Assembly: GCA_937924775.1 (NCBI GenBank)
Contig: CALDUT010000010.1
Span: 310,001 to 374,000 of the forward strand
Length of the DNA stretch: 64,000 bases
Origin: an uncultured Gemmata sp.
GTDB taxonomy: Bacteria; Planctomycetota; Planctomycetia; Gemmatales; Gemmataceae
Direction of reading: 5' to 3'
This document shows positions 1 to 64,000 of the stretch, one piece after another (positions within the stretch are counted from its first letter, which is position 1; every line of letters begins with the position of its first letter). A program made the translations under genes and the position numbers. Under the pieces are notes generated by a model. The model did not search any database. It worked only from the letters and a program-made list of their open reading frames with translations, and was not told the DNA's origin.

Positions 1-41
1 GGTGTGGCGATGGTTTTGCGTGCGGGAGCTTCAGGAAGCAT
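1..41 (-). CDS. Possible start of a further gene of the Mo/W operon (partial)
   Basis: An ATG at 41 (reading leftward) opens a frame that stays open for 13 codons to the window edge. A GGAG Shine-Dalgarno-like sequence sits 7 nt upstream of it, inside the end of the MosB-like gene, and the start would overlap that gene by 11 nt, in line with the overlapping junctions of the rest of the operon. The peptide is too short to recognise. If real it could be a second storage-protein subunit, but that is only an inference from the two-subunit architecture of known molybdenum storage protein. Confidence 0.4.
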   Translation of the reverse strand, partial: MLPEAPARKTIAT

Positions 42-894
42 TGGCTAACTCCGTCGATGAGGAAGGCGCGGTGATCACCGTACCCACTGGCTCGCCCGCT
101 AAAGCGCGGCGGAGCAGTTCGGGCTTCAGACCATTGATAATCTGAATCCGGCGGGTGTTGCGGGCATGAATCATACTTTCAAGAACCGCCCGATCGATAA
201 TCAGCTCGGGGAAATTCCCCTCCAACACTTCCTGGGCGGTGATGGAAGGGATGAAGCGGGCTTGCCGATGGCGTTTGGGATCTGCGGAGTAAAGCCCGTC
301 CTCATCTTTGACAAAAATCATGGACGCAGCCCCCAACACTTCACTAACCATAAACAAGCCGAAGTCTTCCCGATAATGAGGGATGCGTCGCGAACCGGTG
401 GGGGGTTCCCAATAGTGATAGGGGGGCATACCGCTGAGAATGGGAATCATGCCCGAGGCCAACCACAGCGGCAGAACCACATAGTGATCTTTGTGGAGTA
501 CCACCCCGCCATGCTTGGCCAAAAGCGCCTGAACCATGTAACGGTTCTGCTCATTGACGGCACCCGCGACCATGGCCAGCCCACCTGTTGGAATGCCCAA
601 ATCCAACGCGATGTGGTAAGTGTGTCGCATCCGAGCCCCACCGCCGACACCTACGAGAATTTTGTACTTCTGCCGGCAGCGCACAATTTCCTCCAATAAT
701 GGTACCAAGGCCGCTTTCCCACGGTCGAGGATACTGGCTCCGCCGATGTGAATCACATGAACATCAGGAAGTATGGGGAGGACCTGTTGCTGGTCGGTTG
801 CAGTCAAAACCCGACGATCCATCAACGATTCCCGCATCAGCGGACTGCGGATGTGAGTGCGGCGACCATCGGCTTCTTGAAAGATTTCGTTCAT
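31..894 (-). CDS. mosB: Molybdenum/tungsten storage protein subunit, MosB-like (amino acid kinase fold)
   Basis: The 287-residue product belongs to the amino acid kinase superfamily and resembles the beta subunit of Azotobacter molybdenum storage protein much more than UMP kinase. Visible matches are an IGG..DRG nucleotide-binding strand near residue 50, an SGMPPY..W segment near 155, FVKDEDGLYSADP near 195 and a C-terminal INGL...L..ALAGE.VGT block. The known protein is an ATP-dependent cage that packs polyoxomolybdate or polyoxotungstate clusters in the cytoplasm. I chose the ATG at 894 because it overlaps the upstream stop by 4 nt (ATGA) and matches the family's length of about 270. It follows a tungstate importer, so the stored oxyanion may be tungstate. 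No nitrogenase gene is visible. Confidence 0.83.
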   Translation of the reverse strand: MNEIFQEADGRRTHIRSPLMRESLMDRRVLTATDQQQVLPILPDVHVIHIGGASILDRGKAALVPLLEEIVRCRQKYKILVGVGGGARMRHTYHIALDLGIPTGGLAMVAGAVNEQNRYMVQALLAKHGGVVLHKDHYVVLPLWLASGMIPILSGMPPYHYWEPPTGSRRIPHYREDFGLFMVSEVLGAASMIFVKDEDGLYSADPKRHRQARFIPSITAQEVLEGNFPELIIDRAVLESMIHARNTRRIQIINGLKPELLRRALAGEPVGTVITAPSSSTELANAS

Positions 895-2168
895 GGATTC
901 TCCTTGACGGGGCCGAGCAGAATCGGTTCGGTCGTTGTGGGTGTCAGGGCATGGTCCCATTCCTTCGCTTCCGGCAGTCGATCGGTGGGAAATGCCCGCA
1001 AGACCGCAACCGTCACGAAGCCACTCAGGAAACCCGCCACCAGCGTGGGAAAGAGTTTCACACCCCACAGCATATAGACTTCAACGCGTGTACCCAGGAG
1101 TAGTAACACGAGCAATTCTGCCGCCAGTCGGGCCAGGCCGGCCAACAACCCCACTCCACAGTAAACCCAGGCTCGCAGGGGGAGCCGGCGTACCAGCGGC
1201 ATGACGAGGTCGATCAGCAAACCCGGGGCGAGGTGTTTGAGAACTTCAAAAATGCCGAACCGACCATCGCCTTGCAACAAGGCGACCACACCCATCACGG
1301 CCCCGGCGGTGGTACCGCCCCATCGGGTGTAGGTCAGACGAGCTGCCAGCAAATACAGGGGAAACAGCAACAGTGTTTTGTGCCCGCTGGCAATGGGCAC
1401 TCCCGGCAGCAGCTTCAGCATTTTGAAACCAATCATCATCAACCCGATACCGGCAATCACCGCGACGTCGTTGGCCAAACGCGGGTCCAGTGGTTCGGGC
1501 TCATCGGTTTCGAGCTGCAGACGGGCCTCGTCGAGGGCATTTCGTATGGCCACGGTGAAGAAGGCCACATCTCCGCAGATCAGCCGTCGCAATACGGTCA
1601 GAAATCCGGGGGAATGCGCATTTCCCGGTTGGCGGCGAAGCCCCCCGCTGGTGGGCGATTCCAGGCCGCTGAGTTTTGCCAAAATCAGGTTCAGCGGATA
1701 AACGAACAGCTTGGGCAGGCCGAGCGTGCGTAAACCGACTACCAAATCCGTCCGTGGACCGGTCAGACGCACAACCGCGGCAGCCAAAAGTATCGTCAGA
1801 ATCTGCAGACTCAGGAACGCCGCGAGGGCAGCACCGCCCAAGTTGATCCACACCAAGCGACCGAATATCGTCACCGCGTGCCAATCTGCTGCGATCCGTT
1901 CCTCGTCTCCAGGCACAAAAGCGTAGACAGCGAAGAGAATCGCGAATAACCATTTCAGGCGGGTGAGTGGTCGAAGCAGCCTGCGACCGGTCACACCCCC
2001 AACCAAAAGCAAGACCACCTGGAGGATAAACAGCCCGCCGACCCACCACGCGACGCGTGATGTCTCGACGGCGGCCATGGCCAACACTGCGATCGTGACC
2101 GCGATGAGGTAAAGAACCTTCATCACGGCGATGAGCTTCCGGCGATCGCAGCGGAGGTGCTGATCCAT
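891..2168 (-). CDS. Polytopic membrane protein, possibly ECF-transporter-like
   Basis: The 425-residue product has roughly eight to ten hydrophobic segments, in two clusters separated by a soluble stretch around residues 170-225. The N-terminal half ends in a GLRTLGLPK...YPLNL stretch reminiscent of the coupling region of EcfT/CbiQ subunits. The C-terminal half has a Gly-rich GGTTAGAVMGVVALLQGDG segment and an APGLLIDLV segment reminiscent of ECF substrate-binding components. The start is taken at the ATG overlapping the tupA stop (TGATG), and the end overlaps the storage-protein start by 4 nt. It is therefore translationally coupled between a tungstate importer and an oxyanion storage protein, and a role in moving or handling molybdate/tungstate is the obvious inference. 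The family assignment is tentative. Confidence 0.5.
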   Translation of the reverse strand: MDQHLRCDRRKLIAVMKVLYLIAVTIAVLAMAAVETSRVAWWVGGLFILQVVLLLVGGVTGRRLLRPLTRLKWLFAILFAVYAFVPGDEERIAADWHAVTIFGRLVWINLGGAALAAFLSLQILTILLAAAVVRLTGPRTDLVVGLRTLGLPKLFVYPLNLILAKLSGLESPTSGGLRRQPGNAHSPGFLTVLRRLICGDVAFFTVAIRNALDEARLQLETDEPEPLDPRLANDVAVIAGIGLMMIGFKMLKLLPGVPIASGHKTLLLFPLYLLAARLTYTRWGGTTAGAVMGVVALLQGDGRFGIFEVLKHLAPGLLIDLVMPLVRRLPLRAWVYCGVGLLAGLARLAAELLVLLLLGTRVEVYMLWGVKLFPTLVAGFLSGFVTVAVLRAFPTDRLPEAKEWDHALTPTTTEPILLGPVKENP

Positions 2169-3001
2169 CAATGCCCATTCCTCAGCGGCCAACGACTAGC
2201 TCGAAACAACGGTTCTCCATACTTGGCACGACCATATTCCGCGATGATTTGTTGGGCTTCGCTGGAGAAGAGATAGGTAATGAATTCCATTGCCCAAACA
2301 TCCTTCACATGCGGATGCTGTTGGGGGTTAACCGCAATCACGGAATAGCGGTTGATCCAGTCCGGATCACCGGAATAAAGAACCGCGAGATTTAACCCAG
2401 TCCGTTGAGCGATGAAGGTTCCGCGATCGGCCAACGCATATCCGCCTTTCTCATCGGCCATCCGCAGAACAGCTCCCATCCCTTGACCGGTGCGAATGTA
2501 CCACGGTCCGGCGGGTTCAATCCCCGCGGCCAACCATGTAGCCTTTTCCTTTTGGTGAGTTCCCGATTCATCCGCGCGGGAAATAAACAGTGCCTGCGTT
2601 TGCCAAATGCGGCTGAAGGCGTCGGCTCCGGACGTGGCCTCGTGGACCTTGGCCGGATCATTTGTCGGGCCAACCAATACGAAGTCGTTGGTCATCAATT
2701 CATTCCGAGACGTTCCCTGATGTTCGTCGAGGAAGCGCTGTTCGGCCACTGGATCATGTGTCAGCAAGACATCAGCATCGCCGCGACGGCCAATCTCCAA
2801 AGCCTGACCTGTACCCACCGCCACCACACGAACCTCGATACCCGTTTTAGCTCGGAACCGGGGTAAAAGTTCGTCGAGCAGACCGGTATCGCGGGTGCTG
2901 GTAGTCGTGGCCAGCGTGATGCATTTTTCGGGAGCATTGATACAACCGCTCATAACAACAATAACAATGCCACAAAACCAGATTGACCATCGGCAGTACA
3001 T
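2168..3001 (-). CDS. tupA: Tungstate ABC transporter, substrate-binding lipoprotein TupA
   Basis: The 277-residue product starts with a hydrophobic signal ending in a lipobox (VMSGC, Cys20), so it should be membrane-anchored on the outer face of the cytoplasmic membrane. The mature N-terminus carries TTTSTRDTGLLD, the hallmark oxyanion-binding strand of TupA-type proteins. Further family features are GTGQALE.GRRGDADVLL near residue 65, and SRADESGTHQKEK near 140. The ATG at 3001 lies one base past the tupC stop and gives a proper lipoprotein signal. An in-frame start further upstream would bury that signal. TupA binds tungstate selectively over molybdate in characterised systems, but the residues that set selectivity cannot be judged here, so the ligand could be either. 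Confidence 0.9.
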   Translation of the reverse strand: MYCRWSIWFCGIVIVVMSGCINAPEKCITLATTTSTRDTGLLDELLPRFRAKTGIEVRVVAVGTGQALEIGRRGDADVLLTHDPVAEQRFLDEHQGTSRNELMTNDFVLVGPTNDPAKVHEATSGADAFSRIWQTQALFISRADESGTHQKEKATWLAAGIEPAGPWYIRTGQGMGAVLRMADEKGGYALADRGTFIAQRTGLNLAVLYSGDPDWINRYSVIAVNPQQHPHVKDVWAMEFITYLFSSEAQQIIAEYGRAKYGEPLFRASRWPLRNGH

Positions 3002-3002
3002 A

Positions 3003-3731
3003 TCAGTACACCATCTTGCCTTGGATGAATGCGGCCGTTCGAGTGTCACGCGGCATTTCAAAGAAATCGGTCGCCGGGGCCGTTTCAATCAATTGCCCGT
3101 CGAGCAACAAAGCGACACGCTCGCCAGCGCGGCGGGCTTGGAAGTGGTTGTGTGTGGCCCAAACCACGGTCGTACCCCGTTGTTTGTGGTCTGTCAGAAC
3201 GACGTCTTCGACCAGGGCCACGCGTGCTGGATCCAGGTTATTCGTCGGTTCATCAAGCAACAAGACCTCGGGCGCGAAGGCCAAGGCCCGGGCTAGCGCG
3301 ACCAGTTGGGCCTCGCCCCCGGAAATAGCGCTGGCCGATCGATCAGCGAGGTGAGTCAGATGAACCTGCTCCAGGATCGCTCGAGCCTTTTGACGGCAGG
3401 CGGCCTCCCCACGAATACGCAATCCATATTCAACGTTTGAACGCACTGTGCCTGCCAGCAGCATCGGGCGTTGAAAAACCAAGGTGATCGTGCGTTTGAC
3501 CGCCAGGGGAGTCTTGTGATTAAACGGTTTGCCCTGAAACCATAACTGGCCCCGAGTCGGCCGTTGTAAACCCGCCAGCAACCGCAACAGCGTACTTTTG
3601 CCCGACCCGGGAGGCCCCACCAAACACAGGATCTCACCAGTGGAGACCTCAAAACGGGGCAAACGAAGGACCTCGCGCAAGCCGTGTTGGACCGTGACAT
3701 TCTCCAACCGGTAGGCGCAAGGCCCGTTCAT
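3003..3731 (-). CDS. tupC: Tungstate ABC transporter ATPase TupC
   Basis: A 242-residue ABC ATPase that should energise TupB. Visible motifs in order are Walker A GPPGSGKST near residue 40, Q-loop LVFQRPML near 85, signature ISGGEAQ near 135 (a variant of LSGGQ), Walker B LLLDEP near 158, and the H-loop WATHN near 190. The start is placed at the ATG at 3731, which overlaps the tupB stop by 4 nt (ATGA); a longer frame begins at 3794 but would run 67 nt into tupB. It ends one base before the tupA start. It lacks the C-terminal MOP domain found in ModC, which fits a tungstate-type rather than a classical molybdate transporter. Confidence 0.88.
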   Translation of the reverse strand: MNGPCAYRLENVTVQHGLREVLRLPRFEVSTGEILCLVGPPGSGKSTLLRLLAGLQRPTRGQLWFQGKPFNHKTPLAVKRTITLVFQRPMLLAGTVRSNVEYGLRIRGEAACRQKARAILEQVHLTHLADRSASAISGGEAQLVALARALAFAPEVLLLDEPTNNLDPARVALVEDVVLTDHKQRGTTVVWATHNHFQARRAGERVALLLDGQLIETAPATDFFEMPRDTRTAAFIQGKMVY

Positions 3732-4378
3732 AGCGACCTCCCGTGCAAACGCATGGCCGCCAGGTTCACACTGAGAGCCAGAGCCATCAACCACCCTCCT
3801 AAGGCCAGTGCGAGAGCAAAATTCCCCTTGCCAGTCTCCATCATGATCGCGGTCGACAAAACGCGCGTGTGGCCTTGAATATTCCCGCCCACCATGTAGG
3901 CTGCGCCCACCTCGCTAACGATGCGGCCAAAGGCCACCAACAGTGCAAATAACACCCCGACGCGGGCTTCACGCAACACGGCCCAACGGACCTGCCATGG
4001 TGTCGCGCCGAGGCTGCGAATTTGCCAGACCAAATCCGCCGGTACAGCGGCCACCGCCCCCATCACCAAGCCAGTGATCAAGGGCAGCGCCATCAGTGTT
4101 TGGGCCAAAATCATGGCAGTGGGGGTAAAGAGCCACTCCAAAAATGCCAAAGGACCGCTGCGGGATAACAGCATGTAAACCAAAAGGCCCACAACCACCG
4201 GGGGGATACTCATCCCCGTGTAGACGAGGGCGACCAAAGGCCGCTTGCCCGGGAAACGAGCTAAACCAAGCCAAACACCGACAGGAATCCCTACAACTGA
4301 CGCGATCACCAGCGCCGTCGCCGTGACACGCAGCGTCAGTGTGACGATCGGCCACATTTCCGAATCTAAGACGCTCAA
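3728..4378 (-). CDS. tupB: Tungstate ABC transporter permease TupB
   Basis: The 216-residue product has about five to six transmembrane segments and the ABC permease EAA-type loop in the region LRSLGATPWQ...REARVGVL around residues 125-150. The segment GMSIPPVVVGLLVYMLLSRSGP near residues 55-75 is typical of the TupB/ModB branch. It lies 6 nt downstream of the CsoR-like regulator's stop and overlaps tupC by 4 nt, so the genes are almost certainly one transcript. It should form the homodimeric channel of the importer in the cytoplasmic membrane. A molybdate or sulfate permease of the same superfamily is the alternative; the neighbouring TupA motif favours tungstate. Confidence 0.87.
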   Translation of the reverse strand: MSVLDSEMWPIVTLTLRVTATALVIASVVGIPVGVWLGLARFPGKRPLVALVYTGMSIPPVVVGLLVYMLLSRSGPLAFLEWLFTPTAMILAQTLMALPLITGLVMGAVAAVPADLVWQIRSLGATPWQVRWAVLREARVGVLFALLVAFGRIVSEVGAAYMVGGNIQGHTRVLSTAIMMETGKGNFALALALGGWLMALALSVNLAAMRLHGRSL

Positions 4379-4384
4379 CGGGAT

Positions 4385-4681
4385 TCACTCCTTCACAAAC
4401 TTCAAAAGCATCTCGAGCATTGCGTCCAGCGCTCCATCGCCCGAACGAGCCGCTTCCGCAGCACAGCCGACGATGTAGGTACGCATGACGGCCTTCGTGA
4501 TACTCTTGACCGCGGAGCGGATACTGGCCAGCTGTTGCAAAACTTCCACTGCTGGCCGCTGATTGTCGATCATTCGTCCGATACCGCGAAGCTGGCCTTC
4601 TACCTTCCCAAGGCGATCATGGAGTTCTTGCCGAGTAGCGTCATCGTACAACACAACCGAAGGTTCTGGACGCGATGACAT
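4385..4681 (-). CDS. CsoR/RcnR/FrmR-family repressor with non-canonical sensing residues
   Basis: The 98-residue all-helical product has the family core RL.KVEGQLRGI.RMI at residues 23-38 and QQLASIRSAV near 49-58. In copper sensors the Cys-His-Cys ligands sit at the positions equivalent to Ala44, Tyr69 and Cys73 here, so only the last cysteine remains. It is therefore unlikely to be a Cu(I) sensor; it also lacks the first cysteine of the formaldehyde and persulfide sensors. It is the first gene of the tup operon, preceded by a GAGGA ribosome-binding site 6 nt from the ATG and by a palindrome of RcnR type. It probably represses its own operon and responds to oxyanion status or a related signal, which is an inference. 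Confidence 0.85.
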   Translation of the reverse strand: MSSRPEPSVVLYDDATRQELHDRLGKVEGQLRGIGRMIDNQRPAVEVLQQLASIRSAVKSITKAVMRTYIVGCAAEAARSGDGALDAMLEMLLKFVKE

Positions 4682-4701
4682 ACCGATTCCTCATGTGAGG
4701 G

Positions 4702-4716
4702 TACTGGGTACCAGTA
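4702..4716. promoter_or_regulatory. RcnR/CsoR-type operator palindrome
   Basis: The 15-mer reads TACT-GGGTACC-AGTA, with 6-bp inverted arms TACTGG/CCAGTA around a 3-nt centre. It has the same outline and length as the published RcnR recognition motif TACT-G6-N-AGTA. It lies 21-35 nt upstream of the CsoR-family gene's start codon and overlaps the predicted -10 box. This is the expected place for an autoregulatory operator of the tup/storage operon. Confidence 0.68.
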
Positions 4717-4740
4717 TATACTACGATAACGTTCCGTCGA
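4713..4740 (-). promoter_or_regulatory. Predicted promoter of the tup/mos operon
   Basis: On the minus strand a TATACT -10 hexamer (4718-4713) is preceded, with a 16-nt spacer, by TCGACG (4740-4735), a 4/6 match to TTGACA. Transcription would begin inside the palindrome at 4702-4716, which would explain repression by occlusion. Planctomycete promoter consensus is poorly known, so this is a prediction. Confidence 0.45.
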
Positions 4741-4992
4741 GCCACTGTGGCGAAGGATTCTGAGGTCTCCTACATCGCCGGCCAGCGTAAACAAGCCGGC
4801 GTGAAAATCCGGAATTGCAGGATTTTGCAGTTGCGAGTAAAACCAACGTGCCATCACAGTGGGCGTTACTCTCCCAAGCTTATCCTGTGATAGCTTCCCA
4901 CGCGGCCGATTGTTGGGAGCAGTCCGATACTCAGATTCTCCCGAGCAACGGTAGTGGAGTGGAATATGTAAATTTATCCCTCGAGTCAGATT
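4741..4992. other. Divergent intergenic region with two hairpins
   Basis: Between the regulator and the sterol operon there are two perfect inverted repeats: CGCCGGC/GCCGGCG (4776-4782 and 4795-4801) and AAAATCC/GGATTTT (4804-4810 and 4820-4826). They could lie in the 5' leader of the sterol operon or end an antisense transcript. I see no convincing plus-strand promoter and no gene in this stretch. Confidence 0.4.
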
Positions 4993-6306
4993 ATGAGTTT
5001 TACAACGCAGGATGCGCGGACCGTTAGTTCACAGTTAACAACGGATGTAGCGATTGTGGGCGGAGGCCCCGTGGGTTGTGTGGCCGCGCTGGCCTTCGCG
5101 CAGCGGGGAGCCCGCGTCTATGTAATCGATGCCGGTTCAGCCCCGACACGCTTGGCTGGGGAATGGCTCCATCCCACCGGGGTGAGTGTGCTGACACAGC
5201 TAGGCGTGGATTTGACGAAACTCGGAATACCGCACTCGCGCGGTCGGGGATTTGCAATCTTTCCCCACACAGGTTCGCCTATCGTACTCTCCTATGTTGG
5301 TGGTGAATGGGGCATCGGCTGCCAACATCATGTGCTGGTTGAAGCGTTGCAGAAACAACTTGCTCGAATCTCGAATATTCGACTGATTCGGGGTTATCGG
5401 GTTGTGGATGTTCGGCCGGAAGTCGTGGTGGCTACCTGTCCTCAGCGGTCGCGGACAATCGAACTTCATAGTAGGTTGGTGGTCGGTGCGGATGGCCGGC
5501 AGTCGATTGTTCGGCAGAAGCTGGGTTACTCCAGCAGCCGCCAGCCGGTGTCGTACATGGCAGGTTTTCCGGTCCCCGCCGGCGTTTTGCCTTATCTCGA
5601 CCACGGGAATGTTTTCCTCGGCGGGCCGGGGCCGGTCCTCGCGTTTCGCATCAGCGATTCGCTAGCGCGAGTGTGTTTCGATGTTCCGGCCAATCGCGTT
5701 GCGTGGATTCGTCAGCCGCGAGAACTTATCGGGGCCTACCGCTCGGTCCTTCCTGAAGCGGTGATTGAGGCTTGCCTGAAAGTCTCAGAAAACGATGTCC
5801 CCGCGGTGGCCGCCAATCAACTGTTGCGGCGACGCTATTACGGACGAGCCGGTATGGCCCTGATCGGCGATGCTGTGGGTCATTGCCATCCACTGTGCGC
5901 TGTCGGCATGTCGGTTGGTTTTCTTGATGCCGTTGCCCTGGCGGAGTCGGCCACCGTGGAAGAATTCGCCGCGAAGCGTTCGTCCGTGGGCCGGGTCCCC
6001 GAATTATTATCCATGGGTCTGTACGACTTGTTTGTCAGCCCTGATCCGGGTAGTGTTGAACTCCGCGCGGCCGTTTATCAATTGTGGCGTACCTCGGCAG
6101 CGGCCCGACGCGACACTATGCGGCTACTCGCTGTGCGGGAAACTCGGCGTGCGGCTCTAGCGATTACCTTTGCGCGCTTGGCATCTGTTGCATCGCGGCA
6201 AATCGTTAGCGGGTTATTGAACCGCTCGCTGGGTCATTCGCTGGCGGCTGTTTGTGGTTTGGGACGCTGGGGCGGGTGGTTGGCCCGCGAAATGATCGTT
6301 TCTTAA
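4993..6306 (+). CDS. sqmo: FAD-dependent squalene monooxygenase (squalene epoxidase)
   Basis: This 437-residue flavoprotein should epoxidise squalene to 2,3-oxidosqualene at the membrane. It has an N-terminal Rossmann FAD motif (IVGGGPVG, residues 21-28), a central VVGADGRQSIVR motif near residue 165 and a C-terminal LIGDA...HPL...GMSV segment near residues 290-309. The HPL and GMSV elements are characteristic of squalene epoxidases rather than generic aromatic hydroxylases. The length fits bacterial homologues. The gene lies 38 nt upstream of a sterol-methyltransferase-like gene and shares a transcript with oxidosqualene cyclase, which settles the pathway. A geranylgeranyl-reductase-type enzyme is the main alternative from sequence alone. 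Gemmata is known to carry an adjacent squalene epoxidase/cyclase pair. Confidence 0.86.
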   Translation: MSFTTQDARTVSSQLTTDVAIVGGGPVGCVAALAFAQRGARVYVIDAGSAPTRLAGEWLHPTGVSVLTQLGVDLTKLGIPHSRGRGFAIFPHTGSPIVLSYVGGEWGIGCQHHVLVEALQKQLARISNIRLIRGYRVVDVRPEVVVATCPQRSRTIELHSRLVVGADGRQSIVRQKLGYSSSRQPVSYMAGFPVPAGVLPYLDHGNVFLGGPGPVLAFRISDSLARVCFDVPANRVAWIRQPRELIGAYRSVLPEAVIEACLKVSENDVPAVAANQLLRRRYYGRAGMALIGDAVGHCHPLCAVGMSVGFLDAVALAESATVEEFAAKRSSVGRVPELLSMGLYDLFVSPDPGSVELRAAVYQLWRTSAAARRDTMRLLAVRETRRAALAITFARLASVASRQIVSGLLNRSLGHSLAAVCGLGRWGGWLAREMIVS

Positions 6307-6344
6307 TAGCTTCTGTTACCTCTTCATTGACTCTGAATCGATCC

Positions 6345-7223
6345 ATGCCCACCTCCGAATATCAAAAACTCGCTCAAGACGCTGATGTTCGTAAGGAAAA
6401 CTATATTGATCTGGTTCGTCAATATTATGATCTAGTGACACCCATATACTTGGAGAAATGGGGTGTCTCTTTTCACTTCGCGATTTTCCGGGGCGAAGAA
6501 TCCTTGGAAGAGGCTATGATAGCGACCGAGCAATGGTTGGCGGACTTTGCCGGTCTGCGCACGGGTATGAAGGTATTAGATGTCGGTTGTGGTGTTGGTG
6601 GCCCTGCATTGACGATCGCCCGCTACAGTGGCGCTCATATCACGGGAATCAACATCGTTGAACCACACATTCACATTGCTCGGGATCGAGCGCTTAAAGC
6701 GGGACTGGCCGACCGCACAGAATTCCTCGTGGCTGATGCAATGGCCATGCCTTTTCCGGATGGTACGTTCGATGCCGTCTACGTTATCGAAGCGGGCTGC
6801 CATATGCCGGATAAGCCTCGTTTCTATCAGGAATGCGCCCGAGCCTTGAAAACGGGTGGTGTTTTTATCGGCACGGATTGGTTCCGGAGTAATTCTCTCA
6901 CCTCGCAAGACGCGGCTGACTATATTGAACCTATCTGCCGGCTTCATGGAATCCCCAGTCTCATTTCCTTGGCTGAACTCCGTCGCTATCTCAGCGCGGC
7001 AGGGTTTTCGATTCATACAGTGGATAACCTCGCGACATATGGAAACGTATTGAAAAATTGGGAAAACATAGATCGCAAATCTTTACGCTTGCTCAATACT
7101 TATATGCGGTTTGTTATACCCAAGGTGGAGCAAATGATGCTCGAAGGTGGGTTGAAGCTGATTGATGCAGCCCGCCGGGGAGTCTTTCTTCTTGGTATTT
7201 GGAAGGCGGTTCGCCAAACGTGA
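6345..7223 (+). CDS. Sterol C-24 methyltransferase-like SAM enzyme
   Basis: The 292-residue product carries the signature regions of Erg6/SMT-type methyltransferases. These are YYDLVTPIYLEKWG...FHFA.F.GEE near residues 25-55, the SAM-binding LDVGCGVGGPAL near 79, ITGIN near 98, and a VIEAGCHMP element near 148 corresponding to YAIEATCHAP of sterol methyltransferases. The ATG at 6345 follows the epoxidase after 38 nt, and the stop overlaps the GTG of the cyclase (GTGA). It probably transfers a methyl group to squalene or to a sterol side chain. The gamma-tocopherol and triterpene methyltransferase branches have the same motifs, so the exact substrate is open. The placement between the epoxidase and cyclase genes is unlike the two-gene arrangement I recall from Gemmata. 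Confidence 0.8.
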   Translation: MPTSEYQKLAQDADVRKENYIDLVRQYYDLVTPIYLEKWGVSFHFAIFRGEESLEEAMIATEQWLADFAGLRTGMKVLDVGCGVGGPALTIARYSGAHITGINIVEPHIHIARDRALKAGLADRTEFLVADAMAMPFPDGTFDAVYVIEAGCHMPDKPRFYQECARALKTGGVFIGTDWFRSNSLTSQDAADYIEPICRLHGIPSLISLAELRRYLSAAGFSIHTVDNLATYGNVLKNWENIDRKSLRLLNTYMRFVIPKVEQMMLEGGLKLIDAARRGVFLLGIWKAVRQT

Positions 7224-9178
7224 CTGCGACAATTTCTCCAACCGTATCGAATCCGGCCATTGACGAACTGTTGGCCCGCCAGCAACTCGGGGGATATTGG
7301 GAAGGGGAAATGGCGTGGTGCCCTGTGGTCACAGCCCAGGTAGTCACCACGCGGCACGTTGTGGGTCATAGTTTTTCTCCCTCGGAACAAAAACGGTTGA
7401 TTGTGTATTTTCAGCGAACTCAAACGGCAGACGGTTCCTTCGGCTTACATGCTGAACATCGTGGCTCAGTGTTTGTGACGTCGCTGGTGTATGTGGCGGC
7501 TCGGCTGTTGGGTGTGGCCGCCGATCATCCCTTGGCTGTTTCCGCACGACGGTGGCTTCATGCCCATGGCGGTGTTCGCGCCATTCCGACGTGGGGAAAG
7601 TTCTGGCTTGCCCTTCTTGGTCTTTATGGTTGGGAAGGGGTTCGTCCGTTGATGCCAGAGTTGGTATTATTGCCGCGATGGTGGCCGTTGCATCCCTTGC
7701 GTTTCTATTGCCATACCCGCTACATTTACCTGGCTATGGCGGTATTGCAGGGCCACCGTGTTCAGTTCAATCTTGGCTCCTTGGCACACGACCTGCGAAT
7801 TGAACTGTATGGGCCGCAGGGTATGCCATCCTCCTTCCGCTGTTACCGCTATCAATTGGCTCACGAAGACCGGCTGGAAAGTCCGGGAGTGCTCCTCCGG
7901 TTGGCAGAACACCTGCTGAGTGCTTACGAGTGCATCGCGAGCCGATCGGTGCGCCAACGGGCCACTCGTCGGTGTCTGGAATTCATCATGCGTGAGCTTC
8001 AAACCAACAATTATCGTTCGCTTTCTCCTGTCAATAACACCCTCAATGCTTTGATTTTCCATTGGCAGAAACGACCGGCAGAAACGGCTCGTTGCATTGC
8101 CGGGTGCGAGTACTACCGGTTCGATGACGATCCATATGGCCTCCGCTACGCGGGTGGTTCAACGACGGTGTGGGACACTGCGTTTGCCGTTGAGGCGCTG
8201 CTGGCAGACCCCAGCACGGCAAGAGAGTATGAACGAACGGTCCTGCGTGCCTATGCGTTTCTCGCAGCCAATCAAATGACACAATCCTTACACGGCCGCG
8301 ACCCCTGTTGGCCGGATGAGGCCTGCGGTGGCTGGTGCTTGGGCACGGCAGAGCATGCGTGGCCCGTTAGTGACTGTACCGCTGAGGCCTTAGCGGCCGT
8401 GTTGGGCGTCCACAGGATTTTTGAGGTACCCGATCCAATCTCTTCGACGCGCTTAGCTCAGGCGGTGGACTTCATCCTTTCGCGGCAAAATGCTGATGGC
8501 GGTTTTGGTTCCTATGAACGGGCCCGCGCCCCCCGGTGGATCGAACGCCTCAACCCATCGGAAATGTTCACGCAGTGTATGACGGATCAATCCTACATCG
8601 AATGCACTGGCTCGTGTCTGGTGGCGTTGAGCCGCTATCGTGAGGCGTTCCCCCACACTTGCCCGCAACGCATCCAACACGCCATCGATCGCGGCGTGCG
8701 GTTCTTACTGAATCGGCAGCGATCCGATGGGGCCTTTCCGGGAGCATGGGGTATTTACTTCACCTATGGTACCTTTCATGCAGTTCGCGGATTGCGGGCT
8801 GCCGGGGTACCCAGAGAACATCCCAAATTGCAGGCCGCGGCCAAGTGGTTGATCCGCCATCAACGGACAGATGGGGGTTGGGGAGAACACTTCACCTCCT
8901 GCCTGCGGGGCGAATATGTGGAAAACCCGCAATCGCTTCCGGCGATGACCAGTTGGGCCATCATTGCACTAACGGAGATTGTGGGAGGCCAGCACCCCGC
9001 TGTACGTCGCGGTGTCAACTGGTTATATGTACATAATAATTCTGCGCGATCTTTTGAATTTGTCAACGGTGTTTTTTTTGGTTCGGCGATGCTTCGCTAC
9101 GAACTGTATCCGGTGTACTTTCCGGTGTGGGCCATGAAGCGGGTAGCACAAGATGCCGCAGCGCTGCCCATTTTTTGA
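7220..9178 (+). CDS. osc: Oxidosqualene cyclase (lanosterol/parkeol-type synthase)
   Basis: The 652-residue product is a terpenoid cyclase of the oxidosqualene branch. The protonating motif is VSDCTAE (Asp385), which marks oxidosqualene cyclases, whereas squalene-hopene cyclases use DXDD. Several QW-type repeats are visible, including QNADGGFGSYE, QRSDGAFPGAWG and QRTDGGWGEHF in the C-terminal half. It should cyclise 2,3-oxidosqualene to lanosterol or parkeol. The start is taken as the GTG at 7220, which overlaps the methyltransferase stop by 4 nt; a TTG at 7199 in the same frame is possible. It closes the sterol operon. Squalene synthesis genes are not in the window. Length and motifs look complete. 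Confidence 0.92.
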   Translation: MTATISPTVSNPAIDELLARQQLGGYWEGEMAWCPVVTAQVVTTRHVVGHSFSPSEQKRLIVYFQRTQTADGSFGLHAEHRGSVFVTSLVYVAARLLGVAADHPLAVSARRWLHAHGGVRAIPTWGKFWLALLGLYGWEGVRPLMPELVLLPRWWPLHPLRFYCHTRYIYLAMAVLQGHRVQFNLGSLAHDLRIELYGPQGMPSSFRCYRYQLAHEDRLESPGVLLRLAEHLLSAYECIASRSVRQRATRRCLEFIMRELQTNNYRSLSPVNNTLNALIFHWQKRPAETARCIAGCEYYRFDDDPYGLRYAGGSTTVWDTAFAVEALLADPSTAREYERTVLRAYAFLAANQMTQSLHGRDPCWPDEACGGWCLGTAEHAWPVSDCTAEALAAVLGVHRIFEVPDPISSTRLAQAVDFILSRQNADGGFGSYERARAPRWIERLNPSEMFTQCMTDQSYIECTGSCLVALSRYREAFPHTCPQRIQHAIDRGVRFLLNRQRSDGAFPGAWGIYFTYGTFHAVRGLRAAGVPREHPKLQAAAKWLIRHQRTDGGWGEHFTSCLRGEYVENPQSLPAMTSWAIIALTEIVGGQHPAVRRGVNWLYVHNNSARSFEFVNGVFFGSAMLRYELYPVYFPVWAMKRVAQDAAALPIF

Positions 9179-9189
9179 ACAGTTGGCTC

Positions 9190-9231
9190 ATTGTGAAGCT
9201 TCCGGTTGCAGTTCGTTCATCGCTTCACAAT
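9190..9231 (+). terminator. Stem-loop after the sterol operon, possible terminator
   Basis: A perfect 10-bp inverted repeat, ATTGTGAAGC (9190-9199) and GCTTCACAAT (9222-9231), flanks a 22-nt loop and begins 12 nt after the cyclase stop. No U-tract follows, so intrinsic termination is uncertain; it may instead protect the transcript end. Confidence 0.4.
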
Positions 9232-9549
9232 AATAAAGGCAGACTTGCTCAACGGAGTGTGTTGAGCGAGATAATCCCCGATCCCGGTAGTTCCGTGGTC
9301 GGCTGATAAAACGGATAGTGACCCGCAAAAACCCATAAACCGGTTCGCCCGTCGCATCTCGGACCCCGCGCCGCGGGGCTTGACACCGACGACCGCTGCT
9401 CCCCCGCAGCGCTAGCCGATTTCATGTGGAGTAGGGACTTCGTAATTGACCTCGCCGCCCCGAGCCGCGATGGCCAGCGTTAGCCAACCGCGGTAACGAT
9501 TCGTCCACTCTGCCGAGCTCCGACGGGCTACCGTGAGGAGTAGCCCTTC
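9232..9549. other. Intergenic region upstream of rny with several stem-loops
   Basis: No gene is visible. Three further compact inverted repeats occur: CTTGCTCAAC/GTTGAGCGAG (9244-9253 and 9261-9270, one mismatch), CCCCGCG/CGCGGGG (9364-9378) and CGCTGC/GCAGCG (9394-9411). They could form a structured 5' leader of the RNase Y mRNA, whose own transcript is often autoregulated in other bacteria, or end upstream transcripts. A GAGGAG ribosome-binding site precedes rny. Confidence 0.4.
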
Positions 9550-11151
9550 ATGGACCCGCTTTATGCCGGCGGGCTTGCCCTTGTTGCTGCCCTCTTAGCC
9601 ATGGGCGGCACCTATTTGGTAGTTCGGCGTTCCGGCCTAGCCACGCACTCGACCCGCGACAGGGCTTCCGAATATGAAGCTACACGTCGTGCGGAACTTC
9701 AAGGCCAAGAATTGCTAGAACAGTACCGTCGCCAGGCCGAGCAACTACTGCGTGACGCTGAACTGCAAGCCCGCGATGAAATTTTTCGCCGTCGCGAAGA
9801 ATTCAACCGCGAAATCGACGCGGCCCGCGCGGAATTACGCGAACAGGAACGCCGCCTCGAAAAACGCGAAGACACCCTCGAACACAAATACAAGGAACTG
9901 GCCCGCAAAGAAAAGCATCTGGAAAGCCTCAAGGAAAAGATCATTGATCGCAAGGAAGCACTTGAGAAAAAAAACAAGCACCTCGAGGAACTCATCCAGC
10001 AGGAAATGACGAAATTGTACGAGATCACCGGATTGTCCCGCGAAGCAGCCAAGCAGATGTTATTGGAGCGGCTACAACGCGAACTTTCGGAAGAAGTGGC
10101 GGCCAAGATTCGTCAGCACGAAGAACGGCTCAAGCAACAGGCCGAAGTGAAAGCCCGCGAAATCGTCACCACCGCCATTCAGCGGTACGCTGCCGACCAA
10201 ACCGCCAGCGTGACCGTCAGCACCGTCGATATCCCCTCCGACGACATGAAAGGCCGCATCATTGGCCGGGAAGGGCGAAATATTCGCACCTTCGAAAAAC
10301 TCACTGGCGTCGATGTGATCGTGGATGATACGCCAGGGGTGGTGGTGGTCTCGGCTTTCGACAATGTCCGCCGCGAAACCGCTCGCCTAGCCCTCACCAA
10401 ACTGATTCAAGATGGCCGCATTCACCCCAGCCGCATTGAGGAAGTGGTGAGTGAAACGCAAGCGGAGATGGAAAAATACATCATAGAATTGGGCAACCAA
10501 GCTGTCTTAGAGGCCAACGTCCCATTGGTGAATGAAAAGCTCATTTATCTCCTGGGTCGGTTGCGCTTTCGCACAAGTTACAGCCAGAACGTTCTGGCTC
10601 ACTCGGTCGAAGTGGCCCACTTGTGTGGCTTGATGGCGGGAGAATTGGGTTTGAATCCCGTGTTGGCCCGGCGGTGCGGTTTGCTTCACGACCTGGGCAA
10701 AGCTGCGGATCACGAAATGGAGGGCGGGCATCCCAAGGTGGGAGCCGAACTGGCCCGACGCTATGGGGAAACCAGCAAAGAGGTACTGCACGCCATCGCT
10801 GGGCACCACGATGATGTTTCGGTTGACAATATTTACACCGTCTTGGTCGCGGCGGCCGACGCGATCAGTGCCAGCCGGCCGGGGGCTCGGCGAGAAACGC
10901 TCGAGAAATACGTCAAACGGTTGACCGATCTGGAGGCCGTGGCCTGTGGTTTTCCCGAAGTGGAACAGGCGTATGCCATTCAAGCGGGCCGAGAGTTACG
11001 CGTCATTGCCAATGCCCAACGCACAACCGATGCCGACGCGGTACGCATCTGCCGGGACATTGCCCGGGCCATCGAACAGCAGCTCGATTATCCTGGAGAG
11101 ATCAAAGTGACTGTGATTCGCGAAAGCCGGGCCACGGAAATCGCGAAGTGA
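9550..11151 (+). CDS. rny: Ribonuclease Y
   Basis: The 533-residue endoribonuclease initiates mRNA turnover at the membrane. It has one N-terminal transmembrane helix (about residues 5-25), a long charged coiled coil (about 35-200), and a KH RNA-binding domain with [12 protein letters not shown] near residue 235. A metal-dependent HD domain follows, with HSVEVAH near 350 and LLHDLGKA near 378. Length matches the usual 510-530 residues. The ATG is preceded by GAGGAG at 9 nt. It stands alone, after the sterol operon and convergent with the small genes to the right. Nothing unusual is visible in the catalytic motifs. Confidence 0.97.
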
Positions 11152-11274
11152 TTCTCCGGCGCGGTACTGGGCTCTATTCCCATCGCCGGGATCTTGACTG
11201 ATATTGGGCTTTGGGTGTTCCGAATGCCATAGGTGACGTATTGAACGCCGGGCAGAGATTGTGGTGCTGCTGGT

Positions 11275-11502
11275 TCAAGCGGTGAGCAACAAGGCCGAAA
11301 GGATGCCCAATCCTAACAGACCAACGAGCAGAATTCCGAAGAGCAACTGAAAGTCGCGGCTGGCCGAGGGAACAAATTCGCCTTCTTCCGCAGCTTTCTT
11401 GCGAACCGAGCGATGGGCGATCCAGACGGTTCCCAACAGTAACGCGAGCATCAGAAGATCGAGCGCCGCCAACGCCAGCAGGATCAGACCGGCGGTTTTC
11501 AT
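11275..11502 (-). CDS. Small membrane protein of unknown function
   Basis: I do not recognise this 75-residue product. It has two hydrophobic helices (about residues 3-27 and 50-73) separated by a short basic and acidic loop (HRSVRKKAAEEGE). The ATG at 11502 lies 31 nt past the stop of the PsbP/DcrB-like gene; in-frame starts at 11547 and 11565 would overlap that gene. No clear ribosome-binding site is visible. It probably shares a transcript with the gene upstream. It could be a membrane anchor or be unrelated to its neighbours. Confidence 0.5.
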   Translation of the reverse strand: MKTAGLILLALAALDLLMLALLLGTVWIAHRSVRKKAAEEGEFVPSASRDFQLLFGILLVGLLGLGILSALLLTA

Positions 11503-11533
11503 GGAAAAGTAACCACATTGGCACCAGGGTTCA

Positions 11534-11968
11534 TCATTCGTCGGCATCGACATTGAGCGACGCAAAAATTCCCCGCAGCGCCGGGTCGTTCTCAGCCCGG
11601 TCGTACTCGCTGACTTGCGCCATAAGCAGCAGCGGGCCGGCGAGTGTGTTCAAACACCGCACCTGGCAGCTGATCAGGGTATCCAACGTGAGGAAATCGG
11701 CGTTGAAGCCAATCGCCGGCAATCCGCAGAGACTTTCCATCACCTCTTCCGCGTCGAACTCTTTGTATTCGCTTTTCATCAGGTCGAGCGTTTGGTCGGA
11801 TAAGTCGCCACTGTCCTGGGCCTCCGGCTGGAGCGACATCATGAAAAACGCGGTTTTGGGGCTGGTGACAGTCATGGTCCATCCGCCGTTGTCGGGATCG
11901 TCGGCGGTTTCGAGCTGCCAATTGTCAGGATAGCGGATTTGAATGCCGTCGCGTTCAAATAGAGACAT
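11534..11968 (-). CDS. Hypothetical DcrB/PsbP-like protein
   Basis: The 144-residue product opens with FERDGIQIRYPDNWQLE, the typical first strand of DcrB/PsbP-like (DUF1795-type) folds, and continues as an alternating strand-and-helix protein without a signal peptide. These proteins have no common catalytic activity. It ends with an acidic tail. It lies 43 nt downstream of the YbdK-like gene on the same strand and so may be the tail of the amidoligase transcript, but small stand-alone members are also common in planctomycetes. Family placement rests on the N-terminal motif only. Confidence 0.6.
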   Translation of the reverse strand: MSLFERDGIQIRYPDNWQLETADDPDNGGWTMTVTSPKTAFFMMSLQPEAQDSGDLSDQTLDLMKSEYKEFDAEEVMESLCGLPAIGFNADFLTLDTLISCQVRCLNTLAGPLLLMAQVSEYDRAENDPALRGIFASLNVDADE

Positions 11969-12011
11969 CGCTTGATAACCTCGGTATTTTATCGTAAGTT
12001 CTGCATAGGCA

Positions 12012-13121
12012 TCAACTTAAGCCTTCTTGCGTTTCGCGAACCAACTGTTCGACGACCGCTCGGGTACTCCTGGTATGGGCGAAGGTTTTCAATTGGCGGT
12101 CGGCGCTGGAACCGGTTTCGAGGACCTTGTAAGCGTATTCGATTTCGGACCGTGTTCCCAGTTCGTCGATTACGTCGCGGAGGAACCAATCGATCATTTC
12201 GTGAATCAACTCCCGCACCGGGACTTCTTTTTCTTTGCCCAAGTCGAGCAGATGGCCATCCAACCCATAACGCACGGCCCGCCATTTATTTTCCTCGATC
12301 AACTCGGTGGGGTAAATACGGAAGGTCATATTATCGCGGCGGAGTTTCCAAAGTTTGGCGATGATCGCTTGGAAAATTGCGGCGATACAAATCGCTTCGT
12401 CGACCTTGGTGCAGACATCACAGATGCGGAATTCCAGCGTGGGATAGCGGTGATTGGGGCGGACATCGTACCAAATCTTGGAGCCATCCGGAATACAGTT
12501 GGTTTTGACCATGGTTTTCACCATGCCTTCATATTCCACCCAATCGGTAAACAGCGGCGGGATGCCCGAGCGAGGGAAATGGCGGAAGATGATGGACCGG
12601 TAACTTTTCAGACCGGTGTTGCGCCCCATCCAAAAGGGTGACGAGGTGGACAAACACAACACATGTGGGGCGAAGTAGCGGGCGACGTTCATCGCGTCGA
12701 TGAGAAAGTCGCGGTCTTCAATCCCGATGTGGACATGCGTTCCAAAGATGAGAAGCTGCCGAGCCAGGTCTTGCATGTCATTTTGCACGCCCAAATAGCG
12801 TTCAAAGGGTGTGATTTCTTGCTGTTCCCAATTGGAAAAAGGGTGTGTCCCCGCGGCCGCAATGACCAAACCGTGACGATGGGCCAGATCGGTGATGCTG
12901 CGGCGGAGTTTCACCAATTCCCGGCGGGCATCCGCGGGTGTTTGGCAAATTTCCGTTCCCACCTCCACCATCGACTGATGCAGTTCGGCTTTGATTTGCT
13001 CTTTGAGTATAAGTTTGCCCTCATCGAGAATTTGCGTGATGTAGGAACGCAATTCCCCGGTCGTTGGATCGATGATTTGGTACTCTTCCTCAATACCGAG
13101 GGTCAACGAAGGGGCTTGCAT
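12012..13121 (-). CDS. YbdK-type carboxylate-amine ligase (glutamate-cysteine ligase family 2)
   Basis: The 369-residue product is a GCS2 enzyme, which joins the gamma-carboxylate of glutamate or a similar acid to an amine using ATP. Family landmarks are LGIEEEYQI.D at the N-terminus (residues 8-18), EVGTEICQTP near 52-61, GTHVHIGI near 125-133, and RPNHRYPTLEFRICD near 222-236. Length is typical (about 370). In E. coli YbdK has weak glutamate-cysteine ligase activity and the true substrate is usually unknown. It is the last of four co-oriented genes (esterase, RimK-like ATP-grasp, permuted ATP-grasp, YbdK) with gaps of about 100 nt, which suggests a dedicated peptide or amide product rather than bulk glutathione. 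Confidence 0.88.
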   Translation of the reverse strand: MQAPSLTLGIEEEYQIIDPTTGELRSYITQILDEGKLILKEQIKAELHQSMVEVGTEICQTPADARRELVKLRRSITDLAHRHGLVIAAAGTHPFSNWEQQEITPFERYLGVQNDMQDLARQLLIFGTHVHIGIEDRDFLIDAMNVARYFAPHVLCLSTSSPFWMGRNTGLKSYRSIIFRHFPRSGIPPLFTDWVEYEGMVKTMVKTNCIPDGSKIWYDVRPNHRYPTLEFRICDVCTKVDEAICIAAIFQAIIAKLWKLRRDNMTFRIYPTELIEENKWRAVRYGLDGHLLDLGKEKEVPVRELIHEMIDWFLRDVIDELGTRSEIEYAYKVLETGSSADRQLKTFAHTRSTRAVVEQLVRETQEGLS

Positions 13122-13218
13122 ACCGATCGCTCCGAAGGGATTGACCGCTGTAGTGCGGGATATGAGCGTTGATTGTGTTGTAACCGATGTTCGGCCGTTT
13201 GAAAACGGGGGGAAGTGA

Positions 13219-14571
13219 TTATCGTGGTTCGATGATGAAAGTGGGGAGCGTGGAGCCCCCCCCGGCAGTGACGTTAACGAGAGCTTCTGTTGAAATCCGC
13301 GTCAGGCATCCGTGCATAAAAGCGCCCAAAGCTACATACAGGCTGGTGTCCAAAATGCGCTCGCGGATGTGCAAGCTTCCGTTTTCCCAGCCGGGAAACG
13401 GTTCGGCGGGCACCCGCACCCGTTGTTGGACGACATAGGGCTTGGTGAGGGCGGTTTCGATCGCCTCATCCCAACGGGCTTGATCCACCATCCAGCCCAA
13501 CACGATGCCCTTGCCACCGTATTCGTCGTTGGGTTTGAGAACGAGCTGATCCTTATTGCGAGACACCCACGGCACAAGGTCGATTTCCTGACCCTGGAAG
13601 AGGGTTTTGCGAGATTCCATGACCCGGGTCCATGGAATATGGCGGGCGATCGCCTGCTGTTGCGCGGGGGTGAAAAGTGCCGCGTTGCGTTCATCGGAGA
13701 GAACAGCCAAAGAGGCTTTCTTGAAGAGAATTTTGCAGCGGAAGGAATTGACCATGCACACAGCTCGGTCGCGCACAGCACGCACCACCGGATGTTCCAA
13801 TCCGCCGCGTTCGATCAATTCCCCGATTAAAACACGTTTGTAGATGAGAGTGATGGGATAATCCCCGGCCCACAGTTGGCCATCGCGATATTCCACATCC
13901 CGGGGGTCCACGATCCTCGCTTCAATCCCCATCTGCTTGAAATAATCGTAAAAAAGAACAAATTCACTGAAAGTCGGCACTTCCCGCCAATCCAAAATCG
14001 CGATCCGGGGCGGCACCGAGGAATGCCCCTGCCACTGTTTGAAAGAATCCAGTAACGCGTGAAGAATGCCCGGCTTGGCGGGAATTGGCCACACCCGATA
14101 CCGGCGTTGGAATTCTTGGAACACCGGCAAGCCATAAAAGAGTTCAGCCAGGGCATCCGAATAGGCTGCCCCGGCGGGAGTCTCCGAGTTATACTCGGTC
14201 AATAAAAGCTCCTCGTCGGATGCAAAAAAGCTGTCGAAGCGGCTGGTCGGGCTGGGTTCAGTGTATCCCGGCTCCACGGTCAAAAGTTCATGTTCCCAAT
14301 CGGCGAGGCGAAACTGCGAGCGAAAGCCCACATCCGCGACCGCGCGGTGGTAAATGGTTTGAAATGCAGGCAGAAGGACTTGGACGGTATCGTGTAACAG
14401 GCGGTACTGCGCAAACGTTAAAAAACGGGGGCGCAGCGCCGTGCAGACCAAGCGTGTGCCAAAAACCAGCCCACGGAGTTGTTGGGATTGTTCGAGGGTC
14501 GCGTGAGAATCGGCGGCCAGTGTCGAATGGGCAGTGAGTAACTCGTGATATACCGCAATGGCATCGGTCAT
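13219..14571 (-). CDS. Circularly permuted/glutathionylspermidine-synthase-like ATP-grasp ligase
   Basis: The 450-residue product has the layout of ATP-grasp enzymes of the circularly permuted or glutathionylspermidine synthase-like group. An N-terminal helical region is followed by LTEYNSETPAGA near residue 125, a Rossmann-like segment AILDWREVPTFSEF near 190 and a YKRVL motif near 250. The nucleotide-binding KPNDEYGGKG loop comes near 343. Such enzymes form amide bonds through acyl-phosphate intermediates. It lies between a RimK-like ATP-grasp and a YbdK-type ligase, so three different amide-forming enzymes are encoded side by side. The substrate cannot be read from sequence. Confidence 0.75.
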   Translation of the reverse strand: MTDAIAVYHELLTAHSTLAADSHATLEQSQQLRGLVFGTRLVCTALRPRFLTFAQYRLLHDTVQVLLPAFQTIYHRAVADVGFRSQFRLADWEHELLTVEPGYTEPSPTSRFDSFFASDEELLLTEYNSETPAGAAYSDALAELFYGLPVFQEFQRRYRVWPIPAKPGILHALLDSFKQWQGHSSVPPRIAILDWREVPTFSEFVLFYDYFKQMGIEARIVDPRDVEYRDGQLWAGDYPITLIYKRVLIGELIERGGLEHPVVRAVRDRAVCMVNSFRCKILFKKASLAVLSDERNAALFTPAQQQAIARHIPWTRVMESRKTLFQGQEIDLVPWVSRNKDQLVLKPNDEYGGKGIVLGWMVDQARWDEAIETALTKPYVVQQRVRVPAEPFPGWENGSLHIRERILDTSLYVALGAFMHGCLTRISTEALVNVTAGGGSTLPTFIIEPR

Positions 14572-14675
14572 CGGGTTATTCCCCGGCGGTTAGGTTCAAT
14601 CGCTTGTGAGTTCTGTGTTGCGGCTTCCTGGAAGTCCCGGTGTGGCCAATCGCGGCAACGGTCGCTCACCGGTTG

Positions 14676-15593
14676 TCAAAATAACTTCGACCAGCGCAAT
14701 TCGGCCAATGGGGGTTGAGGATTCAGGGCACGCTCGATCACGAGGTTGGCCATTTTTTGAACAACCCAATCGAAATACTTCGGTGTCAACGAGTTGATAT
14801 CCATGTCCGGGGCCGGGTTCATGAAGTCGATCGCGTACGGTAGGCCGTCTTTGATGGCCCACTCCACGGTATTCATTTCGTAACCCAAGGCGTGCACGAG
14901 TTTTAATGAGTCGTGAACAACGCGGTCACGGAGTTCCGCGGACAGATACTGGTCGTCGGGGATATAACGGCGGTTCTCGGTGTCGTAGGGCATCGGCAGG
15001 ATGTCGCGGCCGCCAATACACATGACACGAACGTATTGATCCCACTGGATCCGCTCTTGGGCGATCATCGTTAGTAAGCCGGAACTATCGTAATAGCGGA
15101 TCAACTCCTCAATGGAATGGCAGACGTAAACCCCCCGCCAACCACCGCCGTGGGCGTCTTTGAGGATGCACGGTAGCCCCACATAATCGACAATCGCTTG
15201 CCAATTCAACGGATACTCCAAATTCCGGAGGCTTTCGCTTGGCACAATCCCCGGGACGTAATCTTTGTTGGGCAAAGCGACGGTTTTTGGATGGGCCAAG
15301 CCCAACTTCGAGCAGAGCGAAGCCCCAAAGAATTTGTCGTCGGCTGACCACATGAACGGGTTATTGATGACCGTCACCCCTTCGAGAACGGCGTGTTTGA
15401 GATAGGTGCGGTAGTACGGGACTTCGTGGGATATCCGGTCCACAATCACCGCGTAGGGGATGTGTTCATCCATCCGAGTACCGCCCAGCTTGGCGTACTC
15501 CGCCACCACCCCGTGGTGGCGCCGATTGACTTCCTCAAGAAACCGCGGTGGAAACGACCATTCGCGACCCACAATCACGCCGACCCGTTTCAC
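14676..15593 (-). CDS. RimK-like ATP-grasp ligase
   Basis: The 305-residue product has an ATP-grasp fold: a pre-ATP-grasp domain starting VGVIVGREWSFP, a PFMWSADDKF element near residue 78, the nucleotide-binding LKDAHGGGWRGV loop near 143-154, and a metal-binding AIDFMNPAPD segment near 262. The start is a GTG at 15593 with GAGGTG 5 nt upstream. It should activate a carboxylate as acyl phosphate and attach an amine. In the cluster it precedes a second, dissimilar ATP-grasp gene by 104 nt. A canonical RimK or GshB role is unlikely because the loop sequence and context differ; the substrate is unknown. Confidence 0.75.
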   Translation of the reverse strand: MKRVGVIVGREWSFPPRFLEEVNRRHHGVVAEYAKLGGTRMDEHIPYAVIVDRISHEVPYYRTYLKHAVLEGVTVINNPFMWSADDKFFGASLCSKLGLAHPKTVALPNKDYVPGIVPSESLRNLEYPLNWQAIVDYVGLPCILKDAHGGGWRGVYVCHSIEELIRYYDSSGLLTMIAQERIQWDQYVRVMCIGGRDILPMPYDTENRRYIPDDQYLSAELRDRVVHDSLKLVHALGYEMNTVEWAIKDGLPYAIDFMNPAPDMDINSLTPKYFDWVVQKMANLVIERALNPQPPLAELRWSKLF

Positions 15594-15713
15594 AGAATCA
15601 CCTCAGTTGGAGTTAGCCGATCATCCAATGGCTTATCGATGGCAGATTCATTACAATAATGATGAAGAATGTGAACTTATTTTCTCGGGCGTTGCTCGTG
15701 TTCCGTATAGCAC

Positions 15714-16433
15714 TCAGTCGTGCCCTCCGATGTACAGATGCAGTTGGTGCTGCCAGACGGGCCAATCGTGGGCGAAACCCTCCCATTCGCGGAGGGCGTT
15801 GCCGATACCGCGGCCCCACAGCTTGCCCGAGAGTTCGCGGTTCTGGACGAGCAATCGGTCGTCGCGGCCAACTGTTAAAATGATGTCTTGTTGGCGAAGG
15901 CGATCTAACCTCTCGGGATCATGTTCGTTAGGAATGAAATCCACCGGGTTTTGGAAGTAGACCAAATCGTTATAGAAGCCACCGAGGAATGTTTTGATGT
16001 CGGTCAGCCCACTGAGGCTGAGAATGCGCTGAACCTGGTTCGGGTAACGCAAGCCCATTGAGAGCGCGTGGAACCCTCCGAAACTGGCTCCGGTGAAAAT
16101 GGTGAACGGGTGATGGTTCCTCCACCGCGACCACGGGAGAACTTCGTCGATGATGTAAGTCGTGTATTGCTCATGCCGCCAAATCCGTGCTGCTGGATGA
16201 AGATGATAGGCATACCAACTTTCCGCATCGACGCTATCCACACAGATGATGTGAAACCATCCGCGGGTGATCATCTCTCTCATAACACCCAGCATGCCTC
16301 GGTCTTCCCATTCAAAGAACCGCCCTTGGGACGTGGGGAAGACGACCACCCGGGCACCGGCATGGCCAAACTCGAGCAATTCCATGTCGCGATGCAGGGT
16401 GGGGCTCCACCACCGGTGGTACTCGCGGCGCAT
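15714..16433 (-). CDS. Alpha/beta-hydrolase esterase
   Basis: The 239-residue cytoplasmic esterase-like hydrolase has the nucleophile elbow GASFGG (serine near residue 116), a probable acid in VGRDDRLL near 195, and a probable base His in HDWPVWQHQ near 225. The N-terminal WWSPTLHRDMELLEFGHAG strand fits the putative-esterase group (COG4947-like). It has no signal peptide. It heads the four-gene amide-ligase cluster and could trim, cyclise or release the product, or activate an ester precursor. No clear Shine-Dalgarno precedes the ATG. A 137-nt gap separates it from the isomerase upstream, so the cluster may have its own promoter there. Confidence 0.78.
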   Translation of the reverse strand: MRREYHRWWSPTLHRDMELLEFGHAGARVVVFPTSQGRFFEWEDRGMLGVMREMITRGWFHIICVDSVDAESWYAYHLHPAARIWRHEQYTTYIIDEVLPWSRWRNHHPFTIFTGASFGGFHALSMGLRYPNQVQRILSLSGLTDIKTFLGGFYNDLVYFQNPVDFIPNEHDPERLDRLRQQDIILTVGRDDRLLVQNRELSGKLWGRGIGNALREWEGFAHDWPVWQHQLHLYIGGHD

Positions 16434-16570
16434 GAGCAGAAGTCGTTGGGCTGTCAGGGTTTACTTACACACATGATGCCAGAAACTCACCTGTGCCGCC
16501 AACGGGCCAACGTGGGAATGTCAGAAAACACTCCCGGGGACGCAATATCGCCCCCGGGTTGGAATGATGG

Positions 16571-17515
16571 TCAGGCCGCAGCGTATTTTTCCCGCAACTG
16601 ATCGAGGAATTTCTTACTTTGGGCCGTGACATCCCACGCATTGGGCCAGAAGCACAGATCGACACACCACCAATTGTGAGGAACACCGGATTTGAGCAAT
16701 GCCGGGGCCAACTTATCGAAATTCAGCTTCCCCGTACCAAAGGGATTGTGCGTCGAAGTGTTGTGTTCGTTGAGGCTGCCGTCGCTATCAATGATGTGAA
16801 CGTGGGTGACTTTTCCTTGGAGTTTTTCCAGAAGTTCCAATTCGCCACCGGGGAGGGTTTCTTTTTCCCCCGTTTGGTTGGCTCCCACCACCGCGCACAT
16901 GTACGCGTGGCAGGTGTCGTACAACACGCCAAAATTGGGGTTACCTTTCGATCGCACCATGTCCACCAATTTCAGGATTTCGCTCGGTTTGTTGAACACA
17001 AAACCCGGCTCAAATTCCCAGCAAATGTTCATCCCGAAATCCGCGGCCATCTTGCTGGCCTTGTCCCACGCGGCTGCGATGCGTTCCATGCCAGCCGCCG
17101 CGCCGATCTTTTTCCCTTCTGGGTCAGTTTCGAAGTAATTTGGGGGCAGAATTGTATCAACGCGAATCGTTTTGACATCAAGATCGAGAGCAAACGTACA
17201 CCAACCGAGAAATGCGGTCAGATACGCCGCGGGATTCTCATCAATAATCGAGGTTCCCGGATTTTTGAATGACCACAGATCGACCGCAATTCCGGAGAGT
17301 GCCAATCCGTGGTCAGCAATTTCTTTGCGTAACTTTTGCCGGCTGGCCTTGGTGGGGTGCGACACCGGGCTGGGATGGGGGCCAAAGCTGCCCAGTTCGA
17401 CCCCATCGTAACCAAGGTCTTGCAATTTGTGCAAAATCACATGGAAATCATTGGTTGGCTGTTCTTGGTTGAACAAATACGCCCATGTCCCGATCGAAAT
17501 GCGTGCTTTGGCCAT
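16571..17515 (-). CDS. Sugar phosphate isomerase/epimerase family TIM-barrel protein
   Basis: The 314-residue product belongs to the xylose-isomerase-like TIM-barrel superfamily. Recognisable elements are DLGYDGVELG near residue 32, CWEFEPGF near 163 (metal-binding Glu), GVLYDTCHAY near 193 (Asp and His) and THVHIIDSDG near 235. These supply the usual divalent metal site. It could isomerise or epimerise a sugar or inositol derivative, but family members are functionally diverse and the substrate is unknown. The ATG has GAGGA 7 nt upstream. It lies upstream of the amide-ligase cluster on the same strand. Confidence 0.82.
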   Translation of the reverse strand: MAKARISIGTWAYLFNQEQPTNDFHVILHKLQDLGYDGVELGSFGPHPSPVSHPTKASRQKLRKEIADHGLALSGIAVDLWSFKNPGTSIIDENPAAYLTAFLGWCTFALDLDVKTIRVDTILPPNYFETDPEGKKIGAAAGMERIAAAWDKASKMAADFGMNICWEFEPGFVFNKPSEILKLVDMVRSKGNPNFGVLYDTCHAYMCAVVGANQTGEKETLPGGELELLEKLQGKVTHVHIIDSDGSLNEHNTSTHNPFGTGKLNFDKLAPALLKSGVPHNWWCVDLCFWPNAWDVTAQSKKFLDQLREKYAAA

Positions 17516-17859
17516 TGTGGGTCCTCATCGAGTCCAAGTCCTTGTGGGCCCTTCCGTCTTGAGGGGTATTCTAGAAACTCCCCCACAGCCGCTACCAACA
17601 TCGACCGATCGCTTGCGAAGTGGTAGGTTGGAGGCCCTGTAGGCAGCCTCACGGAATGCGATTCCGGTTCTAACTCCGCGACCATGTGATGGCAAGCAGG
17701 ATTCGCAGGAAATAGGCCGAAGTTTCGCAAGAAATCGACGTGTTGCACGCGAGGAGAGGGGAATTTTGAAGCTTTGAGCGCAAGTTTTTTCTCCTCCACG
17801 CGAACTACATGAAGACGAGCGTGTTGAGTCCGGGGTGTCGAGAAAGGATTGAAATAATC
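17516..17859. other. Divergent intergenic region
   Basis: No gene or clear promoter is visible. There is one perfect short hairpin, CGGAAT-GCG-ATTCCG, around 17654-17668, and a distant 7-bp GAGGAGA/TCTCCTC pair near 17752-17795. The plus-strand receiver-like gene is preceded by an AAAGGA sequence 12 nt from its ATG. Confidence 0.3.
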
Positions 17860-18261
17860 ATGACGACCAAAACCGCAAGAACCGGTGGCACAGCTCGTTG
17901 TGCCAGCCAGCGGCACGCCCAACGGGTTGTGATCGTGGGCGATTGCACCAGCATCGTTCGGATAGCCTACCAGTTTCGTCATTATGGGTGGGAAGTTTAC
18001 ACCACCGCTACGAACGACAATTTATACCTCGTCTTACGAAGGGTTCGTCCGCAAGTCGTTGTTTTTTCCGAGGGGGCCGGAGCCGTAAGCGGCTATCTGG
18101 CTTGTGCAAAAGTGTTACAATTTCAACCTCATTTGAAGGTGCTTATTGTTGGTACTGAGCGAACACTGCAACGGGAGAGGTTGGCACGATTTGTCGGGGG
18201 TGTGTTTGCCACGCCAACCGACGACCTGCGTCAGTTGCTGCCCGAGTTCGCGGGGTGTTGA
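17860..18261 (+). CDS. Receiver-like protein lacking the phosphoacceptor aspartate
   Basis: The 133-residue product resembles a single response-regulator receiver domain after a basic tail of about 20 residues. The strand RVVIVGD near residue 22 would provide the acidic pocket. The position where the phosphorylated Asp normally follows strand 3 reads VVVFSEGAG (Ser instead of Asp), and the later strand VLIVGTERT lacks the usual Thr-Lys pair arrangement. If it is a receiver it is a pseudo-receiver that binds partners without phosphorylation. The ATG at 17860 is chosen over an in-frame start at 17809 because it leaves the conserved fold intact. It stands alone; no kinase is nearby. Confidence 0.55.
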   Translation: MTTKTARTGGTARCASQRHAQRVVIVGDCTSIVRIAYQFRHYGWEVYTTATNDNLYLVLRRVRPQVVVFSEGAGAVSGYLACAKVLQFQPHLKVLIVGTERTLQRERLARFVGGVFATPTDDLRQLLPEFAGC

Positions 18262-18343
18262 GAACGCTTTCTGTGGGAGCGGTTCCGGATCAAGGCCGTC
18301 AACTTCTCCCCTTTGATAGTTGGCTCCCTGTAATCCTAATCGC

Positions 18344-18375
18344 ATCGGCTAGCTGGGGTGACATCGCTAGCCGAT
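18344..18375. terminator. Bidirectional stem-loop between convergent genes
   Basis: A perfect 10-bp inverted repeat, ATCGGCTAGC (18344-18353) and GCTAGCCGAT (18366-18375), with a 12-nt loop lies between the receiver-like gene and ridA, which converge. No U-tract is seen on either side. Confidence 0.5.
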
Positions 18376-18418
18376 CCTGCGGGAGACTCCCGGTTGTACG
18401 ATGTCGAACACGATCGAC

Positions 18419-18883
18419 TTAAGCCTCAACTTCAAAAATGCACTCAATTTCCACCGCGATGTTGCCCGGCAGGGAGTTGTGACCGACCGCGCTGCGGGCC
18501 CCCACGCCATCCTCCCCGAAAACATCGCGCATCAGCTCGGAAAAACCGTTGATAACCTTGGGTTGTTCGAGGAAATCATCGGTGCAGTTCACCATGCCAT
18601 AGGTTTTCAGAAGTCGCTTGACCTTATCCAGAGATCCGAGTGTTTCTCGAACGGTGGCCAGAATGGCCAATCCGGTCTGCCGGGCCGCTTCTTTGCCCTG
18701 TTCGGTTGTCAAATCCTTCCCAACGCGCCCGGTGATCATGGTTTTGTCGGCTTTCAGGGGGCCGTGACCGGAAACAAAAAGCAGGTGGCCCATTTTCACG
18801 GTTGTTTTGTACACCGCCACGGGTTTGGGGGCCGGGGGCAGGGTCAGATGCAGTTCCTGAATTCGCTTTTCCGGGCTACTCAT
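18419..18883 (-). CDS. RidA family enamine/imine deaminase
   Basis: The 154-residue product is a YjgF/RidA-type protein. It has LLFVSGHGPL near residue 34, a mid-protein ATVRETLGSLDKVKRLLK helix, and GARSAVGHNSLPGN.AVEIE near the end. The last block contains the family's active-site Arg followed by a strand and glutamate. Such proteins hydrolyse reactive 2-aminoacrylate-type enamines, typically as trimers. The ATG at 18883 has AGAGGAG about 9 nt upstream; an in-frame extension to 18961 would overlap the next gene. It is 74 nt downstream of the enolase-superfamily gene and is probably cotranscribed with it. Confidence 0.85.
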   Translation of the reverse strand: MSSPEKRIQELHLTLPPAPKPVAVYKTTVKMGHLLFVSGHGPLKADKTMITGRVGKDLTTEQGKEAARQTGLAILATVRETLGSLDKVKRLLKTYGMVNCTDDFLEQPKVINGFSELMRDVFGEDGVGARSAVGHNSLPGNIAVEIECIFEVEA

Positions 18884-18957
18884 GATGATAACTCCTCTGG
18901 GCATGGATAGGGTGCCGTAGTGATATGCCAAACGCGGCCAGATTGCAACCGGTTCAC

Positions 18958-20064
18958 TCACTTCACACGGAATTGGGCGACGGCCGATTCATTCAGTCGC
19001 AGTCCGAGTCCCGGTTGTGTCGCGGGTGCCATTTTCCCGTTCTCAATCGTCAAGTTCGATACGAAAACCTCTTGGAACCAGGGAACATAATCGACTTGGG
19101 GAACCGCGGCCAGCCCGCACGCTAGGTGAACTCCGATCTCGGGCAATCGTACAGGCATAACAGCCACTTCAAAGGCTTCCGCAACGGCCGCAATCGGCAC
19201 AAACGGTGTGATCCCGCCCAACCGGCTCACATCGGGGCGAATGACACGTAGCCAACCCTCCCGAATCACTTGGAAGAACTCTTCCGGGGTGTCGCAGAGT
19301 GAACCGACGGCGAGAGGAATTTCGGCCCGTTGGCACAGCCGTTCGTAGCCGATCCGATCGTGAATGGGCAGGGGATCTTCAAAAAGATCGAGGTTGATGT
19401 CATCAAAAAAGTGAATCAGAGCGAGTGCGGTGGCCAGATCGCAGCGGCCGGCCGCCGCGACACCCAGCCACGCGTTCTCGCCTAATTCGTCTTGGATTTC
19501 TCGCAGATGATCGGCCTGTTGCTGGAGGTCGTCACCACAGGTCATTTCCAGCCGCAGGCCCATAGCACCTTGTTGCAAAAGCGGTTGGGCGGCCTTCAGT
19601 ACTTCGGTGGGATCGCTGCTTGCAAAGGCATCTGAGGAAAGTACAAAAGCCGCGGCAGTCTTGGCCGAACCCAGAAGCTGGGCCACCGGAACCCCCGCCG
19701 CCTTGGCCCGCAGATCCCAGAGGGCAGTATCAACACCGCAGTAGGCACGGGCCACAAGCCCCCGAAACCCGGTGGTGCTGCGGAAACGGGCCTCCACACG
19801 CCGAAACAGCCGCTCGGTATCGCGGGGGTCTTCGCCGAGGATAAGCGGAGCCAATTCCGTCTCGATGAGAGAGCGTATGGCGGCGGCTCCTGGGCCGAGA
19901 GTGTATGTCAGGCCTAAACCTGTCAAACCACGGGTGGTTTCGAGGTGAACCAGAATCAATTCCACCGGATCGGTCGGCCGGGGGCGTGGATCGTTGAGCG
20001 GAATACGGGAGGCTCGAGTGTGTGGAAGGCGCAGATGCTCTGTCTTCAACTGGCTGATCGTCAT
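18958..20064 (-). CDS. Enolase-superfamily (mandelate racemase/muconate lactonizing) protein with degenerate active site
   Basis: The 368-residue product has the N-terminal cap and TIM barrel of the mandelate racemase group, including GVDTALWDLRAKAAGVP near residue 110, LFEDPLP near 227 and RPDVSRLGG near 273. Several catalytic positions are altered. The usual KxK on strand 2 reads RLE, the first metal ligand (normally DaN) reads AAAG, and the third metal ligand, normally the Glu of GEN, reads GS. Only the FEDP glutamate is kept. It therefore looks like a pseudoenzyme or one with changed chemistry. It precedes a RidA gene on the same strand. Fold assignment is firm; function is unknown. Confidence 0.8.
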   Translation of the reverse strand: MTISQLKTEHLRLPHTRASRIPLNDPRPRPTDPVELILVHLETTRGLTGLGLTYTLGPGAAAIRSLIETELAPLILGEDPRDTERLFRRVEARFRSTTGFRGLVARAYCGVDTALWDLRAKAAGVPVAQLLGSAKTAAAFVLSSDAFASSDPTEVLKAAQPLLQQGAMGLRLEMTCGDDLQQQADHLREIQDELGENAWLGVAAAGRCDLATALALIHFFDDINLDLFEDPLPIHDRIGYERLCQRAEIPLAVGSLCDTPEEFFQVIREGWLRVIRPDVSRLGGITPFVPIAAVAEAFEVAVMPVRLPEIGVHLACGLAAVPQVDYVPWFQEVFVSNLTIENGKMAPATQPGLGLRLNESAVAQFRVK

Positions 20065-20175
20065 GGGGCTAGACCCTGAAATCGGGGGTTATCCGAGCCA
20101 TCAGTATTATCGCAAGTCATATCTAGGAAAGACTTTATGTTGCTGAGAGGTTAGCAGGAGCAATGCCGCCACAGT

Positions 20176-20898
20176 TCACTCACCCAGATAGGCTTGACGA
20201 ATCCGCGGATCGTGGAGCAACAAATCGGCGCGGTCGGTACCAGTGATGCGACCGGTTTCGAGAACATAGCCGCGATGAGCGATCTTCAGCGCCATGCGGG
20301 CATTCTGTTCAACCAGCAGTACAGACACTCCTTGTCTGTTGAGTTCCTGAATCACTGCGAAGATTTGTACCACCACTTGCGGGGCTAATCCCAAGGAGGG
20401 TTCATCCAGGAGCAATAATTTCGGGCGTGCCATTAATGCTCGGGCGATGGCCAGCATCTGTTGTTCGCCCCCCGACAACAGACCGCCCAATTGTGATTTC
20501 CGTTTCTCCAGAATGGGGAACATTTTGTACCACTTTTGAATATCAGCAGCGACACCTTCTGGGTCGGTGCGAGTATAGGCTCCCATTTCGAGGTTTTCTC
20601 GAACCGTCAATCGTGGAAAGATTTTTCGCCCTTCAGGGCTTTGGGCCAGGCCCAATCGAACGATGTTATGGGGTGGGAGCTGGGTGAGGTCGTGACCGTT
20701 GAAGACAATCCGCCCGGTCCGCGCTTTGACGAGGCCGCAGATGGTGTTCAGAGTGGTGGTTTTACCAGCTCCGTTAGCCCCAATGATGGTCACGATCTCA
20801 CCAACATGCACGGTGAGCGAAAGACGGTGTAAAACATTGATGGGGCCATAACCGGCTTCGAGATTCTCCACGACCAAAAGCGGGGAAGCGGCACTCAC
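20176..20898 (-). CDS. livF: Branched-chain amino-acid-type ABC transporter ATPase LivF
   Basis: The 240-residue ATPase has Walker A GANGAGKTT near residue 39, a Q-loop region LAQSPEGRKIFPRLTVRENL near 84, signature LLSGGEQQM near 138, Walker B LLLDEPSLGLAP near 158, and H-loop LVEQNAR near 195, all typical of LivF. It begins with GTG overlapping the livG stop (GTGA) and closes the five-gene operon. It should pair with LivG to power the LivH/LivM channel. The substrate is predicted to be branched-chain or other hydrophobic amino acids, but amides or short-chain acids use the same family. Confidence 0.93.
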   Translation of the reverse strand: MSAASPLLVVENLEAGYGPINVLHRLSLTVHVGEIVTIIGANGAGKTTTLNTICGLVKARTGRIVFNGHDLTQLPPHNIVRLGLAQSPEGRKIFPRLTVRENLEMGAYTRTDPEGVAADIQKWYKMFPILEKRKSQLGGLLSGGEQQMLAIARALMARPKLLLLDEPSLGLAPQVVVQIFAVIQELNRQGVSVLLVEQNARMALKIAHRGYVLETGRITGTDRADLLLHDPRIRQAYLGE

Positions 20899-21932
20899 GA
20901 GACTTCCTCCTGCCCCAAGTAGGCTTCGATCACTTTGGGATCGCGGCTCACGTCCGTCGGGGAACCTTCGGCAATCTTGACGCCAAAGTTCAGAACTGCG
21001 ACACGATCCGAAATGCCCATCACCAGCTTCATGTGGTGTTCGATGAGCATCACCGTAATCCCCCGATTGCGGATTTTGCGGATCAGTTGCATGAGTTCAG
21101 CCGTTTCACTGGGGTTCATACCGGCGGCGGGTTCATCGAGAAGCAGGAGTTTTGGCCGGGTCGCTAACGCGCGGGCGATTTCGAGCCGTCGTTGATCGCC
21201 ATACGGCAGATTTTTGGCTAATTCGTTGTGTTTGCCGGCCAGCCCCACGAAGGTAAGGATTTCGGCGGCCCGTCGTTCCGCGTCGCGTTCTTGCTGTTGG
21301 TGGGAACCGAGATTCAGAGCGGACAGCAGCGGGTGGGCGGTGAAATCCCGGGTCATACCGACGAGAACATTCTCCAGAACGGTCATGGATTGGAAGAGGC
21401 GAATGTTTTGGAAGGTACGGGCGATACCGCCACGCATGATGAAGTCCGGAGCATGGCGGGCTCGCCGCCAGCTCGCGAGGGTTCCCGCGACCCCGAGAAC
21501 CAAACCGATACCGAACCCCGCTGCGGCGCGCTCGCCGCGGCTGGCGATGTGCCGGCCGGCATCGTGGAGGGCGGCCCCCCAATCAAACGGTTCATCTTTG
21601 CCTTGGAAATTGTCGCGGATCGCGGTTTGCCACAGAGCTTCAATGTTGACTGCCAAAAACGTCAGCAATAACCCAGCCGTGATGCCAACAAAGAGGGCAA
21701 AGAGGATCGTTCGCAACGTCAGCGGTTGCACAATCGGCTGGTCGTTGAAGCGGATTTCCCCAGCAGTGGGTTCGTAAATTCCCGTGATGGCATTGAAAAC
21801 CGTAGTTTTCCCCGCACCGTTGGGACCGATCAAGGAGAAGATTTCCCCTTCACGGATAGTTAAATCAACGTTGTTGACCGCGGTGATACCGCCAAACCGC
21901 ATCGTCAGATTATGAACTTGTAAAACCGCCAT
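20895..21932 (-). CDS. livG: Branched-chain amino-acid-type ABC transporter ATPase LivG with hydrophobic insertion
   Basis: The 345-residue product is a LivG ATPase about 90 residues longer than usual. Walker A GPNGAGKTT (36-44), the RTFQNIRLF Q-loop (172-180), LPYGDQRRLEIARAL, Walker B LLLDEPAAGMNP and H-loop LIEHHMK are all normal. Between Walker A and the Q-loop, about residues 69-165, lies an insertion with two strongly hydrophobic segments (about 73-95 and 136-154) joined by a charged linker. The frame is continuous, so this is not a simple frameshift. In normal LivG this place holds a short beta hairpin. The insertion could anchor the ATPase in the membrane. It overlaps livF by 4 nt and lies 76 nt after livM. 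Confidence 0.9.
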   Translation of the reverse strand: MAVLQVHNLTMRFGGITAVNNVDLTIREGEIFSLIGPNGAGKTTVFNAITGIYEPTAGEIRFNDQPIVQPLTLRTILFALFVGITAGLLLTFLAVNIEALWQTAIRDNFQGKDEPFDWGAALHDAGRHIASRGERAAAGFGIGLVLGVAGTLASWRRARHAPDFIMRGGIARTFQNIRLFQSMTVLENVLVGMTRDFTAHPLLSALNLGSHQQQERDAERRAAEILTFVGLAGKHNELAKNLPYGDQRRLEIARALATRPKLLLLDEPAAGMNPSETAELMQLIRKIRNRGITVMLIEHHMKLVMGISDRVAVLNFGVKIAEGSPTDVSRDPKVIEAYLGQEEVS

Positions 21933-22008
21933 TCGGACACTCGTGATGAACCTGTCAATGATTTGAAACCTGCCAGATGTACTCGCGGGAGGCTGTCCTG
22001 GCGCTGGG

Positions 22009-23148
22009 TCACGCGTTTTCGCTGGGAGTTTCTCCAGCTTCGCGTTGCGCGGCCGCTTCGCCTTGGGCTTCGCCCACCTCGGGGTGCAATTCCCGTTGAT
22101 GCCGGGCCTCGGGTAAAAGGCCCTCGGGACGGAATCGCATCATGAGAATCAGAACCGTTCCGAAGATCATCAATTTCCAACCACTGACTTTGGTGTAAGC
22201 TTGCCCACCCCAATTCAGATCGAGCCGTTGCTGCAGGGCTTGGAGTTCGTTGTCGAGGATATTCGTGATGATGCGGTCGAATCCCATGAGAATGAAGGTT
22301 CCCAGCAGCACCCCGCTGCGGTTGCCCAAGCCCCCTAAAATCACACAGCAAACCATGATGATAGAGAGCGTGAAATCGTAGGCTTGGGGGTTTCCTGTGG
22401 TGCGGAGAGCCATCGCGTAAAAGGCACCGGCCAACCCGGCTAAACCAGCACCTAGCGCTACCGCCGCCAATTTCAACCGCGCCGGATTCAGACCCATACA
22501 CGCGGACGCCAGCTCATCCTCCCGCAACGCCACCCATGCCCGACCCAACCGCGACTTTTCCAAGTTCCGCAAAAGCAGCATCACCAAGGCCAGGGTGCCC
22601 AAACTGAGAAAGTACAGATATGGGTATTTGTACCAGCGGAAGCCCCAATCGGGCCGTAGCCGCAAGGGGCTCATGTCTACTGTGTCCGGAATTCCGGGCA
22701 CAGGCCCGGCCTCGATCGGGTTCATACCCTTCGTGCCTTCGGTGATAGCATCCAAGTTGCGGATGGCGTAAAGAGTGATGAGCCCAAGTCCGAGAGTCAC
22801 CAATGCGAAGTAGTCGCCCCGCAGCCGCAGGATCGGGGCGGTCACCGCGATGCCCACCGCGGCGCTAGCAGCCACGGCCGCCAAAGCCGCCACAAGAAAG
22901 CTCTGTTGGAAAGGCAAGAACGGGACCGTGAGGATGCCGACTGTATAGGCACCAATGCCAAAAAAAGCAGCAATTCCCAGATGGAGCAATCCGGCGTACC
23001 CCATCACCACGTTCAGCCCTAATGCCAAAATGGCGTAAATGAATAAAACGGTGAATTGTTCGCCGCGGTTGGCTTCGGCCAACGGCAGGAATGGATAAGC
23101 GGCCAATGCTACAAATAACAGCAATACCCAAATTCGGCCGAAACTCAT
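22009..23148 (-). CDS. livM: Branched-chain amino-acid-type ABC permease LivM
   Basis: The 379-residue permease has about nine to ten transmembrane helices and the family segments GYAGLLHLGIAAFFGIGAY near residue 55, LRGDYFALVTLG near 108 and a cytoplasmic ALREDELA coupling loop near 205. The later GLAGLAGAFYAM and MVCCVILGGLGNRSGVLLG blocks are also typical. A hydrophilic C-terminal tail rich in Glu and Ala is longer than in E. coli. The ATG at 23148 overlaps the livH stop by 4 nt. It forms the heterodimeric channel with LivH. Confidence 0.92.
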   Translation of the reverse strand: MSFGRIWVLLLFVALAAYPFLPLAEANRGEQFTVLFIYAILALGLNVVMGYAGLLHLGIAAFFGIGAYTVGILTVPFLPFQQSFLVAALAAVAASAAVGIAVTAPILRLRGDYFALVTLGLGLITLYAIRNLDAITEGTKGMNPIEAGPVPGIPDTVDMSPLRLRPDWGFRWYKYPYLYFLSLGTLALVMLLLRNLEKSRLGRAWVALREDELASACMGLNPARLKLAAVALGAGLAGLAGAFYAMALRTTGNPQAYDFTLSIIMVCCVILGGLGNRSGVLLGTFILMGFDRIITNILDNELQALQQRLDLNWGGQAYTKVSGWKLMIFGTVLILMMRFRPEGLLPEARHQRELHPEVGEAQGEAAAQREAGETPSENA

Positions 23149-24092
23149 ACTTTCTCTCGGGTTCGGGCGCCCAGAAGCCCGGTCGGTCGGAACAACAAGA
23201 TGATAATCAGAATACCAAAAATGAGAGCTTCGCTCCACTTGGCACCAAGGTAGGCTTTGCCGAGTTCCCCCACCACACCAATGACCAAGCCGCCTAGAAC
23301 GGCCCCAGGGATGTTGCCCACACCGCCCAGTACCGCGGCGGTGAAGGCATATAACCCGTTTTGGAAGCCCATCTGATAATCCACGGACTTGATGTACAAG
23401 CCATAGACGACCGAAGCGATCCCGGCCAGGGCTCCCCCGATCGCGAACGTCGCCGAGATCACGCGGTTCACGTTAATGCCCATCAATTGGGCCGCCAGCG
23501 GGTTTTGAGCGGTCGCCCGCATGGCTTTGCCCAGAGTCGTGAACTTCACCAACACGGTCAAAGCGATCATCGCCGGCACCGTGATACCCACCACCATGGC
23601 GTCTTTCCAGGTAAAACGAAAGCCGGTGCCTTCAATCAGGTTGGTATCGGCGATCAGATCGGGGAATTTGACCGGCGTGGCCCCCCGCCAAAACAAACCG
23701 ATGTTCATGAAAATGAAGCTGACACCGATGGCCGAAACAATCACTGTCAGCTTCGGTGACTTCCGCAGGGGGCGGTAGATGATCCGATCCACCGTGACGT
23801 TCAAACATGCACAAAAGAGTGGGGTGAGGATCAGCATCAGGACAATCGTGAGGATGACCCAAGCCACCTCCGCATCCGCAGTGAGTACCCCCAAGCCGAT
23901 GGCAACACCCAACGCCAGGAACGAACCCAGCATGAAAAGATCACCGTGAGCGAAGTTGATCAGCTCGATAATGCCATAAACCATCGTGTAACCGATGGCG
24001 ATAAGGGCATACAGCGAGCCGAGAACCAATCCGAGGATCAGGAATTGCCCCAACTCGGCGACCGCAGGATGAATCGCCAACAGCTCGAACAT
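23145..24092 (-). CDS. livH: Branched-chain amino-acid-type ABC permease LivH
   Basis: The 315-residue permease has the LivH segments GLVLGSLYALIAIGYTMVYGI.ELINFAHGD (about residues 20-50), GKAMRATAQNPLAAQLMGI near 195 (the coupling loop) and AAVLGGVGNIPGAVLGG near 262. The ATG at 24092 follows a GGGGGTGAG stretch that can serve as ribosome-binding site. It lies 85 nt after the binding-protein gene, and that gap contains a 19-bp stem-loop which may reduce read-through from the highly expressed binding protein into the permeases. It overlaps livM by 4 nt. Confidence 0.93.
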   Translation of the reverse strand: MFELLAIHPAVAELGQFLILGLVLGSLYALIAIGYTMVYGIIELINFAHGDLFMLGSFLALGVAIGLGVLTADAEVAWVILTIVLMLILTPLFCACLNVTVDRIIYRPLRKSPKLTVIVSAIGVSFIFMNIGLFWRGATPVKFPDLIADTNLIEGTGFRFTWKDAMVVGITVPAMIALTVLVKFTTLGKAMRATAQNPLAAQLMGINVNRVISATFAIGGALAGIASVVYGLYIKSVDYQMGFQNGLYAFTAAVLGGVGNIPGAVLGGLVIGVVGELGKAYLGAKWSEALIFGILIIILLFRPTGLLGARTREKV

Positions 24093-24116
24093 CTCACCCC
24101 CTGAATCAAGCGTTTG

Positions 24117-24157
24117 GCCGCAAGCGCGCGTGTATTCGATACATGCGCGCTTGCGGC
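24117..24157 (-). promoter_or_regulatory. Strong intercistronic stem-loop between livK and livH
   Basis: The 41-nt element folds into a near-perfect 19-bp hairpin with a TCG loop: GCCGCAAGCGCGC (24117-24129) pairs with 24145-24157, then one G-T wobble and five more pairs. An additional CCCTGA/TCAGGG pair (24099-24104 and 24158-24163) can extend its base. It most likely acts as a partial terminator or an RNA-stabilising barrier that lets the binding protein outnumber the permeases. Confidence 0.6.
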
Positions 24158-24177
24158 TCAGGGCTGACGGACTCGTC

Positions 24178-25425
24178 TCATTCGCTAATCGACTTTTCCG
24201 GTTGGAAGCTACCATCGACAATGCGGCTGATGGTCAGCACCCGCAACGTCGTATCCCCATCGGGATCGAAGCTCCATTTGCCCAAAGCCCCTTTGTCAAA
24301 ATCTTTCGTCTTCAAAACAGCTTCGCGGATGGCTTCGCGGTCCTTGGTGCCGACCGCCTTAGCGGCTTCCAAGAAGACTTTGGCCGCCTCGTATCCATAA
24401 ACGGCATAGGCTTCCGGGTCTTTTTTGAATTTTTCTTTGTACCGGCGAACAAACTCTGCCCCGGCACCGGTGAGTTCTTTGGGGTCAAGTCCCCCAATGG
24501 TGGCATAACAGGTGATTTCCTTGAACGTATCGACCCCAGCTCCATCGATGAAGGCTTTCTCATAACACCCATCGGGCACCATCAGCGGGCATCGGAGGCC
24601 TTCACCCTTCATGTCAATGGCAATTTGGGGCCCTCCGCTTTGGCTGGTGCCGCCGAAGTAGAGCAGATCGGGCTTTTTGTCCCGGATCGCGGCAATCACG
24701 GTTTTGAAGTTCTTTTGGGTGGCGACGATGCTCTCGTGACCCAACACGGTGATACCCAGTTCCTCACACTTCTGTTTGAACAGCCGGGCGATTCCGGCGC
24801 CGTAAAGTTCCTTGTCGTCGAGGATGTAAACGGACTTATAGCCTTTTTCTTTGGCGAAGATCGCCGAGAGAGGGCCTTGGACGAAGTCGTTGGGGCAAAC
24901 GCGGCAGAAGGTGATTTTGCCGGATTTGCGGTAAATGTCGGGTTCGCCGCTTTTGTCGTCGCCAGGCACTTTCTTAGTTAAACCTGGCCAGGTAGCCGCC
25001 GGGGAAATTTGCAGCAATCCCGCTTCATTGAGAATCGGCATCGAAACTTTGGCCGCACCCGAATTGTAAGGCCCGATGTACACCATCACATTGGGGTCGG
25101 CAAGGGCTTCGCGCGCATTGTCGGCCTCTTTGCCAGCATCCCATTGCCCCTGGGCGGCCGTGGCGTCGTCCATGTCCTGATGCACGAGTTTGAGGCCAAA
25201 AAGTTCGTTATTGTATTCCTCCATGGCCATGCGGATACCGTTGACGATGGTATCCGTTTGCCCCTGGGCACTGCCGGTGCGGGGAAGGCTGGAAACGATT
25301 TTCACCAGATTGCTGCCCGAGCCGCTGCAGCCGCTGCCCGAAATAAACATGCCCGCAGCGGCCACGCCCGTGACTTGGGCTCCCCAACGAAGAAATTTCC
25401 GGCGGTGCATGGCTTGCGTGGCCAC
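24178..25425 (-). CDS. livK: Branched-chain amino-acid-type ABC transporter substrate-binding protein
   Basis: The 415-residue periplasmic binding protein has an N-terminal export signal with a twin-arginine-like MHRRKFLRWG, a hydrophobic stretch and a lipobox-like ISGSGC cysteine. The mature part is a two-lobe type I fold, with VKIVSSLPRTGSAQG at the start, YIGPYNSGAA near residue 95 and a long KAVYGYEAAKVF-type helix near the end (AYAVYGYEAAKVF). The start is taken as a GTG at 25425 with GAGGGG 8 nt upstream; an ATG at 25410 is possible. It is the first gene of the liv operon. The ligand may be leucine-like or another small organic solute. Confidence 0.9.
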   Translation of the reverse strand: MATQAMHRRKFLRWGAQVTGVAAAGMFISGSGCSGSGSNLVKIVSSLPRTGSAQGQTDTIVNGIRMAMEEYNNELFGLKLVHQDMDDATAAQGQWDAGKEADNAREALADPNVMVYIGPYNSGAAKVSMPILNEAGLLQISPAATWPGLTKKVPGDDKSGEPDIYRKSGKITFCRVCPNDFVQGPLSAIFAKEKGYKSVYILDDKELYGAGIARLFKQKCEELGITVLGHESIVATQKNFKTVIAAIRDKKPDLLYFGGTSQSGGPQIAIDMKGEGLRCPLMVPDGCYEKAFIDGAGVDTFKEITCYATIGGLDPKELTGAGAEFVRRYKEKFKKDPEAYAVYGYEAAKVFLEAAKAVGTKDREAIREAVLKTKDFDKGALGKWSFDPDGDTTLRVLTISRIVDGSFQPEKSISE

Positions 25426-25593
25426 AGTCGTACCCCTCGGTTGGTGGTGTGAATAAGCGAGAATGTAGGGCGAGCGTCGCGGCTTGTCCAGTTCGGCAGT
25501 CTCTGCCCTTCACCAGTTGGAGCCATAACCAACACGGTCTATTCCCAGTTTAATGTAAACGGCCGACCGTTCCGGGGGAGAATTTCCCCGAAC

Positions 25594-25613
25594 ATTGTGA
25601 GAATTGTCACAAT
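25594..25613. promoter_or_regulatory. CRP/FNR-type palindrome in divergent promoter region
   Basis: ATTGTGA-GAATTG-TCACAAT is a perfect 7-bp inverted repeat with a 6-nt centre and matches the enterobacterial CRP consensus TGTGA-N6-TCACA at every position. It lies 169 nt upstream of livK and 69 nt upstream of the zinc-ribbon gene, so it could serve either promoter. No CRP-family regulator is encoded in the window. Confidence 0.5.
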
Positions 25614-25681
25614 CTCGATCGTTCACCAACTCTCCCCAGCTTCATCGCTTCTGTTAGAATTGGCAACGAAAGGAGTTGAGC

Positions 25682-26380
25682 ATGTCGGCCACGGCTCTGT
25701 TGCGGGAATGCCACCGCTTACGGCTTCACATCCGCGAGTTGCTCGCGGAGATCGACCGCGGCCCCCGCATTCTGCGGGAGCATGAACAAGAATTGGAAGA
25801 AGCTCGGGCCGCCCACCAAGCTCATTTTGATGCTATTACCAAACTGAAACTCAAACAACGCGACGATGAAGGCAGCCTGAAACAGACGGAAACCCGCCTC
25901 GCGAAGCTCGAAGACCAACTCACTGGCATCACGGTCCAGAAAGAGTACACCGCCAAACTTTCGGAGATTGAGCAGGCGAAAGCCAAAAAGAGCGCCCTCG
26001 AAGATGCCATACTTGACACCCTCATGCAATTGGAGGAAAAAACTGCGGCCATTCCTGAAGTAGAGAAGCAATGGTCGCTGGCGCAGGAGGAATTTCAGCG
26101 GTTTCAAGCCGAGGCCGCGGAACGTCTGCAACGGATGAAAAACGATTTGGAAGTCAGTCAAGTGGAACTGGCTAATTACGAGGCGGAACTGCCGCCGGAT
26201 CTCAAACGGGTCTACGATTCCCTCGTGAGAGCTAAAGGACCTGACGCCCTCGCCGGGGCTCGTAATCGCATCTGCCAGGGCTGCCGAACCGCCATGACCG
26301 AAGCCGAATTCCTGGAATTGCGCCGCGGTGAATACCGCATTTGCACGCGCTGTGGCCGGCTGTTGTACCCTGTGGAGTAA
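25682..26380 (+). CDS. Coiled-coil protein with C-terminal C4 zinc ribbon
   Basis: The 232-residue product is a CT398-like/DUF164-type protein. Residues about 1-180 form a long charged coiled coil, and the C-terminus has a zinc ribbon with CQGC near residue 203 and CTRC near 224. Homologues bind nucleic acid or act as adaptor proteins; in chlamydiae one associates with RpoN and type III secretion parts. The ATG at 25682 is preceded by AAAGGAG 6 nt upstream, which is a better start than the TTG two codons earlier. It is followed after 8 nt by a DUF4177 gene and then recN, on one strand. Confidence 0.85.
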   Translation: MSATALLRECHRLRLHIRELLAEIDRGPRILREHEQELEEARAAHQAHFDAITKLKLKQRDDEGSLKQTETRLAKLEDQLTGITVQKEYTAKLSEIEQAKAKKSALEDAILDTLMQLEEKTAAIPEVEKQWSLAQEEFQRFQAEAAERLQRMKNDLEVSQVELANYEAELPPDLKRVYDSLVRAKGPDALAGARNRICQGCRTAMTEAEFLELRRGEYRICTRCGRLLYPVE

Positions 26381-26388
26381 GTCCATTC

Positions 26389-26586
26389 ATGACAAAATGG
26401 CAGTACATCACCGCCCAATTCATCACCCAAGGATTGGGGAACGACTCCGGGGCCACCCACCTCGAAACGACCATGAATGAGTTGGGCCACGATGGCTGGG
26501 AGTTGGTATCGTCCCAGGTTTATCACAACCTCGAAGCCGGCCAAGACGTCCTGCTCCTGATCTTCAAACGCCCGGTTGCTGGGTAA
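26389..26586 (+). CDS. DUF4177 domain small protein
   Basis: The 65-residue product is nearly all one DUF4177-like domain. It opens with KWQYITAQF, contains the conserved LNELG.DGWELV-type core (here MNELGHDGWELVS near residue 30) and ends LLIFKRP. The fold is a small alpha/beta unit of unknown role that is common as a stand-alone protein. The start ATG at 26389 lies 8 nt after the zinc-ribbon stop. Translation is probably coupled to it, since no strong separate ribosome-binding site is visible. Confidence 0.82.
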   Translation: MTKWQYITAQFITQGLGNDSGATHLETTMNELGHDGWELVSSQVYHNLEAGQDVLLLIFKRPVAG

Positions 26587-26654
26587 AGCGATGCCCTGTG
26601 GGCCGATTACCGACTCACCTTCACCTTCGCGCAAGCCGCGCGTACCATGCCGGT

Positions 26655-28364
26655 ATGCTCCGGGAATTAGCCGTTCAAAATCTCGCCTTAATCGAAGACG
26701 TACGCGTGGAGTTGCACCCCGGTTTCTGCGCATGGACGGGAGAAACCGGGGCGGGCAAGTCGCTCCTGTTGGGGGCGTTGGGCCTTCTTCTGGGCGAACG
26801 GGGCAGCAGTGAATGGATCCGCAGCGGCGCTGAGGAACTCCGCGTCAGCGGCCGTTTCGAACTGACGCGACCCGAACAACGGGCCGCCGCCGCAGAGATA
26901 CTCCAAGCCGAGTTGGACGATGACGACCTTATCCTGACCCGCCGGTTGACCCGCTCGGGACGTAGCTCCGCGTTGGTCAACGATATGCCGGTAGCCGTGG
27001 CCACCCTCAAGCGCTTGGGGGAAATGCTCGTGGATATCCACGGCCAACGCGAAAGTTATTCCCTCCTGCAACCGGCTTACCAACTCCAACTCCTCGATGC
27101 GTATGGCAAATTGACCGATCTTCGCCATATGTATACGGCGTGTGCGGAGCGAGTCCGACAATTCCGCCGGCATTTCCAGGAACTCTCCAACGCCCGACAA
27201 ACCCGGCAACGGGAACTTGCTCTGATCCGCTTTGAACGGGAGGAATTGCAAAACGCGAATTTGCGCCCCGGAGAACTGGTGGAACTCACCAACGAGCGGG
27301 AACGCCTCGTTCATGCCCAGAGTTTGGCGTTTTTCACCAGTACTGTTGCGGCTCGCCTCGCCGACGACGATGGGGCCGTCTCGGAAATTCTCGCCCGATT
27401 GGCCAAAGAATCCCACAAATGGGCCGCCTTCGATCCCAAACTGGCCGAAATCTGCCAGCGATTAGAAGCCTTGCGCCCGGAAATCGACGATCTCGCCGAT
27501 ACTTGCCGCGATCTCTCTGAGCTATTCGAGGCCGATCCCGAGCGGCTTGACGAAGTCGAAAAACGCCTCGGTTTTCTCAAAAAACTCCAAACCCGCTATG
27601 CCAAGTCGATAGACGAACTGATCGCTTACCGCGACAGCCTCGATGCGAAAGAAGCCGAACTGCAAAAACAAGAAGACAACCTCAGCACACTCGAGCAATC
27701 CCTGCGGGCCGCGTATGAAGAAATGAAAACCGTAGCCCAACAACTCAGCAAAGCCCGGGCGAAAGTGGCCAAAAAACTCGTTGCCGACGCCCAAAAGCAT
27801 ATCGTCGATCTCGGGATGCCTAAAGCCAAGCTCAATGTCGTGCTGGAAGCCGTCATACTGCCTGACGACCCCATGGCTGGCGATTTACCCGCCGCGGGCA
27901 TCGACCAGTTGGAGCTGATGCTCACAGCCAATCCCGGGGAACCGGCCCGACCACTGCGGAAAGTGGCCAGCGGGGGCGAACTGTCACGAACCCTGCTGGC
28001 GTTGAAGACCGTTCTGGCCGCCCACGACCCGGTTCGTACCCTGGTGGTCTTTGATGAAATCGATGCCAACGTGGGCGGGCGGTTGGGCGACGTCTTGGGC
28101 CAGAAATTGGCGGCCTTGGGGCGTTCGCATCAAGTTCTTTGTGTCACACACCTGCCCCAAGTGGCCAGTTATGCCGGGCATCATTGGACCATTCGCAAAA
28201 CCACTACAGGGAAACGCACCACCACAACCATCACCCCGTTGATGACCGACGAAGCCCGTGTCGAGGAGTTGGCCCTGATGCTCCGGGGTGAATCACGCAG
28301 TGAAATCACGCGTCAGGAAGCTGCGGAAATGCTCCAGCACGCGGCCCGCACCCGGGCAGTGTGA
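26655..28364 (+). CDS. recN: DNA repair protein RecN
   Basis: The 569-residue product is the SMC-like recombination-repair ATPase. It begins MLRELAVQNLALIEDV, has Walker A GETGAGKS (29-36), two long coiled-coil regions (about 155-230 and 270-375), a signature VASGGELSR near 436, and Walker B VVFDEIDANVGG near 462. It ends with a CVTHLPQVAS segment near 497. RecN acts at double-strand breaks together with RecA. The ATG at 26655 fits the family N-terminus exactly, so the longer frame upstream is not used. Length is typical. It lies 68 nt after the DUF4177 gene. Confidence 0.96.
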   Translation: MLRELAVQNLALIEDVRVELHPGFCAWTGETGAGKSLLLGALGLLLGERGSSEWIRSGAEELRVSGRFELTRPEQRAAAAEILQAELDDDDLILTRRLTRSGRSSALVNDMPVAVATLKRLGEMLVDIHGQRESYSLLQPAYQLQLLDAYGKLTDLRHMYTACAERVRQFRRHFQELSNARQTRQRELALIRFEREELQNANLRPGELVELTNERERLVHAQSLAFFTSTVAARLADDDGAVSEILARLAKESHKWAAFDPKLAEICQRLEALRPEIDDLADTCRDLSELFEADPERLDEVEKRLGFLKKLQTRYAKSIDELIAYRDSLDAKEAELQKQEDNLSTLEQSLRAAYEEMKTVAQQLSKARAKVAKKLVADAQKHIVDLGMPKAKLNVVLEAVILPDDPMAGDLPAAGIDQLELMLTANPGEPARPLRKVASGGELSRTLLALKTVLAAHDPVRTLVVFDEIDANVGGRLGDVLGQKLAALGRSHQVLCVTHLPQVASYAGHHWTIRKTTTGKRTTTTITPLMTDEARVEELALMLRGESRSEITRQEAAEMLQHAARTRAV

Positions 28365-28461
28365 GGGGTCCCCAAAACCGAATTCTACTCCGCATCGGTA
28401 CGAACGCAGAGTATCATGGAGTTCTCAGTCGCCCATGTCCTCTTCCGCAGGAGGTTTTGCG

Positions 28462-29529
28462 ATGTGCAATCCCGTCCGCCATCCGAACTCCACCCCGCCG
28501 GGCCCGAGTATTGACGAAACACGCCGGGAATTTCTACAATCTGGTGCCGCCGCCACGGCGGGAGCACTGACTCTCGCACCCCTTGTCACCGCGCACGAGC
28601 CCACGCCGGTCGTCCCAAAACCCGGCAACGGGCTACCCACCCGCCCCCTTGGCAAAACCAAAGAGAATGTCTCGATTCTGTGCTTGGGCGGCTGGCACAT
28701 CGGGGCCATCAAAAATCCTCAAGAAGCCATCAAAATCATGCATGCGGCGATCGACGAAGGCATGACCTTCTTCGACAATTGTTGGGATTACCATGATGGC
28801 GGCAGTGAGCTGGTCATGGGGAAAGCACTCTCCGCCGATGGCGGCAAATGGCGAAAAAAATGCTTTCTCATGACCAAAGTTTGTGCCCGCGATGCCAAGG
28901 GCGTTCGCGCGATGATCGACCAGAGCCTCAAACGCCTCAATACGGATGTTATTGATCTCATGCAAATGCATGAAATCAACTGGGACAACGACCCGGAATG
29001 GGTGGTGGAGCAAGGCGGGTTGGCCGAACTGCTCAAAGCGCAAAAAGCTGGGAAAATCCGCTATGTCGGTTTCACGGGGCACAAGTCGCCCCACATTCAT
29101 CTCAAAATGCTCCCGGTGCATGCGTGGGACACGGTCCAGTGCCCCATCAACGTCTGCGATCATTTCTACCGGAGTTTTGCCAAAGAATTGATTCCCGCTG
29201 CCAAGAAAGCTCAGATCGCGGTCATTGGCATGAAAAGTTTGGGCGGGGGTGATGGTAAGATCGTCCAAGCCAATGTCGCGACCGCGGAAGAATGCATCCG
29301 CTTTGCCCTCAGCCAGGAGATTGCCTCCCTCGTCATCGGTATTCGGACGATGGACGAATTGAAAAAAAATGTGGCCACCGCTCGGAACTTCCGGCCCCTT
29401 GAAGGTGACGAACTGCGCAATCTTCTCAACAAAGTCAAACCACATGCCGGGGATGGACGCCACGAACGGTTCAAAAGCACCACCGATTTCGACGGGCCCT
29501 ACCACCGTAAACAACACGGCTTTGAGTAA
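28462..29529 (+). CDS. Exported aldo/keto reductase family protein
   Basis: The 355-residue product carries a twin-arginine-type signal (TRREFLQSGAAATAGAL, about residues 19-35), followed by an aldo/keto reductase barrel. The catalytic tetrad can be read as Asp and Tyr in FFDNCWDYH, Lys in MTKVC and His in QMHEINWD. The GFTGHKSP and IGIRTMDEL segments are typical of the large bacterial group. The ATG at 28462 is supported by a perfect AGGAGG 7 nt upstream. NADPH-dependent chemistry outside the cytoplasm is odd, so it may bring its cofactor along during Tat export as other planctomycete oxidoreductases are thought to do. Confidence 0.88.
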   Translation: MCNPVRHPNSTPPGPSIDETRREFLQSGAAATAGALTLAPLVTAHEPTPVVPKPGNGLPTRPLGKTKENVSILCLGGWHIGAIKNPQEAIKIMHAAIDEGMTFFDNCWDYHDGGSELVMGKALSADGGKWRKKCFLMTKVCARDAKGVRAMIDQSLKRLNTDVIDLMQMHEINWDNDPEWVVEQGGLAELLKAQKAGKIRYVGFTGHKSPHIHLKMLPVHAWDTVQCPINVCDHFYRSFAKELIPAAKKAQIAVIGMKSLGGGDGKIVQANVATAEECIRFALSQEIASLVIGIRTMDELKKNVATARNFRPLEGDELRNLLNKVKPHAGDGRHERFKSTTDFDGPYHRKQHGFE

Positions 29530-29647
29530 TTCCGAAGGGATTCTCCAAAGGGGTTGCAGAGTCTTCAGGCAGTATGTGATGGGTTAAGGTCGAGGTTATC
29601 ACATGCTGAGAGCCGATGGCAACACCGGTCTGGAAGGCACCTGTCTC

Positions 29648-29725
29648 CACACACTCACCCGAGGGGGGAAATTCCCAAAGGACTGCGGACGAGCTTCACT
29701 CGTCGCCCCTCGGTGAGTGTGTGTG
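29648..29725. terminator. Large imperfect inverted repeat between convergent genes
   Basis: CACACACTCACCCGAGGGG (29648-29666) pairs with CCCCTCGGTGAGTGTGTGTG (29706-29725) with one bulge, around a loop that holds a second hairpin GACGAG-CTTCA-CTCGTC. It lies between the convergent aldo/keto reductase and ABM-domain genes and may end both transcripts. No U-tract follows. Confidence 0.5.
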
Positions 29726-29784
29726 TTCGGAAATTTCCCAAGAATTGTTACGCAATCGGAAAATCCTGTGAGCCTCGTCCCCTC

Positions 29785-30198
29785 TCACGGGACTTGCAGA
29801 ACTTTGATTTCCGGCTCTCCCTCACAGAGGGGAATCACTGTTTCGAGGAGCTTTTGGGTGTGCTTCTCTCTCATATGGGCTTCCAAACCCGGGATGCCCT
29901 TGAACTGCTCATACATCAGATAGGTCTGCGGCGAATCGGGATCACGGTTGAGGTAATAGGCAATGCATCCGGGCTCTTTCCGCGTCGCCTCCAAGGCTGG
30001 GGCAAAGGCCTCTTCAAACGCTTTTTCGTTCCCCTTTTTGACTTTGAAAGTGACGATCAAGGCGAAGGGCTTGGCGGGGTCTTGAACCTTTGATTTCACC
30101 AGTTTGATCACCGGATGCTCATCCGCGGCGACCAATGGCTGTACAGAAACTGTACTAATCGTTCCAACAAGCAACGCAAGATTGGCCCAGCGACACAT
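29785..30198 (-). CDS. Secreted antibiotic biosynthesis monooxygenase (ABM) domain protein
   Basis: The 137-residue product starts with a Sec signal peptide ending near VAADE (about residue 25) and then has one ABM/dimeric alpha-beta barrel domain: FALIVTFKVKKGNEKAFE, a helix, TRKEPGCIAYYLNRD, YEQFKGIPGLEAHM and a final strand. These domains form ferredoxin-like dimers and can oxidise quinones, degrade haem or have no enzymatic role. It lies downstream of hemC on the same strand with a 104-nt gap. The link to haem metabolism is only suggestive. Confidence 0.8.
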   Translation of the reverse strand: MCRWANLALLVGTISTVSVQPLVAADEHPVIKLVKSKVQDPAKPFALIVTFKVKKGNEKAFEEAFAPALEATRKEPGCIAYYLNRDPDSPQTYLMYEQFKGIPGLEAHMREKHTQKLLETVIPLCEGEPEIKVLQVP

Positions 30199-30302
30199 TC
30201 AGGTCTTCTCCGTGAGTTGAGGCGGCGGATTTCTTCAAAGACACGGGTCCATATCAGCGGCGCCCGCGTGACAACGCTATGCGGTTCCCAGAAGCGTGTC
30301 AA

Positions 30303-31220
30303 TCACAAATTGGCCGGTAGTAATTCGTCAGCCCCCTCGGCCCAGAGCATTGCGGCCAACTCCTGACCGATCGCCAGTGGGGTGTCTGCTGGGCCGCTGT
30401 GCGTCGCCACGACCCGGCGGCGGCCATCAGGAGACAGTACAGTACCCCGAAGGGTCAGAATGCCATCGAGAATGCTTGATGTTGCGCCGATGGGGACGAG
30501 GCAACCGCCTCCCAAGGTCGCAAGCATAGCTCGTTCGGCCAACACGCGGGCCATCGTCGCGGGGCAATTGATCGCATGGAGGATTCTTTGAGTTTCGCTA
30601 TCGTCGCTGCGGCATTCTAGCCCAATTGCGCCTTGCCCGACCGCGGGTAGCATCCAACGGGGATCCAGTCGTTCGGTGATGTGCTGATCCAGCCCCAACC
30701 GACTCAGCCCGGCTTCGGCGAGAATGATGGCGTCCAGATTCTGTTCGTGCAACTTGCGAAGCCGGGTATCGACATTGCCACGAAGATCGACCAAACGCAA
30801 ATCCGGACGGCGATTGAGGACTTGGGCACGCCGGCGGAGGCTACTGGTGCCGACCGTCGCCCCAGGAGGCAGGTCATCGAAGCGCAGGTAACGCCGGGAG
30901 AGGAAAGCGTCGCCCGTGGGACCGCGGGGCGGGACAGCACCCAATTCGAGTCCGGCTTGAGGAATGGTCGGCAAGTCTTTCAGACTATGCACCGCGACAT
31001 CGACGCGTTCGTCGAATAACGCGGTTTGAATGGCTTTGGTGAAGACACCAAAACCGCCCATCGCGGAAAGTGCCGATGCCTGGTCGCGGTCGCCGTGGGT
31101 TTCGATAAGAACCAGTTCCACTGGTCGTGGGGCAATCATTGAGCGAAGCCGATCTGCGACGAAGTGTGCCTGCCACAAGGCCAGCGGGCTGGACCGTGTT
31201 CCCAGTCGGAGAGGTTTCAT
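30303..31220 (-). CDS. hemC: Porphobilinogen deaminase (hydroxymethylbilane synthase)
   Basis: The 305-residue enzyme polymerises four porphobilinogen units in haem biosynthesis. It shows LRLGTRSSPLALWQ at the N-terminus, the catalytic VHSLKDLPT segment near residue 80, VGTSSLRRRAQ near 125, and LRGNVDTRL near 146. The dipyrromethane cofactor cysteine is in GGGCLVPIGA near 238. Length is usual. The ATG at 31220 overlaps the stop of the HIT-family gene by 4 nt (ATGA). No other haem gene is adjacent. Confidence 0.96.
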   Translation of the reverse strand: MKPLRLGTRSSPLALWQAHFVADRLRSMIAPRPVELVLIETHGDRDQASALSAMGGFGVFTKAIQTALFDERVDVAVHSLKDLPTIPQAGLELGAVPPRGPTGDAFLSRRYLRFDDLPPGATVGTSSLRRRAQVLNRRPDLRLVDLRGNVDTRLRKLHEQNLDAIILAEAGLSRLGLDQHITERLDPRWMLPAVGQGAIGLECRSDDSETQRILHAINCPATMARVLAERAMLATLGGGCLVPIGATSSILDGILTLRGTVLSPDGRRRVVATHSGPADTPLAIGQELAAMLWAEGADELLPANL

Positions 31221-31696
31221 AGTCTTGGGGCATTGTGTGTGCTGAGCCAGGTTTGCAACCGGCGGCAAACTTCCTCAGCAGGAATCCGACCAGATTCGAG
31301 GCGCCGCTTTTCCGCGGCATCGGTTTTGGCCCGCTCCAGAGCAAGCCATACCGGTTGCAACCGTTCGGGGTCATCCGCGTAACGGGGGAAGATGTGCCAA
31401 TGCAAGTGTGGCACAACATTCCCGAGCAATTCGTAATTCAGTTTGTATGGCCGGAAGCAGGATTCCATCGCCTCGGCCAGTAGGGCCATTTCCTCGAGAA
31501 AAGCGGAGCGATGCGGGCCCAGTTGACTGAGTTCGGTGGCGTGTTGGCGTGACGCGAGTAAGCAATAACCCGAGTAAAACTGCCAGGGGCCGACGTACGC
31601 AACCGACTGCGGAAACTGCCAAACGACATTTCCCGTAGTCGGTACAGACAATTCCGCGACGGTACGACATAGCGGGCAATCAGGATCGTGTGCCAT
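31217..31696 (-). CDS. HIT family nucleotide hydrolase/transferase
   Basis: The 159-residue product has a complete histidine-triad motif HLHWHIF near residue 97, preceded by a long helix and ELLGNVVP. The N-terminal CPLCR motif near residue 8 may bind zinc as in other HIT proteins. It probably hydrolyses a nucleoside phosphoramidate or dinucleoside polyphosphate. It is translationally coupled to hemC by a 4-nt overlap, an unusual pairing with no clear metabolic logic. Length is slightly above the 110-140 of simple HIT proteins because of a C-terminal helix. Confidence 0.88.
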   Translation of the reverse strand: MAHDPDCPLCRTVAELSVPTTGNVVWQFPQSVAYVGPWQFYSGYCLLASRQHATELSQLGPHRSAFLEEMALLAEAMESCFRPYKLNYELLGNVVPHLHWHIFPRYADDPERLQPVWLALERAKTDAAEKRRLESGRIPAEEVCRRLQTWLSTHNAPRL

Positions 31697-31792
31697 GCCA
31701 CTTATCGTAGCAATGTCACGAAAAAAGCGTCGGCGGTAGGCAAGAAACGTTGGTTCTTGACTACCGCACTCGTGAAGGAGAAGGCGTGGGAT

Positions 31793-32788
31793 TTAGAAAT
31801 CGCCGCCAAAATCACCGCCACCCCAATCCCCACCGCCGCCCCAATCACCGCCACCGTTGTCGAAGCTACCGCCCGCACCGGCATCGCCGCCGAAGTCGCC
31901 CTCGCCGGTAGTGCCGGCATCGGCGTTCCCGTCAGCCGCATAGGCCTCAGAGCCGCCGAAGAAGCTGCCGCCGCCAAAGAGGTTATTGTAGAGCCACATG
32001 CCGGCCATGGCTCCGAAGAGCCCGCCTAGCAGCGAGGAGAAGAAGCCCCCACCGCCGGCACCCGCGGGCCCCATACCCCCACCGGTGAAGGCCCGAATAA
32101 GGCCAATGATAAGCCATACGCCGAGCAACAGACACAGACCCAGACACAGCCACCCCGCGATGCTGCTTCCGCCGCCACCCGGCAGAGGACTTTCGGTTTT
32201 GTCGGCCAACGCTGTGCCGTTGGTGACGGGTTTCGTGTCTTTTAGGTCGTCAATGATGAATCGCACAGCCGCCACAAGCGCGTCATTGCGGAGTGATACT
32301 TGTTGCGCCTCGGAGGCCCCGTTTTTCTTGGCATCGACGGCTTTCTTAAACCCGTTGAGCAAGGTTTCAGCCAGTTTTTTCTCGTCCTCGAGGCTAAAGC
32401 CGCGATTGCGGGTGGCTTTATCGGCAATCACCTGCACATAACCGGGTTCGCGGCAGATCAGAACATAAATCCCCTTGGCTTTATCGCCCGTTGCGGCCGC
32501 GATGGCCCAGTCGCGGAAGAATTGGGCTTTTTGAGATTCGTTGTAGCTGGCCTTGCGATCCGCTGGAATCGCTGGGTAGGTGTCAATCGTTACTGTCAGG
32601 CCACCGTCGAAGACTGACGCCTGCAGCGTCGATTGCGCTTCTTTGATCCCGGCGTCACTGAACAATTTCCCTTCATCATAAACGATCAGAGTGCCGGCTT
32701 TCGGAGCGGCTGTAGCCAAATTGGACGGAGCGAACAGCCCAAACACCATAGCGACTGTCACTGCGGCCATTTTCGTCAATATCTTCAT
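31793..32788 (-). CDS. Membrane-anchored TPM domain protein with Gly-rich tail
   Basis: The 331-residue product has a signal peptide (about 1-27), a TPM (YgcG/Psb32-like) domain from about 35 to 185, a transmembrane segment near 210-232, and a second hydrophobic stretch near 255-270. A long Gly/Asp-rich tail with GGGDWGGGGDWGGGDFGGDF-like repeats ends the protein. TPM domains have phosphatase-like folds and are linked to membrane-protein or photosystem maintenance, but bacterial members have no settled function. The ATG has GGAGGAG just upstream. It diverges from hslV. Confidence 0.8.
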   Translation of the reverse strand: MKILTKMAAVTVAMVFGLFAPSNLATAAPKAGTLIVYDEGKLFSDAGIKEAQSTLQASVFDGGLTVTIDTYPAIPADRKASYNESQKAQFFRDWAIAAATGDKAKGIYVLICREPGYVQVIADKATRNRGFSLEDEKKLAETLLNGFKKAVDAKKNGASEAQQVSLRNDALVAAVRFIIDDLKDTKPVTNGTALADKTESPLPGGGGSSIAGWLCLGLCLLLGVWLIIGLIRAFTGGGMGPAGAGGGGFFSSLLGGLFGAMAGMWLYNNLFGGGSFFGGSEAYAADGNADAGTTGEGDFGGDAGAGGSFDNGGGDWGGGGDWGGGDFGGDF

Positions 32789-33049
32789 AGCTCCTCCGTT
32801 GGAAAAAAGCGGAAGGTTGCATCCTGGTGAATGTCGTAGCCATTGACCCTGCGTTTTTTCGGGAATTTCACCAATCGTTGTCCTTTCTTCTACGGATTCC
32901 CCGCGACCGTTGGTTCCTTGGTTATCATAAAGCCAATGAACCAGCGATCAGCCGGGATTTTCACCGGCCGTATCTTAAGAGTATATACGCTAAGCGGGGC
33001 AAAATCTTAAAACGTCCCACACACGAAATCGAAGAAAATCGGAGTCCCT
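32789..33049. other. Divergent promoter region of the TPM gene and hslV
   Basis: No gene is visible. An AT-rich patch near 32976-32993 (CTTAAGAGTATATACG) might hold a promoter for hslVU. I could not find a heat-shock CIRCE element. A GGAG at 33041-33044, 5 nt before the GTG, decides the hslV start. Confidence 0.3.
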
Positions 33050-33586
33050 GTGCAAAAATTCCACGCGACCACGATTCTGGCTGTACGTACACCCGCCGGT
33101 GGGGCGATCGGCGGCGATGGGCAGGTCACTTTGGGCAATATCGTGATGAAAGCCGATGCCCGCAAGATTCGCAAACTCTACGATGGGCATGTGCTGGCCG
33201 GCTTCGCCGGTGCTGCCGCGGACGCCTTCAGTTTGTTGGAACGCTTTGAGCAGAAACTGCGCGATTTTCACGGCTCAGTTCCCAAAGCAGCGACGGAATT
33301 GGCGAAGGAATGGCGCACCGATCGTATCCTACGCCGGTTGGAGGCGATGCTCATTGCACTCGACCGGGAGAATCTCCTGCTAGTCAGTGGAACCGGGGAT
33401 GTTATCGCTCCCAGCGACAATGTTTTGGCCATCGGCTCGGGGGGAGCCTACGCCCTGGCCGCCGCCCGTGCCTTGTTGGCCCATACCCCATTGAAACCAG
33501 CTGACGTAGTTCGAGCCGCTTTGGAAATTGCCGGGGATTTGTGCATCTATACCAACCGCAACATTGAAGTTCACGAATTGACCTGA
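33050..33586 (+). CDS. hslV: HslV (ClpQ) protease subunit
   Basis: The 178-residue N-terminal-nucleophile hydrolase forms the dodecameric proteolytic core of HslVU. The catalytic threonine should be Thr7 of the TTILAVR segment, exposed after removal of a six-residue propeptide. Family motifs [11 protein letters not shown] near residue 21, KIRKLYDG near 39, [10 protein letters not shown] near 50 and [17 protein letters not shown] near 126 are intact. The start is GTG with GGAG 5 nt upstream. It lies 122 nt before hslU, as usual for the pair. Confidence 0.96.
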
Positions 33587-33708
33587 ATTGTGCGGTCAGG
33601 GCCTCTGGGTCCGGCCAAGAATGCGGTGGAAACTGGCTCACTTGGCCACACGCCGCAGCGTCAGAAGGTAGCACGTGGAACTTCCCGCGAAGGAATTGAG
33701 GTGGCAAC

Positions 33709-35055
33709 GTGACTGATTCCATGACCCCCCGTCAGATCGTTTCAGAATTGGACAAATACATCGTCGGTCAGGCCGCGGCGAAAAAGGCGGTGGCCATTGC
33801 GATTCGTAACCGGTGGCGGCGTCAGCAGTTAGCGCCGGAATTGCGCCGCGATGTCACCCCCAAAAACATCATCCTGATTGGCCCCACCGGTGTGGGGAAA
33901 ACGGAAATCGCCCGGCGGTTGGCCGCGTTAGTGGGGGCTCCGTTCATCAAGGTCGAGGCTACCAAATTCACGGAGGTGGGTTATGTAGGTCGCGATGTGG
34001 AGAGTATCATCCGGGATTTGACCGAAGCCGGCATCGGCCTTGTTCGCAACGAAATGCGCTCCAAAGTGCAAGAAAAAGCCCAGGAACGGGTTACCGAGCG
34101 GCTACTTGATTTATTGGTCCCTGCACCCAAGAACACACCGTGGGAACCCGAACAGGAACGCGAAGAGGCGGAACGCCGCCAACGAACACGCGAAAAAATG
34201 CGGGCCAAACTCCTGGCCGGGGAACTCGAAGATCGCATCGTTGAACTCACGATTGAGCAGAAAGCTGTTCCGGTGCAAATTTTCTCCAATTTGGGCATGG
34301 AGAATATGGATGTGGACCTCCAAGGAATGTTTGAACGCATGCTGCCGAAAAACACGCAGCCGCGGCAACTTCCCGTCAAAGAGGCCCGCCGCATACTGTT
34401 TGAACAGGAAACGGACGCCCTGATCGACCGTACCGCTGTGGTGGAACAGGCGATCGAACGCGTTGAAAACCACGGGATTGTATTCCTTGACGAAATCGAC
34501 AAAGTCTGCGGCCCAGCCTCCAGTCACGGGCCGGATGTGTCGCGGCAAGGTGTCCAACGGGATCTCTTGCCCGTTGTCGAAGGAACCACGGTCAACACCA
34601 AGCACGGGCCTGTGCGCACGGATCACATCCTCTTCATTGCCGCAGGGGCCTTTCATGTCGCCAAACCTTCCGATCTGATGCCGGAATTGCAAGGCCGCTT
34701 TCCCATTCGGGTGGAACTGACGGACTTAACCAAGGCCGATTTCCTCCGGGTTCTCCGCGAACCCAAACATGCACTCCCCAAGCAATATGCGGAACTCTTG
34801 CGGACCGAGGGCGTTGAGCTGGAATTCACCGACGATGGGTTAGAGGCCATTGCGGACATTGCTTTTGAAGTCAATCGCAGCACTCAGAACATTGGGGCCC
34901 GACGGCTTCATACGGTGATTGAAAAAGTGGTGGAGGAAATCAGTTTCGAAGGTCCAGATTTACCGAAAAAGCATGTGGTGATCGACGGTCGATTCGTCCG
35001 CGACAAGCTTGGACCGATCACGGAACGGGAGGATTTGAGCCGCTTCATTCTGTAA
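33709..35055 (+). CDS. hslU: HslU (ClpY) unfoldase ATPase
   Basis: The 448-residue AAA+ ATPase unfolds substrates for HslV. It has the N-terminal MTPRQIVSELDKYIVGQ, Walker A GPTGVGKT (58-65), the pore motif GYVGRDVES near 87, an intermediate charged domain (about 110-230), Walker B IVFLDEIDK near 258, sensor-2 region IGARRLHTV near 394, and a C-terminal LSRFIL tail that docks into HslV. The start is taken as the GTG at 33709 with GAGGTGG about 4 nt upstream; the ATG at 33721 is four codons inside. All functional motifs look intact. Confidence 0.96.
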   Translation: MTDSMTPRQIVSELDKYIVGQAAAKKAVAIAIRNRWRRQQLAPELRRDVTPKNIILIGPTGVGKTEIARRLAALVGAPFIKVEATKFTEVGYVGRDVESIIRDLTEAGIGLVRNEMRSKVQEKAQERVTERLLDLLVPAPKNTPWEPEQEREEAERRQRTREKMRAKLLAGELEDRIVELTIEQKAVPVQIFSNLGMENMDVDLQGMFERMLPKNTQPRQLPVKEARRILFEQETDALIDRTAVVEQAIERVENHGIVFLDEIDKVCGPASSHGPDVSRQGVQRDLLPVVEGTTVNTKHGPVRTDHILFIAAGAFHVAKPSDLMPELQGRFPIRVELTDLTKADFLRVLREPKHALPKQYAELLRTEGVELEFTDDGLEAIADIAFEVNRSTQNIGARRLHTVIEKVVEEISFEGPDLPKKHVVIDGRFVRDKLGPITEREDLSRFIL

Positions 35056-35222
35056 AGGTTGTAGCGATCCCGTGATTGGTAACGAGGATTTCTGTTGCAA
35101 TGGCTGATTCGACACGCGGGGAAATCGGCACTATGCTGTTAACGGAGTATTTCTGATTCGTCACAGTTACTCGAGCGGGAGAGGCGGCCCGGGCCGTCGA
35201 CATCATTACACGAGGCACAGCT

Positions 35223-36248
35223 ATGCGGAAACGCGTTGCGACCGGTTGGGTCATGATTATAGCCGGTTTGAGCGTTCTTCTCGACTCTGCGGCTCCCCCC
35301 TTGGCGGCCCAGGACAAATCCAAGATCGTGCCGCCTAAACACTTGTACGGCCACGACTTACGCGTCCGCAAAGGCGGCGTGCGCGATTTTGACCAAAACA
35401 CACCACGGGTGGGGGTTGAGTTTTTCCATGACGAAGCCACTCAAGCCATCATCGCCATCAGTGAGATCGGAGCGATTGCCGTCGTCAAAGCCCCGTTAGC
35501 GAAATTCGGGGACGACAAAAAATGCGAATGGAAGACCGCGCATGACCTCCATTGCCGTAAAGCCGGGGAAGCGGAATTCACCCAATCAACGAAAAAATGG
35601 GGGGTCGAGATGTTCTCTGATCGCGGCACCAACCAATTGCTCTACGTCTGTGAATCCAAGGACATTGCTTTGGCCCCCGTGCCGGGTGGGTTGGTCACCG
35701 ATCGCGGCCCCAAGTGGCATCATGCGCTTGAACCGAAAGTGCGGGCCCCGGAAATGGTGGAGTTCACCAATGCCAAAAAATTCGGCATGGAGATTTTCAA
35801 AGACGAAAACACCAACGGCTTGATTTACATCACCGAAACTGGGGCGATTGCTACAGCCACCACCAGCCTGCCGGTTCCCGATCCCAAGAAAATCGCTGCC
35901 CCCAAGGCTGTCTATGGCCTCGATTTACGCGTTCGCGGCGCGGAAGAGCCCAATTTCACCGAAAAGACCAAACGTTGGGGTGTGGAAGTGTTTCTCGATC
36001 CCAATGCAGGAACGCAATTTTACCTTTCTGAAGCCGGCTATATCAGTGCTGTTCCCCAGAAGGGAGAATTTGTTCCAGGGGCCCGTGGAGTCACCTGGCG
36101 GAGTGCCATGGCCTTGCGGGCCCGCAAGGGCGGCGAAACCAACTTCGACAGTGCGAAAAAATACGGTATCGAGGTATTCGAAGACAACCGCACCGGCAAC
36201 TTGCTGTTCATCAGCGAAACCGGCTCGATCGCCGTATTACCAAAATAG
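35223..36248 (+). CDS. Secreted protein made of five tandem repeats
   Basis: I do not recognise a named family. The 341-residue product has a signal peptide ending near AAQ30, followed by five copies of a roughly 48-residue unit spaced by about 62 residues (approximately 41-88, 103-150, 165-212, 229-277 and 291-339). The unit reads hDLRVRkgGE.eFt..TKkwGVEvF.D..tg.LlYisEtG.IAv, predicted as beta-rich. It has no catalytic motif, and the regular repeats suggest a beta-propeller-like or binding scaffold outside the cytoplasm. It lies alone after hslU with a 167-nt gap. Repeat copies differ from each other, so the duplication is old. Confidence 0.75.
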   Translation: MRKRVATGWVMIIAGLSVLLDSAAPPLAAQDKSKIVPPKHLYGHDLRVRKGGVRDFDQNTPRVGVEFFHDEATQAIIAISEIGAIAVVKAPLAKFGDDKKCEWKTAHDLHCRKAGEAEFTQSTKKWGVEMFSDRGTNQLLYVCESKDIALAPVPGGLVTDRGPKWHHALEPKVRAPEMVEFTNAKKFGMEIFKDENTNGLIYITETGAIATATTSLPVPDPKKIAAPKAVYGLDLRVRGAEEPNFTEKTKRWGVEVFLDPNAGTQFYLSEAGYISAVPQKGEFVPGARGVTWRSAMALRARKGGETNFDSAKKYGIEVFEDNRTGNLLFISETGSIAVLPK

Positions 36249-36361
36249 ACAAGAACTAACACCTCAACGACTGGCGTCAAAGAGTCAACAAAATCAGCGT
36301 CTGATCCAGCGGGAAGGTACGGATAGGTACCTTACCCGCTGGTGGATTCTCAACTCGTCTG

Positions 36362-36832
36362 TCACCAATCTGCGACAAATCCTCCTCCGTAGCGTTTGGT
36401 GAGAACTCCGCGGAGTTCTTTCAGCTTCTTTTTTGCTTGGGCGGCCTTGCGGTTAGCCTCCGCGTACAGCTCGGCCAACTGCCGCGATTGCCGCAAAAAT
36501 TCCGGGTTCCGATCCACCGTATTCGCCCGCCACAAGACTTCTTCTTCCGCTTGGATCACTTGATGAACAGCCGCCACGAGTTCGCCGTCCACCCCCTCGG
36601 TCGGCAGCTCCCGCAGCGCTTCGACTTGGGCTTCCAACAATTTCACCAAGCTTTTCATGTCGTCGCTAGCGGGTTTTTGGGACAAGATCGTGTTCACCTC
36701 ACGCCAGTATGCGTGGGTTTCGGTGGGGGGAGGAACGGCCGGGTCGATCCCCCCGCGAAAGGGGAGGCAACCGGTGGAAACCAGCCACACTCCGGGCCAT
36801 AATAGCCACCACAATCGACTCAGCATGATCAT
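36362..36832 (-). CDS. Hypothetical lipoprotein with helical body
   Basis: The 156-residue product has a lipoprotein signal (WLVSTGC, cysteine near residue 22), then a Pro-rich linker and an all-helical Glu/Ala/Lys-rich region to the C-terminus (about 60-145), likely a coiled coil. I do not recognise a family. The start could be ATG 36832, ATG 36826 or GTG 36844. It diverges from purE by 131 nt and converges on the five-repeat protein gene. Confidence 0.65.
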   Translation of the reverse strand: MIMLSRLWWLLWPGVWLVSTGCLPFRGGIDPAVPPPTETHAYWREVNTILSQKPASDDMKSLVKLLEAQVEALRELPTEGVDGELVAAVHQVIQAEEEVLWRANTVDRNPEFLRQSRQLAELYAEANRKAAQAKKKLKELRGVLTKRYGGGFVADW

Positions 36833-36963
36833 TGACCTGTTCACGCTCGGTTATCTGGCGGTATAACGACTGTCACGGCTGACACAAGATCAAGCTGTTT
36901 CAGGGTTATAACTGAGCGATCGGACCACTCTATTCCCACGGTTACAGGAATGGATTCACCATC

Positions 36964-37506
36964 ATGACTGATCCGCGTGTCTCGACCATGGCTACCGCTG
37001 AGGCTGGTGAAATAAAACCGCGTGTGGGGGTCATCATGGGGTCCCGGTCGGATTGGGGCACCATGCAGCCTGCGGTGGAAGTGTTGGCGAAATTGGGAAT
37101 TCCGTATGAGGTGCGGGTAGTTTCCGCCCATCGCACACCAGATTTACTGTTCGATTACGCGGAATCGGCGGAAGGCCGCGGGCTGGAAGTCATCATCGCT
37201 GGGGCTGGGGGAGCCGCTCACCTGCCCGGCATGTGCGCGGCGAAAACTCTTTTGCCGGTGTTGGGCGTGCCTATTGAATCCGCGGTCTTACGCGGTCTAG
37301 ATTCGCTGTTGAGCATAGTTCAGATGCCAGCCGGAGTACCGGTGGGAACGCTCGCGATCGGCACCTCCGGGGCCATAAACGCCGCTTTGTTAGCCGCCGC
37401 CATCCTGGCGATCAAAACGCCCAGTATCCGGGAAGGCCTCCGGAATTTTCGCCATTCTCGGACCCAGGAAGTTCTCGATCATCCTGACCCACGAGCCACT
37501 TCTTGA
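36964..37506 (+). CDS. purE: N5-carboxyaminoimidazole ribonucleotide mutase
   Basis: The 180-residue enzyme converts N5-CAIR to CAIR in purine biosynthesis. It shows [11 protein letters not shown] near residue 22, [11 protein letters not shown] near 50 (the catalytic His), [13 protein letters not shown] near 78 and [13 protein letters not shown] near 138, the class I PurE set. An extra N-terminal 18 residues precede the fold. purK follows on the same strand after 187 nt, so the two steps are encoded together though with an unusually long gap. Confidence 0.96.
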
Positions 37507-37693
37507 CCGCACAGCTCTGCGGCCAAACACCAAAGCCCGCTAAGAAGCCATCCTCCGACGATGAGGGAGCGCAGAAAGATTACTTTGTGAATGAAAGAAA
37601 TGATCAATAGGGTCTGCCCGAAATCCCCTTTCGGTACGAACGGGTTAACTTCAACATGGACTCCAGACTGATCGCACATTGTCCGGGGATCGT

Positions 37694-38794
37694 ATGAAAC
37701 TGGGTATTCTGGGTGGTGGTCAACTCGGCCGGATGCTCGCGTTGGCCGGTTATCCTTTGGGTTTAACTACAACAGTGCTAGAACCCTCGGCCGGTTGCTC
37801 CGCCGCGGCGGTTTGCTCACACATCCACGGCGAATTGGAAGACTATCAAGCGCTTTACGAACTCGCGAAAGTCAGTGAGATTGTCACTTTCGAGTTTGAA
37901 AACGTGCCGGTTCAGTCCGCGCAATGGTTGGCGGAGCGGGTGCCGGTTTTTCCACCACCGCGAGCATTGGAGGTATCCCAAGAACGGTTGGCCGAAAAAG
38001 AATTCTTCAGCTCACTAGGCATCCCCACGCCACCGTTTGCCGCCGTTGAAACGGCCACCGATTTCCGCACCGCGTTGCGAGAAATCGGCTTGCCTTCAGT
38101 TCTCAAAACCCGGCGTTTTGGTTACGACGGCAAAGGCCAAGCTGTGATCCGCACTCCACAGGACGCTGAAGTCGCGTGGCAACGGCTTGGCGGCCGACCG
38201 TTGATTCTCGAAGGCTTTGTCCCATTTGATCGAGAGCTGTCGCTGATTGCGGTTCGCAGCCGCGACGGCCAGATCGCGTGTTATCCCCTGATCGAGAACA
38301 CCCATATTGATGGGATTTTGCACCGGTCCATCGCTCCGGCCGGGGATACCGGAGAAGAGTTGACCGAACGGGCCATGGATTTCGCCGCACGCATACTCAC
38401 GGAACTGGATTATGTGGGGGTGTTGTGTATTGAGTTTTTCCAAGAAGGACCGCGGTTATTGGCCAACGAAATGGCTCCTCGGGTTCACAATTCCGGGCAT
38501 TGGACGATCGAGGGTGCTTTCACCAGTCAGTTTGAAAATCATCTGCGCGCCGTCTGCGGGTGGCCCTTAGGCCGGACCGATACAATTGGCTGTTCGGTAA
38601 TGTACAACTTCATAGGTGATCTACCCGATCCCTCCGTGGTGTTGGCCCACCGCGAAGCCCATTTGCACCTGTACGGAAAATCGGCACGCCCGGGGCGAAA
38701 AGTCGGCCATGTGACCTTGCAAGTGGGCGACCGCGACGAGTTGGTAGCCCGCTTGCCGGAGTGGGATCGCAGCTTCCAGCGTCTTCCGTTGTGA
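37694..38794 (+). CDS. purK: N5-carboxyaminoimidazole ribonucleotide synthase
   Basis: The 366-residue ATP-grasp enzyme carboxylates AIR with bicarbonate and ATP. It begins KLGILGGGQLGRMLA, has the VTFEFENVP segment near residue 70, KTRRFGYDGKGQ near 140 (the ATP-binding loop), and NEMAPRVHNSGHWTIEGA near 262, all diagnostic of PurK. The ATG at 37694 is preceded by GGGGA; a TTG at 37679 in frame is less likely. Length is typical. It supplies the substrate for PurE. Confidence 0.96.
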   Translation: MKLGILGGGQLGRMLALAGYPLGLTTTVLEPSAGCSAAAVCSHIHGELEDYQALYELAKVSEIVTFEFENVPVQSAQWLAERVPVFPPPRALEVSQERLAEKEFFSSLGIPTPPFAAVETATDFRTALREIGLPSVLKTRRFGYDGKGQAVIRTPQDAEVAWQRLGGRPLILEGFVPFDRELSLIAVRSRDGQIACYPLIENTHIDGILHRSIAPAGDTGEELTERAMDFAARILTELDYVGVLCIEFFQEGPRLLANEMAPRVHNSGHWTIEGAFTSQFENHLRAVCGWPLGRTDTIGCSVMYNFIGDLPDPSVVLAHREAHLHLYGKSARPGRKVGHVTLQVGDRDELVARLPEWDRSFQRLPL

Positions 38795-38954
38795 GGGATT
38801 TCACAACGAGAAGTTATGGACAGGGCAATCGGAATCTCGACTCTTCTATGTTACAAGTGTAGATAGAGCAAGAAGTTGCGTTATCCGTAGGCGGATTGCA
38901 ACCCCACCGATACGGCCACAAGGGATGGAATGACGGCTTTGGTGGTACCAACGT

Positions 38955-39749
38955 ATGCGTGTTTCCGGGCATCGACTCTCTCTCTCGATTCCGCGACGCA
39001 TGGTCTGCGATCTGTTGTATGCTTCGCGGCATATCCCGATTATCACCATCGAACGGCGGATGAACCTAGCCTCGGTTATCGCAGCCCGGCGACGGTTGGC
39101 TGTTCCGCCCGCGTGGACGCTCCTGTTAGTCAAGGCGTTTGGTGCGGTGGCTGCGCGTTGGCCGATCTTCCGACGGGCTTATTTGCCGTGGCCGTGGCCC
39201 CATTTGTGGCAAGCTGATGAGAATATCGCGTCGATTGCGGTGGAGCGCGAATACCAGGGTGAAATGGCGGTCTTCTTTGGATTCGTGAAATCTCCAGAAG
39301 CTCTGAGTTTGCAAGAACTTACGGCCATTCTTGAGCAATGGAAAACGCTCCCGGTAGAGGCCATTCACCCGTTTCGCCGCCAGCTCAAATATGCCCGCTA
39401 CCCAACCCCGCTACGGCGGTTACTGTGGACGTATGCCACGTCGTGGTCGGGGAAAATCAAAGCCCGGAATTTCGGTACCTTTGGTATCAGCCTCACCGGG
39501 GCTGCCGGTGCCACGGCCCGCAACCTGATCGGCCCTCTTACCAGCGCCATCAATACGGGAATCATCCATGCTGATGGCTCGGTGGATGTTCGACTGCATT
39601 TCGATCATCGCGTCATGGATGGAATGCCAGTCGCGCGCGCCTTGGAGGAACTCGAAAGCATCCTCTGTACCCAGATTGTGGAGGAGTTGGGAGCATTAGC
39701 CAGCAACCGGGTGAGTTCCCCCGTCAAGAACCCGTCTTCGTGGCAATAG
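38955..39749 (+). CDS. Stand-alone 2-oxoacid dehydrogenase E2-type acyltransferase domain
   Basis: The 264-residue product matches only the catalytic domain of E2 acyltransferases. It ends with HFDHRVMDGMPVARALEELE, where the His and Asp of the HRVMDG motif are the catalytic pair, and has the preceding GTFGISLTG...TSAINTGI region. There is no lipoyl or peripheral-subunit-binding domain, so it cannot act as a normal E2. Its N-terminus (first 40 residues) is basic. It may acylate another small molecule or be a trimer-forming scaffold. It stands alone and its stop abuts the stop of the convergent Ddl-like gene with no base between. Confidence 0.75.
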   Translation: MRVSGHRLSLSIPRRMVCDLLYASRHIPIITIERRMNLASVIAARRRLAVPPAWTLLLVKAFGAVAARWPIFRRAYLPWPWPHLWQADENIASIAVEREYQGEMAVFFGFVKSPEALSLQELTAILEQWKTLPVEAIHPFRRQLKYARYPTPLRRLLWTYATSWSGKIKARNFGTFGISLTGAAGATARNLIGPLTSAINTGIIHADGSVDVRLHFDHRVMDGMPVARALEELESILCTQIVEELGALASNRVSSPVKNPSSWQ

Positions 39750-40772
39750 TTATTTCATCCCGTAACGGGACAAAGTTGCGTCCAGAATCATACGGATGAG
39801 CTGGTGATAGGTGAGCCCCATGCGATATGCCAGATACAACAAATCGCTCGATTCCGGATTCAAACCCGGTAAGGGATTAATCTCTAGGAAGTAGGGAATC
39901 CCATCGCGGATGCGAAAATCGATGCGTGCCAAGTCGCGACAACCCAGCCCCACGAAGGCTGCCATGGCATCGGCTTCGACGACTCGACGGACCTCCGGCG
40001 GCAACCGGGCCGGGGCGACATAATCCACCACGTTGTGCCAAGCCCGTTTCACTTCGAGGCTATAAACAAAATCCGCAGCCGATTGTTGGGGAATTAATTG
40101 CATAATACCAATCGACTGGGGGGGATCATTGCCTACCAATCCGATGGTTACCTCGTCACCCGCTATGTATTCCTCCACGAGTACCGGTTGATGGTAATGC
40201 TTCCACAATTCGACCACTGTCGGCCCCAAATCCGCCGCGGTTTTGATCAGGCAGCGGTTGCGAATGCCGCGACTAGAGCCTTCACAGGTGGGTTTGGCGA
40301 TGACCGGAAGCGGCAATCCGGCTTCGTCGAGAATCGCTGGAAATTCGGCAAAATCCCCGTCATAGTCTTCCGGGGGGGGGGGCAGGGTGATGCCTTTGGG
40401 GACGGTCAGGCCGTGGGATTCCACCACGCGGCGGGTCATGTCTTTATCCAGCGCGACGGCCAAAGCCAACGGATCGGAACCGCTGTAGGGAATGCCCAAC
40501 ATCTCGCACACCGCGGGAACGCGGGCCTCCCGGGACCGTGAGACTCCGGTTCCTTCGGCAAAGTTGAAGACCAAATCCGGGGGATCGCGAAGAACCGCCT
40601 CCAGGAATTCCCGGCCATCGCCCAATTCCACCACCTCATGGCTCAACGATTGGAAGACCTCGGCAATAGCCCGCACCGTTGTGGGAGAATCGAATTCCTC
40701 ATACAAATCGTCCGGAGCCCCCGCAGGTAAGGGACCAGTGGGTTTCAGAGTGCAGGCGATTCCGATTCGCAT
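39750..40772 (-). CDS. D-alanine-D-alanine-ligase-like ATP-grasp enzyme
   Basis: The 340-residue product has the Ddl organisation: an N-terminal GIACTL strand, DLVFNFAEGTGVSRSREARVP near residue 65, GIPYSGSDPLALAVALDKD near 92, KPTCEGSSRGI near 160 (the ATP loop), VEEYIAGDEVTIGLVGN near 197 and FLEINPLPGLNP near 297. A housekeeping Ddl is not excluded, but its neighbours are a KamA-type aminomutase and a small membrane protein, so it may join beta-lysine or another amino acid to a partner. The gene contains an 11-C run (PPPP region, near residue 131), a possible slippage site. It starts 44 nt after the small membrane protein gene. Confidence 0.83.
   Translation of the reverse strand: MRIGIACTLKPTGPLPAGAPDDLYEEFDSPTTVRAIAEVFQSLSHEVVELGDGREFLEAVLRDPPDLVFNFAEGTGVSRSREARVPAVCEMLGIPYSGSDPLALAVALDKDMTRRVVESHGLTVPKGITLPPPPEDYDGDFAEFPAILDEAGLPLPVIAKPTCEGSSRGIRNRCLIKTAADLGPTVVELWKHYHQPVLVEEYIAGDEVTIGLVGNDPPQSIGIMQLIPQQSAADFVYSLEVKRAWHNVVDYVAPARLPPEVRRVVEADAMAAFVGLGCRDLARIDFRIRDGIPYFLEINPLPGLNPESSDLLYLAYRMGLTYHQLIRMILDATLSRYGMK
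40372..40382. repeat. Homopolymer run of 11 G/C in coding sequence
   Basis: Eleven consecutive G on the plus strand (C in the coding strand) lie inside the Ddl-like gene and encode a Pro run. Such tracts can slip by one base and switch the frame. Confidence 0.9.
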
Positions 40773-40816
40773 AGCCGGCTACTCCGATGTCAAATCCGCT
40801 GGGTACTCCGCGGGCA

Positions 40817-41059
40817 TTACGATTTCGGCCCGGATTTGGACTTTTGAAAAAGCGAATAAGCACTCCACCCGTTGATGACGGCGATGATCGCAGCGAGGAC
40901 CGCTCCAATCAGGTAAAAATTCTGTTTTTCTGGTTCCACGTGCTCGGAATAGAAAAACATAAAGATAGCCACACCGATCGCCAAAACGGTCCAAACCACA
41001 GCTGTGGTCGGTCCTTTCGAGTCATTTCCGCGATGATGATCCGAGGCGGAAGTGGACAT
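40817..41059 (-). CDS. Small membrane protein with two helices
   Basis: The 80-residue product has a hydrophilic His/Ser-rich N-terminus of about 18 residues, then two hydrophobic helices (about 20-36 and 47-64) separated by SEHVEPEKQN and a basic tail. I do not recognise a family. It lies between kamA and the Ddl-like gene on the same strand, with gaps of 100 nt and 44 nt. It may just sit in the operon or anchor a complex. Confidence 0.6.
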   Translation of the reverse strand: MSTSASDHHRGNDSKGPTTAVVWTVLAIGVAIFMFFYSEHVEPEKQNFYLIGAVLAAIIAVINGWSAYSLFQKSKSGPKS

Positions 41060-41159
41060 GGGACGCCTTCGTAAAGCAGGAGAACACCGAGAGGGTCAAT
41101 CACCAACCTCCGGGAAAACCCGAGGGTGTTATCTTAGGGAAATTACCCACTATTTACAC

Positions 41160-42626
41160 TTAACCATGGGATGCGGCATGACCATTGTTGCTGGAGTGTC
41201 CATTATTTGAACAGTTGATCAGCGGGAGGGGAATGATCGGCCGCAACGACGCTCCCTCGGTGTGCTGAGGCCCTCCTGTCGTCCGCTCAGCCACGGCAGG
41301 TCCACTATCGCGGACAACCCGGGGCTTGCGCCGGGCCATCCGTTCGTTGTCGTGGGGGATGAGTACCGTCTTGTCGCCCTGTAATAATCCGCTGACCCCC
41401 TGTGTGGACGTAGCTTCGATGGTGGAGGGCTTATCCTCGGCTTGGTAGCGTATTAGTAAGCCTTCGTAATTGCGTAAAATAACAGCATCGTCTGACATCG
41501 ACACCAAATAGTTGGGCATCAGAGGGATTTTTCCCCCCCCGTGCGGGCTATCGACCACATACGTCGGAATGCCAATGCCCGACATATGACCGCGCAGGCC
41601 TTCCATGATTTCCATACCCTTCCAAACGCTCGTTCGGAAGTGCCCCGCACCGGTTACCGGGTCGCAATGAAAAAGGTAGTAGGGACGGATTTTCGCTTTC
41701 AGAAGCCCCCGTAGCAGCAAGCGCATGGTCGCGAGGTTATCGTTAACGCCTTTGAGCAGCACCGAGTGATTGTTGACGGGCATACCGGCGCGTAGAAGCG
41801 CTTTGCAAACCCTTACGGCTTCAGGAGTTAGTTCGCGTGGGTGATTGAAGTGAGTCTGAATGTACACTTTTTCCGCCGCCGCAAGAACCTCGATCAATTC
41901 GTCATCATAAAGCCGCTGGGGCAGGGTGACGGGCACCCGGGTGCCGATGCGGATGACATCCACATGAGCGATCGCTTTGAGGCTTTCGAGATAATAACGA
42001 AGCTTGTTGAGTGGGAGCGTCAGCGGATCCCCACCGGAAATGATGACATCGCGAATCTCCGGATGCTTCCGAACATAGTCGATCATCCGCTCATCATCGG
42101 CACTGATACCTTCCCAGCCACCCCGGGTGAGAGTAGCCCGCTTCCGCGTGCAGTAGCGACAATACATCGAACAATTCGGAGTGGTGATCAGTAACACCCG
42201 GTCGGGATAACGGTGCGTCAGCCCGGGGACAGGGGAGTCTTTATCTTCCTCGAGAGGGTCATCGAGTTCATAACCGGAGGCATTTTCGGCTTCCAATGGT
42301 GATGGAACCGATTGCAGCCGGATAGGGTCGTTCGGATTATCCGGATCAATGAGGGAGAAATAGTAGGGGGGGATGGCAACCTTGTATTGGCCTTCCAACT
42401 GCCCAAGGATTTCCAGTTCTTCGGGCGTGAATGATAACAAATTCCGCAACTGACGGACAGAACGGACCGAATTGTGGGTCTGCCATCGCCAGTCGTCCCA
42501 GTGTTCATCGGGTACATCCCGCCAGACAGGGTGCCGCCGGGATTGACTTGGGGGTTCTTCATCCTCGATCGTTGGGGCCACCGGCTGATAGGGGGCTACC
42601 GAACGTCGAGCTTCGGACTCAAACAT
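41160..42626 (-). CDS. kamA: KamA-type lysine 2,3-aminomutase (radical SAM)
   Basis: The 488-residue radical SAM and PLP enzyme should convert lysine to beta-lysine. It has the iron-sulfur CSMYCRYCTRKR motif (CxxxCxxC) near residue 148, ISGGDPLTLP near 196, HCDPVTGAGHFRT near 320 and VVDSPHGGGKIPLMP near 357, whose lysine should bind PLP. The N-terminal and C-terminal extensions (about 45 and 70 residues) make it longer than the clostridial enzyme. The start is uncertain: ATG 42626 has GGAGG 11 nt upstream, TTG 42668 lacks one. No beta-lysine acetyltransferase is seen nearby; a small membrane protein and an ATP-grasp enzyme follow instead. Confidence 0.9.
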   Translation of the reverse strand: MFESEARRSVAPYQPVAPTIEDEEPPSQSRRHPVWRDVPDEHWDDWRWQTHNSVRSVRQLRNLLSFTPEELEILGQLEGQYKVAIPPYYFSLIDPDNPNDPIRLQSVPSPLEAENASGYELDDPLEEDKDSPVPGLTHRYPDRVLLITTPNCSMYCRYCTRKRATLTRGGWEGISADDERMIDYVRKHPEIRDVIISGGDPLTLPLNKLRYYLESLKAIAHVDVIRIGTRVPVTLPQRLYDDELIEVLAAAEKVYIQTHFNHPRELTPEAVRVCKALLRAGMPVNNHSVLLKGVNDNLATMRLLLRGLLKAKIRPYYLFHCDPVTGAGHFRTSVWKGMEIMEGLRGHMSGIGIPTYVVDSPHGGGKIPLMPNYLVSMSDDAVILRNYEGLLIRYQAEDKPSTIEATSTQGVSGLLQGDKTVLIPHDNERMARRKPRVVRDSGPAVAERTTGGPQHTEGASLRPIIPLPLINCSNNGHSSNNGHAASHG

Positions 42627-43096
42627 ACGCCGCACGACCTCCACCGGTCCGCGAGTTGCAATCGCCAATTCATACGTCCGCGATTGCGGGGAGCGTCTCG
42701 TTGCAGCGGCAACAGCTGATACAACCAGAACGCTTTAAAAACGAATCGTAACGCCAGGTTGAAGAAAAACAAGTTGTCGTCACACTGATATTGCCCGGTT
42801 TTGGTGCTTTTTTTGCGCCATCATCACTACACCCAGAAGGGTTATCCGGATGCAAGCGGCACAAATAGGAATGTTTATCACTGTCGATCGCGACTGATGG
42901 CTTTTCATCGCGGGATAACCCAGCGGTGCGTGCCTGTCAATGCCGCCACTCACCGGCAGATGGGGGATCAGATCACACGGGAACAAAGACTCGCTTGGAA
43001 GAATCGGGTTGCCAAGGCAGCGGCGGCAGCGATCAGAGGCCGATGAGAGGGTTGGGAGCGGCGATGGTAACAGATCGTTTCACGGTAGAGGACACG
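42627..43096. other. Intergenic region between kamA and a membrane-protein gene
   Basis: About 470 bases have no convincing gene. An 81-codon frame at 42801-43046 (plus) lacks a ribosome-binding site and any family resemblance. Its last 28 codons, from the ATG at 42960, would give a Lys/Ala/Arg-rich peptide. The kamA leader contains an A/T-rich patch around 42806-42816. Confidence 0.3.
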
Positions 43097-44599
43097 CTAA
43101 GGGCGTATCCGTAGGCCGCCACGCGGTGGGTGGGAGTAAAAGAATCGGCCCTGCCGGGCGGCTTCGTTGTGCAACGTGGCGAGGTACTCCGGCGTCACTA
43201 CAAACGTTTTCGCCACCGCGTCGAGGTCTTCGCCATCGACTAGGACTTTGGTGATGTTGCCCTCCGGATCCGCAAAACCCACAGGAACCGGGTAAATCCG
43301 TGGCCACGGCAGCTCGGTTTGAATCTGCCGTTCAATGAAGACTTCCGGTTCCGGATAGTACAACCACGGATAATGGGTCAAAACCCATTGGGCGACCGGA
43401 TGATGCTTGACGTAACTATCCGACGGCAAACCGATAAGGGCAATGAGCCCGCTGCTGACAATCGTAGCCGCGGTGTAGAGGCAGGCCAGCCAACCTGTAC
43501 CTAAGCCTTCGAGCATCACCCACGCTATTCCAGGAATCTGCCAGATCAAATACCGCTGGATTCCCAAACAACCGGAGTTCCAGTTCACCTGCATTTCTGT
43601 GGCCAAGGCCACCACAGCGACGGTCAAAAGCATCAGAATACCTCTGCCGCTCCCAGCGATGATGAGCCGCACGGCTCCGACCAATGCCCCCAGCAACAAT
43701 AAGGGTACATAACAAATCAGCCCTTGATTGAAGTCGAAGGCATAGCCCCAGGTTTTCGCCCACGATATGTAACTGACACTCACAAAGTCATCCGCGATCA
43801 AACTGGAGCGGCCGAATTGGTATTGGTAATAGGCCACCGGGAGAAACGCGATTCCGGTGGCAAGTATGGCGGCCGCAGCCGACTTCCAACGGTAGTCGCG
43901 AAGGGCCAGGGCGACTCCAGCTCCGCAAAAGAAAATCAGGGTGGGATTTTGCAGTGCCGCGAGAGCGGCTGCCGCCGAGCAGAGCGCGTAGCGGTTTGAA
44001 TCGTAGGCGACGATCGCCATCGTGATGAAAGCCCAACTGAATACTTCAGAACCGGTGAACTCCAGGTACCAGAGGACCGGCCCAATGGCCGTCAGCCCGG
44101 CATAGGCCAGACGTTTCGCCCACGGGGCCTCCCAAGCGAACAACACCACCGCCAATGCCAGTAGAAACCAGACCGCGTTCGTTATTGGCAACGCAGCCAA
44201 TTCGTCTCCTCCTTGGGCTTGAAGCCATGTCTTCGCCGGGATCGCAGTGAGAGCGTAACCCCAAAAGTGAATCCCGTAGAGCTGGCCGTTGGGGGCTTCG
44301 TGATAACCGATGACGATCAGGGGCTCGGGAATTGGACCCAAACCGCGCGGCACTGTGAGCGCATTGACCGCGTCCCTATCGGCCGGGCGAAGCTCGGGTG
44401 AGCCGTGGCGGTAGAGCGATTCCAGTTGGCAGACATATTCCCACCCATCACCGCGGATAATCGTGCGGTGATGAGCTAGGTGGTAGAGTAACCCGAACGC
44501 TCCCACCGCAAAGAGGACTTTGGGCAACCAGCGAGCCGTCCACCCGCTATTTTTCGTCGCAAATGGTTTATCTACAATAGTTTGGGTACCATCAGCCAT
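43097..44599 (-). CDS. Large membrane protein, glycosyltransferase-like
   Basis: The 500-residue product has about ten hydrophobic helices and an aromatic-rich extracytoplasmic segment early on (GDGWEYVCQLESLYRHGSPE near residue 50). Its outline is like that of GT-C membrane glycosyltransferases: an acidic first loop, then many helices. The ATG at 44599 has GGAG 6 nt upstream. A soluble C-terminal part (about 430-500) follows the last helix. It is 121 nt downstream of the glutamate dehydrogenase gene. I could not confirm the GT-C catalytic residues, so function stays open. Confidence 0.6.
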   Translation of the reverse strand: MADGTQTIVDKPFATKNSGWTARWLPKVLFAVGAFGLLYHLAHHRTIIRGDGWEYVCQLESLYRHGSPELRPADRDAVNALTVPRGLGPIPEPLIVIGYHEAPNGQLYGIHFWGYALTAIPAKTWLQAQGGDELAALPITNAVWFLLALAVVLFAWEAPWAKRLAYAGLTAIGPVLWYLEFTGSEVFSWAFITMAIVAYDSNRYALCSAAAALAALQNPTLIFFCGAGVALALRDYRWKSAAAAILATGIAFLPVAYYQYQFGRSSLIADDFVSVSYISWAKTWGYAFDFNQGLICYVPLLLLGALVGAVRLIIAGSGRGILMLLTVAVVALATEMQVNWNSGCLGIQRYLIWQIPGIAWVMLEGLGTGWLACLYTAATIVSSGLIALIGLPSDSYVKHHPVAQWVLTHYPWLYYPEPEVFIERQIQTELPWPRIYPVPVGFADPEGNITKVLVDGEDLDAVAKTFVVTPEYLATLHNEAARQGRFFYSHPPRGGLRIRP

Positions 44600-44720
44600 G
44601 CTCAGCTCCGGGAAAAGCGTGGCCCAGGGGCAGGGGAGGACAGACCCCGTTCTCTTGTCACTAAAACCCATCAGAGAAAGGGGATACGGATTCCAGAAGG
44701 GTGGGGCTTCCGAGGACGTG

Positions 44721-46013
44721 TTAGGGGTACAGCCCGCGCTTGTGTTTCTCCCGGGCCACTTTTTGAACACCCAAACTCAAGGCCGCGAGTCGGTTGCTCA
44801 GATTGCGGCGTTTTGCTTCTTGCCGCACTCGGTGGAAAGCCCCGAGCATGAGTTTTTTCAGCTGCGCTTTGACTTGTTCTTCATCCCACATGAATTGAGC
44901 GAGGTCCTGAACCCACTCGAAGTACGACACGGTAACCCCTCCGGCGTTACACAAAATGTCAGGAATGATGAAAATGTCGGAGTTGGCCAGGATTGCATCG
45001 GCTTCCGGGGTGGTCGGTCCGTTGGCACCTTCCGCGAGGATACGGCAACGCAATTGGCCGGCATTGGCTTCCGTGATGACGCGTTCCATGGCCGCGGGCA
45101 CCAAAATAGTGCAAGGCGTTGTCAGAAGTTCTGAATCGGGAATGGTTTCCGCCTCGGGGAAGCCCGCTACGGTTTTCCGCTCGTTTTGGCTCTGATAATC
45201 CAACAATCGGGCGATGTTGATACCGCGATCGTTGCGAATGGTGCCGTAACGGTCTCCCACGGCGATAACTTTGACCCCGAGTTTGACCAATTCTTCACAG
45301 GTGACGGAACCCACGTTACCAAAACCTTGCACCACCGCGGTGGCCGTTTCTGGGCGAATGCTTAATTCTTCTAGAGCTTGCTGAATACAGTAAGTCACGC
45401 CGCGGCCGGTGGCTTCTTTGCGGCCAATACAACCGCCCAACTCCACCGGTTTGCCGGTGACAATTTCCGGGCAGGCGTAGCCGACTTTCATCGAGTAGGT
45501 GTCGTAAATCCACGCCATGGTTTGCTCATCGGTGCCCATGTCGGGGGCCATCACGTCGATCCGCGGGCCGATAATGTTCTGAATTTCGTCGGTGAATCGC
45601 CGGGTCAGGCGTTCTTTCTCGCCGCCTTTGAGTTCCGCTGGATCGACGGCAATACCGCCTTTGGCCCCCCCAAAGGGTAAGTTCATGATCCCGCACTTCC
45701 AGCTCATCCACATCGCCAGCGCGGCCACTTCGCCCAAATCCACGTTTTTGGCGTAGCGTAACCCGCCTTTACTGGGGCCACTAGTGAGAGAATGCTGAAC
45801 GCGATAGCCCACAAACACTTCTGTTCGTCCATCTTCCATGCGCACCGGCACAGAAACCACCTGGGAACGTTTAGGTAGCATCAGTCGTTCTGCGATGCCT
45901 AGGTCCAAGTCGATTTCGCGGGCGACGTTGCGCAGTTGTTGACAAGCCATCAAATATGTGGGCGAATTACTGAACGGATTGGAACCGGGATGTTCCGGTG
46001 GCATGGTCGACAT
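44721..46013 (-). CDS. gdhA: Glutamate dehydrogenase
   Basis: The 430-residue enzyme interconverts glutamate and 2-oxoglutarate with ammonia. Visible landmarks are GYRVQHSLTSGPSKGGLRY near residue 60, the catalytic PFGGAKGGIAVDP near 103, MAPDMGTDEQTM near 145, the ATGRGV element near 187, and Rossmann VVQGFGNVGS near 215. These fit the 420-residue Glu/Leu/Phe/Val dehydrogenase type, probably NAD-preferring. The ATG at 46013 has GAGGTG 6 nt upstream; the frame extends to 46121 without support. It lies between two membrane-protein genes on the same strand. Confidence 0.95.
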   Translation of the reverse strand: MSTMPPEHPGSNPFSNSPTYLMACQQLRNVAREIDLDLGIAERLMLPKRSQVVSVPVRMEDGRTEVFVGYRVQHSLTSGPSKGGLRYAKNVDLGEVAALAMWMSWKCGIMNLPFGGAKGGIAVDPAELKGGEKERLTRRFTDEIQNIIGPRIDVMAPDMGTDEQTMAWIYDTYSMKVGYACPEIVTGKPVELGGCIGRKEATGRGVTYCIQQALEELSIRPETATAVVQGFGNVGSVTCEELVKLGVKVIAVGDRYGTIRNDRGINIARLLDYQSQNERKTVAGFPEAETIPDSELLTTPCTILVPAAMERVITEANAGQLRCRILAEGANGPTTPEADAILANSDIFIIPDILCNAGGVTVSYFEWVQDLAQFMWDEEQVKAQLKKLMLGAFHRVRQEAKRRNLSNRLAALSLGVQKVAREKHKRGLYP

Positions 46014-46121
46014 TCTTTGCACCTCAAACGGGGGAGAGGAACCGTCGCTTCGCACTTCGGGATTATATGAGGGGATGTGGCACTCCTCAGTTGGGAGATA
46101 GCCGGTTCCCTCACTGGCCAA

Positions 46122-48638
46122 TTATTGTTGTTCTACCAGCCGGAAGTCCTTGATGAGATAGCACAAGGTCGTACTACGGGCGTAAAGATGGTCGGGGGGA
46201 ATGCAGCGGATGCGGACGGGCGAGTGGCCTGGAGGAATGTGGATGATCTCCTGCACATCGTAGCGGGCCAGCGGAACGTGCGGATCGGTCCGTTCGAGGG
46301 TGAATTCGTCATCCATCAATCCGCTGAGACGAAATCCGAATGGTCCTGGCGTGTCGATATAAATTGTGAAGGCAATCTGGAATGTCCGGGTGCGATCTGT
46401 GGGATTGACTAGCCACATCGTGGCATCTGGTGTGCCCCAGATTTCTCGCTCGGGAACCATCGGGGGAGCGTAATAATCAAACCCAGCGAGCCACAACGGG
46501 GTGACCCATTCCCGTTCTGCCACCTCCATCGCGGCGTATTCTGCGGGGTGGGCTGTTTGCCACGCCTCGCGGAACGGTCGCAGGTCGAGGAAGAATTGTG
46601 TTTGGGAATCGTGCTGAAGTTGCGGTAACAGAGGCGGTTTGTGGGGTGGAATGGGAGCGGCTTCGGCCTGGTAGGCTTCATTGAGGCGTGCGATCAGCAC
46701 CGCGGCCCGGTTTTCCCCATGCGGACCGGGTACAAACCCTCGCCCGTCGATGAATAGCCCGTCGAATCCGCGCGCCACGATCCGTTTGAGCATGCGTTCA
46801 GGGGGGCATACGACCACGTCTTTGTACCACTCGTCGGCTTCACGGTTGCGAATGCCGCCATAATTCCAATACAACGTATCGGTCATGACATAGCCGCGGG
46901 CATGTTCATAACTCGAGACCCCGTTCATGCTGCCCCATTCCGGATAGCCGGCATAGGGCAAGCAAAACACCCGCGTACCCGCCGGCATCGTCTCTTCGAT
47001 CCGCTGAAAAAAGGCCTTATCGTCGCGGTAGCGTTGGGCGAATTTGTCGATTTCGGCCATCGCCTTCGCATTGAACGGGTTCCAGCCCCATGGAGTTTGA
47101 TCGAAATAACCCACAATCAGGATGGCCACCAGCGCCGGGTAGCGCAGCCGCTGGCCCCAACGGCTGGTCTGCGAACGGAGAAACTGATCCATCCATCGCA
47201 CCGCAGTAAATATCGCCAAAAACGCAATAAAGATGCTGATGCGGTTATATGCCCGCACGTTGGGCATGATGAGATGATTGAAGAGCGAACCCAACGCCCC
47301 AATGCTTCCCAGCAAGATGAAGTAGAGAGCCAAAGCGGAGATTGGCCCCAACGGCCACCGCCGCGCCACCGGAAAAAGGCAAATCGACACCAACCCCACC
47401 AAGCCAGCACCACCAATCAGCCCCAAGGACCCCGCGCTTTCCCCTTCGGAGGGTCGTAGCGGGTGGGAGAATTGTTCCCGGATTTTGGCGAAAAAGCGAA
47501 TGTTGTGATCATTCGCCGGTAGCAACAGATGGGCAATCTTCAGACCGTAATGATCGGCCTCGTGGGGTTGACGTTGTGTGATCGTATGTTTACCATAGTG
47601 ATAGTGGTAAAAGTAGGTCGGTAGGTGGTAGGCCGTCCCGACGACCACAACCGGGGCTATCACCAAGGCGGCCGAGACGGCTCCCCGCCAGGTGCGATGG
47701 GCGATCCACGCATAAACGCCCGCGAACGCATACCCAGCACAGGCAAAGAAAGCATAGTACGCTCCGGTGGAGGCCGTCATAAAACCGAAGGCTATGGGAA
47801 TGGCTGCTTCCCGCGTGCGAACTTTCTGGCCCAGCCACACCACAGCCCGCTGCAGCGATTGAAGAAGCTCACGCCAAGCGGCCTGCTCGAAGCGTATGGC
47901 TCCTACAGCGACCATGCGAATCCGCGGCCAATCCATGACGACGGCTGGATACTCTCCGTTGGCCAAGCGGCGAAAGTACGGAAAATCTCCTTTTAACAGG
48001 GCGAGTGCCGGTACCAGCGACACTGGAACCCACCAATAGGCGGCCAAAAAGTAATGGTAATGATAGCGTTCTTGGTGATAGGGTAAAAAAGCGTATAACA
48101 ACCCGCCCACGGCTGCCGCCGGCAACGACAGGTTCAGCCACCGTAAGACCCACATCGCGGTCAGCACCGTCAGTGGGTAGTTCATCAGACTATAAGCGTT
48201 ATAAACCAGCAGAAAATCCGAAAAAACGCGGCCCCACAACCACATGAAAAAGAAATGCGCAAAGTCGATGATCGGGAAATCGCGAAGATCTTGGCTGTAG
48301 GGGGCCCCCAACCGATCCGTGTACCACGGGTTCCAAAACCCCTTCTCTACAATGGTGCGTGTGAGAGGGAGATATAGCATCGCGTCGAGATCATAATAAA
48401 ACGGCGCGGTCAGGTCCCGGTTCCACAGCTGCATGCCACAACAAACCAGAAGGCAAGCGACCAACATGGCCCCGCCGTACCACATGCACCGCTCAACTCG
48501 CGAGACGCTCGCACTGCCCAGTTCACTAGAAATCGGCAGATTGAGTTGTGAATGTGGAGATGACGAAGCTGCTAGCGGGGGGCTGGGCTCCGCAGAACCG
48601 AGGGGCGTACTCAGGGGGGTAGTCGCGGATGCGGACAT
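46122..48638 (-). CDS. Very large polytopic membrane protein with soluble C-terminal domain
   Basis: The 838-residue product has about 12 hydrophobic helices up to residue 480, with DLDAMLYLPLTRTIVEKG near 82 and RLGAPYSQDLRDFP near 107 in the first large loop. A soluble domain of some 330 residues follows. The arrangement recalls YfhO-like and other GT-C glycosyltransferases that decorate surface polymers. The first 45 residues are Ser/Pro/Ala-rich. The ATG at 48638 is preferred to a TTG at 48656. It is 108 nt upstream of the glutamate dehydrogenase gene and diverges from the SDR gene. The role is unknown. Confidence 0.6.
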   Translation of the reverse strand: MSASATTPLSTPLGSAEPSPPLAASSSPHSQLNLPISSELGSASVSRVERCMWYGGAMLVACLLVCCGMQLWNRDLTAPFYYDLDAMLYLPLTRTIVEKGFWNPWYTDRLGAPYSQDLRDFPIIDFAHFFFMWLWGRVFSDFLLVYNAYSLMNYPLTVLTAMWVLRWLNLSLPAAAVGGLLYAFLPYHQERYHYHYFLAAYWWVPVSLVPALALLKGDFPYFRRLANGEYPAVVMDWPRIRMVAVGAIRFEQAAWRELLQSLQRAVVWLGQKVRTREAAIPIAFGFMTASTGAYYAFFACAGYAFAGVYAWIAHRTWRGAVSAALVIAPVVVVGTAYHLPTYFYHYHYGKHTITQRQPHEADHYGLKIAHLLLPANDHNIRFFAKIREQFSHPLRPSEGESAGSLGLIGGAGLVGLVSICLFPVARRWPLGPISALALYFILLGSIGALGSLFNHLIMPNVRAYNRISIFIAFLAIFTAVRWMDQFLRSQTSRWGQRLRYPALVAILIVGYFDQTPWGWNPFNAKAMAEIDKFAQRYRDDKAFFQRIEETMPAGTRVFCLPYAGYPEWGSMNGVSSYEHARGYVMTDTLYWNYGGIRNREADEWYKDVVVCPPERMLKRIVARGFDGLFIDGRGFVPGPHGENRAAVLIARLNEAYQAEAAPIPPHKPPLLPQLQHDSQTQFFLDLRPFREAWQTAHPAEYAAMEVAEREWVTPLWLAGFDYYAPPMVPEREIWGTPDATMWLVNPTDRTRTFQIAFTIYIDTPGPFGFRLSGLMDDEFTLERTDPHVPLARYDVQEIIHIPPGHSPVRIRCIPPDHLYARSTTLCYLIKDFRLVEQQ

Positions 48639-48735
48639 GCCTAGGGATAGCCTCAATTACGCTGCGGCGGGTCGCAAGAGTCGCCGCTCTGAACCAGATA
48701 CGGCTCATTCGTTGACTTAGGGCAATCGGTGTCAA

Positions 48736-49590
48736 ATGTCCCGTCGGGATTCCTACGCTTTACCGTATCTCATTTTCGGCTGCGGCTATTTGGGGCGCCG
48801 TGTGGCTGCGGCTTGGCGAGCCCAAAATTATCGTGTCGCCGCCTTGACGCGTCGCAACGTGGATACCCTGCACCAGTTGGGTATCGAAGCCCTTACCGGC
48901 GATATTCTCGACCGCACCAGCCTTCGGGAATTGCCAACAGCGTCCACCGTTCTTTATGCGGTGGGTATGGACCGCACCAGTGGGCACACTATGCGGGATG
49001 TTTACGTTCATGGTCTGTCCCACGTTCTCAAGACGCTGCCAGAATCGGAAAAATTCATTTACATTTCCAGCACCAGTGTTTACGGCCAAGATGATGGTGG
49101 TTGGGTTGAGGAAACAAGCCCCACACAACCTTTGGAAACTGCCGGACAAATCGTCCTCGAAGCTGAACAACTACTCCGATCGTTACGCCCCGAAGCGATC
49201 ATTCTCCGTCTGGCCGGCATTTACGGACCCCAACGTCTGTTACGCCAACAAGCCATTTTGCGCGGAGAGCCGCTCGCCGGCGATGCTGAGAAGTGGTTGA
49301 ATCTGATCCATGTAGACGACGCGGTGAAAGCTGTTCTCATGGCCGAAGCACGGGCTTGTCCCGGCGAAATCTACAATGTCGCCGATGGCACTCCCGTAAC
49401 ACGCCGGGATTTCTACACCTATCTTGGCTCTTTGCTGAAGGCACCTGCGGTGTTCGACCACAAGCCGGAACCGGGCACCGCCCACCGCCGTATCAACGCG
49501 AACCGGCTGCGGTCCCTGGGCTGGTCCCCGACCTATCCCAGCTACCGGGAAGGATTGACTCAAGCTGTGACCGCATCCTCAGCGGGATGA
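48736..49590 (+). CDS. Atypical short-chain dehydrogenase/epimerase family protein
   Basis: The 284-residue product has an N-terminal Rossmann motif FGCGYLGRRVA (residues 14-24), LTGDILDR near 52, the SSTSVYGQDDGGWV segment near 110, and RLAGIYGPQR near 158. This is the pattern of atypical SDR proteins of the YeeZ type rather than of true nucleotide-sugar epimerases, because the YxxxK pair is not clearly present. It probably binds NAD(P). The DUF1080 protein gene follows after 26 nt, and the large membrane-protein gene diverges from it by 97 nt. Confidence 0.83.
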   Translation: MSRRDSYALPYLIFGCGYLGRRVAAAWRAQNYRVAALTRRNVDTLHQLGIEALTGDILDRTSLRELPTASTVLYAVGMDRTSGHTMRDVYVHGLSHVLKTLPESEKFIYISSTSVYGQDDGGWVEETSPTQPLETAGQIVLEAEQLLRSLRPEAIILRLAGIYGPQRLLRQQAILRGEPLAGDAEKWLNLIHVDDAVKAVLMAEARACPGEIYNVADGTPVTRRDFYTYLGSLLKAPAVFDHKPEPGTAHRRINANRLRSLGWSPTYPSYREGLTQAVTASSAG

Positions 49591-49616
49591 TCCTCAACTC
49601 GCAGGTGAGGTTTCCT

Positions 49617-50633
49617 ATGCTACGTTGGCTCCTCGTGTCGGGATTTCTGACAGTTTCCGCAGTTCTCGTCGCGGATGACCAACCGCGGACGCTCGCTTTC
49701 CGCGACGCGGCCACCGGAACACTCATGATGTTCGATGGGCTGACCACCTTCGGATGGAAAACGACCGGGGAAGTCGCTGTTCAGGATGGGTGGATGATTC
49801 TGGGCGGGAAACAAGAAACCACGATCAGAGGCACCACGGCCTTACCGGCCCACGAAGTGACCCTGCAGTTGGAATGGGACAAATCCCTTCCTGAAACACA
49901 ACAGCCCCGCCTGACGTTGAATGAGCAAATCCGCAACCAAATACCTACCCATGGTCGCAAAAGCTATAGCACCGATCCTAAGTCCTTGACGCGCATTGAG
50001 TTATTTGTCCCGGCCGGTACTGTGGTCAAAGTCGGGGATGTCCACGTCCGGCCCCATTTGGCGAGCTCGTTGTTCAACGGAAAAAATCTCGACGGTTGGA
50101 CTATCAACGAGGCCGATCCGCAACGGATGGCCTCGAAGTGGACAGTTACCGAAGCGGGGGACCTGCGAGTTCAAAACGGCCCCGGGGATTTGGTCAGCCA
50201 CTCGCAGTTTGCCGACTTCATTCTCCAACTCGAATGCAAAACCAACGGCAAAGCACTCAATAGCGGGGTCTTTTTCCGCTGTATTCCCGGGCAGTACCAA
50301 AACGGTTATGAAGCGCAAATCCAAAATGCGTATAAAGTTAACGACCGCAGCCAACCGGTGGACTTCGGCACAGGGGCCATCTATCGCCGTGTGCCGGCAC
50401 GAAAAGTGGTCAGCAATGACAACGAATGGTTCACCCTGACCATTGTAGCGCAGGGTCGCCATATCGCCACATGGGTCAATGGTTATCAAACCGTCGATTG
50501 GACCGACGACCGCAAAGACCACGACAACCCGCGACAGGGCTACCGCGCAGCGAAAGGCCCTATTTCGATTCAAGGCCACGACCCTACCACTGACATTTTG
50601 TTTCGGAACCTCCGGATCACGGAATTCCCCTAA
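49617..50633 (+). CDS. Secreted DUF1080 (3-keto-disaccharide hydrolase-like) protein
   Basis: The 338-residue product has a Sec signal (about 1-20) and a typical DUF1080 domain from about residue 145 to the end: SLFNGKNLDGWT near 145, FADFILQLECKTNGKALNSGVFFR near 200, and GPISIQGHD near 315. The stretch from about 35 to 140 begins MMFDGLTTFGWK and looks like a worn second copy of the same beta-sandwich. DUF1080 proteins are abundant in planctomycetes and act on glycosidic bonds of 3-keto sugars or polysaccharides. The ATG at 49617 has GGTGAGG 6 nt upstream. Confidence 0.87.
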   Translation: MLRWLLVSGFLTVSAVLVADDQPRTLAFRDAATGTLMMFDGLTTFGWKTTGEVAVQDGWMILGGKQETTIRGTTALPAHEVTLQLEWDKSLPETQQPRLTLNEQIRNQIPTHGRKSYSTDPKSLTRIELFVPAGTVVKVGDVHVRPHLASSLFNGKNLDGWTINEADPQRMASKWTVTEAGDLRVQNGPGDLVSHSQFADFILQLECKTNGKALNSGVFFRCIPGQYQNGYEAQIQNAYKVNDRSQPVDFGTGAIYRRVPARKVVSNDNEWFTLTIVAQGRHIATWVNGYQTVDWTDDRKDHDNPRQGYRAAKGPISIQGHDPTTDILFRNLRITEFP

Positions 50634-50653
50634 ACACCGCCTCCGACGGGATA

Positions 50654-50669
50654 TGTGAAAAAGTTCACT
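50654..50669. promoter_or_regulatory. Dyad element upstream of nuoJ
   Basis: TGTGA-AAAAGT-TCACT is one mismatch from the CRP-type TGTGA-N6-TCACA and contains the inverted repeat GTGAA-AAAG-TTCAC. It lies about 130 nt before the nuoJ start. A nearly identical 15-mer occurs inside nuoL coding sequence at 53618-53632, which weakens the case. Confidence 0.3.
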
Positions 50670-50797
50670 ATGATGCTGGCAATAGTTGGGGTTCTTGCAC
50701 CCATCGATGAATCAGGAAGTTTTCTCCTTGCAACCGGACAAGACCCCGCTTATCCCTAATACTTCTGTTGGGCGTTTCTCAACGCGGTTGAGCAGCC

Positions 50798-51382
50798 ATG
50801 ACGCATCTGACTCTCCCCGTTGTGCTGTTCGCGGTCATCGCCACGGCTACGGCCATCTCCGCGGTGGCAGTAGTCGCAGAACGCAATGTCGTGCGTATGG
50901 CGATTTGGCTGTTATTCACTCTCATAGGCGTCTCACTTCTGTACTTTTTGCTCGGAGCCGAGTTTGTTGGTGCCGCGCAAATGATCGTTTACGTCGGCGG
51001 TACGCTGGTATTGGTCGTTTTCGGGGTGATGTTGACGGCTCAAGGTCCGCTGCGCGAACTGCGGACCAGCCGATTGGAATGGATCGTTGGCGGAACGTTG
51101 GGGGGGGCCCTCTTCGCTTTGCTAGTCTTTGTCTCACTGCAATTCGGTTCCCGCACCAGTGCAGACGATGTACTCCCGGGCGTTGGCCCCTTGGGCTTGA
51201 GCTTTCTGGGTGTTAGCGAAACAACACCTTCTGAGAATCTCCGTGGCGTTCCTGAACATTCCCCGATGAAACGGGCTCCTGTGGCCTATTTGCTACCGTT
51301 TGAAATTGTTTCGGTTCACTTGTTGGTTGTCCTGATTGGAGCAGCGTATTTAGCCCGAGCCAAACGACGGGTGAAACCATGA
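50798..51382 (+). CDS. nuoJ: NADH-quinone oxidoreductase subunit J
   Basis: The 194-residue product has five hydrophobic helices in the NuoJ order, with AIWLLFTLIGVSLLYFLLGAEFVGAAQMIVYVGG near residues 35-70 including the conserved Glu and Tyr of helix 3. A hydrophilic loop of about 50 residues between helices 4 and 5 is longer than average. It is the first of four complex I genes here and overlaps nuoK by 4 nt. Subunits A-I are absent from the window. Confidence 0.92.
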   Translation: MTHLTLPVVLFAVIATATAISAVAVVAERNVVRMAIWLLFTLIGVSLLYFLLGAEFVGAAQMIVYVGGTLVLVVFGVMLTAQGPLRELRTSRLEWIVGGTLGGALFALLVFVSLQFGSRTSADDVLPGVGPLGLSFLGVSETTPSENLRGVPEHSPMKRAPVAYLLPFEIVSVHLLVVLIGAAYLARAKRRVKP

Positions 51383-51693
51383 ATGATGTCGGGCTGATAC
51401 CGTTTCTGATGCTCAGCGGGTTCCTCTTTGCCTGCGGCGTAACCTGCGTGGCCGTGAAACGGAATGCCGTTGCTGTCTTGATGGGTGTGGAGCTGATTCT
51501 TAACTCGGCGAATGTGAACTTGGTGGCGTTTGCTCGATTCACACCGGCTTTCCGGTTGGAAGGTCAGGTGTTCACGCTCATGGTGATCGTGTTGGCCGCC
51601 GCCGAGGCGGCTATTGCTTTGGCCATAATTTTGAACTTTTACAATAATCACGCCACCGTGGACGTTGACGAAGCCAAAGACCTCAAGGGCTAG
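51379..51693 (+). CDS. nuoK: NADH-quinone oxidoreductase subunit K
   Basis: The 104-residue product has three helices with the key membrane glutamates in GVELILNSANVNLVAFAR near residue 36 and AAAEAAIALAI near 70, as in NuoK. Length is typical. It overlaps nuoJ by 4 nt (ATGA) and nuoL begins at a GTG 5 nt after its stop. It forms part of the proton-pumping membrane arm. Confidence 0.95.
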   Translation: MNDVGLIPFLMLSGFLFACGVTCVAVKRNAVAVLMGVELILNSANVNLVAFARFTPAFRLEGQVFTLMVIVLAAAEAAIALAIILNFYNNHATVDVDEAKDLKG

Positions 51694-51697
51694 TCCT

Positions 51698-54256
51698 GTG
51701 TTCGAGTGGTTATCCACTACTCCCGGTCGCCTGTATGTGATCGGCACTTTGCTGCCCCTGGCCGCGTTTGTCGTGCTGCTGGCCGCCGGTACGATTCGTG
51801 GATTATGTCGGCCATTCCGCCAGCAGGGGAAATTAGCCGCGGCCCTGTACTGGGCCTTTGGTGGCGATCAGCCGGTGAAAGTCGGAGGTTACATGGCCAC
51901 CGCGTGCATGGCCGCCGCGGCCGCGGTGGGCATATGGGGACTGGTCCTGTTCCTCAACGACCCGACCTCCGGCAGGAAGCACGCCGAGCGATGGAGCGAA
52001 CGGATCGATTGGATTCGTATTGGGGCTTTCGACTCCACCCCGCCTGAAGTTTGGGAAGAACGCTATTACGAATGGCAAAAACAGGGGGAAACAAACGGTC
52101 CTCCGCCTGCTTCGCCAACCGCGGTGGCCTTAGAACTCGGCTATCGGATCGACCATCTCACCGCGGTGGTCTTTGCCATGGTCACGGTGATTGGTACGCT
52201 CATCTTCCTCTTCTCGCTCGGCTACATGCAGGAAGAAACGCAACCGCAAGTTGAAGATCACCAAGTTGATCAGCATAGTCGTGATTCAGCCGATCACGGT
52301 TCTCATTCGACCTCCCCGTCTTCCGTTGCGGGGTATCATTTCACCCGGCGGGGCCGTTTTGGTCGTTTCTTCCTTTATTTGTCGTTGTTCTGTTTTTCGA
52401 TGCTGAATTTGGTGATCGCGGACAATTTGTTCCAGGTGTTCGTAAGTTGGGAATTGGTAGGGGTTTGTTCCTTCTTTCTCATCGGTTTCTACTACGAGCG
52501 AAAAAGTGCGGCTGTGGCCGCCAACAAAGCCTTCATTGTGAATCGCGTAGGCGACGCGGGGTTTCTGATAGGTATTTTGATCGCGTGGACCTACTTGGGT
52601 ACTTTGAACTTCGAGGAGATGACTCGGCGGGTTCGCTCCCCTGGGGAGGATTCGCATGGCTCACTGGCCTTTGCGAACCAATTCGTTCGGGTGAACGCGG
52701 TTGCTAACGACGATACCACTACCCAGTCGGTCAGGAAATTCCAACTTCCCCCAAAGGATGACCCCACCCCAGGAACTCACCTCGCTCTCTTTCCGCTGGC
52801 ATGGGAAACTCCCGATCATTACCACGGGTTAGGCTACAAACGGTCACAAGAACAGGGATTCCTCGCTCCAGTCAACGCGACGATCAACGATTTCGGAGCG
52901 ATCCCGTATTGGCTGTTTGTGGTCATGGGGCTTGGCATTGTCTTGGGTTGTGTGGGGAAAAGTGCCCAAGTGCCACTGCATACCTGGCTGCCGGACGCGA
53001 TGGAGGGGCCCACTCCGGTTTCAGCTCTCATTCACGCCGCAACGATGGTGGCCGCGGGGGTGTATTTGATCGGACGCAGTTACCCGCTGTTGGCTCCCGA
53101 AGTGTTATTGGTTATCGCTTACATTGGTGCCGTAACGCTCTTCATCAGTGCGACCATCGCCCTTGTCCAAACCGATATCAAGCGGGTTTTGGCTTATTCT
53201 ACCTGTAGCCAACTCGGTTTCATGATGTTAGCGCTGGGAATTGGGGCGTGGGTCGCAGGGCTTCTGCACCTACTCACGCATGCGTTTTTCAAAGCTTTGC
53301 TGTTTTTATGTTCTGGAAGTGTCATCCATGGTTGCCACCACGAGCAGGACCTTCGCAAGATGGGTGGCCTACGAACGAAAATGCCCATCACTGCGTTGAC
53401 GATGCTCATCGGGGTACTGGCCATCTGCGGCGCCCCCCTTCTGAGTGGATGGTACAGCAAGGATATGATCCTCGCCGCATCGCTTGCCTATGTATCCCTG
53501 CATCCGGAACATCTGCTGTTGTTGGCTCTGCCAACACTGACCGCGGCGATGACGGCCTACTACATGTTCCGGTTGTGGTTTTTGGCCTTCACGGGGCAAC
53601 CGCGTGACCCGCAACTTTGTGAAAAAGTTCACGAATCGCCCTGGGTGATGACGCTTCCGCTCATTGTCCTTGCGATTTTCAGCGTGGTCGTGGCGTGGGG
53701 GTGGCCATTGTGGCAGGTGGAAGCCAGTGCTCTGGCCCATGTCTTGCATCAAGCCGAGCCCGTCAGCGTGACGGTGGCCTTTTATCCCGAAAAAGTTAAG
53801 GAACACGAAGTTCATCTCGGAGCTGGTGTCCTTGCGCTACTTGCAGCTTTGGTCGGCGCAGGCCTGGCTTTCCATTTCTTTTACCGCCGCGAACCAACAT
53901 TGGCGCGGCTGACCGGACCCGCACCGACTTGGTACAACTTCTTGCTACGCAAATGGTATTTTGATGAAGTTTATGATGCTGCATTTGTGGAACCGACCGT
54001 GGGACTAGCTCGTTTCAGTGCTGCCGTGGACAAGCGAATTGTCGATGAAGCCACACCAGCAGAAACGGACGAATCCACAACCCCACGCTACGATTGGTCA
54101 ACACTCGACGGCATTTTGAGTGCCGTGGGTCAACTGTTGTCATCACTGGGCGCCAAGCTCCAAGCGATTCAAACCGGAGGATTGCGAACCTATGTCACCG
54201 CGCTGGCCTTGACGGCCACCGTCTTGTTAGCGATGCTCGTAATCCTGACGAAATAG
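51698..54256 (+). CDS. nuoL: NADH-quinone oxidoreductase subunit L
   Basis: The 852-residue product is an antiporter-like complex I subunit. The core is normal: FVSWELVGVCSFFLIGFYYER near residue 247 with the conserved Glu, HTWLPDAMEGPTPVSALIHAATMVAAGVY near 428, and a C-terminal LLRKWYFDEVYDAAFV block near 748. It is longer than the usual 610-720 residues because of an N-terminal region, a His/Ser/Asp-rich loop near 183-210 and inserted hydrophilic loops. The start is taken as GTG 51698, 5 nt after nuoK. It is followed by nuoM after 21 nt. Confidence 0.93.
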   Translation: MFEWLSTTPGRLYVIGTLLPLAAFVVLLAAGTIRGLCRPFRQQGKLAAALYWAFGGDQPVKVGGYMATACMAAAAAVGIWGLVLFLNDPTSGRKHAERWSERIDWIRIGAFDSTPPEVWEERYYEWQKQGETNGPPPASPTAVALELGYRIDHLTAVVFAMVTVIGTLIFLFSLGYMQEETQPQVEDHQVDQHSRDSADHGSHSTSPSSVAGYHFTRRGRFGRFFLYLSLFCFSMLNLVIADNLFQVFVSWELVGVCSFFLIGFYYERKSAAVAANKAFIVNRVGDAGFLIGILIAWTYLGTLNFEEMTRRVRSPGEDSHGSLAFANQFVRVNAVANDDTTTQSVRKFQLPPKDDPTPGTHLALFPLAWETPDHYHGLGYKRSQEQGFLAPVNATINDFGAIPYWLFVVMGLGIVLGCVGKSAQVPLHTWLPDAMEGPTPVSALIHAATMVAAGVYLIGRSYPLLAPEVLLVIAYIGAVTLFISATIALVQTDIKRVLAYSTCSQLGFMMLALGIGAWVAGLLHLLTHAFFKALLFLCSGSVIHGCHHEQDLRKMGGLRTKMPITALTMLIGVLAICGAPLLSGWYSKDMILAASLAYVSLHPEHLLLLALPTLTAAMTAYYMFRLWFLAFTGQPRDPQLCEKVHESPWVMTLPLIVLAIFSVVVAWGWPLWQVEASALAHVLHQAEPVSVTVAFYPEKVKEHEVHLGAGVLALLAALVGAGLAFHFFYRREPTLARLTGPAPTWYNFLLRKWYFDEVYDAAFVEPTVGLARFSAAVDKRIVDEATPAETDESTTPRYDWSTLDGILSAVGQLLSSLGAKLQAIQTGGLRTYVTALALTATVLLAMLVILTK

Positions 54257-54277
54257 CTTTTCGTTGAAGGCTAAGGG

Positions 54278-56158
54278 ATGGCAGAACTCGACCTGACCCT
54301 TCTGACGCTGTTGGTGTTTCTTCCAACCATCTTCGCGGTGGGATTGCTCGCGTTTCCCGCACACTGGAAAGAAGCCATGCGTTGGTGGGCCGTATTTGGC
54401 ACTGCGGGCACGCTGTCGTTGGCTCTGTGTGTCTTCGTGGGCTACTACACTTATATCCACAGTTACCTCGACATGAACGGCCGGCCCGGCTACGGTGTCA
54501 AGACACGGCTGGATGTGCGCGCCGAACAATCGGCCAACGATGCCGCCCAACCCGTGCCGCGTTCACCCCAACACGAGGATTGGATCGTCCGCCGTCCGTG
54601 GATACCACGCTTTGACATCGAATTTGCCCTAGGTGTTGATGGCATCAGCCTCGTGCTGGTTCTTCTAACAGCCCTGGTGATGTTGCTGGCGGTGGTCGCG
54701 AGTTGGCGGATTGAAGAATCGGTGCGCGCATACTTAGCCCTGCTGCTGCTGCTAGAAACCGGCGTGATGGGGGCTTTTCTTGCGCTCGATTTCTTCCTCT
54801 TCTATGTAGCCTACGAACTGATGCTCCTGCCAATGTATGTTCTTATTGGCCTGTGGGGAGGGCAACAGCGCCGCTACGCCGCTTTGAAGTTCGTCATTTA
54901 CACGCTGTTGGGTGGCGTCTGTTTGCTAGTGGCCATGATCGCGCTGTACTCGGTGAACGTTCGGGATTTCGTGGATCAGAATGAGGTTCAACGTCGCGCA
55001 GTCGAGCTGGCCAAATCGACCTATCAGACGCCCACACCCAACGCGGCCGAAATCCGCGAAGCGCTGGACCGCGTTGAAATTCATACTTTCGATTTCGTCA
55101 CGCTTTCGAAAGTGGGCCGGGCCGTGGCGTTGGTCCTCAGTGGCCAAGAACATCGGCTGGATGTCAAGACTGACAAAAACAACTTCTCCGCCGACCGCAT
55201 CGGGTTGTTTTCCCCCGGCGTAGACCGTGTGGCTGCGCTAGAGCGACTCAAAGCTCAGCCAGTCTGTCGCGAATCGTTTCAGTATCTCATTTTCGCACTC
55301 CTGTTTGTGGGCTTCGCAGTGAAAGTCCCGATTGTTCCTCTGCACTCGTGGTTGCCGGACGCTCACGTCGAAGCCCCGACCCCCATCAGTATGATCCTCG
55401 CCGGGATTCTGCTCAAGCTCGGTGGTTACGGTCTGGTCCGTGTCGCGTTCCCCATCTGCCCATGGCCAGCGGCTGAACTGGCGTGGTGGATCGCGCTCAT
55501 CGGGGTGATTGGGATTCTCTACGGAGCGCTTGTGGCGATGGGTCAGAGCGACTTCAAGAGGCTGTTGGCCTATTCGTCGGTCAGCCATATGGGCTTTGTC
55601 TTGCTGGGGTTAGGGAGTTGGGGAATGGCGGCGAGCGTCCGCTATTGGCAGTGGGGCGTCAACGGTGCGATATTCCAAATGGTTTCCCATGGTATTACGG
55701 CCTCGGCGTTGTTCTTTGTTGTCGGTGTTGTGTACGAGCGCGCCCACCACCGCGATCTCAACCGCCTTGGCGGCTTGAAAGAACCGATGCCACTGTACTC
55801 CGGAATGAGTGTGATCTTGTTTTTTGCCTCGATGGGGCTGCCGGGGTTATGCGGCTTTGTTGGCGAATTCTGCGTCTTTCTGGCGGCTTGGAACTTCTCA
55901 CCGGTTTTGGCCATCCTAGCCGTGGTGAGTGTCATTCTCACAGCAGGATATTTGTTATGGACCTGGCAACGGGTCTACCTCGGTACTAATCCCGCCACCC
56001 AAGACTTCCCCGATCTCACCCCCCGGGAAGTTGTGTGTGTATTCCCGTTTGTCGTGCTGGCAATTCTGTTGGGGGTATTACCCGGTTTGCTCGTCTTCAG
56101 TTGGGTTGATCCCAGCGTCAGTGGTTGGGTTGACAATTTGGCCCCCCTGAAACCATGA
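54278..56158 (+). CDS. nuoM: NADH-quinone oxidoreductase subunit M
   Basis: The 626-residue product is the NuoM antiporter-like subunit, with FALGVDGISLVLVLLT near residue 112, FFLFYVAYELMLLPMYVLIG near 172 and HSWLPDAHVEAPTPISMILAGILLKLGGYGLVR near 350 including the conserved Lys. It is about 100 residues longer than the E. coli protein because of a soluble insertion (about residues 225-345) between helices and a longer first loop. nuoN, which normally follows, is not present; the next gene encodes a DUF1559 protein. Confidence 0.94.
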   Translation: MAELDLTLLTLLVFLPTIFAVGLLAFPAHWKEAMRWWAVFGTAGTLSLALCVFVGYYTYIHSYLDMNGRPGYGVKTRLDVRAEQSANDAAQPVPRSPQHEDWIVRRPWIPRFDIEFALGVDGISLVLVLLTALVMLLAVVASWRIEESVRAYLALLLLLETGVMGAFLALDFFLFYVAYELMLLPMYVLIGLWGGQQRRYAALKFVIYTLLGGVCLLVAMIALYSVNVRDFVDQNEVQRRAVELAKSTYQTPTPNAAEIREALDRVEIHTFDFVTLSKVGRAVALVLSGQEHRLDVKTDKNNFSADRIGLFSPGVDRVAALERLKAQPVCRESFQYLIFALLFVGFAVKVPIVPLHSWLPDAHVEAPTPISMILAGILLKLGGYGLVRVAFPICPWPAAELAWWIALIGVIGILYGALVAMGQSDFKRLLAYSSVSHMGFVLLGLGSWGMAASVRYWQWGVNGAIFQMVSHGITASALFFVVGVVYERAHHRDLNRLGGLKEPMPLYSGMSVILFFASMGLPGLCGFVGEFCVFLAAWNFSPVLAILAVVSVILTAGYLLWTWQRVYLGTNPATQDFPDLTPREVVCVFPFVVLAILLGVLPGLLVFSWVDPSVSGWVDNLAPLKP

Positions 56159-56159
56159 G

Positions 56160-56182
56160 AAAAGCTTAATACATGGCTTTTT
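56160..56182 (+). terminator. Weak hairpin with T-run after nuoM
   Basis: AAAAGC (56160-56165) pairs with GCTTTT (56176-56181) and a further T follows. The stem is short and AT-rich, so it is a weak candidate for the end of the nuo transcript. Confidence 0.3.
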
Positions 56183-56344
56183 CACATCGAACTTTTCCAC
56201 ATCTAGATATCACAAATTCTTTGATTTTTGTCGCAAGTGCTTTTATGAGTTGCATTTGTGACGAGGAAAAGTTCTGCTCGCAGGAAAATTCGATGAGCTT
56301 TGTGTGAAGCCCCGGTAGCTCTCGCCAGGGAAATAACATCTCTA

Positions 56345-56383
56345 TGGCTAATCGCTTTTCACTCGCGGGATAGCCAATTTTTT
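56345..56383 (+). terminator. Terminator-like hairpin with T6 upstream of the DUF1559 gene
   Basis: TGGCTA (56345-56350) pairs with TAGCCA (56371-56376), with an inner CGC/GCG, and is followed by ATTTTTT. It lies 22 nt before the DUF1559 start codon. It may end read-through from nuo or act as an attenuator in the leader of the next gene. Confidence 0.45.
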
Positions 56384-56404
56384 CACCCCTGGGAGGTGGT
56401 TGGG

Positions 56405-57523
56405 ATGATGCGACAACGCGTTACGCGCGCATTTACCTTAATCGAGCTATTGGTGGTTATCGCGATTATTGCGATCCTGATCGGCCTGCTGCTGCCTGCG
56501 GTGCAAAAAGTCCGCGAAGCAGCCGCCCGCATGCAATGTGCGAATCATTTGAAGCAAATCGGTTTGGCCTTCCACAACTACGAAAGTGCCTATGGGTTCT
56601 TCCCGCAAGGCGGCTTGGATGGCGACCCCCAAGCCATCAATGCGGACGGGACCCCCAATCCGGCAGGCTTCAAGTACGATGAGGACCCGGGTGGGTATGA
56701 AACGACCACCTGCTGCCGGGCCGCCACCCGTAGTGGCTGGAATCACTTTTACCGCATTTTGCCGTACATCGAGCAAAATAACGTTTACATGCTTGGCCGC
56801 GACGATCCCCCGTTCTGGCCTAACCGCGCCAACAACGGTGGTGAAGACGATGTTGCCCGTCAAATCATTCGCATCTACTATTGCCCCACACGGCGTGCCC
56901 CAACGGGCTACGGTACTGCGGGCTTCGGTCGGTGCGATTACGCCGGTTGCGCGGGCCTTTTCCAAGGCGACATCCACGAATTGACGGGTGATAACCCCGG
57001 CCCGCCGTTGGGTTTCTTGCCCAGCATGAATGAGCGGACCGCGGAAAACTTTGGCTCGTTCCCCGGGCGTGGGGGGATGATCGTCTGGCCGGGTCGCGGG
57101 GCTCGCCGTACCCACGGAAGTATCCTTGATGGAACCTCGAACACAGTTATGGTTGCGGAGAAGGCGTTACCTCCCGTGCGCCAAGGCCTGGATGGCGGGG
57201 ATAATGAACGCTGGAACAACAATGGGTGGGACGAAGACAGCGTCCGCTGGCACTTCCCCCCCAAGCACGACTTGGACCCCACCAACTACCTCTATCGGGC
57301 GCAGACTGGCACCGACTGGCGGCAGTTGTACCCAGCAACCAACGATCCCCAATTCAGCAACCGCAACCTATGGCGACGCTACTTCGGTTCGGCTCACACG
57401 GGTGGGTTGAATGTCTGCTTTGCCGATGGCAGCGTGCGATTTGTCCGGTTCAACGTCAACCCGCTGACCTGGATGGCCGCCTGCGGTGTGGATGATGGCA
57501 TGATCATCAGCGGTGATTTCTAA
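56405..57523 (+). CDS. DUF1559 protein with type IV pilin-like N-terminus
   Basis: The 372-residue product starts with a prepilin-type [16 protein letters not shown] helix (about residues 9-30), then the DUF1559 core with [21 protein letters not shown] near 40 and the C-terminal [12 protein letters not shown] (the H-X9-DG element). This family is greatly expanded in planctomycetes and is thought to be surface or pseudopilin material. The ATG at 56405 follows GGAGGTGG; a second ATG follows immediately. A small lipoprotein gene lies 100 nt downstream, as is common in this group. Confidence 0.94.
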
Positions 57524-57623
57524 ATCCATGCGCCGAGGTGGATTACCCAACACTGTGATCCACCTCGTTTTTCCAGCTAGCGTAAATAACTATCTTATCA
57601 ACTTTTGTATTTGAGGTCTGGGA

Positions 57624-57818
57624 ATGCGAACGCGCTCGTTTTTACTCGGTTGCTGTTTCATCATTTGTTTGAGCGGCTGCGGTAGTAAAGAGACGCCGCT
57701 GGTGACCACCCCTCTGACTCCCGAACAACAGAAACAAGTGACGGATGAAGATCGACGGATTGATGAAGAGGAAAGCCCCAACAACAAAACACGCCAATCC
57801 AAAACCAAACGCTATTGA
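57624..57818 (+). CDS. Small lipoprotein
   Basis: The 64-residue product has a lipoprotein signal with the lipobox LSGC (Cys19) and a short Glu/Lys/Arg-rich polar tail. It has no recognisable domain. Such small lipoproteins commonly follow DUF1559 genes in planctomycetes and may be assembly partners, an inference from context. GGTCTGGGA just before the ATG offers a weak ribosome-binding site. Confidence 0.65.
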   Translation: MRTRSFLLGCCFIICLSGCGSKETPLVTTPLTPEQQKQVTDEDRRIDEEESPNNKTRQSKTKRY

Positions 57819-57929
57819 CTTCAGCTAGTAGTAGCTCGAACCCATACCGGACCGGGGCGATTTTCCCCGCCGCCGGTTCAATTATTTATGGACCAGTCAT
57901 ACTTCATTGCATCAAAAGAGTGCTACCCC

Positions 57930-58571
57930 ATGATTCGTTCCGCGACAGTGACCCTCGTTCTGTGTATGAGTTTGACTAGCTGCGAAAGAAAGTTAGAAAC
58001 CCCCCCTGGGAACGCCGCCAACCGCGATGGCCAGCCCCAGCTCAATGTTCCCTCCCTACCGCCACTGCGGGAAATGGTGGAACATCCCACTTATAAACTC
58101 TGGGGGGATTTTCCTGTGGGCACCCGGGTGGCTCTGAAAACCGTCACCGACAGCCGCCTGACGCCCGGGCAAACGGTCACGACCATCGTTTACACACTTC
58201 GTGAAAGGACCGACGACCATATCGTTGTCGAATCGCAAGCGACCACGGTCTACAACAGTGGCCGCGTGGAAAAAAATCCGCCCACGTCGGTACGAACACA
58301 GCGACTGATCGCCTTGCCTCCCGATATGAAGAAGGAGGATTGGGGTAAACCGCCCCCGGATCAGGAATCCGGTGAAGAGGAGATTACCGTTTTGGGTAAA
58401 ACATACAAATGCCGATGGAATAGAAGCCGAAGCAGCACCGATGCCGGGGAAATGATCACGACCACCTGGACTTCCTCGGAGATGCCCGGTGGCTTGGTCA
58501 AATCCGTCGCCGAAGTCAAAGCAGTGGAGGAAGTTACGACAATTGAAGTCGTTGAGTTGGAGATTCCATGA
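57930..58571 (+). CDS. Hypothetical lipoprotein
   Basis: The 213-residue product has a short signal with LTSC (Cys14 region) and a beta-rich mature part. It includes WGDFPVGTRVALKTVT near residue 50, where a run of strands suggests a lipocalin- or beta-sandwich-like domain, and a central VLGKTYKCRWN strand near 153. I do not recognise a family. It follows the small lipoprotein gene after 111 nt. The ATG at 57930 lies after AAAAGAG. Two strong stem-loops follow its stop. Confidence 0.65.
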   Translation: MIRSATVTLVLCMSLTSCERKLETPPGNAANRDGQPQLNVPSLPPLREMVEHPTYKLWGDFPVGTRVALKTVTDSRLTPGQTVTTIVYTLRERTDDHIVVESQATTVYNSGRVEKNPPTSVRTQRLIALPPDMKKEDWGKPPPDQESGEEEITVLGKTYKCRWNRSRSSTDAGEMITTTWTSSEMPGGLVKSVAEVKAVEEVTTIEVVELEIP

Positions 58572-58585
58572 CTAGGGCTGGAGAT

Positions 58586-58614
58586 TCTCCCGCGCAGGAA
58601 TCGTACGCGGGAGA
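58586..58614. terminator. Perfect 9-bp stem-loop between convergent genes
   Basis: TCTCCCGCG (58586-58594) pairs with CGCGGGAGA (58606-58614) around an 11-nt loop, 15 nt after the lipoprotein stop. It lies between convergent genes and may end the plus-strand transcript; no U-tract follows. Confidence 0.5.
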
Positions 58615-58643
58615 GGGTAGATGGGTGAGGGGTTCTTGATGCT

Positions 58644-58678
58644 GAACTTTCATCACATTATCATTCTGATGAAAGTTC
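58644..58678. terminator. Perfect 12-bp stem-loop between convergent genes
   Basis: GAACTTTCATCA (58644-58655) pairs with TGATGAAAGTTC (58667-58678) around an 11-nt loop. It lies 21 nt past the rtcB stop on the minus strand and may mark the end of that operon. No U-tract is seen. Confidence 0.5.
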
Positions 58679-58699
58679 CCCATCACATCTAACAGATCA

Positions 58700-60163
58700 T
58701 TACCCTTTAATGACTCCCAAGGGTCGCATCCGGGCGACGCGACGCGACAGGTCCGCGTCGTGAACAACCTCGACGACATCATCGACATTCTTATACGCCT
58801 TGGGTTGTTCTTCTGCGAGCCCGAAGCGGCTACTGGCCATCGCGATCACACCCCGGTGTTCCAATTCGCGATCAATCTTGCGACCGGCCGCATCGGCTTT
58901 GGCCGCGGTGCGGCTCATAGCCCGCCCCGCGCCGTGGCAGGTGGTGCCGAAGGTCTTGGCCATGGCCCCATGAGAGCCCACAAGAATCCATGAGGCCCGG
59001 CCCATGTCCCCGGGAATGATCACAGGCTGCCCGACGGCCCGGTAGGCTTCGGGAACCTCCGGGTGCCCTGCGGGGAACGCGCGTGTTGCCCCCTTGCGGT
59101 GAACCCACACTTTCTTTTTCTTCCCGTTGATGGTGTGTTCTTCGAGTTTGGCAATGTTGTGGGCGACGTCGTAGAGCAGCTCCATGCCGAGGTCTTCCCA
59201 TGAGCGGCCAAATACCGCAGCAAACACCTCGCGGGCCTGTTGCATCAACAACTGACGGTTGCAGAAGCCAAAGTTCGCCGCAGCCCGCATTTGGGCGATG
59301 TATTTTCGTCCCTCCGGAGAATCGACCGGGGCGCAGGCCAATTGCCGGTCGGGTAGGTGGAAGCCATACTTCTGCGCACAGTTGCGGAAGCTGGCCAGAG
59401 CATCATCGCACACCTGATAGCCCAAGCCGCGGCTGCCCGAGTGAATCATGACGCAGACCTGATTCAGCTCCAGGCCGAAAACTTTGGCCACACCTTCATC
59501 GTAGATGCTATCCACCACTTGAACTTCCAAGAAGTGGTTGCCGCTGCCGAGTGTGCCGCACTGTTCGGAGCCGCGTTTGACAGCGTGATCGCTCACCAAT
59601 TGCGGGTCACACCCCTCAATGAAGCCGTGGGCTTCGGTATGGTCTAGATCGCGGAGGACTCCCAAGCCGCGTTCGATCACGAACTTTGGTCCTTCGCCCA
59701 TCAGTCGCCGCGTTTCGGCCGGGTCAAACTTGTATTTGCCGGTCCGACCGACCCCGCTGGGGATGGTGTAAAATAGTTGTTTGATCAATTCTTTCAGGCG
59801 TGGTTGAACATCGTTCAGAAAGAGATTGGTCCTCACCAGCCGAACGCCGCAGTTGATGTCGTAGCCGACCCCGCCGGGCGAGATAACTCCGCCCTCATCG
59901 GGATCGGTGGCACAAACCCCGCCGATACAGAAGCCATAGCCCCAGTGAATGTCCGGCATAGCGATACTGGCCACTTGAATGCCCGGCAGCATCGCGACGT
60001 TGGCAACCTGCTCCGGCGCTTGATCCTGGCGAATGGCTTCCAAAAGTTTTTCATTCGCATAAATGTGGCCATCGACCCGCATCCCCGGCTTATAGGTTTT
60101 GGGAATGCGATAACAGTCGCAGCCGATGAGTTCCAAGGGGCCGGTATATGCAGCTTTCGACAT
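58700..60163 (-). CDS. rtcB: RNA-splicing ligase RtcB
   Basis: The 487-residue ligase joins 2',3'-cyclic phosphate and 5'-hydroxyl RNA ends with GTP and Mn. Diagnostic segments are GVGYDINCGVRLV near residue 99 (metal-binding Cys and Asp), GSEQCGTLGSGNHFLEVQ near 200, MIHSGSRGLGYQ near 240, and TTCHGAGRAMSR near 408 containing the guanylylated His. It has the usual length. The ATG at 60163 lies 7 nt after the archease stop with GAGGA 5 nt upstream, so the pair is coupled. Archease is the known activating partner. No RtcR regulator is seen. Confidence 0.96.
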   Translation of the reverse strand: MSKAAYTGPLELIGCDCYRIPKTYKPGMRVDGHIYANEKLLEAIRQDQAPEQVANVAMLPGIQVASIAMPDIHWGYGFCIGGVCATDPDEGGVISPGGVGYDINCGVRLVRTNLFLNDVQPRLKELIKQLFYTIPSGVGRTGKYKFDPAETRRLMGEGPKFVIERGLGVLRDLDHTEAHGFIEGCDPQLVSDHAVKRGSEQCGTLGSGNHFLEVQVVDSIYDEGVAKVFGLELNQVCVMIHSGSRGLGYQVCDDALASFRNCAQKYGFHLPDRQLACAPVDSPEGRKYIAQMRAAANFGFCNRQLLMQQAREVFAAVFGRSWEDLGMELLYDVAHNIAKLEEHTINGKKKKVWVHRKGATRAFPAGHPEVPEAYRAVGQPVIIPGDMGRASWILVGSHGAMAKTFGTTCHGAGRAMSRTAAKADAAGRKIDRELEHRGVIAMASSRFGLAEEQPKAYKNVDDVVEVVHDADLSRRVARMRPLGVIKG

Positions 60164-60170
60164 AGTTTCC

Positions 60171-60581
60171 TCAAATATCCACGATCACTTCGGCCAACCA
60201 GCCTTCGGCTGTCGGCACCACTTTCAACTCGTGATACGTGATGGCCTTTACTTCATGAGCTAAAGCATGCCGTTGGGGATCAACCGGTTCCCCGCGAATC
60301 CTCGCGGTCAGGCCAGTATCACTCACCTGCACATCGAACGTAGCGAACAACACATGGTCCTCTTCAAACCGCAGGAGAAGTTCTTTCAACCAATCGACGA
60401 GCAGGTAGTCTTTTTCCGAGCCGCTCAGTTGGATCGTATACTCCTTGCGTGGTTGGATGCTGGCCGGGTCTTCCACCAAAGCACTCATCAAACACGCGGC
60501 CATTTCCGCAAACAGTGTGTTCAAGTCTGGGGCGATGGCCCGCAAGCCCAGATCGGCGGTATGCTCAAACAACTCGTACAT
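60171..60581 (-). CDS. Archease
   Basis: The 136-residue product opens with the archease motif MYELFEHTADLGLRA and has DYLLVDWLKELLLRFE near residue 80 and ALAHEVKAITYHELKV near 105. The last block holds the conserved catalytic-site residues with the terminal acidic IVDI. Archease speeds RtcB guanylylation and broadens its NTP use. It is directly upstream of rtcB and 52 nt after the TIGR02996/GspE-like gene. Length is typical at about 140. Confidence 0.95.
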   Translation of the reverse strand: MYELFEHTADLGLRAIAPDLNTLFAEMAACLMSALVEDPASIQPRKEYTIQLSGSEKDYLLVDWLKELLLRFEEDHVLFATFDVQVSDTGLTARIRGEPVDPQRHALAHEVKAITYHELKVVPTAEGWLAEVIVDI

Positions 60582-60633
60582 CGCTACTAGCCCCAGACAT
60601 ACTCGGAGGACAGAAGGTTCGCTGCGGGTTTCG

Positions 60634-61668
60634 TCAACCGTGGTTCAGATCAATTTGCATCGTCGGTCCATCGGGCGATGGTTGAATGGTCACACGGATA
60701 CGCCGGCGGAAACCCGCGATCACCAGAGGAAACTGGCCGGTGAAAGGTTCCATGGTCAAAGTCCGGCTGTTGACAGCTCGGAGGGGTATACCGGCTCGCT
60801 GGGCCAGCTCCCGGGCCAGTGGTACCAGCCAGCGTGGCTCCAATGGCTCGGCATGGAACCATTGGTCCTCCCAGCGATAGCGGACAATCACGCGGTGGCT
60901 ATCCGGGAAAAACAACAAACGGTCGGCCTCCGCATGAACCGCGTCCTGCAATAGCTGGTGTAGCACTTCCGCGGGGGAATGCAGACGTGGGCGGCGTCCG
61001 GGAAAACATTGAAGCAGCGGCGATGTGGATTCTTCAGCGTCCGCAACCAGATCGAAGTCGATAACATCGTCGGAATTGTCCCACTCGTGCGGATCGCCAG
61101 CGGGGTAATGCCGTTCGATGGCCTCATGTAAGTCTTCGGGTTCGGCCGCGACCATCAGGATGTTCCGGCCTGTGATACGCTCCAAGCGTTGGGCCGTCCG
61201 CATACAGCGGGGATTCGCGGACGCCACCAATAGTGCGGCTTCCTGGCAATCAAGCGGCACAATTGCCAAATTGTGGGCATGATGGCCGGGAAGGCACTCC
61301 CGGACGTGATCCGCTGCTGTGAAATGGGCCAGTTGCACTGTGATTTGAGCGGGTGGGAGTAATTGCAAAAGCGACTTGGGATAACCGATAAAGAAATGGG
61401 CCGGGATGGTCAGGCGGGTCCGGATAGCGTCCGCATACAGCCCGATTTCGTGCTCTTTGTGTTTTCGCGATTCGTCGCTGAGGGGAAACTGCTCGGCTTC
61501 GTGTTTCCAGCGGATGTAATGGGCCCACGCCACGTTTTGCGGTTGACCAGTATCTTCCAACCAATCTGCGAAAACCAGCCGTGCGGCGGCATCCGTCGGC
61601 CGGCTCAGATACTTGCGCAAGAAAGCACAAGCGTCTTCATAAGTGTCCAGGAACGTGCGCGAGGACAT
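60634..61668 (-). CDS. TIGR02996 domain fused to GspE/PilB N-terminal-like domains
   Basis: The 344-residue product begins with a TIGR02996 repeat-companion domain (about 9-55: FLRKYLSRPTDAAARLVFADWLEDTG). The middle, about 95-200, looks like the N1 domain of GspE/PilB-type ATPases. The region from about 235 to the end (VLHQLLQDAVHAEADRLLF, then VIVRYRWEDQWF) matches the N2 domain that precedes the motor. The Walker ATPase domain is missing, so it cannot be a secretion motor; a regulator or adaptor of secretion is more likely. The TIGR02996 domain is typical of Gemmata relatives. Neighbours are fabH and the archease/rtcB pair. Confidence 0.68.
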   Translation of the reverse strand: MSSRTFLDTYEDACAFLRKYLSRPTDAAARLVFADWLEDTGQPQNVAWAHYIRWKHEAEQFPLSDESRKHKEHEIGLYADAIRTRLTIPAHFFIGYPKSLLQLLPPAQITVQLAHFTAADHVRECLPGHHAHNLAIVPLDCQEAALLVASANPRCMRTAQRLERITGRNILMVAAEPEDLHEAIERHYPAGDPHEWDNSDDVIDFDLVADAEESTSPLLQCFPGRRPRLHSPAEVLHQLLQDAVHAEADRLLFFPDSHRVIVRYRWEDQWFHAEPLEPRWLVPLARELAQRAGIPLRAVNSRTLTMEPFTGQFPLVIAGFRRRIRVTIQPSPDGPTMQIDLNHG

Positions 61669-61733
61669 AGCGCAGGTGCCAGTGCAGGTCGTCAAGCAGC
61701 ATTTTATCATTTTAGCAGGATCAGAAGCGAAGG

Positions 61734-62753
61734 TCACCAACGAAGAAGTGCAGTGCCCCAGGTGAGCCCCGCCCCAAAGCCACTGAGGACAAGCAAGTCG
61801 CCCTCGCGGAAGCGGCCTTCGCTCGCAGCTTCATCCAAGGCAATGGGGATACTACCCGCGGAGGTGTTGCCGTAGCGTTCGAGATTGTTGTAAACCTTTG
61901 AACGGGGAATGTTTAAGGAATCAATGGCCGCGTTGATGATGCGAATATTCGCCTGATGGGCCACAAACAGGTCGACATCCGCCACGGTGAGCTGAGCGTA
62001 ATCGAGAACGTCGCGAATCGTGTCGCACAGGATGTTCACCGCCCACTTGAAGACGGCGTGGCCGTCCATGTGCATGTAGTGTTTGCCTTCGGCGAGTAAC
62101 TCCGGGGTGATCGGTCGGCGGCTACCACAAGCTTCCCGTTGGAGCAGAGGCCCACCCCAGCCTTCCGAACCCATACTGTAGGCGAGAATGCCCTGATCGG
62201 GCCGCCCCGGTTCGACGAAGACCGCTCCGGCACCATCGCCAAAGAGGGGGTAGGTTTTAATATCCGCAGGGTTCAGCACGCGGCTATTCGTATCGCCACC
62301 GATCACCAACGCCCGATCACTAAGCCCCGCTTTGACATATGCCGCGGCGGTGATCAACGCGTACATGAACCCAGCGCACGCAGCTTCCACTTCTATCGCC
62401 GGCCCAACCATACCAATGCGGTCTTGGATCAAACAGGCCGTGGAGGGGAACGACATATCCGGAGTGAAGGTGCCCAGTACGAGCAGATCACAGTCTTTGG
62501 CGGTCCGGCCCGTTTTGGCAAAAAGATCGTGGGCGGCCTCGACGCACAGATCCGAAGTTGCCTGATTGGGGGCGGCATGCCGACGCTCCAAAATCCCGGT
62601 TCGCTTGACAATCCACTCGGAGTCGAAACCCAAGCGAGCGTGAAGGTGGTGATTATGGACAACCATGTCGGGCACATATTTCCCAGTCCCGACTACGCGA
62701 ACACCGAGCAAAGATCGGCACTTGGGCCGGAACGAAGATCGTTCAGTCGTCAT
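61734..62753 (-). CDS. fabH: Beta-ketoacyl-ACP synthase III
   Basis: The 339-residue enzyme condenses acyl-CoA with malonyl-ACP to start fatty-acid synthesis. The catalytic triad is visible: Cys in EAACAGFMYAL near residue 125, His in VAHQANIRI near 265 and Asn in ERYGNTSAGSIP near 295. Other landmarks are GTGKYVPD near 22 and GDGAGAVFVEP near 173. Length is slightly over the usual 317-330. It is the first gene of a four-gene minus-strand run with the TIGR02996/GspE-like, archease and rtcB genes. No other fab gene is next to it. Confidence 0.96.
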   Translation of the reverse strand: MTTERSSFRPKCRSLLGVRVVGTGKYVPDMVVHNHHLHARLGFDSEWIVKRTGILERRHAAPNQATSDLCVEAAHDLFAKTGRTAKDCDLLVLGTFTPDMSFPSTACLIQDRIGMVGPAIEVEAACAGFMYALITAAAYVKAGLSDRALVIGGDTNSRVLNPADIKTYPLFGDGAGAVFVEPGRPDQGILAYSMGSEGWGGPLLQREACGSRRPITPELLAEGKHYMHMDGHAVFKWAVNILCDTIRDVLDYAQLTVADVDLFVAHQANIRIINAAIDSLNIPRSKVYNNLERYGNTSAGSIPIALDEAASEGRFREGDLLVLSGFGAGLTWGTALLRW

Positions 62754-62812
62754 CGCTTCAACACCCGCGCGGTAGTGTCCGGCCGTGTCGCCCGCGTTGG
62801 CCGTGAGCAGAA

Positions 62813-62818
62813 ATTATA
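62813..62818 (-). promoter_or_regulatory. Candidate -10 box upstream of fabH
   Basis: A perfect TATAAT on the minus strand lies 60 nt upstream of the fabH start. No good -35 hexamer is found at 16-18 nt, so only the -10 element is called. Confidence 0.35.
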
Positions 62819-62943
62819 GGAACTTGGGATTCTCGCACGGATCATCCCAAAGGAAAATTCCCCCGGACCCAATCCGTTCGAGGGTCCCATTTTTTCACCG
62901 CTTTCGACGCTTTGTCGCACGCCGTTGAAGACCGCACGAACGA

Positions 62944-64000
62944 CTATGACCCGGCGCCCGAAAGCAGAAATCGAATGAGGGCCGTCACACAGGACGCGGT
63001 CACGTCCGTATCCAGATTGCCATCCACGGGGGTGCGATAGAACGCACCGATGACGTAGTAGGTCCGGAAAGTATCTTCAAAGTGCCGGCTGTTAGCTTCC
63101 AGAAACTCCTGCCGGCATAAAAACTCCGCCCCGGCGGCCGCAGCCGCTTGGTATTTCCTAGCCCGGTCCAAATCCCCGGTGAATTGTGTGAACTGATAAC
63201 CGCTGGCGATAGCTTGAACCATCATCGCGTTGGTCGCGGTTTCGGGGATTTCCGACGCGGACGCCCCCCCCCCCGGTTTTCGAAAGGCTCCGGCCCATTG
63301 GGGCGTCCGGGCATCGGTCAGCGGAATTTGCAGGCTACACAGCCCATCCACCAACTCGTACACCACAGCCGCCGCTTCGCGGGACGGGGTTTGATGGGCC
63401 AGTTCCGCGGCCGCAGGTACCAATGTGGCCGCAAGTATTGGCTGTTGTTGAAGTTGGAACAACCGATGGTAATAGGTCACACCGCGGCTGACGGCCTCCT
63501 TCTTCCACTCCGTCGGCCGCACACGCTGACTTTTGGCCAAAGCCTGCAAGGCGTAGCCGGGGTATTCGTACACTCCTAGAGGGTCGATCTGGGTTGGAAT
63601 GTCCTCGGGCCCATCAGTGTAATGAACCGAACCATCACTTTTCAGCCGGGTCCGTAGAAAATGGCACAGTTGCTCCGCCGCTTCGAGATCTTTGTCGTTC
63701 GGATGGGGTAGTTCATAGATCGCGAGGGCCAGAAGTGCGGCAAAAGCCACCCGATTGCACACCAGCGACTGATGAACAGGCACGCGGCTATTGGCATCGG
63801 TCGGGTCGGGTTTGGTGGCCGCAAGCAGAGTCAGAATCGCTTGATTGGCAATGGCTTTCAGTTCCGCTTTGCCAGTGAATTTCGCGGCTTGTGCCATGGC
63901 GAGGGCTGAGCGGGCTTGTTTGAGGTCGTGTTCTCCTGGCAATGGCTGCCGCAAAGCCGGGTTGTAACCCGGCAAGAAGCGACCATGCGGCTGGTGCATT
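62944..64000 (-). CDS. Alpha-helical protein, toroid-like, N-terminus cut by the window
   Basis: At least 351 residues are visible, open through the right end of the window. The body is a series of amphipathic helices with GVYEYPGYALQALAKS near visible residue 145 and several helix-turn repeats, which recalls alpha/alpha-toroid folds such as terpene cyclase, pectate lyase or glycosidase barrels. No catalytic motif can be assigned. It contains an 11-G coding run at 63264-63274. It is on the same strand as fabH, with a 190-nt gap between them. Confidence 0.55.
   Translation of the reverse strand, partial: MHQPHGRFLPGYNPALRQPLPGEHDLKQARSALAMAQAAKFTGKAELKAIANQAILTLLAATKPDPTDANSRVPVHQSLVCNRVAFAALLALAIYELPHPNDKDLEAAEQLCHFLRTRLKSDGSVHYTDGPEDIPTQIDPLGVYEYPGYALQALAKSQRVRPTEWKKEAVSRGVTYYHRLFQLQQQPILAATLVPAAAELAHQTPSREAAAVVYELVDGLCSLQIPLTDARTPQWAGAFRKPGGGASASEIPETATNAMMVQAIASGYQFTQFTGDLDRARKYQAAAAAGAEFLCRQEFLEANSRHFEDTFRTYYVIGAFYRTPVDGNLDTDVTASCVTALIRFLLSGAGS
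63264..63274. repeat. Homopolymer run of 11 C/G in coding sequence
   Basis: Eleven consecutive C on the plus strand (G in the coding strand) lie inside the partial alpha-helical protein gene and encode a Gly run. It is a possible slippage site, or a sequencing-error hot spot. Confidence 0.9.

Follow-up and report, generated by a model that had tools for sequence, protein, structure and literature searches.

Steranes methylated in the side chain are taken as markers of eukaryotes. This reading has been weakened by the bacterial sterol methyltransferases (SMTs) already known from uncultured bacteria (Brown et al. 2023; PMC10070321), described in a paper whose main text mentions neither planctomycetes nor Gemmata. 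No planctomycete SMT is named in the literature that we searched (open-licence articles, mostly titles and the starts of abstracts). According to excerpts of PMC6606645 and PMC8172173, Gemmata obscuriglobus produces lanosterol and parkeol, and an excerpt of the latter describes both compounds as not being metabolized further in Gemmata. The matching minimal operon consists of adjacent genes for squalene monooxygenase (SQMO) and oxidosqualene cyclase (OSC). Here, we describe a window of 64,000 nucleotides from an uncultured Gemmata sp. (contig CALDUT010000010.1, positions 310,001 to 374,000) in which, by contrast, a gene for a SAM-dependent methyltransferase (MT) lies between these two and overlaps the OSC gene by 4 nt.

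The earlier note had placed an epoxidase, an SMT-like methyltransferase, and a cyclase in a single operon, and we indeed find all three genes on the forward strand: SQMO at positions 4993–6306 (437 aa), MT at 6345–7223 (292 aa), and OSC at 7220–9178 (652 aa, GTG start). The MT reading frame begins with the ATG at 6345, 38 nt after the SQMO stop, and ends at 7223; alignments with the other three members of its family begin no more than a few residues from this ATG, and a longer frame starting from a TTG at 6252 was rejected because it would overlap the epoxidase gene. The proposed 4-nt overlap is also real (GTGA, 7220–7223, comprising the OSC start and the MT stop) and recurs in a sister species (L061). 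From this layout, the three genes apparently form one co-transcribed operon; a scan for promoters and terminators gave about as many matches as scans of shuffled sequences.

The two outer genes are readily assigned. SQMO scores 69.4 bits against Pfam SE (PF08491; cutoff 20.1) and 71.9 bits against FAD_binding_3 (cutoff 22), and its best PDB match is squalene monooxygenase 6c6n (E 4e-23). OSC reaches 878.8 bits against NCBIfam TIGR03463 (cutoff 851), matches lanosterol synthase 1w6k with E 2.9e-109, and carries the catalytic motif DCTAE (8372–8386, forward strand), the Asp of which aligns with human D455; the equivalents of C456, C533, H232, and Y503 are likewise conserved in the alignment. Of the 11 further OSC loci in relatives, 9 likewise have SQMO next to OSC, and the cyclase of the window is the same as those of seven relatives without MT at 28 of 29 chosen active-site positions and differs at one.

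MT is a class I SAM methyltransferase with an LDVGCGxGGP motif (Methyltransf_11, 82.6 bits; AlphaFold model with mean pLDDT 93.6) that shares its fold and several motifs with SMT/Erg6 proteins, including bacterial SMTs. In alignments, residues 76–92 (KVLDVGCGVGGPALTIA; 6570–6620, forward strand) form the SAM-binding motif with the SMT-type GGP, and residues 143–157 (DAVYVIEAGCHMPDK; 6771–6815, forward strand) are equivalent to the YAIEATCHAPD stretch of SMTs. Within the corresponding IEAxCHxPD motif, A150 and C152 are present in all four members of the MT clade and absent from all 14 outgroup rows, and P155 is found in 4/4 members and 4/14 outgroup rows. Residues 35–46 (YLEKWGVSFHFA; 6447–6482, forward strand) are the counterpart of SMT Region I (YEYGWG in Erg6), as defined in an excerpt of PMC6997595. 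The Tyr and Trp of this region are retained in all four members, whereas the Glu after Tyr (E82 of Erg6) is lost in all four and kept in 11 of 12 myxobacterial rows; a non-aromatic third position also occurs in 4 of these 12 rows (Q, R, I, R).

The likeness to SMTs is concentrated in the catalytic half of the protein, where MT keeps 50% of 34 SMT-specific columns compared to 8% to 15% in three outgroups, while for the C-terminal SMT-specific columns its 13% is hardly better than the 7% to 9% of the outgroups. The C-terminal third resembles other groups of planctomycete methyltransferases (EPICR...LPSMGT), and the 292 aa of MT compare to 330–383 aa in SMTs. Searches with the Sterol_MT_C domain (PF08498) gave no match in the MT of the window even at E 10 (with filters that drop most matches above 0.1) and none at E 0.1 in the members L062 and L063, whereas the control proteins were positive (3/3 myxobacterial, 3/3 acidobacterial, and SMT1 and Erg6, with the latter two sequences entered by hand). 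A PF08498 search of 392 Planctomycetota genomes yielded 0 matches with its controls equally silent.

Phylogenetically, the MT clade is the sister group of SMT/Erg6 proteins, which include the sterol methyltransferases of fungi and plants (support 92/84 in a 64-row tree and 100/97 in a 44-row tree). This relation depends on our choice of outgroup rows and on trees that contain sequences entered by hand, and one protein on a long branch (L119) joins the larger tree just outside it. MT falls outside the SMT clade, which has 100/100 support without it. Profile–profile comparison scores MT at 398 against 13 myxobacterial SMT homologues and at 263–318 against four other methyltransferase groups. Myxobacterial SMT homologues, which are not the proteins tested by Brown et al., match MT with 134–173 bits in BLASTP and are 32% to 36% identical to it over alignments of at least 290 residues. 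Judged by sequence, MT is therefore SMT-like but not an SMT proper: The earlier proposal of an Erg6/SMT-like enzyme stands with respect to the sister position and the best profile match to bacterial SMT homologues, whereas identity as a canonical SMT was rejected due to the missing PF08498 domain and the place outside the SMT clade.

The earlier note had also named a grouping with tocopherol or quinone methyltransferases as a result that would speak against its proposal, and MT does not group with the gamma-tocopherol methyltransferase VTE4. The VTE4 sequence, which was entered by hand, branches outside MT, SMTs, and RebM-like proteins (99/95) on a long branch of 1.76, with 88/53 at its own fork. 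Quinone methyltransferases were left out of the tree and judged by model scores; their models match MT weakly (52.2 bits for UbiE at a cutoff of 378), and an identity of MT as tocopherol or quinone methyltransferase was rejected on the basis of tree and scores together.

Among solved structures, the best matches of MT by both sequence and fold are AtmM, MitM, RebM, and similar small-molecule methyltransferases. Such matches could indicate that MT modifies the sterol elsewhere than in the side chain, either by O-methylation of the 3-OH group or by C-methylation of the nucleus as in the nematode sterol C4-methyltransferase. An excerpt of PMC6997595 presents the nematode enzyme as an SMT homologue acting on sterols with an altered Region I that lacks the aromatic residues; compared by description only, it differs in acting on 3-oxo sterols at C-4 and illustrates that relatives of SMTs can shift the position they methylate. 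However, the matches are misleading because the PDB yields no SMT structure to an SMT query at E 1e-20. Region I of the MT clade keeps its Tyr and Trp, and lanosterol is already 4,4-dimethylated; we regard methylation at another sterol position as distinctly improbable. A "RebM-like" identity was rejected since no SMT structure was there to compete for the best PDB match, and in the 44-row tree MT stands apart from the actinobacterial RebM-type methyltransferases, which form their own clade, and from other methyltransferase groups.

The MT clade is rare, with four members found by genome searches that scored the best first-look candidates per genome (up to 6, 7, 8, or 25 depending on the search). 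MT lies within the operon in only 2 of 13 OSC loci from 59 genomes including that of the window, and the 11 loci without it indicate that sterols can generally be made without MT. The second of the two loci with MT belongs to the sister species (G012), which keeps the order SQMO–MT–OSC with protein identities of 76%, 84%, and 80%. Its dN/dS values relative to the window (0.12 for SQMO, 0.06 for MT, and 0.08 for OSC, at dS of 1.3–1.7 and thus near saturation) are lowest for MT. The conserved order and low dN/dS argue that the three-gene arrangement is not due to chance. The third member (L062) comes from a planctomycete MAG (G021) and is encoded 3′ of genes for squalene epoxidase and a GGR-type reductase; OSC, ERG4/24, ERG2, a Rieske oxygenase, and a P450 are encoded on another contig of this genome, and no second match to MT above 61 bits was seen among its up to 25 best first-look candidates, compared to the 134–173 bits reached by myxobacterial SMT homologues. 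A GGR homologue is a sterol C-24 reductase in a myxobacterium according to an excerpt of PMC12004948, though the GGR of the L062 locus lacks the YxWxFP motif and may thus not be a C-24 reductase. All three Gemmataceae genomes found with MT also have OSC, and three of the four MT loci have a sterol gene context. The fourth member, from Acidipila rosea, belongs to a cluster of terpenoid type that also encodes a polyprenyl synthase and a protein with a cyclase domain; we looked for OSC in this genome and found none, which leaves sterol specificity unproven for the entire MT clade.

This distribution bears on whether MT could instead methylate linear squalene or oxidosqualene, with OSC then cyclizing methylated oxidosqualene. 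The squalene methyltransferases of Botryococcus are SMT-related enzymes that methylate squalene. MT adjoins the epoxidase gene in the window's genome and the sister species and is one gene away in G021, the order SQMO–MT–OSC sets it between the two enzymatic steps, its short C-terminus could suit a linear molecule, and the Acidipila member, in whose genome we found no OSC, has a polyprenyl synthase and a cyclase-domain protein as neighbours. Gene order is nevertheless weak evidence of reaction order, and the near-identity of the OSC active site to those of relatives without MT gives no sign of a fit to a bulkier substrate; we regard a linear substrate as unlikely.

On balance, we lean towards reading the operon as a short route to sterols that has been extended by one methylation. 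SQMO would convert squalene to oxidosqualene, OSC would cyclize it to the Gemmata-type protosterols lanosterol and/or parkeol, whose side chain carries a delta-24 double bond, and MT would transfer a methyl group from SAM to this double bond at C-24 by an electrophilic carbocation mechanism as in SMT/Erg6, giving a C31 24-methyl(ene) lanosterol or parkeol. We infer the sterol substrate, the C-24 position, and the product alike; the most likely product is predicted to be C-24-methylated lanosterol or parkeol (C31), and the bacterium would probably make methylated sterols. What counts for C-24 sterol methylation is the conserved MT–OSC overlap, the sister position to SMTs, and the sterol context in G021; what counts against it is the missing PF08498 domain, the loss of the Region I Glu, the Acidipila member, and the many OSC loci without MT. 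The genome of the window gave a single triterpene cyclase match with no second one detected, and no P450, ERG4/24, or L062-type GGR was detected in it. More tentatively, MT may be the founder of its own clade of triterpenoid C-methyltransferases, one that split off at a time when the SMT C-terminal domain had yet to arise, and may make C31 24-methylated protosterols (with lanosterol or parkeol nucleus) in bacteria whose sterol pathway otherwise stops at the cyclase. If so, the clade would display the form of SMTs before SMTs proper arose, and a sister clade without the C-terminal domain would provide an outgroup to root the evolution of SMTs, with consequences for the question of a bacterial origin of sterol alkylation. 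Planctomycetes would then perform side-chain alkylation without demethylation, and a protosterol-methylating planctomycete would be a further bacterial source of such steranes, of an unusual kind in being methylated but not demethylated.

A plasmid search returned 26 records (23 of them Streptomyces), all below 60% identity and none covering 80% of the query. The GC3 of the MT gene is 0.51 and thus below the 0.587–0.702 of all 29 stop-to-stop frames of at least 350 aa in the window, which suggests later acquisition. Together with the Acidipila rosea member and the C-terminal third shared with other planctomycete methyltransferases, this would agree with an enzyme for another isoprenoid (a quinone, carotenoid, or tocopherol-like compound) that is merely located in the operon. 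We consider this quite improbable given the low UbiE score and the separation of MT from the hand-entered gamma-tocopherol methyltransferase and three other methyltransferase groups in the tree, and the independent sterol context in G021 speaks for methylation of a sterol.

The squalene epoxidase (4993-6306), methyltransferase (6345-7223) and oxidosqualene cyclase (OSC; 7220-9178) genes of the window are co-directional on the plus strand, with the methyltransferase (MT) starting 38 nt past the epoxidase and overlapping the cyclase by 4 nt, so that the arrangement claimed in the earlier note is borne out by the coordinates. The epoxidase passes the Pfam squalene-epoxidase cut-off and has a squalene monooxygenase as its top PDB match. 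The cyclase scores 878.8 bits against a cut-off of 851 for the NCBIfam oxidosqualene-cyclase model, aligns over almost its full length to lanosterol synthase and contains DCTAE.

In a first tree, for which 64 of the 87 sequences gathered were used, the MT forms a clade (support 100/98) with homologues from the sister species G012, the genome G021 and Acidipila rosea. This clade is sister, at 92/84, to a group (100/100) of sterol C-24 methyltransferases (SMTs) and acidobacterial SMT-like proteins, and the long-branched sequence L119 joins just outside the pair. A second tree, built from 43 of the 87 sequences plus a hand-entered gamma-tocopherol MT, unites MT family and SMTs at 100/97, followed by RebM-like proteins (99/95) and, farther out on a long branch, the tocopherol enzyme. 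Both trees were rooted on outgroups of our choosing and include SMT1 and Erg6 as hand-entered sequences. The Myxococcota sample contributed 14 proteins, SMT homologues by sequence with 46-55% identity to SMT1, from 11 of 282 genomes (weaker matches occur in 2 more). Profile scores agree with this placement: the MT family scores 398 against the SMT homologues (13 of the 14 myxobacterial sequences, with L097 and its internal stop left out), 318 against the acidobacterial SMT-like proteins and 285, 278 and 263 against three other groups.

The likeness to SMTs differs along the protein. The MT family keeps 50% of 34 SMT-specific columns in the catalytic half (acidobacterial SMT-like proteins 69%, outgroups 8-15%) and 13% of 27 in the C-terminal part (79% and 7-9%, respectively); the 97% of the SMTs themselves is by construction, as the columns were picked on them. 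Region I, whose aromatics are tied to C-24 methylation in passages of PMC6997595, reads YLEKWG in the MT vs YEYGWG in Erg6. Its Tyr and Trp are conserved in all four clade members and the Glu after Tyr is missing from all four, and the third position is non-aromatic in the window MT, likewise in 4 of 12 myxobacterial sequences. Bacterial SMTs as such are already known (PMC10070321); the main text of that paper mentions neither planctomycetes nor Gemmata, and our literature search returned no title or abstract start naming a planctomycete SMT. What appears to be new is a clade that is sister to the SMTs but lacks their C-terminal domain, together with its location within a minimal planctomycete sterol operon.

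Among 59 genomes including that of the window (G000; 4.79 Mb, 97% complete, with 18 further sampled species in its genus), a search recovered 13 full-length OSCs with identities of 48% or more, and only two of their loci, the window and G012 (MAG "Gemmata sp. SKYG68"), have an MT between epoxidase and cyclase. Nine of the other 11 have an epoxidase at most 1.5 kb away with no intervening MT, and L006 and L013 have no epoxidase within 1.5 kb. The MT family has three members in 95 Gemmataceae genomes (665, 569 and 345 bits; next match 110.5; best first-look candidates scored, up to 25 per genome). Only G000 exceeds 143 bits in a 392-genome Planctomycetota sample (up to 6 candidates per genome scored), from whose matches G012 and G021 are absent, presumably as they lie outside that draw, and only Acidipila rosea exceeds 161 bits among 297 genomes of its phylum (up to 8 scored). 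With SMT1 as query, no clade member was listed among the best candidates (at most 7 scored per genome) of 282 genomes from what is presumably Myxococcota, the phylum to which Polyangium MAG L079 belongs; members would be expected to show up there, given that the four known ones score 126-158 bits with SMT1 in BLASTP. A GTDB contig scan, which detects close relatives only, gave near-full-length matches in L061 (the G012 locus; 84%), L062 (G021; 51%) and L063 (Acidipila rosea; 44%), and no others.

The GC3 of the MT is 0.51 and 0.52 in the two operon species. Each of the 29 stop-to-stop frames of at least 350 aa in the window, taken as frames without confirmation as genes, has a higher value (0.587-0.702). 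The G021 member, at 0.85, resembles the genes around it (0.77-0.87). Together with a dN/dS of 0.06 between G000 and G012 (dS near saturation), the low GC3 in both species suggests acquisition by their common ancestor followed by strong constraint.

G000 has a single triterpene cyclase match, and at 28 of 29 active-site positions of our choosing its OSC agrees with those of seven Gemmata-type relatives, so the substrate offered to the MT is probably the Gemmata pair lanosterol and parkeol, the only sterols of G. obscuriglobus according to portions of PMC6606645. C-24 methylation of either would give a C31 protosterol. Searches of G000 for three kinds of sterol-modifying enzyme found no P450 (7 of 14 controls detected), no ERG4/24 (no control detected, but G021 was) and no GGR-type reductase like that of L062.

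In G021 (planctomycete MAG K_Offshore_120m, VGYC01), the epoxidase of locus L062 (5120-6541) is followed by a GGR-type FAD protein, whose gene ends at 7812, then by the MT at 7992-8894 and an NAD-dependent epimerase/3-beta-HSD-like gene at 9316-10377. A separate contig carries an OSC, a P450, a Rieske oxygenase, an ERG4/24 reductase (382 bits) and an ERG2 isomerase (197 bits). G021 thus links the MT to sterol synthesis independently of the operon species; in a search of this genome no further match to the MT exceeded 61 bits, and so there was no sign of a canonical SMT. These genes (L062, L144) make up an apparently complex sterol set, far past the two-gene Gemmata pathway.

In Acidipila rosea the MT shares a cluster (L063:3783-10105) with a polyprenyl synthase, a YcaO protein, a member of the nitroreductase family and a protein that joins a squalene-cyclase domain at its C-terminus to an uncharacterised N-terminus. 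The cluster may encode a terpenoid/RiPP-like hybrid pathway. A search of this genome for an OSC found none (top match 27% identical). The clade thus stands beside isoprenoid enzymes in all four loci and with sterol genes in three. Separately, 12 of the 297 genomes of this phylum encode SMT-like proteins (L123-L134, L137-L143; 38-43% identity to SMT1) of at least two groups, with Sterol_MT_C in all three tested. An OSC above 40% identity was found in only one of the 12 (G953, L159), and these proteins may modify sterols obtained elsewhere.

Elsewhere in the window, the minus strand at 12012-15593 encodes a carboxylate-amine ligase (GCS2; PRK13515 model, 526 bits) next to a 305-aa protein that matches no Pfam model and a circularly permuted ATP-grasp-like protein slightly below its Pfam cut-off. 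At 31-4378, also on the minus strand, a TupA-like binding protein (under the TupA cut-off), an ABC permease and an ATPase adjoin a weakly CbiQ-like membrane protein and an amino-acid-kinase-family protein, which may resemble molybdenum/tungsten storage proteins.
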